In this document: piece after piece, positions 1 to 32,379 of the stretch | How the letters are laid out: every line of letters begins with the position of its first letter | Position numbering within the stretch: position 1 is the stretch's first letter | NCBI RefSeq assembly: GCF_937910335.1 | Contig: NZ_CALEMX010000284.1 | Span: 1 to 32,379, forward strand | Direction: 5' to 3' | DNA from: an uncultured Gimesia sp. | Lineage (GTDB): Bacteria; Planctomycetota; Planctomycetia; Planctomycetales; Planctomycetaceae | Length of the DNA: 32,379 nt | Notes under the pieces: model-generated | Told to the model about the DNA's origin: nothing | Databases searched by the model: none | The model's input: only the letters and a program-made list of their open reading frames with translations | Translations under genes and position numbers: made by a program

Positions 1-84
1 AGTTCCCGGATCGAATAATACCCCGTTCGTTGCCACTCCAAATGCGGAATGCCGGTTCATACTAATTCTTCCACTTCTATGTAG

Positions 85-1239
85 TTAGTGGCCCTCGTCT
101 CCTGTTTTACGATTTGTCCTTTGCCCGTCTTTTTCTATGTAAATCGAAATTCCTTTTGGAAATTCCAGTTGCGTGAAGGTCGTTTCAGCGAGATTCTGGG
201 GATCGAGTTCGATCCTTGTAACATGTTCCTGTCTTCGCCACGATAATTTCTGCTTTCCCTCCCGTTTCACAATAAACGAATTGTAACGATCGGTGTGGAA
301 CTTCATGGGAAACCAGACTCCGGGATGGACTTTCCGCCATTGATCAACGGTAGATTCAGCAATAGGAATCTCTTTTGACCACCTGTAAGTATAACTAAAA
401 TTACGGACAGGCAGCAGATTCCGGTCCAGTGCCAGCCAGAGTTCCCATCCGTTATGGCGGGTTCCGTTGGAGAGAATGGTATCCACCAGAATTCTTTTGC
501 ATTTCAATCCCTGGAATTCACTATCTTCAAGAAGCTGAACTTTAATTGTCGAGCCGGGAGACACATAGGATGGGTTCGGATGTGCCAGTACAGCCTGCAT
601 ACCTTTCAGATATGTTGAGAGAGGAACCTTGGGGCATCCGCTACTGAGCAGGTACATGTGCGGCCGGGCGAAGCTTGTCAGGCTAGGATACTCATCTGAA
701 ATCTGACCTCGATTCTGGATTCGTTTTTGTTCCGTTTTCTCTTGTGCGTTCGAAATATGCTTCGATAGACTACGATGCGTAGATCCGTCAAATACCTGAA
801 GCGATTCAGATTCACTATATCTGCTGCTGGGAAGATTCTGCGTTTTTTTCGGTAACCCGCCGAAATACCCAACTCTTGATCGTCCCTTGGATTTCTCTTC
901 CAGTCGAAAATTTGCTCCCTGCAGAGTGAGAGAGTAATTTCGCTGCATTCGAATCTGCAAGTTCGGATCAGGAGCCTTAGGAAACTTCTCATAAACACTT
1001 GTAATATTGAGTTTCTGTTTTGTGTAGAGGGCCTCATTTCGCTCAACTTCGCGAATTAAATCCTGCAGTGTCTCGATCTGCTTTTTCCGGGGAGTAGAGT
1101 TCTCAGGCTTACTCTGTTTTCCCGGCTGATCGTTTTCAGCTCTACACTCAGAGACTGGATACAAGGTGACTGCTATCAGAATAATCACTGTATTGGAAAT
1201 GCATAAGCCTCTTCTGGCCAGAGATTTCTGCAACAGCAT
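85..1239 (-). CDS. Secreted protein of unknown function, possibly LolA-like
   Basis: This gene encodes about 384 residues with an N-terminal signal peptide: Arg-rich start, hydrophobic stretch around residues 14-28, and small residues before the mature part. The mature part begins with a Lys/Pro-rich low-complexity segment. It continues with alternating beta-type segments and a late stretch that names a measured quantity in a beta-rich way (WELWLALDRNLLPVRNFSY), which resembles planctomycete proteins with a LolA/LolB-like fold. That resemblance is inference. Two ATGs are possible. The one at 1239 has GGAG seven bases upstream, whereas the one at 1245 lies almost on the same GGAG, so I chose 1239. 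It lies 56 bases downstream of the esterase gene on the same strand and may be the last gene of that operon. No catalytic motif is visible. Confidence 0.75.
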   Translation of the reverse strand: MLLQKSLARRGLCISNTVIILIAVTLYPVSECRAENDQPGKQSKPENSTPRKKQIETLQDLIREVERNEALYTKQKLNITSVYEKFPKAPDPNLQIRMQRNYSLTLQGANFRLEEKSKGRSRVGYFGGLPKKTQNLPSSRYSESESLQVFDGSTHRSLSKHISNAQEKTEQKRIQNRGQISDEYPSLTSFARPHMYLLSSGCPKVPLSTYLKGMQAVLAHPNPSYVSPGSTIKVQLLEDSEFQGLKCKRILVDTILSNGTRHNGWELWLALDRNLLPVRNFSYTYRWSKEIPIAESTVDQWRKVHPGVWFPMKFHTDRYNSFIVKREGKQKLSWRRQEHVTRIELDPQNLAETTFTQLEFPKGISIYIEKDGQRTNRKTGDEGH

Positions 1240-1295
1240 GATCATTCTCCAGGATAAAAGTAAGGAAGTTTATCTGGCAATATACTACAGCATAG

Positions 1296-3350
1296 TCACT
1301 TTTTCGCGTCATTCACAGGAATGAATTTCAGTTTTGCCAGCCATTCAAGTGACTGTGTCTGCCACGCATCCCACATGGGTCCCTTGTAACCATTCAGACC
1401 ATGCCCCCCCGATGGCAATTCAAGATACTTCGCAGGGACTTTTTTCGCTTGCAACGTTTGAAAGAAAACCTGGCTATTGACAGGCGGCACTGGTTTATCG
1501 TCGAGGGCATGCGCCAGAAACACAGGCGGCGTTTGCGCTGTAACCTGCTTTTCATTCGAGAATAAATCAATCAGTTTTTGCGATGGGTCTGGCCCTAGTA
1601 GATTCTTCCGAGAACCTTTGTGTGTATGTTTCCCCATTGTCACCACTGGATAAACCAAAATTCCAAAATCAGGACGACTGCTCTGGCGATCGATCAGATT
1701 GTCCGCCTCGGGATTGCCCGCGTCATAATGCGTCACCGCCGTTGCCGCCAGATGACCGCCCGCAGAAAAACCCATGATTCCAACACGTTTTGGGTTGATC
1801 TTCCAGCGTTTGGCATTGGCCCGGACCATGCGGATCGCCTGTTGCGCGTCCAGCAGAGGCACAAAGGACCGACCGGCTGGCAGGCGATATTCCAGCACGA
1901 CTCCTGTAATTCCATGAAGATTCAGCCATTGGGCAATTCCATGACCTTCGGCGCCGGTGACTAATCGACCGTACCCACCACCAGGGCAGATGATGACCGC
2001 CGCGCCGTTGCCGTTTGCTGCACGATGCACGGTGATCTTCGCATCTGACTTCTCGAATTGGTCCTCACCAATGGGTGCTTTGCCAGTCCAAAGTGGCACG
2101 GCTTGCGGTTTGAGTTCATTGCGGGATGTGGATGAAGAAGTCGTTGGCGGTATGAGCAGGGTCGAGAGCACCTGTGCGTAAACGCGATGTCCAAAATCAT
2201 TCGGGTGATTCACACCATTGCCGGTCAAATCCCAATCCTGTTTTCGCTTCAGGAATTCTGTCCAGATCGAAGTCATATCAGCCAGTGCGACACCCGTTTC
2301 ACATAGTTCTGACAGCGCATCGCGGTACTGAGGAAATAAATCATGGTTGAGACGAATCCAGTTTCGATTGCCGAGCATCGTAGCCACAAGTATGAATTCG
2401 GTTTTGGGTAATTTTTCACGTATCTTTTCCATAACCGCTTTTGTGTTCGCCTGATACTCTTTCGCAGAACGCCCGGCGGCATCGTTCATGCCAAACGCGA
2501 TAATAACCAGATCGGGTTCGGGCTGAACCACCTTATCAATGGCCCCCAGTACCCAGCGCGTATCTTTGCCACTGACTGAGGGGTTTGTAACTTTAACTTT
2601 GGTTTGGTAACGCTCTCCCAGATGTTGTTCTAACAGACCGGCAAACATCGGTTGATACGGCGCCCCGCCAGCCCAACCTGATGCATTACAACCAGCAGAA
2701 ATACTGTCGCCAATCAGCACAATGGAAACCGGTTCGCGCTTGCGTAACTTTTGGATCGTGCGAGGCAACGCTTTCTCATTAAATGTCGGCACAATCCCGT
2801 TCCAGTCGATCGGTGCATGCTTGTAAGTGATGCAGGTCTGCATGTCGTGATATTCAAGTTTTGCTCCGAAAAAGATCTCACCGTGTCCATCACGATGCGT
2901 CAATTTGTGGCGCTGCGAACCGGCAGGGCGACGCAGTTGGGTCCACATGCGCGAAGTGATTCTTGACTTCTTCGGAAGTATGATTTCACGAGATCCAGGC
3001 TTCCAGAGATAGTCCCGGCCCTCTTCATAAGTGATATCACCCGCCGAATTGCGTACACTCAGGACTTTCTCCACAGGAAACAGCACGGACGCTTTCGTAT
3101 TCCCTGTTTTCAGATCGCGGATAAACAGCATCGATTCACCTTCAATGGTGTCACCACGCCAAAACGGTCTTAAGAGTTCAGGTGCGTACTTCCACTTTGA
3201 TGGTGTTGGATCGGCGGCCAGCGACGTTGCCGCTCCCAGCAAAAATAGAATGCAGACATTCATGATACCAATCAGGAACCGCTCTTTTTTTACAACACCA
3301 GTTGCGTAATGAGACAGGCGCCGATGACAATTCAATAAATACTGTTTCAC
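1296..3350 (-). CDS. Secreted two-domain esterase: SGNH/GDSL hydrolase fused to alpha/beta hydrolase
   Basis: This 684-residue exported protein has two hydrolase domains. The signal-like segment is residues 25-46, ending SLAA before Asp47. Residues 50-190 are a beta-rich region without a clear family. Residues 205-400 form an SGNH domain: block I GDS with nucleophile Ser216, block III GMND with Asn289, and a block V-like NHPND with His382. Residues 415-675 form a BD-FAE/acetylxylan-esterase-like alpha/beta hydrolase: oxyanion motif PGGGYG (456-461), nucleophile elbow GFSAG with Ser529, acid Asp617 or Asp618, and His650 in SGGHG. Both triads look complete. Such domains normally remove acetyl or other ester groups from plant or algal polysaccharides, so the fusion could strip two kinds of ester; the substrate is inference. 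The start is GTG, with GGAG six bases upstream. Confidence 0.9.
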   Translation of the reverse strand: MKQYLLNCHRRLSHYATGVVKKERFLIGIMNVCILFLLGAATSLAADPTPSKWKYAPELLRPFWRGDTIEGESMLFIRDLKTGNTKASVLFPVEKVLSVRNSAGDITYEEGRDYLWKPGSREIILPKKSRITSRMWTQLRRPAGSQRHKLTHRDGHGEIFFGAKLEYHDMQTCITYKHAPIDWNGIVPTFNEKALPRTIQKLRKREPVSIVLIGDSISAGCNASGWAGGAPYQPMFAGLLEQHLGERYQTKVKVTNPSVSGKDTRWVLGAIDKVVQPEPDLVIIAFGMNDAAGRSAKEYQANTKAVMEKIREKLPKTEFILVATMLGNRNWIRLNHDLFPQYRDALSELCETGVALADMTSIWTEFLKRKQDWDLTGNGVNHPNDFGHRVYAQVLSTLLIPPTTSSSTSRNELKPQAVPLWTGKAPIGEDQFEKSDAKITVHRAANGNGAAVIICPGGGYGRLVTGAEGHGIAQWLNLHGITGVVLEYRLPAGRSFVPLLDAQQAIRMVRANAKRWKINPKRVGIMGFSAGGHLAATAVTHYDAGNPEADNLIDRQSSRPDFGILVYPVVTMGKHTHKGSRKNLLGPDPSQKLIDLFSNEKQVTAQTPPVFLAHALDDKPVPPVNSQVFFQTLQAKKVPAKYLELPSGGHGLNGYKGPMWDAWQTQSLEWLAKLKFIPVNDAKK

Positions 3351-3417
3351 AAGAATCTCCGTGGATGAGTTTAGATATCTGTTATTTATAATGTATGTTC
3401 AACACTTTGGGTCGAAC

Positions 3418-4272
3418 TCAATCGAGTGCCAGCTTAACACGCCGCGATGTACGTTCCCTAACGGGTAAACCAACCTGGATTACAACCGAGCCCTCGTTCG
3501 TTTTGGCATTCGCATAATCAGGCACATCCCTGGGGTAGATCGCTTCGACAGATTTCACGGAAGCGGCCTTCCCGTTCACTTGAAGATTACCAAACGTGAC
3601 TGTGACCTTGGGGATCTCTGTTACAGGTATACGTTGACCATAGATTTCGACAAAACTGGCGACTTTAGGTGACAGCATAAGGTTCTTCCCCTTGAATCGC
3701 AAAGCTCCGATGAAAATGTTCTCATCTTTCTCATGCACATAAACAAACGCGCCAACCCAGGTATAAGGTTTGTTTTCGATCATTTCCTGGTCCATGCGAA
3801 CGATCTTGTACGTGTAAATTCCCTTAGACCATTTATACGGACGGCGGATACTCACAAAATCACCCTCATGCCCCGAACTTTGCAAGAAGCCACCGAGTGA
3901 AGGACGTATGGCATCCAGGCTACGCTCGCCCCACATCGACATCAGAAAGCCAGGGCCAATTTTACGAAGTTGATTATTCTGCTTAGTATTACCGTCGGCC
4001 TGAGTCTGAATCCCACCATAAAAGGGTGTCTTACTGAGATGACCCAGTCCAATAGGCGAGATGTAGAGATTTTGCGTAGAGGGAACGTCATCACTAATCG
4101 AGACATCTACGCTGTAACTCTCGAACAAAGTGTCCTCGCCAATGTCCCACCACAGATCAACCAGATGCCAGGGCATCCGGACATACTGCTTCTCCTCTGC
4201 AGCGACGGGTGATACGAGAAAGCAGAGCCCCACGATCAAAAGACCGAATCGAATTAGTTTGTACCGAGACAT
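3418..4272 (-). CDS. Secreted DUF3472-like protein
   Basis: This 284-residue protein has a clear signal peptide (residues 1-25, ending SPVAA before EEK). The mature part is rich in aromatic residues and contains YGGIQTQ followed by a segment with SMWG, both reminiscent of the DUF3472 family of secreted proteins thought to bind carbohydrate. The family call rests on these motifs only. The C-terminal 60 residues look like a separate beta-sandwich tail. The ATG at 4272 has an AAGG-type ribosome site about seven bases upstream. The stop is 67 bases before the GTG of the esterase gene on the same strand, so the three genes from 4272 down to 85 may be co-transcribed. Together they suggest an exported polysaccharide-modifying function, which is inference. 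Confidence 0.75.
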   Translation of the reverse strand: MSRYKLIRFGLLIVGLCFLVSPVAAEEKQYVRMPWHLVDLWWDIGEDTLFESYSVDVSISDDVPSTQNLYISPIGLGHLSKTPFYGGIQTQADGNTKQNNQLRKIGPGFLMSMWGERSLDAIRPSLGGFLQSSGHEGDFVSIRRPYKWSKGIYTYKIVRMDQEMIENKPYTWVGAFVYVHEKDENIFIGALRFKGKNLMLSPKVASFVEIYGQRIPVTEIPKVTVTFGNLQVNGKAASVKSVEAIYPRDVPDYANAKTNEGSVVIQVGLPVRERTSRRVKLALD

Positions 4273-4527
4273 TTAAGCTACCTTTACCGCCTGTTACAGT
4301 TGTTTTTACTAATGATTCATTCACACTTCCTTCTCATTACACCTTATTGATTCTAATTATCAATATGCAACCTGTTTATGGCATAGAACGATAAAATGAA
4401 ACGGAAAATAATGGATCGGGACTCAAAAAAATTCGTGAGTTTCCTGTCTTTCGTGGTCGTAAAAAAATAAGATGCTTTAGTCTGATACAATATTTCGAAT
4501 TACAAATTTGTTCACGGAGGACCACCC
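4273..4527. other. Divergent intergenic region
   Basis: This 255-base gap separates the DUF3472-like gene (leftward) from the ATT-start membrane protein gene (rightward), so it should hold both promoters. It is A/T-rich. I see one copy of the dispersed TTCGTG repeat here (4432-4455) and a strong GGAGG at 4516-4520. No open frame longer than a few dozen codons makes sense as a protein. Confidence 0.6.
4432..4455 (+). repeat. Dispersed TTCGTG repeat, copy 1 (9-base period)
   Basis: Three units start at 4432, 4441 and 4450 (TTCGTG, TTCCTG, TTCGTG), each followed by three variable bases, and the array runs into GGTCGT plus an A tract. The same 9-base-period pattern recurs at 5104 and 30083, always between genes. 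It lies 70 bases upstream of the ATT start. Confidence 0.7.
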
Positions 4528-4530
4528 ATT
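4516..4530 (+). promoter_or_regulatory. Shine-Dalgarno site deciding an ATT start
   Basis: GGAGG (4516-4520) is followed by seven bases and then ATT (4528-4530). No standard start codon lies in frame between the upstream stop and 4696, so this site is the reason for calling the start at ATT. AUU starts are known in bacteria, for example infC, where they limit translation. Confidence 0.65.
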
Positions 4531-5037
4531 CCGCTACCACCCTTTCACTTCTGTCCGGGATTACTCGCGAAAGCCTTTAGTCCCCGTCAATTCTGGCTCT
4601 CATCGTTTATCGTCGCGAATATTCTTATCGATCTTGAAGTCCTGTATTATCTCAGCAGGAATGATCCTCCCATTCATCGCTACCTGCATACATACGTGGG
4701 TGGCACCGCGATGGGTTTAGCCGCTGGTTTGCTGATGTTCGGCGTCATTCTAATATTGTGTCGTGTTTTACCTGCCCATTCGCGCTGGGTCGAACGAGTC
4801 ACACAGACACCCAAACGCCGCTTGCTAGCGCAGTCAATGGTCGCTGGCCTGATTGGTGGCATGACACATATTCTGCTTGACAGCTTCATGCATGCCGAGA
4901 TGAATCCGTTCTGGCCCTTCGTGGAAGGGAATACGTTAACCGGAATGATCAGCATGGGCGCACTACATATAGGTTTGGCAGCGATTGGCTTTTTCGGCCT
5001 GATCTTCTGGCTGCTGCTTCGAGAATCAAGCAAATAA
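4528..5037 (+). CDS. YdjM/DUF457-type integral membrane protein, ATT start
   Basis: Read from ATT at 4528 this is a 169-residue membrane protein with four hydrophobic segments. Its conserved polar residues match the membrane-bound, metal-dependent-hydrolase-like DUF457/YdjM family: an N-terminal PFHFCPG, NILIDLE on the first helix, an HRYLHTY pair of histidines, and THILLDSFMH near residue 110. The frame between a stop at 4483 and position 4696 contains no ATG, GTG or TTG, yet all the family-typical N-terminal residues are encoded there. The ATT has GGAGG at 4516-4520 with a seven-base spacer and starts the protein exactly where relatives begin (PLPPFHF). A GTG at 4696 would delete the first 56 residues, including two conserved motifs. 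The biochemical role of this family is poorly defined; it may be a membrane hydrolase. The gene stands alone and is flanked by two TTCGTG repeats. Confidence 0.75.
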   Translation: MPLPPFHFCPGLLAKAFSPRQFWLSSFIVANILIDLEVLYYLSRNDPPIHRYLHTYVGGTAMGLAAGLLMFGVILILCRVLPAHSRWVERVTQTPKRRLLAQSMVAGLIGGMTHILLDSFMHAEMNPFWPFVEGNTLTGMISMGALHIGLAAIGFFGLIFWLLLRESSK

Positions 5038-5103
5038 AACTTCATCAGCTTTATTCTTGTACGACAGCAAACACTCCGCCACCATCGCTCCCGCAATCAT
5101 GTT

Positions 5104-5118
5104 TTCGTGAGTTTCGTG
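5104..5118 (+). repeat. Dispersed TTCGTG repeat, copy 2
   Basis: Two TTCGTG units start at 5104 and 5113, nine bases apart, and are followed by an A-rich stretch as in copy 1. It lies in the 146-base gap after the ATT-start gene, in the same orientation as copy 1, so that gene is bracketed by direct copies. Confidence 0.65.
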
Positions 5119-5183
5119 TTAGAAAAAATCCTATCGTTGAGATAGTAGTCTACCAAGCGAGTTTAACTCTTTAATAACTTGAT

Positions 5184-5903
5184 TCAAGATGTAAAACGGG
5201 TGCTTACTGAATCAACAACGACATATCCATCTGGCAAAGAGGCTTGCCAGACCCGGTAGTCACGACCTGCACGAAGTTCATCAAGCTTGCCTTCCGGTTC
5301 GCCCTTGGGCCGAACATTAAGTGGAAACAAAACAAGAAAGAGATTCACATTCACGTTTGCGAGTACATCTGGAAGTGGTAATTCACCATACATATCTGCG
5401 CGATCGGGTCGTGTACCGAGACTCGTCCATTGCCTTACATCGGGAGTAAGGTGAAGCGTTTGCTCACTCCAGTCCTCTTTAACTTCGATTGGCTGACCTG
5501 TAAGTACCCACCCCGAGCAAATCCCGTTTTGCTGGCTCTGAACAAGTAGCACTAATTGTGCGCCCTGCAGAAGAAGTTCGCCGCGCAGTCGAATTTGGAA
5601 TTCGGCGTTTGTGAAATTGGTGGAATGGTTCTCATGAATAAATCGATTGAAACCACCACTTTCCTTGAGGGCCTCATTAAGTGGACCGCGGGTAACGATG
5701 CCACATAATAGCGACAGATAACCGGCTCCATGAGGCGGCGCATGGTTGTAGTCAATCCACCACGGTCCATACGAAGCGATAGTCTGATCTTTGTACTCTA
5801 ACGGCATCGGGCCAGAGAAATTGTCCTGGAAACCATACCAGCCTCCCGGACCGTCTCTAAACTCTTCGACGTAACTCGTTTTTTTCCGAAGCCTGACTGA
5901 TCG
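5184..5903 (-). pseudogene. 5'-damaged gene for a protein of unknown family
   Basis: The frame is open from 5903 to the stop at 5184. The first ATG is at 5807 and would give only 207 residues. However, the 30 codons upstream of that ATG read as convincing protein (EEFRDGPGGWYGFQDNFSGP) and join smoothly to the rest (GPWWIDYNHAPPHGAGYL). No ATG, GTG or TTG lies between the upstream TGA (5904-5906) and 5807. A run of seven A on the minus strand (5879-5885) sits at the break: losing one A would join this frame to one that begins at a GTG at 5914-5916. I therefore read it as a frameshifted or truncated gene rather than an intact one starting at 5807. The protein has no signal peptide or membrane segment; the Gly/Trp-rich N-terminus and beta-rich remainder hint at a ligand-binding sandwich fold, which is inference. 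It lies downstream of the haemoglobin gene on the same strand. Confidence 0.55.
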
Positions 5904-5993
5904 TCAGGATGCTCACTTACATTATGAGAATTTGGATTCATTCCAAGAGATATCCTGATTTACAAAAGTTCCGATTTCAGTAACTGGTTCAGT

Positions 5994-6365
5994 TCAAACG
6001 TCAACAATCTCTTCTTTGAGACTCAAAACAAAACCCACGATATCATCACATTCCTGTTGTGGAACCTGTAAGGATTTCATCGTTTCACCTGCATGCCCGA
6101 GAAAAATCGACCAGTCGCTTTCACTGATCTTCATGCCTGCGTGCGTCGTAATCATATTTCGGCCAGTATAATACACGGGACCGCCGGCGTTTGAGCAGAG
6201 GAAGTCAATCAGCAGTTGCTTCTCTCGTTCTACACCATCCGCGCCTCGGTTTTCCCAGAAACGACCCAGTTGATTGTCACCCTGTAGTCGTGGCAGTAAG
6301 TCGTTCGCAAAGACGGTGATCCCATCGTAACCACCAAGTCGTTCGTAAAGTGAGGGTTGATTCAT
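5994..6365 (-). CDS. Truncated haemoglobin, group I
   Basis: This 123-residue protein is the usual length for a group I (HbN-type) truncated haemoglobin. The family start SLYERLGG is followed by the typical helix B/E segment, and by YYTGRNM plus the proximal haem ligand His75 in TTHAGM. Tyr66-Tyr67-Thr-Gly lies just before the F helix, as is common in the group. Such proteins bind O2 and NO in the cytoplasm and are linked to NO detoxification; that role is known for the family and not shown here. The ATG has GGAG five bases upstream. The gene sits 90 bases upstream of the damaged gene, with nothing pointing to a functional link. Confidence 0.93.
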   Translation of the reverse strand: MNQPSLYERLGGYDGITVFANDLLPRLQGDNQLGRFWENRGADGVEREKQLLIDFLCSNAGGPVYYTGRNMITTHAGMKISESDWSIFLGHAGETMKSLQVPQQECDDIVGFVLSLKEEIVDV

Positions 6366-6654
6366 GTTTTCTCCATGCTGTCAGACTTTATGTGTTGCAG
6401 AAATAAAAATCCTACCAAACTGAACTGATCTGTCAACAGTCTGTTTCGTCTCAGCGCGACGCATTAAAAATCGGATCCCTCTGCATGCCAAATCGTATAT
6501 CCGAAATTCAGATCGTATGGATTCAGCACCCGATGGACGCGAGAGTCAAGCGTCGATAAAATGGTCAACTGCCCAAACGCGCATCGACTCCAGCCTTCAT
6601 TCCAGTTCTACAGAACCGGGTAAGACTGCTGATACTTCAAAAGGATAGTGAATC

Positions 6655-7770
6655 ATGAAAAAAGTTCATATGTTGATATTGATCTGGTTACTCACTCCCA
6701 CGCTGGTGATGGCACAAGCTGCTCCTGAAAAACCAGAGTATTTCAACCAGAGTGTCGCAGACTCCAATCCACTCCGCACCGAACAGGCACGTGAGTTGGA
6801 TGAATACATCAAAACGATAGCGGCTGACAGATCGCGATTCCAAAAACTCTTCAAGCCGGACTATTCCTCACCACAGGCCTTTGAAAAATCAGCCTTACCT
6901 CTCCGAAAGGCATTCAGCGACAGCATCGGTTACCCACCGCCGGGCAAGCGACCAGTAAAACAAGCAACGTTTCAGCAAATTGGTGAAGACGCGATCGGCG
7001 TCTATTACCGCGCAATGATCCCGATTCTGCCGGGAGTCCATAGCGAAGGTATCTACATTGTCCCGAAATCAGCACAGGGCAAGACACCACTCATCATATC
7101 GATGCACGGCGGCGGTGGTTCACCCGAAGTGGCATTGTTTAACGGCGGGTCCAACTACAACGATATGGTTCGCGGTGCTGTCAAACGAGGCTACCTTGTT
7201 TACGCGCCGCAGCATCTCTTCCGGGTGGATGGCTACCCTAAAGATATTCGTCATCAGATCGATAGTCGAATGCGACTCATCGGAACCAGCATCACCGCGG
7301 TCGAAATCGCAAAGATTACGTTTGCTTTAGATGAACTCATCAAACGACCAGAAGTCGACAGCGACCGCATCGGCATGGTAGGCCTCTCGTATGGCGGTTA
7401 TTATGCACAGATGACACCCGCCATTGATACACGCATTAAGGTCTCTGTAGCGAGCTGTTACTTCGGCGTGCAGGAAGGTCGATACGCCGAGAGCGAATTG
7501 TCCGTTCCCTCCGACTTTCGATTTATGAATCGGCTCACTCTCTTTAACGATGCAGATCTCGTCGCACTCATCTGCCCGCGAGCCCTACAGATTCAGGCCG
7601 GATCAAAAGACAGAGCTTCACACCGGGAAACAGGAAAAAATATCGCGCCCCGAGCCGCTGCTTTTTATAAAAAACTCAACCTCAGCAATCGCTTTCAATA
7701 TGTCATCTTCGAAGGCGGCCACGAATTCGACGACGCCTCAGCCTGGACCTTCGTAAAAAAACACCTGTGA
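6655..7770 (+). CDS. Secreted alpha/beta hydrolase (dienelactone hydrolase/acetylxylan esterase type)
   Basis: This 371-residue protein has a signal peptide (residues 1-20, ending LVMA before QAAPEK). The catalytic fold follows after an alpha-helical N-terminal 110 residues: oxyanion motif HGGGG at 151-155, nucleophile elbow GLSYGG with Ser245, acid Asp319 in GSKDR, and His356 in EGGHEF. All three triad members are present. The pattern fits the prolyl-oligopeptidase/dienelactone-hydrolase superfamily, a group that includes exported acetylxylan and glucuronoyl-type esterases. The substrate cannot be read from sequence. AAGGA lies nine bases before the ATG. It stands alone and converges on the WD40 gene with only 35 bases between stop codons. 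Confidence 0.88.
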   Translation: MKKVHMLILIWLLTPTLVMAQAAPEKPEYFNQSVADSNPLRTEQARELDEYIKTIAADRSRFQKLFKPDYSSPQAFEKSALPLRKAFSDSIGYPPPGKRPVKQATFQQIGEDAIGVYYRAMIPILPGVHSEGIYIVPKSAQGKTPLIISMHGGGGSPEVALFNGGSNYNDMVRGAVKRGYLVYAPQHLFRVDGYPKDIRHQIDSRMRLIGTSITAVEIAKITFALDELIKRPEVDSDRIGMVGLSYGGYYAQMTPAIDTRIKVSVASCYFGVQEGRYAESELSVPSDFRFMNRLTLFNDADLVALICPRALQIQAGSKDRASHRETGKNIAPRAAAFYKKLNLSNRFQYVIFEGGHEFDDASAWTFVKKHL

Positions 7771-7805
7771 AAGATTCCGTTTCGTTTTAGAAACAAAGAA
7801 AGGGT

Positions 7806-10800
7806 TTATTTCTGCTTAAGCCGATAGTTCGGAATTTCAGGCAACTCCCATAATGTTGCCCCCCCATAAGAGGTAGTAATGAATGACTTATTATCGGGAA
7901 GGAAAACAATGTTTTTGACTTCATCAAAATGATGTATAGGCTCAATGATTGCTTCACCGGTTCTGGTGTCCCAGACACGTGCATGATAATCTTTGCTACC
8001 CGTCACTAATCGTTTCCCATCAGGACTGAATACAACGACAATGACCTCTTCCTCATGCTTGAGTGGCTTCCCTTTGATCTTACCGGTAGACACATTCCAG
8101 ATCCGTGCAAAACCATCGCGGCATCCGGTGACAACCGTTTTACTGTCAGGACTGAAGGCCACGACGTCTACCACGTCTTCATGCTCCAATCGTTTAATTG
8201 GTTGTGCGGTAGAAACATCCCACAAGAAAGCGGCATCAGCATAGCAGCCGGTAAGGATGAGCTTTCCATCAGGGCTGAAGGCGCTATCTTCCACAGACCC
8301 ATCATGCCTGAGTGGCTTTCCTACTTGTTTTCTTGTTTTCAAATTCCATAAATGCCCCTTTGACCCAGCCAGCGAAAGCATATACTTACCGTCCGGGCTG
8401 AATTTGATATCTTGAATCGAAGCCTCATGCTGAAAAGGCTCTCCCTGCGGTTCTCCAGTTTCTGCATCCCATAAACGAACTGTCTTGTCCCATCCACCGC
8501 TGGCTACCGTTTTTCCATCAGGATGAAACGCAACATGCATGACATATTTATCATGCTGAAGTACCTTTCCTTTTGGCTTGGATGTGTTAGTACCCCACAG
8601 TCGGGCCGTCTGATCTTCACTTCCTGTGATGACAGTTTTACCATCAGGAGCAAAAGCGGAATCATAGACCGCTTTAGTATGCTTTAGAGATTTTCCCTTC
8701 TGTGTCCCTGAAGAGATATACCAGAGCTTGGCCAAGCCATCATTGCCCCCCGTCATCAGCACCTTTCCATCGGGACTCAGTGCGATCTGGTTAATAAAGG
8801 AACCATGCGGAAATTCTCGAATTTCGGCTGCTCTTCTACGTATTGCCAGTGGCTTTTCATACGGTTGCCCCTCCAGGGCGTCCCATAAATAGACAGCGTC
8901 TACACTTCCCGTAGCGATTGTTTTCCCATCGGGAGAGAACGCAACAACACTCACTGCCCCCGCATGCTGAATTGGCATCCGGGTTATGAAGCCGCTTTCG
9001 ACATCCCATACATAAGCCAGTTCACCGGCTGCTGAGATCATCGTCTTGCTGTCAGGACTGATAGCAAGATGGCTGACCTTACTTTCATGCATAAAGCCGT
9101 ATTCATACATTTCACGCGTGATTGCATCCCAGAGGTGGATCGTCTTATCATCACTTCCCGTTGCAATCATCTTGCCATCTGCAGTGAAAGCAATCACCTT
9201 CACTCGAGCTCGATAATTGAACGATTTATATTTCTGAAACTGACCACTGGCAACATCCCACTGAATTACGGCTTTCCCTGGCCTGTCGCAAACCACAAAT
9301 TGACGATCCGGATTCAACGAGAATCCCCGATGGTAAAAACTATTTTTGATAGGTTCGCCTAATGATTTTTCACTGATAGCGTCCCAGAGTTGCGTTTTCC
9401 CCATTTTGGATACAGCCAGCGTTTTGCCATCATAACTGAATGTGCGACTCTCCCGTGGATCTATCTCAGAAAAAGCCTCGCCCTTGAATCGACCCGTGTT
9501 CACATCCCAGAGACGCACCCGCTTGTCGACGTACTCGGTCAGCACATCATCACTTCCGGTAACAACCGTCTGTCCGTCATCTGAAAAGGCAACGGAAGTC
9601 ACAGGGCCACGATGCTTCCAGGGTTTTCCAATCGATTTACCGGTCTTTGCATCCCAGAGCTGAGCCGTAAAGTCTTCACTGCCTGTCACGATCTTTTGAC
9701 CATCGGGGCTGAATGCAATCGAATGCACAGGACCATCGTGCTGAAGTTTACCATGAAATACGGGAGGAAAATTCGTGGTACCAGCTGTCGCTGCTTTTGA
9801 TGTATTTTTAGGTGGTACTTCCGATTTAGGAATGGCTGTTGTTTTACTGTCAGCATCTTTCTTGCCAACTCTCCACAGTAATATAATTTTTCCACTGGCT
9901 GTCACCGCTGTCTTACCATCCGGACTGAAAGCAACGTCATTCACGACCTCTTTGTGATAGAACAAATTACCGATTTTTTCATTCGTTGCTGCATCCCACA
10001 TCCATGTTTCACTACCGCCTGTTAAAATGGTTTTTCCGTCCGGGCTATAGACGGCTGAATGAAAGGTGATTGTCGGCTTAAGTGGCTTTCCTTTAGGTTG
10101 ACCACTGGCGATATCCCATTGCCGGACTTCGCCCACTGATCCCGCCAATAAAATCGTTTTACTGTCAGGGCTGAAGGTGACCGAAACAACCTCTTTAGGA
10201 TGTTTGAAGACTTTTGTCAGAGGTTGTTTTGTCACGGTATCCCAAAGTTGAGCCATGCCTTCCTCTAAGACTTTACCTCCTCCGACTGCCAAGTACTTTC
10301 CATCGGGACTGAAAGCAACTGTTTTGATAAACGGTTTAATGTCCAGTTCTTCACCAATTTTCTGACGACTTTTCACATCCCAGAGCTGCACATCATATCC
10401 ACTGACTGATGCGAGAATTTTTCCATCAGGACTGATGGCCAGATCTTTCACTTCACTATTAAGCTCTAAGGGATCACCAATGGGCGCCCCAGTTTCCACA
10501 TTCCAGAACCGAAGGTTGTAATCATCATCACCCGTAATCACCGTTTTTCCATCGGGACTGAAAGCGACTGTATTCACATAAGACTCGTGCTTAAGAGGTT
10601 TCCCGATCAGCTCCCCCGTCTCAACATCCCACAGACGCGCGGTATTATCATCACTGCCTGAGATCAGGGTTTTACCATCAGGACTGAACGCCACCGCTCT
10701 CACTTCATCACGATGTTTGAGGATGTCAACCGTTAGCTGATCTTTTGAAACATCCCACGTCAGATGTTTTTTGAGGCTTTCAGGATCATATTTCTTTGCC

Positions 10801-13043
10801 TCTTCAGAGAGCGGTATTTTTCCTGTTTCCCAGATGCGGACAGAAGTACCACTGACAGAAAGCACAGATTTGCCATCCGGGCTGAAGGCGACCGAGTTGA
10901 TCGAATCTGTATGCTGAAGTGGCCCTGCAATCGGACGACGGCTCGCAACATTCCAGATAAATGCGGTCTGATCCTTGCTGCCGGTAATGACAGTTTTACC
11001 ATCGGGACTCTGATCAAGATCATTGATCGAATCCTGATGCTGAAAAGCATCGCCGAGAGATTCACCAGTCTCGCTGTTCCAGAAGTGAACCGTCTTATCT
11101 TTGACTCCGGAAAGGGAATCAGAAAAACTCATAATGGACCCCGAGGTCATTAATGTCTTCCCATCTGCGCTGAATACAACTGATTCTACAACCCCTTTAT
11201 GCACACATGGCTTCCCCTTTGACTTTCCGGTATCAACATCCCAGAGTCGAGCCTGGTTTGTTATACTCCCGGTAGCGATGGTCTTCCCATCCGGACTGAA
11301 GGCGACTTTGATTACAGGTCCGTTCTGTTTGAGCGTTTCACTTTTAGGCTGTCCCGTTTTGAGATCCCACAATCGAGAGCCTCCCATACTACCAATCAAA
11401 ACAGTCTGGCCATCGGGGCTGAATACCGCGGAAAGGATAAGGCCCGGATTCTTCAAGAGGTCTCCTTTTGACTGGCCAGTAGCGATATCCCACTTCAAGA
11501 GCTTTCCGTCTTCGCTCCCTAAAATAAAAGTGTTACTGTCAGATCCGAACAGAACGACGCTCAACTTTTTATGGTTAATCGGCTCCCCTTTCTGTTGTCC
11601 AGTGGCAGCATCCCATACATGGATTGCACCACCGAAGCCGTTCGTCACTACCAGTTTCCCATCCGGACTGAAGACCGCGCCATAAACATTCTTTGGATGC
11701 TTTAAGATGATCTCTCCCAGTGGACCACGTGGCGCATTTTTACGGGAGGTCATATGGTTCTTGCTTCCTGTTACGGATTTTTTACCTTGATTCGAATTGG
11801 TAGATGTCGTTTTCGTCTGTTTCTTCTTTTGGGGAAGTCTTCCCGTTGATTGCAAGGTAGCAGTACTTACCAGATAGGCCGCGTCCTTGCATCCTACTAA
11901 TGTCTTTTGACTATCGGGGCTGAAAGCAAAGGTCTGGATTACATTATCATGTGAAAGTGGTTTCGCTTGGGGCGTATTGCCCGTGAGATTCCAAAGTACA
12001 AATGACTCTTCTCCTTTTTTATAATATTTCGCAATGACACTTTTATTATCAGGAAGGAATGAGAGTTCCCGAATCTCATCTTGATACTTGAAAGGCTTCC
12101 CTTTGATCTTTTTGCTGTCAAAGTCCCACAAATAAGCAGCGCCATCTTTCGTACCCGTCACCAAATTCTTACCATCAGAACTAAGAGCCACCGCACTGAC
12201 TTCGGAATCATGTTGAAAAGAGTCCTCTTTAAGTTGCCTGCTGGCTACATCCCACAGACTGAGTGACTTCGTTCCTGTTGCCGTGATGAGAGTCTTGCCA
12301 TCTGGACTCATTGCGAATGACTTGATATAGGAACTTCCATTCTCAAGGGGAGGATTCACTAGAACCCGACTACTTTCAACATCATAAAGATATAAAGCGT
12401 TTTTACTGACAGCAAACAGTGTCTTACCTTCAGGACTGAATGAGAGATGTAAGACAGGCCCTTTTACATGTTCTTTTACTCCTTTTCTTTTTCCTGTTGC
12501 GACATCCCAAAATAAAATAGTCTTGTCTGTACCTCCTGTAATCAAAGTTTTGTTATCAGGACTGAAGGCTACTGCACTGATTCGGCCAAATAAATGCCCG
12601 ACTGACTCTCCCTTAGCCTGCCCGCTGTCAGCATTTACAAGGAGCGCTGTACCGTCATGACTCGCCATAACCAGTGTCTTACCATCGGGACTGAAGGCTA
12701 TTGTTTCGACGGGACCTCGAAAGCGAAACGGTTTCCCTTTGGGTTTACCACTGGCCACATCCCACAACCTCGCTGATTTGCCGTTCCAACTTCCTGTGAC
12801 TACTGTTTCGCCATCAGGACTGAAGACTGCAGTAATCACTTCTTTTTGATGCTCAAGTGGTCCTTCGTATTGCGGTATCTTCGCATGCTTTTTATCACCA
12901 GATTGTTCTTCCTTTTGACAGGCAACGGTAAAAGCAACAGAGAGAAGTACGGCTAAGAATTTGATAACCTCGATTGCGCTGGAGCGATATCCGGATTTTA
13001 TTATTTTTTGTGGCTCAGGAAATGACGTCGGTTGCATACTCAT
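7806..13043 (-). CDS. Giant WD40-repeat lipoprotein (about 37 repeats)
   Basis: This 1745-residue exported protein is almost entirely WD40 repeats. The N-terminus has a hydrophobic stretch (residues 27-41) ending in TVAC, with Cys42 as probable lipidation site, followed by an acidic/Lys-rich tether. I count 37 repeats of about 43 residues with the core FSPDGKTxxTGSxDxTxxLWD. Low-complexity linkers at about residues 394-442, 738-770 and 1058-1094 split them into groups of 8, 7, 7 and 15. Groups of seven match one closed propeller each, so four or five propellers in a row are likely. Propellers of this kind are binding scaffolds; no enzyme domain is visible. The start has GGAG seven bases upstream of the ATG at 13043; a second ATG at 13037 is also possible. 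The DNA keeps a clear 129-base periodicity, so recombination between repeats is plausible. The binding partner is unknown. Confidence 0.93.
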   Translation of the reverse strand: MSMQPTSFPEPQKIIKSGYRSSAIEVIKFLAVLLSVAFTVACQKEEQSGDKKHAKIPQYEGPLEHQKEVITAVFSPDGETVVTGSWNGKSARLWDVASGKPKGKPFRFRGPVETIAFSPDGKTLVMASHDGTALLVNADSGQAKGESVGHLFGRISAVAFSPDNKTLITGGTDKTILFWDVATGKRKGVKEHVKGPVLHLSFSPEGKTLFAVSKNALYLYDVESSRVLVNPPLENGSSYIKSFAMSPDGKTLITATGTKSLSLWDVASRQLKEDSFQHDSEVSAVALSSDGKNLVTGTKDGAAYLWDFDSKKIKGKPFKYQDEIRELSFLPDNKSVIAKYYKKGEESFVLWNLTGNTPQAKPLSHDNVIQTFAFSPDSQKTLVGCKDAAYLVSTATLQSTGRLPQKKKQTKTTSTNSNQGKKSVTGSKNHMTSRKNAPRGPLGEIILKHPKNVYGAVFSPDGKLVVTNGFGGAIHVWDAATGQQKGEPINHKKLSVVLFGSDSNTFILGSEDGKLLKWDIATGQSKGDLLKNPGLILSAVFSPDGQTVLIGSMGGSRLWDLKTGQPKSETLKQNGPVIKVAFSPDGKTIATGSITNQARLWDVDTGKSKGKPCVHKGVVESVVFSADGKTLMTSGSIMSFSDSLSGVKDKTVHFWNSETGESLGDAFQHQDSINDLDQSPDGKTVITGSKDQTAFIWNVASRRPIAGPLQHTDSINSVAFSPDGKSVLSVSGTSVRIWETGKIPLSEEAKKYDPESLKKHLTWDVSKDQLTVDILKHRDEVRAVAFSPDGKTLISGSDDNTARLWDVETGELIGKPLKHESYVNTVAFSPDGKTVITGDDDYNLRFWNVETGAPIGDPLELNSEVKDLAISPDGKILASVSGYDVQLWDVKSRQKIGEELDIKPFIKTVAFSPDGKYLAVGGGKVLEEGMAQLWDTVTKQPLTKVFKHPKEVVSVTFSPDSKTILLAGSVGEVRQWDIASGQPKGKPLKPTITFHSAVYSPDGKTILTGGSETWMWDAATNEKIGNLFYHKEVVNDVAFSPDGKTAVTASGKIILLWRVGKKDADSKTTAIPKSEVPPKNTSKAATAGTTNFPPVFHGKLQHDGPVHSIAFSPDGQKIVTGSEDFTAQLWDAKTGKSIGKPWKHRGPVTSVAFSDDGQTVVTGSDDVLTEYVDKRVRLWDVNTGRFKGEAFSEIDPRESRTFSYDGKTLAVSKMGKTQLWDAISEKSLGEPIKNSFYHRGFSLNPDRQFVVCDRPGKAVIQWDVASGQFQKYKSFNYRARVKVIAFTADGKMIATGSDDKTIHLWDAITREMYEYGFMHESKVSHLAISPDSKTMISAAGELAYVWDVESGFITRMPIQHAGAVSVVAFSPDGKTIATGSVDAVYLWDALEGQPYEKPLAIRRRAAEIREFPHGSFINQIALSPDGKVLMTGGNDGLAKLWYISSGTQKGKSLKHTKAVYDSAFAPDGKTVITGSEDQTARLWGTNTSKPKGKVLQHDKYVMHVAFHPDGKTVASGGWDKTVRLWDAETGEPQGEPFQHEASIQDIKFSPDGKYMLSLAGSKGHLWNLKTRKQVGKPLRHDGSVEDSAFSPDGKLILTGCYADAAFLWDVSTAQPIKRLEHEDVVDVVAFSPDSKTVVTGCRDGFARIWNVSTGKIKGKPLKHEEEVIVVVFSPDGKRLVTGSKDYHARVWDTRTGEAIIEPIHHFDEVKNIVFLPDNKSFITTSYGGATLWELPEIPNYRLKQK

Positions 13044-13389
13044 TCTGCTGCTCCATCATCACCTTACGGGATGATTTGATATCGTAAGAGGAAGTTCACC
13101 GGTTGACTGTAAATATGAGTTTACCAACTCGTATGATCACGTTGACAAATGGTGGCTGGTTTTGCCAGTTCAAGTCAGTGAATATCTAGGCAAAATGACA
13201 AGAAATGAAAGAGTTAAATCCAGAAATTATGCAGACTCTCTATCATTAATTTCAGAGGGCTAGGGACGTCGTTTCACTCTTTGAAGGATTTAGAAGAGAG
13301 AACCGTTAATCCAGATCTGGTCAGGACATTAACGAGAAAAGATGGTGTCTGGCAAACTGTCATCGCACTGTTCATGGTCGCAAGATTTT
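13044..13389. other. Intergenic region without a supported gene
   Basis: This 346-base gap lies between two minus-strand genes and should contain the promoter of the WD40 gene near 13044-13150. A plus-strand frame without a start codon reads from about 13214 to a stop at about 13420 (including LKDLEERTVNPDLV) and might be a gene remnant, but I recognise no family in it. No terminator-like hairpin was noticed. Confidence 0.5.
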
Positions 13390-14586
13390 TTACGCCAATG
13401 ATCTATCCCGATTGCTGAGAACGACGATGTGTCCCATCACCTCTTCGCCGTATTCCATTCTCAAGAACTCTTCGTGATGAACGTCTACTGTTAATCCTGC
13501 AGATCGGGCGACTTGCTTGATATACTCGAAATGATGTGCGTACCGCCCGGAATCAGTCAGCTCATATCCGGGTTGCTCGCACCGTTCAACACTGAAAGCA
13601 ATCGCGCCACCTCTTTTCAAGAGTTGCGATGCTGGCTGAATGACCTGTGATAAATCACCAAAATAAATCAGTGTGTCGCAGGCAACAATCAGGTCATACC
13701 GTTTACCTGCCTCAGATTCGATTATTGCTTCAGCCCCTTTCAGCCAGGATGTAATTTCGGCGACTTCCAGAGAATCGTACAAATTTCGTTTGCGTGCCAT
13801 AGATATCATCTCAGAGGAAAGGTCGATGCCATCCAGCACACCGGCACGCTCGCGCAGACGTTCTCCTGAGAGTCCCGTGCCACAGCCCAGATCAAGAATC
13901 TTCAAATCCGTACGTCCCGGGAAGACCAGTTCGATTGCTTCGCTCAGTTTTTCAGGAACCACATATTCAAGCTCTTCGATCAAATTCGAATCATAGAAAG
14001 AAGAAAATCGTTCGTAGAGCTGCTGAATACACTTGTCGGGCATACGAGAAGGTGGTGCTTCGTCTCGCAGCGCCACGAGAATGTGCTGGACCTCTGCGTC
14101 GTCGGGTTCAATGGTCAGATAATGTTCATAGCTGTTTCTGGCTGCTTCACGCTGCCCGGCTATATGTGCCAACTCGCCCAGGTCTGCCCATTTGGAAGCA
14201 CACTCAGGTTTAAGTTCAGCCGCCTGTTTCTGACACAGATACGCTGTCTGGATCTTACCTCGCTCTCGCAGTCGATCGGCCAACTTAGCCAGTTGATCGG
14301 CTGATAATGACTCATGTTTCGTGGGTTTACCATGACCGGAAACCAACAGGTCGTTCTCAAGTGCTTCACTAACCCACGCGCGCAAGGCGGCGGTTTCATC
14401 TTTGGGTAAAAGGGCACGAACCAATGATTCAATCTGTTCAATCTCGCGTGTACCATCACACAACTCAACGATCAAAGAGGCGGTTGCGTTGAGTCGATGC
14501 AATCGATCCGTTTCCGTATCGTAGGCTACGTAACCATCAGCTAGGGGCGATACGAGAACCGTGCTTTTGAGTCGTGGTTTGAGCAT
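13390..14586 (-). CDS. PqqD-TPR-methyltransferase fusion protein
   Basis: From the ATG at 14586 this is 398 residues in three parts. Residues 1-85 match a PqqD-like domain (GYVAYDTETDRLHRLNATAS, then ELCDGTREIEQIESL). Such domains form the leader-peptide recognition element in peptide-modifying enzymes. Residues 97-172 form helical TPR-like pairs. Residues 185-398 form a class I S-adenosylmethionine methyltransferase: motif I LDLGCGTG (231-238), acidic loop GIDLSSEM (253-260), and motif IV-like CDTLIYFG (303-310). A TTG at 14667 would extend it by 27 residues, but that extension would be encoded across a strong hairpin (14617-14651), so I prefer the ATG. The upstream gene on the same strand encodes a Tat-exported Gly/Lys-repeat protein, a natural candidate substrate. 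That pairing is inference. Confidence 0.88.
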   Translation of the reverse strand: MLKPRLKSTVLVSPLADGYVAYDTETDRLHRLNATASLIVELCDGTREIEQIESLVRALLPKDETAALRAWVSEALENDLLVSGHGKPTKHESLSADQLAKLADRLRERGKIQTAYLCQKQAAELKPECASKWADLGELAHIAGQREAARNSYEHYLTIEPDDAEVQHILVALRDEAPPSRMPDKCIQQLYERFSSFYDSNLIEELEYVVPEKLSEAIELVFPGRTDLKILDLGCGTGLSGERLRERAGVLDGIDLSSEMISMARKRNLYDSLEVAEITSWLKGAEAIIESEAGKRYDLIVACDTLIYFGDLSQVIQPASQLLKRGGAIAFSVERCEQPGYELTDSGRYAHHFEYIKQVARSAGLTVDVHHEEFLRMEYGEEVMGHIVVLSNRDRSLA

Positions 14587-14616
14587 CAGGAAATCTCGGT
14601 AGAGGAATCGAAAGAA

Positions 14617-14651
14617 ACAGGCCGGATAGCGGAAAATACTTCCCGGCCTGT
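14617..14651 (-). terminator. Hairpin between the Gly/Lys-repeat gene and the methyltransferase gene
   Basis: The nine-base arms ACAGGCCGG (14617-14625) and CCGGCCTGT (14643-14651) pair perfectly, with a 17-base loop. On the minus strand the stem is followed by TTCTTTC. It lies 81 bases after the stop of the upstream gene and 30 bases before the methyltransferase ATG. It looks like a terminator or attenuator that would allow the upstream gene to be transcribed more than the enzyme. Confidence 0.65.
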
Positions 14652-14732
14652 GAACTTTCAGAATCAAACCGTTTTCAAAATAGTATTAAGAAAGACGGCT
14701 CAGCAAACATGTATTACGAAACGATCGTTGAG

Positions 14733-15101
14733 TTATTCCTCGTCATTTCCGCTTCTTTCACCCTTTCCTTTGCCGCTGCCTTTTCCTTTTCCACCACCTT
14801 TGCCCTTACCTTTTCCTTCGCATCCACCACTACCTTTTCCTGATCCACTGCTACCCTTTCCAGATCCACCTTGATTTCCTTTCCCTTTTCCTCCACCACT
14901 ATTGCTGCCTTTGCCTTTGCCACCGCCTTTACCTTTGCCACCTCTTTGCTCAAGCTCTTCAGCAAACGCCGTTGACGACATCAAAGGTAAAGCAGCGGCA
15001 GTAGCCGTACCAAGCAGTATCTTGCGCAGAAAATCACGTCGATCCGGATCGACGTGCGAAAGTGTGTTCTCAATCGATTCGATCAGTTCCTTGTCAGTCA
15101 T
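14733..15101 (-). CDS. Tat-exported Gly/Lys-repeat small protein, candidate modified peptide
   Basis: This gene encodes 122 residues. Residues 1-20 are an acidic helical leader (MTDKELIESIENTLSH). Residues 21-27 (RRDFLRK) and the following hydrophobic stretch to AFA (residues 45-47) form a twin-arginine signal. From residue 54 on the protein is almost only Gly, Lys and Ser in GKGKG/GGGKGKG units, with a single Cys93, and ends acidic. GGGAGAG lies about six bases before the ATG at 15101, which decides against an ATG 15 codons upstream. The Tat signal implies export after folding or cofactor loading in the cytoplasm, or after modification there. The next gene encodes a PqqD-methyltransferase. 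A Lys-rich target plus a methyltransferase suggests N-methylation, which is speculation. It could also be a nucleic-acid- or polyanion-binding surface protein. The biased composition makes homology searches unreliable. Confidence 0.8.
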   Translation of the reverse strand: MTDKELIESIENTLSHVDPDRRDFLRKILLGTATAAALPLMSSTAFAEELEQRGGKGKGGGKGKGSNSGGGKGKGNQGGSGKGSSGSGKGSGGCEGKGKGKGGGKGKGSGKGKGERSGNDEE

Positions 15102-15124
15102 TGTTTTCTCTCCCGAATGTGCAT

Positions 15125-15138
15125 GCGATGAACATCGC
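15125..15138. promoter_or_regulatory. Short palindrome upstream of the Gly/Lys-repeat gene
   Basis: GCGATG and CATCGC form a perfect 14-base palindrome with a two-base centre, 24 bases upstream of the ATG at 15101. It could be an operator half-site pair or a small 5'UTR hairpin. The short length leaves chance occurrence possible. Confidence 0.3.
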
Positions 15139-15146
15139 GCGGTCAA

Positions 15147-15464
15147 TGAAGATATGAAGGCCCCGTAATGTAACGCTCAAACTGTCGAATAGTTTCGTAG
15201 TATTCTCAAATTTCCAGAAATTTATTTCCGATTGAGCAGGGTTCAAATCCTCACTAAAGGTTTTGGCATCTCTTGAGAGTAGGAATTAATGTGATTAGGG
15301 GGCGGCACTGGTTCTTTGCTTCTCCGCGATAGACAAGCATAAGATTTCCGATAATCCACCTGATGCGTTGCCCACACTTGCTTATTCCATGAATAGTCTA
15401 TCAGTCGCGTGGCGAACGAAACGGTTCTTGATACAATCAAGAACCAGAGAACCTGACAGTAGTC
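15147..15464. other. Divergent intergenic region
   Basis: This stretch of about 320 bases lies between the leftward Gly/Lys-repeat gene and the rightward gamma-glutamyltransferase gene. It should hold both promoters. It is A/T-rich and its only clear structure is the perfect inverted repeat at 15423-15445. No small gene is convincing here. Confidence 0.55.
15423..15445. promoter_or_regulatory. Perfect inverted repeat before gamma-glutamyltransferase gene
   Basis: GGTTCTTGAT (15423-15432) and ATCAAGAACC (15436-15445) are exact inverse complements with a three-base loop ACA. The element ends 19 bases before the ATG at 15465 and is not followed by a T run, so an operator or a translation-blocking hairpin is more likely than a terminator. 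Confidence 0.5.
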
Positions 15465-17201
15465 ATGGCTCACAACACGGTAATTTTCTTTTCATCACCT
15501 TGGAGTTCGTTCGTGAATAAATCGGTTGAATCTAGGGCACAGGATGAACGGGGCGGGGGGTATGATCGCCCATATGGTCAGCCGAAACAAAGTCGATCTG
15601 CAGCTGTCGCCCGCCATGGCATGGTGGCCACCAGTCAGCCCCTGGCCGCTCAGGTCGGGTTAGACATTCTGAAGTCAGGCGGCAATGCCGTTGATGCGGC
15701 GATTGCCGTGAATGCCATGCTCGGCGTCGTTGAACCGATGAGTTGCGGAATCGGCGGCGATCTCTTCGCAATATACTGGGATGCCAAGTCACAACAGATG
15801 TTCGGCTTGAATGCCAGCGGGCGAAGCCCTCACAATCTAACCCGAGATGTATTTGCGAAGCAACAACTAAAATCGATTCCATTCGACGGGTTGTTAAGCT
15901 GGTCAATACCCGGCTGTGTCAGCGGTTGGGATACCCTAAACAAGCGGTTTGGCACGAAATCACTGGCGGAGTTATTAACGCCATCCATTCAAACCGCCGA
16001 AGCAGGATTCCCCGTGACCGAAATCATCGCCGGTTACTGGAAGGACGCGGCTGAGAAGCTTACACGCTGGCCCGATTCGGCTGAGACATTTCTAATCGAT
16101 GGTTTACGTGCACCCCGTGAAGCAGAACTCTTTCATAATCCGCGTCTGGCACACACGTATCAGTTAATTGCGGAGAAAGGCAGTCAGGAATTTTATGAAG
16201 GTTCGATTGCAGAACGCATTGTCAATTTCAGCCAGCAGCACGGCGGACATTTTTCTTTACAGGATCTGGCGGATCACCGTGATGACTGGATTGATCCGGT
16301 TTCGACCAACTACCGCGGCTACGATGTCTGGGAACTGCCTCCCAGCGGGCAGGGAATCGCGGCGCTGGAAATATTGAATCTGCTGGAGCAGTTTGATCTC
16401 GAATCAATGGGAGCCGGCAGCGCCGCGTTTTGGCATTTGTTTGTGGAAGCAAAAAAACTGGCCTATGCAGACCGTGCCAAATTTTATGCGGATCCGGATT
16501 TCGAAAATGTGCCTGTGAAAGAGCTGATTTCAAAAGCATACGCGAATCGGCAACGCCAGCGTATCAATCTTAATCAGGCGGCTGCCAACGTGCCAGCCGG
16601 TGATCCCATTTTACAAAATGGAGACACCGTCTATTTGTCCGTTGTTGATAAAGATCGAAACTGCTGTTCGTTGATCCAGAGTAACTTTCACGGATTTGGA
16701 TCTTATGTCACGCCCGGCGATCTGGGCTTTGTAATGCAGAATCGGGGCGCCCTGTTTGCATTAGAGGAGTCGCATCTCAATCGCCTGGAACCACACAAGC
16801 GGCCCTTTCATACAATTATTCCCGTGATGGTAACACACAACAATCAGCCCTGGTTTTGTTTTGGTGTGATGGGCGGTGATATGCAACCTCAGGGGCATGT
16901 GCAGGTTTTGGTGAACCTGATCGATTTCAAAATGAACGTACAAGCCGCCGGCGATGCAGCTCGCGTAAGGCATCTGGGAGATGCGACTCCCACGGGAGAA
17001 CCCGCGCAAGGCGTCGGAACGGTGGCCGTCGAATCAGGAGTCTCAGATCAGGTCGTTAAAGAGTTAGAACAAAAAGGGCATCATGTGATTCGGTCAATGG
17101 GCGAGTTTGGCGGATATCAGGGAATCATGATCGACAGGGAAGCGGGGACCCTGAAAGGAGCCACCGAATCACGCAAAGACGGGCTCGCCATCGGTTACTA
17201 A
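15465..17201 (+). CDS. ggt: Gamma-glutamyltransferase family protein
   Basis: This 578-residue enzyme belongs to the Ntn-hydrolase gamma-glutamyltranspeptidase family, which cleaves itself before a Thr and then transfers or hydrolyses gamma-glutamyl groups, for example from glutathione. Family landmarks are ARHGMVATSQPLAA (49-62), GGNAVDAAIA (72-81), MSCGIGGD (92-99), PPSGQG (292-297), the cleavage/nucleophile site GDTVYLSVVDKD with Thr388, and GGDMQPQGHVQV (470-481). The usual TTH at the cleavage site is DTVY here, but the nucleophile Thr is in place. There is no signal peptide, whereas many family members are periplasmic, so this one may be cytoplasmic. No good ribosome site precedes the ATG at 15465, and the true start might be a little downstream. 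The DUF1853 gene follows after 30 bases. Confidence 0.92.
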   Translation: MAHNTVIFFSSPWSSFVNKSVESRAQDERGGGYDRPYGQPKQSRSAAVARHGMVATSQPLAAQVGLDILKSGGNAVDAAIAVNAMLGVVEPMSCGIGGDLFAIYWDAKSQQMFGLNASGRSPHNLTRDVFAKQQLKSIPFDGLLSWSIPGCVSGWDTLNKRFGTKSLAELLTPSIQTAEAGFPVTEIIAGYWKDAAEKLTRWPDSAETFLIDGLRAPREAELFHNPRLAHTYQLIAEKGSQEFYEGSIAERIVNFSQQHGGHFSLQDLADHRDDWIDPVSTNYRGYDVWELPPSGQGIAALEILNLLEQFDLESMGAGSAAFWHLFVEAKKLAYADRAKFYADPDFENVPVKELISKAYANRQRQRINLNQAAANVPAGDPILQNGDTVYLSVVDKDRNCCSLIQSNFHGFGSYVTPGDLGFVMQNRGALFALEESHLNRLEPHKRPFHTIIPVMVTHNNQPWFCFGVMGGDMQPQGHVQVLVNLIDFKMNVQAAGDAARVRHLGDATPTGEPAQGVGTVAVESGVSDQVVKELEQKGHHVIRSMGEFGGYQGIMIDREAGTLKGATESRKDGLAIGY

Positions 17202-17231
17202 TGACGAACTTACAAAAGAACCCATTTCACT

Positions 17232-18113
17232 ATGCACGATGAATCTGAAACAGAGCCGACGCCTGATATTTTAGAATCGCAATATCAACGCGATTTAAAA
17301 TGGACGATCCAAAGCCCGTCATTGATCATCGATTCCCAGGAAGAAAATGGAATTTATGATTTTGAAAACGCAACGTCCATTGATGAGCGCGAACTGAAAG
17401 CCTTTCTAGCTCCTTATGCCAAATTCCGAGTCGGCCAGTATTTCGAAGGACTGGTACTGTATTGGCTGGACAAAATATGCCACTTGAAAATCGTCGCACA
17501 ACAACAGCAAATTCGTGAAGGCAATCAAACCATCGGCGAAATCGATTTTCTTTTCGAAGATGCTGCAGGTAGACTGAATCATTGGGAAACAGCGGTCAAA
17601 TTCTTCCTGTATTATCCAGAAGACAACACAACGGGAAGCCACTTTATTGGTCCCAACGTTTCTGATTGGTTTGAAAAGAAAGTCAAACGTTTATTGCAAC
17701 ATCAACTTCCCTTTGGCAAAAAAAATTTCCCTGAAATAACGCTGAGTAAAGCATTCGTGAAAGGCATGATTTTTTATCATCCGCACGTGACGCCACCAAC
17801 TCAACTACCCGAAAAGATGTCCGCCGCGCATTTAAGGGGCACCTGGATTCACCACTCCGAACTCTCCTGGCTGAATGACCCAAGCAAAGAGCGCCTGTTT
17901 CGAGTAATGCATAAACCGTACTGGCTCTCTCCCGAAGTCAGCAGTTCAGAAAATAAAGATCAGAAATCATTTGAAGAACTAAAGTCTGAACTTGAAACAC
18001 ACTTCATGAATAAAGAATGGCCGGTTCTCATCAGCGTCTTAACGTGTCAACAATCGATTTGCCATGAAATCGACCGCGTTTTCGTCGTCGCAGAATCCTG
18101 GCCGCAACTTTAA
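17232..18113 (+). CDS. DUF1853 family protein
   Basis: This 293-residue soluble protein matches DUF1853 by the ordered segments RDLKWTIQSPSLI (20-32), FRVGQYFEGLVLYWL (65-79), GEIDFLFED (102-110), HWETAVKFFLYYP (117-129) and IGPNVSDWF. The pairing of GEIDFL with a following E-x-x-x-K segment recalls the PD-(D/E)XK nuclease fold, but that is only a suggestion. The family is uncharacterised. It starts 30 bases after the gamma-glutamyltransferase stop on the same strand and is probably co-transcribed with it, though the ribosome site is weak. A hairpin follows the stop. Confidence 0.85.
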   Translation: MHDESETEPTPDILESQYQRDLKWTIQSPSLIIDSQEENGIYDFENATSIDERELKAFLAPYAKFRVGQYFEGLVLYWLDKICHLKIVAQQQQIREGNQTIGEIDFLFEDAAGRLNHWETAVKFFLYYPEDNTTGSHFIGPNVSDWFEKKVKRLLQHQLPFGKKNFPEITLSKAFVKGMIFYHPHVTPPTQLPEKMSAAHLRGTWIHHSELSWLNDPSKERLFRVMHKPYWLSPEVSSSENKDQKSFEELKSELETHFMNKEWPVLISVLTCQQSICHEIDRVFVVAESWPQL

Positions 18114-18121
18114 AAAGAGAG

Positions 18122-18150
18122 TTCTGAGACGTAAAGAGTTTCTCTCAGAA
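18122..18150 (+). terminator. Possible terminator hairpin after the DUF1853 gene
   Basis: TTCTGAGA (18122-18129) pairs perfectly with TCTCAGAA (18143-18150), nine bases past the stop codon. There is no T run after it, so factor-independent termination is doubtful. Confidence 0.3.
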
Positions 18151-18282
18151 ACCTCATCTCCGATCTCGGATATTTCAGATAAATCAGAAAAAATTTAAAC
18201 CCATTCAGCAGAAGTCACGTTCCACAGAGTATAACGGATACCATCAGTGAAATTTCGACTCAGTCAGAAAATATGACACTTA

Positions 18283-19152
18283 ATGAGCCAGAACATAAAA
18301 GATCCGACGCCCGGCAGATTGAAGAAAGTATTCCGTTCCAAATGGTTCTGGGGACTGGGAGTCCTCTCAGTTCTCATTCTATTGACGCTGATCGCCATTC
18401 CGGCGGTACATAATCACAGAGTCATTCAAAGAATTAGCGCACTCGGTGGCAGTTTTGGTGTCATTGAACCGGATGCGAATACGGTTCCTATACTCTCAAG
18501 GTTTCGCTTCAACATCTGGGGGAATAATACATTCATTAAACTTGATTCGATTTCACGACTTTATTTGCACAATACTTCTGTCGGGGATTCAGACTTAAAC
18601 TGGCTGAGTGACTTAACGAATCTGGAATGTCTCTATCTCAGTAAGACACAAGTCAGTGATGCCGGACTAGACCGCTTGAAAAGTTTTACAAAACTCGAAT
18701 TTCTTTTTCTTAACGATACACAAGTGGGTAATGCTGGATTGATTCATTTGAAAGGCCTGGCGAATCTAAAACATCTTTATCTACATAATACACAAGTGAG
18801 TGACGCGGGGTTGATTCATCTGAAAGGTCACCAAAAGTTAGAACGACTCTGGCTCGATCAAACTAATATCACCGATTCAGGCCTTTTACATCTGAAGAAA
18901 TTCAAGCGTCTGAAACGCCTCAGTCTTAAGGGCACAAAAGTGACTGATTCAGGAATAATTCAACTCACTGATTTGAAGGACCTGAATTATCTTGATTTGA
19001 GCAACACACAAATTACGGATGCTGGACTAATGCAACTCAAAGAGTGTTCGAATCTAGGCACGCTCTATGTCAAGGATACACAAGTAACGGAGGCAGGATT
19101 GGCTCAACTGAAAGCCTTATTACCAGATTGTGTGATCACTGCCGGGCCGTAA
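18283..19152 (+). CDS. Membrane-anchored leucine-rich-repeat protein
   Basis: This 289-residue protein has a basic cytoplasmic start, one membrane helix at about residues 22-41, and an external domain. From residue 91 to 284 there are eight tandem 24-residue leucine-rich repeats with the pattern LxxLxLxxTQVSDAGLxxLKxL. This is the T-x-[VI]-[TS]-D-[AS]-G-L subtype that is abundant in planctomycetes. The repeats form a curved surface for protein binding; no enzyme domain is visible. The most similar units (around 150-185) are close at DNA level, which suggests recent duplication. The ribosome site before the ATG at 18283 is weak. The partner is unknown. Confidence 0.9.
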   Translation: MSQNIKDPTPGRLKKVFRSKWFWGLGVLSVLILLTLIAIPAVHNHRVIQRISALGGSFGVIEPDANTVPILSRFRFNIWGNNTFIKLDSISRLYLHNTSVGDSDLNWLSDLTNLECLYLSKTQVSDAGLDRLKSFTKLEFLFLNDTQVGNAGLIHLKGLANLKHLYLHNTQVSDAGLIHLKGHQKLERLWLDQTNITDSGLLHLKKFKRLKRLSLKGTKVTDSGIIQLTDLKDLNYLDLSNTQITDAGLMQLKECSNLGTLYVKDTQVTEAGLAQLKALLPDCVITAGP

Positions 19153-19199
19153 GCCTCACTTCCTGAAAATAATTCCAAGGTACCGTAAGCGAATTGCGT

Positions 19200-20252
19200 T
19201 TATTTCTTTTCCAAAACACGTCGGTCTAAAATAACCAGACTGTTCCCTTCACGGGAGGCGACAAACAACAAATTGCCTCGGACAGCCACGCCGTATGTTT
19301 TCTTCAGCAGTACCGGATCGCGATAGGCTGTCAGGAATTGAGGTTGCCGGGAGTTGGATATATCAACCACAGCAACGCCGTTGCCTTCGACCATCGGCAG
19401 ATAGGCCCGGTTTCCTGCAACAATACAACGGTTCGGCTTGCCCAGTCGTTTATCGACCAGTTTGCCCTGGAGTCGAGGATGGCCTGGTTCAGAAATGTCA
19501 AAAATGAGAAACGCGTTGTTATTCCAGTAAACGGAATAATAAAGATCACCGACGGCATCGCCGCTCACCTGACCAATATCCGGTCCGAAGACTTGCGTCA
19601 CTAATCGCGGCTGACCAGGATCTTTCACATTCACCACGGCTAAACGATTACGACTGCCAAAAATGGTTCCCACCAAAGCATAATCGCCACGCAGCATCAC
19701 GCTGAACGGGCCATCATTTTCTGTGGTAATCGAGACGGATCCCACAACCGTTGGTTGTTTTGGGTTGTGAACGTCAACTATAAAGAGTTTCTTCTCGGTC
19801 AGATTGGGAATATAGCAGTAACCATCTCGGTAGGCGGCTTTATAGAGCACGCCTTTCCCGCCAACCTTTACAGAACCAAGCAAACGTGGGGATGTCTTAT
19901 CCATTACATCAATCACCAGCAGTCGTTGAGTGCTCATGGATGTGAGGTAAACCGTATTTCCATTAATGGCAAAGCCGGCGGCTTCACCCAGTTGGGAATG
20001 AGTAAAGCTGGAAACAACCTTGGGATGCGCAGGATCTTTGATCGAACAAATTGTAAGCCGCTTCCCTTCACGACAGGGCAGATAGGCAAAGTCACCTTGA
20101 AGAAAGATATCTTCCGTGCCCCGCAACCGCACTACATCAACAAGCTGCCCGACAATCAGCGCGGGTGAGGACTCGGCGTTCACATTGTCCTCTACCCAGA
20201 CAAAGTGCATTCCGGAAATCACAGTTAGCGTAATCAACAGCTTATGGAACAT
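19200..20252 (-). CDS. Secreted LVIVD-repeat beta-propeller protein
   Basis: This 350-residue protein has a signal-like N-terminus (MFHKLLITLTVISG and onward, with NVNAE near residue 27). It then has six or seven repeats containing the LVIVD pattern: LLVIDV, LFIVDV, LAVVNV, FLIFDI, VAVVDI and LVILD. Most are followed by a D/N-x-x-x-P segment, for example SEPGHPRLQG. The LVIVD family forms beta-propellers on cell surfaces; function is unknown. AGGA lies seven bases before the ATG at 20252. The gene converges on the LRR gene with 47 bases between them, without an evident shared terminator. Confidence 0.87.
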   Translation of the reverse strand: MFHKLLITLTVISGMHFVWVEDNVNAESSPALIVGQLVDVVRLRGTEDIFLQGDFAYLPCREGKRLTICSIKDPAHPKVVSSFTHSQLGEAAGFAINGNTVYLTSMSTQRLLVIDVMDKTSPRLLGSVKVGGKGVLYKAAYRDGYCYIPNLTEKKLFIVDVHNPKQPTVVGSVSITTENDGPFSVMLRGDYALVGTIFGSRNRLAVVNVKDPGQPRLVTQVFGPDIGQVSGDAVGDLYYSVYWNNNAFLIFDISEPGHPRLQGKLVDKRLGKPNRCIVAGNRAYLPMVEGNGVAVVDISNSRQPQFLTAYRDPVLLKKTYGVAVRGNLLFVASREGNSLVILDRRVLEKK

Positions 20253-20458
20253 GTTTGCATCCTGATGTTGTACATGGCGAAGAATTCATGATCTTGGATC
20301 CCTGTGATCGAAAATGACTGGCATCATCGATTAAGTCAAGTGTAGAATGACAGACGATCAAAATTGGACTTCGTTATTTCTAAGAACCACTTCTGCTTGA
20401 AGAGATAACGACGCCTCACTGAATGTCTCTGAATCCCTCATTCTCAAAGGTCTCATCG

Positions 20459-21160
20459 ATGTCATTACGTGCTTGTTTTACAATTACCGTGGTCCTGTTT
20501 TCCTGTCTGTCCCTGTTGGCGGGACAGCCAGTGCCCCTTTCGGGTGATCTCTATAAAACCGAGCGTTTCAGCGACGACTTTTCGAGCCCTAAACTGGGCA
20601 AGCAATGGTCGCTCTATAAGAGTTCTTCACTTCTCAAAGACGGGGTTCTCGTGGGCATTGAAGAGAAGGACGGCGGGCACGCAGCCGTACATCAACTGCG
20701 CGTGGAACCCTGTTCCGATCTGGAACTCACGCTTGATATCAAATTCGAAGGTTCCAAATCGACCAATTTGACATTTAATCAACATCGCTACAAAGAGACG
20801 CACGCAGGGCATATTTGTCGTGTGATCGTCTCCCGCAACAAAGTCATTCTACGCGACGGCAAGACCGGAGTCTTCAATAACGAGATCTTCAAAAAACGCA
20901 AAGCAGGAAAAAAACTGGATGAACAAACGCAAGCACTGCTAAAACAATCGGAAGCCAGCTTCCCGGTGAAATTGAAAGAGGGTAAGTGGTACACCGTGAA
21001 TGTCCGAATTAAAGGCGATTTGATGCAGGCGTTTATCGATGGCACACTCGTCGGCTCATTACATTCCCCGGGCATCGCACATAAAACCAAAGACAAGATT
21101 GGTCTGGTCACACCTAAGCAGTCGATCCATTATGATAATCTGACAGTCAAAGTGCCATAG
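20459..21160 (+). CDS. Secreted concanavalin-like (DUF1080-type) protein
   Basis: This 233-residue protein starts at the ATG at 20459, which has AAAGG eight bases upstream and opens directly into a signal peptide (MSLRACFTITVVLFSCLSLL, cleavage near AG-QPV). An ATG at 20423 would add 12 residues but has no ribosome site. The mature part is a single beta-sandwich with family-like landmarks: ERFSDDFSSP (entry strand), KQWSLYKSSSLLKDGVL, DLELTLDIKFEG, GKWYTVNVRIKGDLMQAFIDG and HYDNLTVKVP at the end. This pattern belongs to the concanavalin/3-keto-disaccharide hydrolase (DUF1080) group. A Lys-rich insert lies around residues 150-165. Carbohydrate binding or hydrolysis is inferred. It is followed after 70 bases by another secreted protein. 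Confidence 0.8.
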   Translation: MSLRACFTITVVLFSCLSLLAGQPVPLSGDLYKTERFSDDFSSPKLGKQWSLYKSSSLLKDGVLVGIEEKDGGHAAVHQLRVEPCSDLELTLDIKFEGSKSTNLTFNQHRYKETHAGHICRVIVSRNKVILRDGKTGVFNNEIFKKRKAGKKLDEQTQALLKQSEASFPVKLKEGKWYTVNVRIKGDLMQAFIDGTLVGSLHSPGIAHKTKDKIGLVTPKQSIHYDNLTVKVP

Positions 21161-21230
21161 CAGAGAATGAACTGACGAACGCCATTTATCCAACTTGATG
21201 CGAAGCAGCTGAATCCCATAAGGAAACCAA

Positions 21231-22376
21231 ATGAATGAGGCAGATAAACTACGCATGAAACGCATAGAGAGAATGGGCTCTGTTGTTGTGACGCTGATCT
21301 TTGCCTTAACATCTCAGTGGTCTCAAGCGGAAGAGGCCAAGACTGAACAGCCCGTGATTCAGAAGGGTATTGTCGGGATCAAATTGCGGGAAAGAGGAGC
21401 GCTACTGATTGAACCATTCAAAGGTAACAAAATCGACAAACAGAAATGGCGTATCTGGCACAGTAACCCTGATGTCGTCCAGTTTTCTGTTCAGAATGGT
21501 CAATTTGTCATCCAAGGTAAAAATCATCTCGAACATAACGGACTCTGGTCGTTGAATCCCGCAAAATTCAAAGACGTAACACTCATCGGACGCATGAATG
21601 TGGTTACCGAAGGCCCGCATCCTCATGAACTGCTATTGCATCTCTGTGGTGGCGATATGCCACGCAGCCCCGACCATTGGGTCGAGATCGCCATGACGGA
21701 CATTTCGGAAAAGAAAGCACAATTCCGCGTTTATGCCGCTGTCGAGCAGGGGGGCTTCAGAGAAGAAATTAATCACCTCACCCTCGACCGGGGAAATGGT
21801 GAGGGGTTTCTAGCGCGTCTCTCGCTGGATGGCAGCCGCAATCTCTGTACGGCTGAAGTGCAGGACAGAAAGGGAAAATGGCACGCGCTTGTCAAACCGT
21901 TCCCCCTCTATTTACGGACCACTCACTGTGAGATCAAAATGCGAGGTGGACCAGCAACAAATCAATCAGAACAGACGAAAAGTCGAGGCTGGTTTAAGAA
22001 TGTTCGAATTTATCCCCGGGCAGTCTCTCATCCCGTTCTACTGCATCTTGTCAGACGAGATGGAACGCCGATTTACTTTCGGGAAAATGGTGGATGGCCC
22101 CCAAAAGTTCGCATAGGAGATCATAAACCTCAAAGCATTGATGATTTGGTCGTCGAACTCTGGTCTGCTGATGGAAAAAAGAGGATCGCCCAAGTGCAAT
22201 CACGTAATTTGGCGCATTACATGTTACCTCTAAACAATTCAGACTGGGATGTCTATCCCGTGGCAGCCATTGTGCGGGTCTCTTGCAACGGCAAATCACT
22301 GGGTGAGGCAAAGATTACTTTATCAGGACTCGATGGGCTTTATCCTGACGACGTTTACGATCTGTTTCTCGAATAG
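21231..22376 (+). CDS. Secreted protein of unknown function with beta-sandwich features
   Basis: This 381-residue protein has a signal peptide: Lys/Arg-rich residues 1-14, hydrophobic 16-27, ending in SQA before EEAK. The first half has the IEPFKGNKIDKQKWRIW opening and long beta-rich stretches typical of concanavalin-like secreted proteins, and the second half looks like a smaller beta domain. AAGGA sits close before the ATG at 21231, with in-frame ATGs at codons 9 and 15 as alternatives. I do not recognise a named family. Its place after the concanavalin-like gene on the same strand suggests a shared extracellular role. Confidence 0.8.
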   Translation: MNEADKLRMKRIERMGSVVVTLIFALTSQWSQAEEAKTEQPVIQKGIVGIKLRERGALLIEPFKGNKIDKQKWRIWHSNPDVVQFSVQNGQFVIQGKNHLEHNGLWSLNPAKFKDVTLIGRMNVVTEGPHPHELLLHLCGGDMPRSPDHWVEIAMTDISEKKAQFRVYAAVEQGGFREEINHLTLDRGNGEGFLARLSLDGSRNLCTAEVQDRKGKWHALVKPFPLYLRTTHCEIKMRGGPATNQSEQTKSRGWFKNVRIYPRAVSHPVLLHLVRRDGTPIYFRENGGWPPKVRIGDHKPQSIDDLVVELWSADGKKRIAQVQSRNLAHYMLPLNNSDWDVYPVAAIVRVSCNGKSLGEAKITLSGLDGLYPDDVYDLFLE

Positions 22377-22749
22377 TTTTTCAATACTGAAGTTAGTTCA
22401 TTAATCAAATCTTAACATTGGCGCAGAAAAATATTCTACATTCTGTAAAAAATAACCGTTGTAGTACTGCTTGACTCTTTCTAAAAAAAACAAAACAGGA
22501 TAAAATGGTCCGTATTAAGGGCCTCGGTGGTAAAGCCACCTGAAAGGGCGCAATAACTCCGAGGTTTCTGGTGGTCAGTTTACACTTGAGACTTTGTTGA
22601 GAATTGCGGTCTCACAATGCTCATCTTCTCATGTACGGGCACCCAGAGTGGTCACGTCGCACCCACACGCATCTATGTTGGATGATAGTCTCGACTTTTT
22701 TCCGGGCTATCGTTGTACGTTTATTTGTCTAATTTTGGAGATACGAGCA
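22377..22749 (+). other. Long leader region before the ATP-grasp gene
   Basis: This 373-base stretch holds no convincing gene. A reading frame upstream of the GTG at 22750 is open back to a TTG at 22594, but the residues it would add are unlike any protein family and lack a ribosome site. The first 130 bases are A/T-rich and probably carry the promoter. The stretch 22522-22614 is predicted by eye to fold (see the ncRNA entry). Confidence 0.55.
22522..22614 (+). ncRNA. Candidate structured 5'UTR element, family unknown
   Basis: CCTC (22522-22525) can pair with GAGG (22561-22564), enclosing the hairpin GGTGG (22526-22530)/CCACC (22536-22540) with a five-base loop and a single-stranded stretch containing GGGCGCAATAACTCC. 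A second GGTGG at 22570-22574 could pair with the same CCACC, giving mutually exclusive folds. A further hairpin joins TGAGAC (22587-22592) to GTCTCA (22609-22614). This resembles a riboswitch-like leader, but it does not match any class whose consensus I can recall. The downstream GTG lies about 135 bases further on. Confidence 0.4.
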
Positions 22750-23817
22750 GTGAAACAGCATGTCGTTATTTTTGAAGCCAGTGGTGGATCCGATAAAGGA
22801 AGCTACGGTTACCGGCCAGATTCAAAACCGATCATTGATTCTCTCATTAAACGTGGCTGGACGTCAGAAATCATTTTTTATCGTGATGAAGATCGCGGGG
22901 AAATTTACCGTTATACATGTGAAAAAGCGGGAGCCTATATCAGCCGCGTCAATCCGGGAAATCTGCGCGACGAGACCGGATACTTTCAAATGCTTCGCGA
23001 ACTCGTTAAGGAAGGGGTCGTCGGGTTGCCTCACCCGGATGCCATGATTAACTACGGTGCCAAGAACGCTGTAGAAAAACTCAAAGGGACCGACATTGTG
23101 CCAGATGATGTCAGCTGCTACTACGACTTTGAGACCTTCAAATCAGAATTTCCCAAAAGTCTGGCTCACGGAGTGCGTGTTGCCAAGCAAAACCGGGGCT
23201 CTACCGGGGAAGGCATCTGGCGCGTCGAAGCTATCGAAGGCAAAGACAACGGTAGTGAATCGATTGGTCTGGAATGTAAGGTGAAATGTACCGAAGCCAA
23301 AGATAACCATGTCGAGGTTATGCCTCTCGGCGAGTTTATCGACTTCTGTGTGCAATACCTGGACGGTGATGGGGGTATGATTCTGGATATGCCCTTCCTG
23401 GAACGCATTAAAGAAGGTGAAATTCGCGTATTTATGTTAAGGAATAAAGTCGTCAACATCGTGCATAAGAAACCTGCAGAAGAAGCGGACGCATTTTCTG
23501 CAACATTGTTCTCGGGGGCAAAATACACCTACGAAACCCCGGACCAATGGCCTGACCTGGTGCAATCAGTGACGAAAAATATTCCCATGATCCAGCAACG
23601 CTTGGGTAACTATGACTTGCCGCTCATCTGGACCATCGATTTCATTCTGGATACCGATGACTCCGGAACCGACAAATATGTCTTAGGCGAAATCAACGCA
23701 TCCTGTGTCGGTTTCAGTACTCATCTGGAAATCAGCGATGATGTAGCCGACGAAGTCGTCAGGCTGATGGAAGCCGAAGCCGTCGTTAATCCCAAATGGA
23801 TGGCTTATTCGAATTGA
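22750..23817 (+). CDS. ATP-grasp-like protein, Cj0069 type
   Basis: From the GTG at 22750 this is 355 residues. GGAG lies nine bases before the GTG, and the protein starts with the strand KQHVVIFEASGG typical of the family. ATP-grasp-like landmarks are VAKQNRGSTGEGIW (144-157, the nucleotide loop), GEIRVFML (223-230), WTIDFIL (294-300) and GEINASCVG (313-321, the metal-binding end). ATP-grasp enzymes join a carboxylate to an amine or thiol with ATP; the substrate here is unknown, and the Cj0069 family is uncharacterised. It is a single gene behind a long structured leader and before a strong terminator. Confidence 0.8.
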   Translation: MKQHVVIFEASGGSDKGSYGYRPDSKPIIDSLIKRGWTSEIIFYRDEDRGEIYRYTCEKAGAYISRVNPGNLRDETGYFQMLRELVKEGVVGLPHPDAMINYGAKNAVEKLKGTDIVPDDVSCYYDFETFKSEFPKSLAHGVRVAKQNRGSTGEGIWRVEAIEGKDNGSESIGLECKVKCTEAKDNHVEVMPLGEFIDFCVQYLDGDGGMILDMPFLERIKEGEIRVFMLRNKVVNIVHKKPAEEADAFSATLFSGAKYTYETPDQWPDLVQSVTKNIPMIQQRLGNYDLPLIWTIDFILDTDDSGTDKYVLGEINASCVGFSTHLEISDDVADEVVRLMEAEAVVNPKWMAYSN

Positions 23818-23833
23818 GAAATAAAGGAATCAA

Positions 23834-23897
23834 GGTGTCAGAAACCGATTAATGACGTTTCACCACGTCATTAATCGCTGGCACCTTTTCTTTTTTT
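23834..23897 (+). terminator. Strong factor-independent terminator
   Basis: GGTGTCAG (23834-23841) pairs with CTGGCACC (23878-23885) with one wobble. Inside it the 13-base arm CGATTAATGACGT (23846-23858) pairs perfectly with ACGTCATTAATCG (23865-23877) around a six-base loop. The stem is followed by TTTTCTTTTTTT. It ends the ATP-grasp gene and could also act on the convergent minus-strand gene. Confidence 0.9.
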
Positions 23898-24086
23898 CAA
23901 TTTCGCAGCGACAGCATACTATGAGAAAATGCACGGTAATTAATAACAGCCAACTCGCAATAACCTGGGATCAACTGCGATGTTGTCTAACCCACGCCTC
24001 GTGTTTTGCCAGGAGTCATTTATTCTGATTCTGCGCCGACTGTTCCGAAAGATCGGAGTCGTCGGCTGCAGACAGAATGTTTTACT

Positions 24087-26327
24087 TTATTTTTCTTCCG
24101 GAATTTTCAGTCCAAAGGAATCAATCATCGGACGCCCCTCACTGATCAAATACTTGAGCGGTTTGTCCGTAAATGGATCAAGGGGCACTTCAGACAGCAG
24201 TGACGGAACAAGTTCTTCCGCCGTTTTCGGGAACGCTCCATACTTTCGCCGGAAGCGTTCGGCTGCGATCACAACCAGGGCTGCATCACGTTGAGCCTGA
24301 TGTTTCGGTGTCTGAAACCAATAGGTTGCAGACTGCTCATAAGGCATTATGACCAGTGCCGGCAGATACTTCAGTCGTAGACTCGGTGAATCTAAAAGTC
24401 GTCGATACTCAGTCAGGTATTCAGAATTAGTGATCACTTCAGCCCTGGTGACCTGAGTGCGTTGCTTCCACAGCAGCTCACTCAAAAAGAGTAGCTTGGC
24501 CTGCAGTTCCTTTCTCTCCGCAAACATAGCAGCTACGGGCGCTGCCAGTAACTGTGTAGCTGTATTCGCTGGTGTATCAGCACTTTTTGCGTTTCGGTTC
24601 TCAGAAAATTCAGAGAATACTTCTAGTAGTAAATGTTTATCATCTCTGTTCATCAAATGATTCATGCGTTGCAAGATAGGAAATCCATCAGCAGCGAATC
24701 GGCCGTTTCCTGTTCCATCATCTGTATAGATTTTTTGTACATAGTCTTTGAGTATTCTTTCATTTTGCCTGAAGTTGGGTGCTTTGATCTGTGTTGCAGA
24801 AATTTTCTGGAAAAGTGTCGCGAGTTGTTCATCATTGAAAAAATCAGGCTGCTCAATAACTAGACTGGCGGCGTCTTGCACGATTATTCCAGTAATTCCA
24901 TTAGCACCAATTTGACAGATGGTGTAAGGACCGGATTGTCTGTAATGTGCCGCCACAGAGAGCCGCGCGATTACTAGTTGTAAATATCGCTCGCTGTCTC
25001 CCTCTTCCACCGCAAGATATCTGGCTGCCATCAACAGTGATCCCACATGACCAGACAGGTCTTCTACCTGAGGCAAAAGAATTTCGATGCCAACCAGATC
25101 AGGTGGGTTCAGTATGTAATCTTTTCCATGGCCCTGACTTTTCAACCACTCGCTATTCTCCGGATCGCGATTGATGAAACCCAGCTTCGGACGGCTTGAT
25201 GCTTCTATAAACAGATTGATTACATCTGCATGTTTAACAAGATACGCTTTTGCTTCCGGCCAATATTTGCTCTCCGGTCCCTTGTGTAGACCCTCGCTGA
25301 TTCCGTGTGATTTTATGGGTGAATTAGGGATTTCTTGGTTATTTTTGAGAATGATCAACCCTTTACGATACAGCGGCCATGCACGTTCCTGCATCGGGAT
25401 AGCGCGGCTTTGATCATCAACCTCTTGAATAATATCGAAGGTAACCGTGGGCGTTGCAGATAGGAATCGTACAGCCAAAACGGTCCACAACACGAATACA
25501 ATAGCTGAGAGAACAGCCGTCGTTTGCCAGGTTCGTCGCCACGCATGCCAGGCGAAAGAACGATTTCGAAGACAAGCCCGGCGAATGAGACGCGCAGAGG
25601 TCGCGGGAGAGCCAAACGATTTGATCATATCATCAGGCGAGTTCCCTTTCTCCAGGCCATCAGCAAAATGCGCGCAGAGTTCTCGCGCTGTATCCAGTTT
25701 CTCAGCAGGTCGTAAGCGTGTCCTGTGTATCACGTCAAGCACGACAGCGGCGACGCTCTCAGGAAGACGATAATCCAATAGCAGTTCCGGTGAATGCGTC
25801 TCATACAACAAACCGCCAAGGCTAATTGTCTCACCATATTTTGTCGCCAGCGATTCCGGAGTCTCCCCCGCTTCCAACTGCCATTGTATGCTCCGGGATA
25901 CACGATAGAACATTTTCCGGGCAGCCCTCGTTCGAACCTGTCTATTCATCACTAATGTTGCAACCGTCGGCCACAACTGAGCGGGCACAGGCGAAGTCAG
26001 AACCCAGTCTGCTTTTCGGGTCAAATGAATCAGAGAGGAGATACTTTCCGGCTCGCTCAGTTTCGCAACAAGTTGTGCTTCATCTCGTCCTTCCTGTAGA
26101 AAGATTTTGCAGGAATTGATAAGCTGCCGAGTTATTTTTGTTTGCCGATATCCGCTGAAATTTGTAACGACGGCATCAATGGCTGCGACAACACTCTCGG
26201 GCAAAGCGGAAGTATCCAGTCGTTCTACAGCACTTAGAGGGCCGGTAATCCGTCCGCGGAGCAACTCAGCAACCGGTGTTTGTAGCACTGTTCGCCATCT
26301 ATTAGAGAAGGGGAGCCAACCGTTCAA
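24087..26327 (-). CDS. Membrane protein with three HAAS-like modules, coupled to PadR
   Basis: This 746-residue protein has a cytoplasmic N-terminal region, one membrane helix (about 269-288) and a large external domain. The N-terminal region contains three helical modules of similar layout at about residues 43-102, 118-175 and 187-249. The third (EKLDTARELCAHFADGLEKG, then MIKSFGSP) matches the HAAS/DUF1700 pattern found in membrane proteins encoded next to PadR regulators; the other two are diverged copies. The external part is mostly helical and ends in a segment (RFRRKYGAFPKTAEELVP, then PLDPFTDKPLKY) resembling the C-terminus of many planctomycete secreted proteins and type II pseudopilins. 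The start is TTG at 26327, which overlaps the PadR stop and is preceded by a perfect AGGAGGTGA. PadR/HAAS pairs usually control membrane stress or export functions; the role here is inference. Confidence 0.82.
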   Translation of the reverse strand: MNGWLPFSNRWRTVLQTPVAELLRGRITGPLSAVERLDTSALPESVVAAIDAVVTNFSGYRQTKITRQLINSCKIFLQEGRDEAQLVAKLSEPESISSLIHLTRKADWVLTSPVPAQLWPTVATLVMNRQVRTRAARKMFYRVSRSIQWQLEAGETPESLATKYGETISLGGLLYETHSPELLLDYRLPESVAAVVLDVIHRTRLRPAEKLDTARELCAHFADGLEKGNSPDDMIKSFGSPATSARLIRRACLRNRSFAWHAWRRTWQTTAVLSAIVFVLWTVLAVRFLSATPTVTFDIIQEVDDQSRAIPMQERAWPLYRKGLIILKNNQEIPNSPIKSHGISEGLHKGPESKYWPEAKAYLVKHADVINLFIEASSRPKLGFINRDPENSEWLKSQGHGKDYILNPPDLVGIEILLPQVEDLSGHVGSLLMAARYLAVEEGDSERYLQLVIARLSVAAHYRQSGPYTICQIGANGITGIIVQDAASLVIEQPDFFNDEQLATLFQKISATQIKAPNFRQNERILKDYVQKIYTDDGTGNGRFAADGFPILQRMNHLMNRDDKHLLLEVFSEFSENRNAKSADTPANTATQLLAAPVAAMFAERKELQAKLLFLSELLWKQRTQVTRAEVITNSEYLTEYRRLLDSPSLRLKYLPALVIMPYEQSATYWFQTPKHQAQRDAALVVIAAERFRRKYGAFPKTAEELVPSLLSEVPLDPFTDKPLKYLISEGRPMIDSFGLKIPEEK

Positions 26328-26686
26328 GCTTCACCTCCTCTCAGCTTTGGTGGCGTATCAGTCAGGATACCCAGGCTCTGCATGGCCGTTGCGACAGCCC
26401 GCCACTGAGCCGTATCACTGGCAAGGCGTTTCTTGCCTTTGGCTGTCAGCGAATAATATTTTCGCTTTCGACCATTTTCAGATTCTTTCCAAGTGGGACG
26501 AATCAGCCCCTGTGATTGCAGATTGTAGAGCAGGGGATAAAGCGTGGACTGGCCCATATCGAGTACGCCATTGGTTTGCTCTGACAGGGCTTCTACAAGT
26601 TCGTAACCGTATTTCGCGCCTGTTTCCAGCAACTTGAGTACAGCCACCGGGCCGGCACCTCGCATCAGTTCACGTTCTGCTCGCAT
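26324..26686 (-). CDS. PadR family transcriptional regulator
   Basis: This 120-residue protein has the PadR winged-helix layout: LKLLETGAKYGYELVEALSE (residues 18-37), then the recognition region MGQSTLYPLLYNLQSQGLI (44-62) and the wing with NGRKRKYYSLTAKGKKRLA. The C-terminal dimer helix is short, as in the small PadR-s2 type. AAGGAGA lies seven bases before the ATG at 26686. The stop codon overlaps the TTG of the next gene (TTGA), so the two are translationally coupled. A palindrome at 26735-26755 in its promoter region may be its operator. The inducer cannot be read from the sequence. Confidence 0.95.
   Translation of the reverse strand: MRAERELMRGAGPVAVLKLLETGAKYGYELVEALSEQTNGVLDMGQSTLYPLLYNLQSQGLIRPTWKESENGRKRKYYSLTAKGKKRLASDTAQWRAVATAMQSLGILTDTPPKLRGGEA
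26331..26339 (-). promoter_or_regulatory. Perfect Shine-Dalgarno inside the padR-like gene
   Basis: AGGAGGTGA, fully complementary to the 16S rRNA 3' end, lies within the last codons of the PadR gene and six bases (counted from GGAGG) before the TTG at 26327. It explains how a TTG that overlaps the previous stop is used. Confidence 0.8.
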
Positions 26687-26734
26687 GCCGAATCTCCTTG
26701 ACAGATTAAGATCACCTATATCTCATATATTTCT

Positions 26735-26755
26735 ATACTATGTGTGGCATAGTAT
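26735..26755. promoter_or_regulatory. Probable PadR operator palindrome
   Basis: ATACTATG (26735-26742) and CATAGTAT (26748-26755) form a perfect eight-base inverted repeat with a five-base centre, 49 bases upstream of the PadR ATG. PadR regulators often bind similar dyads, with ATG/CAT cores, in their own promoters. A/T-rich TATAGA-like promoter elements lie next to it on the minus strand. Confidence 0.6.
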
Positions 26756-26806
26756 GGAAGTCAAGGTATCTTTTGAATCTGTTCAGAAATATTCTGACAG
26801 CGGCAG

Positions 26807-27664
26807 TTATTTCGCCGGTTTGTCGTTACGTCGATCCAGCAGGAAGGGATTGGTTTTAGCATCGGTGACTGAGATTTTCAGAGGCGGAGCGATACCACCC
26901 TGATCGACCTGGATGCGTAAAATGTTCTTCGCGGCAAACGGGCGATCATAAATCCATTTGTGTCCATCGCCGTGAAGGTACAGGATCGGCTTTTGGAATT
27001 TGATCGCATCTTGACTGAAGGGAACAAAAAAATCATTGTGAGCTGCAATCGGTTTCGCATGTCCGAAAAGGACCAGGCTACTGACTTCATTGCCAAACCG
27101 ACGCAGATTGCGACGGACCCAATCCAGATCGTCTGCATGCCGTTGTTTCCATTCTGCCGGATCATGGACGAGACCCCCAACGATGTTGATCCCGACAAAC
27201 AATACGCCCCCTTTGACAAAGGAAAAATTCTCTTCACGTTTCAGTTGTCGAAAGACAGGCAGGGTATGCCGCCAGCGACGATCAAACCGCATAAAATATT
27301 GGTCCCAAAATTGCCAGGCCTGATCGGGATTCATGCAGTCGTTCCATTCGTTATCGCCGGGAATGATAAACACCGGCGCCTTGGAATGACTCAGCATACC
27401 AGAGACCTTTTGGTAAACTGCTTCATCACAGGCCGCCTTGCCGCCCTTGATATCACCGACGTGAACTACAAACTCAGCGTCTGGAGGTAGTTTGGCAATC
27501 TGCTTAGGGAGTAAAGTATCTTCCTCTGGTTCGTAAGGCACATCGCCCATTGCGTAAAAAGTGACCCGTGTTCGAGGCACGGATTCAGGCGTCGTCTTGT
27601 CTTGCGCAAGAGCAGACGAACAGAACAACAACAGCAGTCCCAGCGGCAGGGCTTTTAATCTCAT
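26807..27664 (-). CDS. Secreted calcineurin-like metallophosphoesterase
   Basis: This 285-residue protein has a signal peptide (residues 1-20, ending SSALA before QDK). It keeps the metal-binding motifs of the calcineurin-like phosphoesterase fold in order: GDVPY (Asp41), VGDIK (Asp71), PGDNEW (Asn105), FGHAKP (His202) and HGDGHKW (His231, His235). It hydrolyses phosphoesters extracellularly or in the periplasm; the natural substrate is unknown. GAGG lies ten bases before the ATG at 27664. The stop is followed by the PadR promoter region, and no co-regulation is evident. Confidence 0.9.
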   Translation of the reverse strand: MRLKALPLGLLLLFCSSALAQDKTTPESVPRTRVTFYAMGDVPYEPEEDTLLPKQIAKLPPDAEFVVHVGDIKGGKAACDEAVYQKVSGMLSHSKAPVFIIPGDNEWNDCMNPDQAWQFWDQYFMRFDRRWRHTLPVFRQLKREENFSFVKGGVLFVGINIVGGLVHDPAEWKQRHADDLDWVRRNLRRFGNEVSSLVLFGHAKPIAAHNDFFVPFSQDAIKFQKPILYLHGDGHKWIYDRPFAAKNILRIQVDQGGIAPPLKISVTDAKTNPFLLDRRNDKPAK

Positions 27665-27721
27665 CGGTGTAAATCCTCAGGAGGGCAATTCGTCTAACAG
27701 TTTGACTGAATATGTTTTTAC

Positions 27722-27742
27722 TGAGAGTCTCTAACTCTCAGA
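27722..27742. promoter_or_regulatory. Inverted repeat upstream of the metallophosphoesterase gene
   Basis: CTGAGAGT (27722-27729) and ACTCTCAG (27735-27742) pair perfectly around a five-base loop, 58 bases upstream of the phosphoesterase ATG. It has no T run on the minus strand, so it could be an operator or a weak terminator of the preceding gene. The function is unclear. Confidence 0.35.
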
Positions 27743-27846
27743 GGCAGCCAATCAAAGATTGTAACATGCACCACCACACGCGCCTATCGTCGCATCGGGA
27801 AGAGAGATTGACTGATTTCTGATTCATTTGAAGTCTCAGAAACTTC

Positions 27847-28872
27847 TTAGTCTTCTGTCTGAGAATCCACCTCAGGATTCCATTTTATTACTGCTTCTTT
27901 TGCCTTTTTCAAATTCAGCTTATGTCTGTTACGATCTAATTTACTGACTATTATTAAAAGAATGGTGAACCAAATACACATCAGACAAACGTTGGAGATC
28001 ATATTCTGTGGTTCTGGAAAGTCTATTATTTTGAGAATGATAATGCCGATTAAACCCAACGCACCCCAACAAAAAAGAAAGATCAGCATCTGCTTGAGAT
28101 CTCTGTCTGCACTGATTCGACGGCCGACCATCCCGCGTTTGGGTATCGAGTAACGAAGCAACAACCAGAACCCAATCGGAATTACAGAAACTCCTAAATA
28201 TCGAGGAAATCGAAAGTACCAAGCCGCTAGTGCGGTACAGATTATGGAGAGAATACTGAGAGGAATGCCGAATCGGTCATAACGTTTGCGTGTAATTAAT
28301 ATTTCATCCGGACCTGGATCTCGAAAGACCTTCGGCTGAGGATCGCGCAGTGGAATTGCGATTTTCAGGCAGAACAGGTCCCAGTTCTGCTGAATGGATT
28401 CGGGTAAATGACTCTGGAAATATTGAATCAGCCACAGCCGTTCTTCTCGCTCAAAATTTTCAAAATAGATCGATATTTTTTCCGTCAAGCTCTTTAAGGT
28501 GATACCTCCCCCTTGAACCAGATTCCAGCGGGCCTGTTTGACACTTGATAGATCGATCTCTTTTCTGAAAATCACTCCTTGCTGTATGACGCTTTCATTT
28601 TGAATCGTAAGGGATTCATATTTGTAAGCGAGTAATATCCATAGATTAATACCTGGGAAAAATGAAAACATAAAACACGCAAAAGCAATATCAAAAAAAT
28701 TATTCAGAGCCAGCACCTTGTCCCACATCGCATATGCTGCACCAATAGAAATCGACGTGTAGAAGATGAGACCAATGATTCCCAAGTTGCGATAGTATTT
28801 TCTCTCCCGAAACACTCTCACAACACCATCAATTTCAGTGATTTCTGTTGAACTTGTACCATCAGCTTCCAC
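27847..28872 (-). CDS. Membrane protein with PH-like domain, paralogue A
   Basis: This 341-residue protein starts at GTG (28872) with a GGA-type ribosome site. Two membrane helices (about 30-50, 58-83) precede a soluble segment (85-155) whose ESLTIQNESVIQQGVIFRK and IDLSSVKQAR pattern resembles the bacterial PH-like domain. Further hydrophobic segments lie at about 202-220, 225-240, 262-283 and 290-311, and the tail is charged. The family is unknown to me. The neighbouring upstream gene encodes a paralogue 55 bases away on the same strand. Residues 139-206 are nearly identical in the two copies (about four differences), while the flanks are much more diverged. Confidence 0.8.
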   Translation of the reverse strand: MEADGTSSTEITEIDGVVRVFRERKYYRNLGIIGLIFYTSISIGAAYAMWDKVLALNNFFDIAFACFMFSFFPGINLWILLAYKYESLTIQNESVIQQGVIFRKEIDLSSVKQARWNLVQGGGITLKSLTEKISIYFENFEREERLWLIQYFQSHLPESIQQNWDLFCLKIAIPLRDPQPKVFRDPGPDEILITRKRYDRFGIPLSILSIICTALAAWYFRFPRYLGVSVIPIGFWLLLRYSIPKRGMVGRRISADRDLKQMLIFLFCWGALGLIGIIILKIIDFPEPQNMISNVCLMCIWFTILLIIVSKLDRNRHKLNLKKAKEAVIKWNPEVDSQTED

Positions 28873-28927
28873 AGTAACTCTGTCCTTTTCAAAGGGGTGG
28901 ACAAGAAAAAAATCTGTGTCTTGAACA

Positions 28928-29935
28928 TTACGGACAGTCTTTCCACTGCTGCACGGCCTTTTTTGATTTTTCCAGATCCATCAGCTTATTGGAACGAATT
29001 AATGGACGCGCTTTGACAAAAAGAAACACCATATAAATGAGCATCAAACAATTGCCGAGAATCGTATGTTGTGGTTGGGGAAGGATTGGCAATCTGTATG
29101 TAATGAGAAGAATAATGACTAGACCAATCCACCAGCCGAGTAATTTGACTACTTCCATCGACTCTTTATCTGAACCGATCTTTGAAAAAACTTTACCCTC
29201 TTTGGGTATCGAGTTACGTAACAGTACCCAGAATATAATGAGAATAACTGGCATTGATAAATACTTGGGATGTTTAAAATACCAAGCCGTTAAAACGCCA
29301 CAGATAATTGAGATGATAATGAGAGGAATGCCGAATCGGTCATAACGTTTACGTGTAATTAATATTTCATCCGGACCTGGATCTCGAAAGACTTTCGGCT
29401 TAGGATCGCGCAATGGGATTGCAACTTTCAGACAGAACAGGTCCCAGTTCTGCTGAATCGATTCGGGTAAGTGACTTCTAAAGTATTGAATTAGCCAAAG
29501 TCGGTCTTCTCGCTCAAAGTTAAGTAGATGAACCGATCCCTTTTCAGTCAATGTCTTTAAAGTCAGGACACCACTTCCGATCAGTTTCCATCGGGCCTCG
29601 AGAACACGCGACAGGTCAATCTCCTTGCAGGAAAACACGCCCTGTAGAATCACAGTTTCTTTTTGGATTGTGATCGATCTATACTGGCAAACCAGAAATG
29701 ACCAAATAAATATACCTACCAGAGGCGACCATATCACACTAAATGCGATAACAGCGAACATCTTCGAATCCGGATGTGCCATAAACCACATCAGGTACGT
29801 AGAGCCGGTTCCAAACAGTGTGAAGAAGATCAGAGAAACGAGTGCCTCATTGCGATCACTTTTCTTCGTGCGAAATATTCTAGCAATACTGTCGTTTTTA
29901 GTGATTTCTGTTGTAGTCGGTTCGTTGCTTTTCAC
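28928..29935 (-). CDS. Membrane protein with PH-like domain, paralogue B
   Basis: This 335-residue protein aligns without gaps to paralogue A over at least the first 206 residues. It has the same layout: two N-terminal membrane helices, a PH-like soluble segment (YRSITIQKETVILQGVFSCK), a highly conserved central block (LPESIQQNWDLFCLK, then FRDPGPDEILITRKRYDRF) and further membrane helices. The start is GTG at 29935 and the ribosome site is poor. It is the first gene of the pair. Two non-identical subunits of one membrane complex are a possibility, not a demonstration. Confidence 0.8.
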   Translation of the reverse strand: MKSNEPTTTEITKNDSIARIFRTKKSDRNEALVSLIFFTLFGTGSTYLMWFMAHPDSKMFAVIAFSVIWSPLVGIFIWSFLVCQYRSITIQKETVILQGVFSCKEIDLSRVLEARWKLIGSGVLTLKTLTEKGSVHLLNFEREDRLWLIQYFRSHLPESIQQNWDLFCLKVAIPLRDPKPKVFRDPGPDEILITRKRYDRFGIPLIIISIICGVLTAWYFKHPKYLSMPVILIIFWVLLRNSIPKEGKVFSKIGSDKESMEVVKLLGWWIGLVIILLITYRLPILPQPQHTILGNCLMLIYMVFLFVKARPLIRSNKLMDLEKSKKAVQQWKDCP

Positions 29936-30082
29936 TTAGCGCGGTACCTCATTCAAATTGAAAAGGGTTGCGGAGAACAACCTTAATCTTATGAACGCTA
30001 CCAGCGAGCATTTAGATCAAATGAAAGTTAGAAGTTATCAAAAAAGATGATGATTTTCTAACACCTTTCGAATCTTACTCAT

Positions 30083-30106
30083 TTCGTGATTTTCGTGCCT
30101 TTCGTG
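30083..30106 (+). repeat. Dispersed TTCGTG repeat, copy 3
   Basis: Three exact TTCGTG units start at 30083, 30092 and 30101, nine bases apart, followed by GGTAGC and an A/T-rich stretch. It lies 12 bases beyond the 3' end of the large minus-strand gene. Same pattern as copies at 4432 and 5104. Confidence 0.75.
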
Positions 30107-30117
30107 GTAGCAATAAA

Positions 30118-32364
30118 TCATTCACCTTTCGGAACGCCGTTAATCGTCCAGTAAATCTCTTCCCGAAACGGTTCACCCTGTTTGCCTTTCAAGTTGAGCG
30201 TTAAATGAACCTGATTAACGGGTTTCAAAACGGCCACGGTCAGCTTCACGCTTTTACCATCCTCGGAAAGCGTAGCCTTGGTGATCTTCAATTTCTCTTT
30301 GCCCGGTTGGTCTGTTGTCGGAGAAAACATGTCCGAGCCGTATGCAGCACGCCAATGGTAGTTCCAATGCTCAGCGCCATAAGACTTCAAGTCCGCAGCC
30401 GATGCTGGATCAAGCACGAAATTGAATCGCAGACGTAAACCATCCGGTTCCACCTGACAATCGGTGACCATCGAAATCGGTTTACCGGTATATCGCAGGC
30501 GTTGTACGCCCTGATCGCGGAGTCCCGGTCGGCCCCCGCCATTCCAGCCATCCAGGCCGACCGCATAAACCTGACCGTCGGCTGGGTTCACGCGCGCTCT
30601 TTGAACTCCTGCACTGAAATCGAAGGGCAGTTTGATAATCGCTGCCTGATTGATTTCGTCGAATTCCTGCAACATTAGATAAAACATCCAGCCTTTGCCA
30701 AAACTGGTGTGAAGCAGACGTCCGGAAAGCGGTCCCCAGCGCGGATCATCAATCCACAATTGGCCTCCCGCTGAATTATCAACATGTTGCGGCATCCAGA
30801 TCAATGGCTGGTCAAACGATTTCGGCGGAACGACTTTTGTATGATCGATACGCCCGCCATCCGGTGCCCAGTTTTTTCCACCTGAGTGTGTTTGCACATA
30901 CCCATAAAAACCATCCTTTTTCACCAGGCTGATTTTGGAAGCCGGCATCCAGCTGCCCTGATTATCACTGACCGTCATCCGATTATCGGGAAACATTCCC
31001 ATGCCATTAGGAGTCCGAAACCCGGTACAGTACACTTCGCTCTTTTTTCCGTCCGGCGATATTTTCATGACGGAACCCGGTAAAGCATAGCTGGTATATT
31101 GACCACACTTCGCATAATAAAAGTTACCCGCGGTATCGGTGTGCAAATCAAAATTGAATGCATGGAAGAAACGTGAGACATCGGTATCAGCCCAAAAACT
31201 TTCATAGTAGTCGGCTTCACCATCGTTGTTGAGATCATGCAAACGCGTCAAACGGTCTTTGCAGGTCACATAGATCAAACCATCGACCACCTTCACACCA
31301 AATGGTTCATACAGTCCGCCGGCAAATCGCTTCCATTTCAGATTCAACAGGTCTTTGTCAATTCCGGAAACAATCCAGATATCACCGCCATGGGTAGAGA
31401 TAACCATGCGACCATCGGGAAAGAATTCCAGCGCCGAGGTACGAAACCATGTGTTCCACGGCGTCGATTCGGGTATGGTAATCGTATCCAGAGCATAGGC
31501 ACCACGTTCCAAACCTGGGTAGCCCACGGTTTTGAACGTTTCAGGCCAGTTGGATGATCCACCCTTGATCAATGATTTAGGATCGTCAATTTTTTCGCTT
31601 TTAAATTGTTCTACCAGAGTAGCTAGAGTTTTGATATCCGTTTTCTCAGTTCCTGCAAAACAGATGATGTCGATTAATCGTGGCTTGTCATCAGCGGGGA
31701 TATTCAACACGAGACGTTGTTGATCATCGGGCTTCCATGTCATCCCGCTTGTATCGCCGATGACCGACGATGCGGTAAAGGAATCGAGAGGAGTTGCCTT
31801 TGTCTGAAATAAATCTTTCGTTCGTCGGCCGCTCAATGCAATCGAATTAGTAGCCGACCCCTGTCTTTTATCGGGAACGTTTTTGTCGAGAGTAATGACA
31901 CCCGTAAAGCTCGATTGAGTGTCCGAGGGCGTTGCCGTCGCGAGAATCAATGCTTTTCCAGGCCCGATGCATAAGGTATGTCGCACCGCCGTTTTTCCTT
32001 TGATCGACTGGGGCAACTCAAGAATCTCGCGACCATCAATTGCATACGAGAGTATCAATTGCTTGCCATGCAGGTAGTGGCCTTTGTAGTCGAACCATTT
32101 TTTGGGGAGTGGTCCGCGTGGAAGTAAATCTTTTCGCGAATAATCCAGCGTGCCTTCATGCCCCCATTGCCATCCTGCCAGACCTTCCAGAATCTTTCCC
32201 TCTGGTTGAGGTACACCTTCACCCCGGCCACGAATATGTTGGGTCGCTTTTAAATTCAGAAAACCGCCTTGCCAGATACCCGTCTGGTTCATCGTATGCA
32301 AGTCGTAAGAAATAGTTTTCTTATTACCTAGCAGTCTGTCCGGATATTCCCCTGACCCTGGTTT
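30118..32364 (-). CDS. Large secreted glucose-dehydrogenase-like propeller protein, 5' end frameshifted
   Basis: The readable frame gives about 749 residues. The N-terminal 250 or so (EYPDRLLGNKKTISYDLHTM, then GIWQGGFLNLKATQ) look like a DUF6797-type domain. The following 330 residues form a sorbosone/glucose-dehydrogenase-like beta-propeller: FFPDGRMVISTHGGDIWIV, GGLYEPFGVKVVDG, HDLNNDGEADYYE, and GFRTPNGMGMFPDNRM. The C-terminal part is beta-rich. No haem motif (CxxCH) is visible. Tandem stops TAA TGA (32365-32370, minus strand) interrupt the frame just before a protein-like start. The window ends nine bases beyond them. Reading ATG at 32366-32368 gives another frame that joins the main one if one A in AAAA (32362-32365) is removed. 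The real start, with its signal peptide, is therefore probably beyond the window edge. A TTG at 32301 is the first standard start in the open frame but would cut off conserved residues. Confidence 0.75.
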   Translation of the reverse strand, partial: KPGSGEYPDRLLGNKKTISYDLHTMNQTGIWQGGFLNLKATQHIRGRGEGVPQPEGKILEGLAGWQWGHEGTLDYSRKDLLPRGPLPKKWFDYKGHYLHGKQLILSYAIDGREILELPQSIKGKTAVRHTLCIGPGKALILATATPSDTQSSFTGVITLDKNVPDKRQGSATNSIALSGRRTKDLFQTKATPLDSFTASSVIGDTSGMTWKPDDQQRLVLNIPADDKPRLIDIICFAGTEKTDIKTLATLVEQFKSEKIDDPKSLIKGGSSNWPETFKTVGYPGLERGAYALDTITIPESTPWNTWFRTSALEFFPDGRMVISTHGGDIWIVSGIDKDLLNLKWKRFAGGLYEPFGVKVVDGLIYVTCKDRLTRLHDLNNDGEADYYESFWADTDVSRFFHAFNFDLHTDTAGNFYYAKCGQYTSYALPGSVMKISPDGKKSEVYCTGFRTPNGMGMFPDNRMTVSDNQGSWMPASKISLVKKDGFYGYVQTHSGGKNWAPDGGRIDHTKVVPPKSFDQPLIWMPQHVDNSAGGQLWIDDPRWGPLSGRLLHTSFGKGWMFYLMLQEFDEINQAAIIKLPFDFSAGVQRARVNPADGQVYAVGLDGWNGGGRPGLRDQGVQRLRYTGKPISMVTDCQVEPDGLRLRFNFVLDPASAADLKSYGAEHWNYHWRAAYGSDMFSPTTDQPGKEKLKITKATLSEDGKSVKLTVAVLKPVNQVHLTLNLKGKQGEPFREEIYWTINGVPKGE

Positions 32365-32379
32365 TCATTACCGAGATGT

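Follow-up and report, generated by a model that had tools for sequence, protein, structure and literature searches.

Why would a small exported protein rich in glycine and lysine, fitted with a twin-arginine (Tat) signal, be encoded next to an enzyme that joins a PqqD domain and a TPR region to a methyltransferase? This question is raised by a locus of an uncultured Gimesia sp. (contig NZ_CALEMX010000284.1), of which the whole stretch of 32,379 nucleotides that was analysed is called the window here. The answer that we consider probable is that both genes form one leader-guided modification unit, in which the PqqD domain would grip the leader of the small protein (the precursor) and the enzyme would methylate its core, most likely at lysines, before export. 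The features involved are collected in Table 1.

Table 1 Features of the precursor-enzyme pair in the window and of the two SET-domain loci in other genomes.
Feature	Position	Strand	Basis or remark
Precursor gene, Tat Gly/Lys-rich protein, 122 aa	14733..15101	-	ORF and translation, ATG start; TIGR01409
Acidic n-region, aa 1-20, proposed recognition leader	15042..15101	-	Leave-one-clade-out leader profiles; composition
L-x-x-[I/V] motif (LSHV), aa 14-17, proposed PqqD contact	15051..15062	-	7 residues before RR
Tat signal RRDFL and hydrophobic stretch to AFA, aa 21-48	14958..15041	-	TIGR01409, aa 20-47
Gly/Lys/Ser core, aa 49-122, proposed methylation substrate	14736..14957	-	Composition; core dN/dS
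Hairpin between the genes, possible partial terminator	14609..14652	-	-20.7 kcal/mol
PqqD-TPR-class I methyltransferase, 398 aa	13390..14586	-	Pfam; own clade in methyltransferase-domain tree
PqqD domain	14353..14532	-	PF05402, residues 20-79 of the 399-residue frame searched
TPR region	14068..14271	-	TPR_9, residues 107-174, below curated cut-off
SAM-binding methyltransferase core	13606..13899	-	Methyltransf_25, residues 231-328
Tat Gly/Lys and SET-domain locus, G500	L211 5478-7168		
Tat Gly/Lys and SET-domain locus, G571	L210 4849-6810		

A sequence-only reading of this DNA had described the first protein as an acidic leader followed by a Tat signal and Gly/Lys/Ser repeats, and all three parts were recovered. 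The n-region of 20 residues contains six D/E and one K/R, RRDFL follows from residue 21, and the Tat domain reaches 20.0 bits with the NCBIfam model TIGR01409, above its cut-off of 16.7. By eye, the signal ends in a signal-peptidase-like AFA site. The core, counted from aa 50, is 47% G and 21% K with 15 overlapping GKG, and His is absent from it. The same reading had placed an enzyme with PqqD, TPR and methyltransferase parts 3' of the precursor on the same strand, which the Pfam matches bear out: PF05402 scores 29.1 bits (cut-off 23.4) and class I methyltransferase models up to 50.3 bits (cut-off 27), while TPR_9, at 27.7 bits and E 2.8e-6, does not reach its cut-off of 35. The enzyme start is best placed at the ATG, as the TTG at 14667 merely opens the longest frame. 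Across nine aligned members of the enzyme group, the SAM-binding motifs are kept throughout (D-x-G-C-G-T-G and D-L-S invariant), and PqqD is matched at E ≤ 0.001 in seven of the nine (Pfam). Comparison of the window with a close relative gave dN 0.025 and dS 0.369 for the precursor (94% identical), 0.012 and 0.417 for its core alone, and 0.071 and 0.336 for the enzyme (88% identical). Both genes are thus under purifying selection, and the Gly/Lys repeat is strongly constrained, though its length varies.

The enzyme was searched in overlapping samples of 59 relatives, 397 genomes of the class, 392 of the phylum and 170 of the family, as well as in 14 genomes from the class to which G423 belongs and in 45 from the G055 family, again overlapping. 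A PqqD-bearing enzyme was found in 11 genomes (G000, which is the window, G004, G055, G299, G792, G180, G308, G346, G281, G586 and G423), belonging to three families (f1, f2 and f42) and two classes of one phylum, with f42 in the other class. Two outcomes had been named as speaking against the proposal, namely that the pair is not conserved in relatives and that the enzyme always stands beside other genes. Instead, a Tat Gly/Lys gene directly adjoins the PqqD-bearing enzyme in 10 of the 11 genomes, and only in G281 was no precursor detected. In G346 the precursor and the first PqqD residues lie at the end of contig C332 and the remainder of an enzyme at the end of contig C28, the two enzyme pieces presumably being parts of one gene. 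Lack of a precursor in G281, where the PqqD enzyme is intact and the precursor profile detected nothing in the genome, argues against a unit. A twelfth genome, G223, argues for it, as only about 23 last residues of the PqqD domain are left there and the profile again detected no precursor in the genome.

Within the family sample of 170 genomes, the precursor profile matched at E ≤ 1e-10 in seven of eight enzyme genomes and in none of the 162 others (Fisher p 1.1e-11, a value that overstates the case because the genomes are related). In the class sample (397 genomes, presumably the same as in the enzyme search), all seven precursor matches at E ≤ 1e-5 fell in the nine genomes of the enzyme clade and none outside it. 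In a phylum sample of 334 genomes, the profile matched G000, G004, G423 and G586, and in addition G571 and G500, which are discussed below. This co-occurrence is partly circular because the profiles were built from genes adjoining the enzyme, and very divergent lone precursors could escape them; the precursors of G346 and G792 were both found, enzyme-adjacent, by a profile not yet containing either. Weak matches (E 1e-4 to 1e-3) in seven genomes of the family, in open frames of 418-594 aa, were ruled out as precursors: L112-L115 are by eye Tat-tagged oxidoreductase-like proteins, and in L109-L111 no Tat ORF was read in the right frame.

The pairing and co-evolution of precursor and enzyme are shown by these patterns, and the pair stands above chance because it recurs in distant relatives and purifying selection acts on both its genes. 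Planctomycetes commonly have Gly-rich ORFs and G281 has no partner, so that one may ask whether the neighbourhood is accidental or the Gly/Lys frame a low-complexity artefact. Such an explanation is scarcely credible against the adjacency in 10 of 11 genomes, the recovery of held-out leaders (see below) and a precursor dN of 0.025 at a dS of 0.369; chance neighbourhood was rejected on the adjacency itself.

Among 46 methyltransferase ORFs in the checked loci (some being one gene in two loci), five carry a PqqD domain, two are the cut G346 and the truncated G223 members, and 39 are without a PqqD profile match, so that a TPR-methyltransferase alone was rejected as a marker. Beyond the genome samples, at least 80 viral loci were matched, none among the matches listed aligning before query residue 154, and none of 43 plasmid records covered 80% of the query. 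On reading two unannotated alphaproteobacterial plasmid loci, no Tat Gly/Lys gene was seen. When a tree was built from the methyltransferase domain without the rest of the enzyme (28 rows), one branch (98/94) separated the 12 clade members from the other rows, which are TPR-methyltransferases. The four EF-hand precursors (G299, G792, G308 and G346) all go with one enzyme sub-clade (97/95), and precursor architecture therefore follows the enzyme. In these precursors a single EF-hand-like stretch lies inside the Gly/Lys core (L076 7882-8280 and L078 6003-6542, both on the minus strand; L092 1495-2004; L100 1016-1411), and in one of the four it exceeds the Pfam cut-off. The enzyme of G281 has as its neighbour a Sec-type, Gly/Pro-rich EF-hand ORF (L079 8153-8911, minus strand), which may have taken the place of the precursor or be unconnected with the enzyme.

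The relatives of the enzyme in the PDB include N- and O-methyltransferases of small molecules as well as tRNA enzymes, and the substrate class cannot be read from sequence. An AlphaFold model (pLDDT 51.5, two rows) was too poor for a fold search or for leader-PqqD binding. Across the ten aligned precursor cores, lysine with glycine on both sides is the constant reactive feature, with GKG rarer in G586 and G423 (three each). A further indication comes from G500 and G571, two genera of one other family, in which Tat Gly/Lys proteins stand beside a SET-domain protein. After the Tat motif these proteins have 17 (G500) and 26 (G571) lysines, the G571 gene being cut by the contig end, and the SET genes are divergent from them at distances of 92 and 330 nt, respectively. 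The SET domain (PF00856) scores 34.4 and 37.7 bits against a cut-off of 22.4, and the two SET proteins are 51% identical. No match to the PqqD enzyme at E ≤ 1e-20 was found for either genome among the matches listed for the phylum sample of 392. Among solved structures, the G500 protein comes closest to SETD3 and Rubisco LSMT and, more weakly, to SETD6; this enzyme thus appears to resemble protein Lys/His N-methyltransferases, whose fold is non-homologous to class I. Lysine is a likely acceptor because two unrelated methyltransferases adjoin the same kind of exported Gly/Lys protein, and the SET loci may be another such system, unrelated to the first. This argument comes from two loci of one family, and the Gly/Lys likeness may be convergent.

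Alternatively, the enzyme could modify the precursor elsewhere (the N-terminus, Arg, Ser, Asp/Glu or the C-terminus) or act as one step of a pathway. Which acceptor is used does not follow from a class I fold, each of the ten precursors has one to nine Arg after the Tat motif, and acidic residues occur in the cores as well. We regard this as unlikely given the constancy of the Gly-flanked lysine and the resemblance of the SET enzymes beside similar proteins to Lys/His N-methyltransferases, with no His in the window core. Lysine methylation within the proposed unit stays the preferred reading of the core.

The leader is the second part of the argument. Leader profiles were tested by leaving out one clade per round over the first 50 alignment columns, with the Gly/Lys core excluded, on 42 unique ORFs (seven precursors and 35 others); the precursors of G004, G308 and G423, whose longest frames begin far upstream, lay outside this set. 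The held-out clade scored 28.0-60.0 bits in six of six clades and the best other Tat-like ORF 18.9-22.5. When the profile was cut down to the n-region (24 columns), five of the six clades still stood out, at 8.3-25.7 bits against at most 4.2, and held-out G586 fell to 1.9 bits, under three background ORFs. In these held-out tests, conservation of the leader does not depend on the core. RR-x-F-L is found in all ten precursors (TIGR01409 at E ≤ 0.1 in eight), and in all ten an L-x-x-[I/V] motif begins exactly 7 residues before RR. A motif of this kind at -7 or -8 was found in one of 32 background Tat-like ORFs, many of them mechanical, and in neither of the two SET-linked precursors. In the available part of PMC12710340, RREs of the PqqD group are reported to bind W/Y/LxxP/L/I motifs. 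L-x-x-[I/V] would fit this description and is put forward here as a proposed contact only.

A conserved motif directly before the twin arginines could also be read differently. Signal-peptide-binding Tat chaperones are known, and the PqqD-TPR part might mainly be a proofreading chaperone, with the methyltransferase acting elsewhere or being regulatory. That the SAM-binding motifs are kept in nine of nine aligned members, and that in the SET family another methyltransferase occupies the same place, makes this quite improbable. A leader that guides the modification is again the reading followed here.

In the window, precursor and enzyme are separated by 146 nt, within which a hairpin with a 10-bp GC-rich stem and the tail TTTCTTTC is predicted. 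None of 200 shuffles of the spacer (148 nt folded) was as stable as the native sequence (z -3.87), a comparison that covers the window spacer. The terminator-like hairpin of the sequence-only reading is thus partly borne out, as a stable stem, and its standing as a proven terminator was dropped since a simple terminator scan of the window did not list it. Strong spacer stems are predicted in the window, G004, G055, G299, G792, G180 and G346, with T-rich tails after them in G792 and G346. The outer stem is identical in the window and G004 hairpins, and no compensatory change is claimed. The order of precursor before enzyme with a hairpin in between, as claimed earlier, applies to most members and fails in G308, where the precursor lies downstream of the enzyme, and in G586 and G423, whose 36-nt spacer forms a weak stem only. 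In most lineages, such predicted stems fit a higher output of precursor than of enzyme.

From these genes we infer binding, methylation, lysine as the acceptor, their order, export and a final role as follows. The small protein would be made with a leader in front of its Tat signal, and the PqqD domain of the enzyme would bind this leader, most likely via the L-x-x-[I/V] beside the twin arginines. With the enzyme tethered in this way, its class I methyltransferase part could methylate many positions of the flexible Gly/Lys core, lysine side chains being the most likely targets. As long as the leader is bound, the Tat signal would be shielded, and export would wait until the modification is complete. 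The modified protein would exit by Tat and act outside the cytoplasmic membrane, perhaps as a surface or matrix polymer, basic and resistant to proteases or able to bind polyanions, with one EF-hand in some lineages. Matrix formation, adhesion, polyanion binding or, with the EF-hand, calcium binding are guesses at its role there. Export by Tat would be reasonable in this scheme because the product would need finishing inside the cell. In a broader version, planctomycetes would use a strategy so far overlooked: lysines of Gly/Lys polymers would be hyper-methylated in the cytoplasm before Tat export, with the n-region as leader; two unrelated methyltransferase folds (PqqD-TPR-class I and SET-domain) would have been recruited to the same task, and Tat rather than Sec would be used because the product is finished first. 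This is conceivable and somewhat short of probable.

Compared with known systems, the pair comes closest to RRE-guided RiPP pathways, in which a PqqD-type domain lies in or beside the modifying enzyme according to the available parts of PMC7470986 and PMC12710340. As far as these parts describe them, shared features are the fusion of the PqqD domain to the enzyme and a small precursor, encoded next to it, whose leader motif is conserved, and both are present here. In contrast to those pathways, the leader of the pair precedes a Tat signal, the core is a long Gly/Lys repeat (62-135 aa among the PqqD-linked precursors, long for a RiPP), and the sole recurring enzyme is the TPR-methyltransferase, with no recurring peptidase or transporter by eye. 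PqqD domains are known from PQQ synthesis, and with the PF05402 match in mind the precursor could instead be consumed, a peptide cofactor or small product being cut out of it and tailored by the methyltransferase. A single small product would hardly be drawn from a long low-complexity core, and in the neighbourhoods inspected by eye the pair has no other recurring gene next to it, which makes consumption very improbable compared with the export of a modified polymer.

Other likenesses are more distant. Bufferins and other DUF2282 precursors, paired with DUF2063-type RREs and MNIO enzymes (PMC12710340, PMC12452194), likewise combine an export signal with an RRE in the parts of these sources available. 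Unlike the pair described here, they have a Sec signal, an iron enzyme and no methyltransferase; the words Tat, PqqD and methyltransferase are absent from PMC12452194 in a whole-word search, and neither a DUF2282-type nor an MNIO match was obtained for the pair among the Pfam and NCBIfam matches listed. Methylation of many lysines of an exported protein is described for KmtA/AtaA and the rickettsial OmpB methyltransferases in the available part of PMC11784438. Those substrates are large adhesins, unlike the precursor, with no RRE or Tat leader described in that part, and no methyltransferase named as KmtA- or OmpB-type was found among the 60 of 84 PDB matches of the enzyme listed. TPR-methyltransferases without PqqD, which we take to be COG4976-like, share a homologous TPR and methyltransferase part (about 35% identity among the ten plasmid records listed), and differ by the lack of a PqqD match and a separate tree branch. 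GrrA/GrrM combines an exported Gly-rich repeat precursor with an adjacent radical SAM enzyme. Here the enzyme is instead a class I methyltransferase, and no Grr model was matched by the pair among the NCBIfam matches listed. A literature search, with subscription journals outside its scope and some sources available in part, found no system of a PqqD-methyltransferase and a Tat precursor among the entries listed, and the terms "methyltransferase" and "twin-arginine" are absent from the available part of PMC7470986. Based on this comparison, the pair looks like an undescribed form of RRE-guided modification and may belong among the RiPPs.

If this proves true, leader-guided peptide modification and Tat quality control, usually separate fields, would be joined, and bulk lysine methylation of proteins that bacteria export, of which few cases are known, would gain a dedicated precursor-enzyme pair. 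The proposal would also give a testable reason for the use of Tat by a repeat protein that appears to be unfolded, and a candidate role for one branch of the TPR-methyltransferases. The motif and the profiles make the system searchable in other phyla.

Several further genes were noticed. In the window, a gene of 1745 aa with WD40-like repeats by eye (7806-13043, minus strand) separates the enzyme from the hydrolase gene that comes next. In the close relative L033 enzyme and hydrolase gene are adjacent, and this 5.2-kb WD40-like gene has therefore been inserted or lost. A long ORF at 1296-3350 (minus strand) presumably joins GDSL-type and alpha/beta-hydrolase-type parts, as judged by eye. In L051/L103 (G172:C74), two TPR-methyltransferase genes without a PqqD match lie close together on the same strand. 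Finally, neighbouring and similar membrane-like proteins (by eye) at 27847-28872 and 28928-29935 of the window (minus strand) appear to be a tandem duplication.
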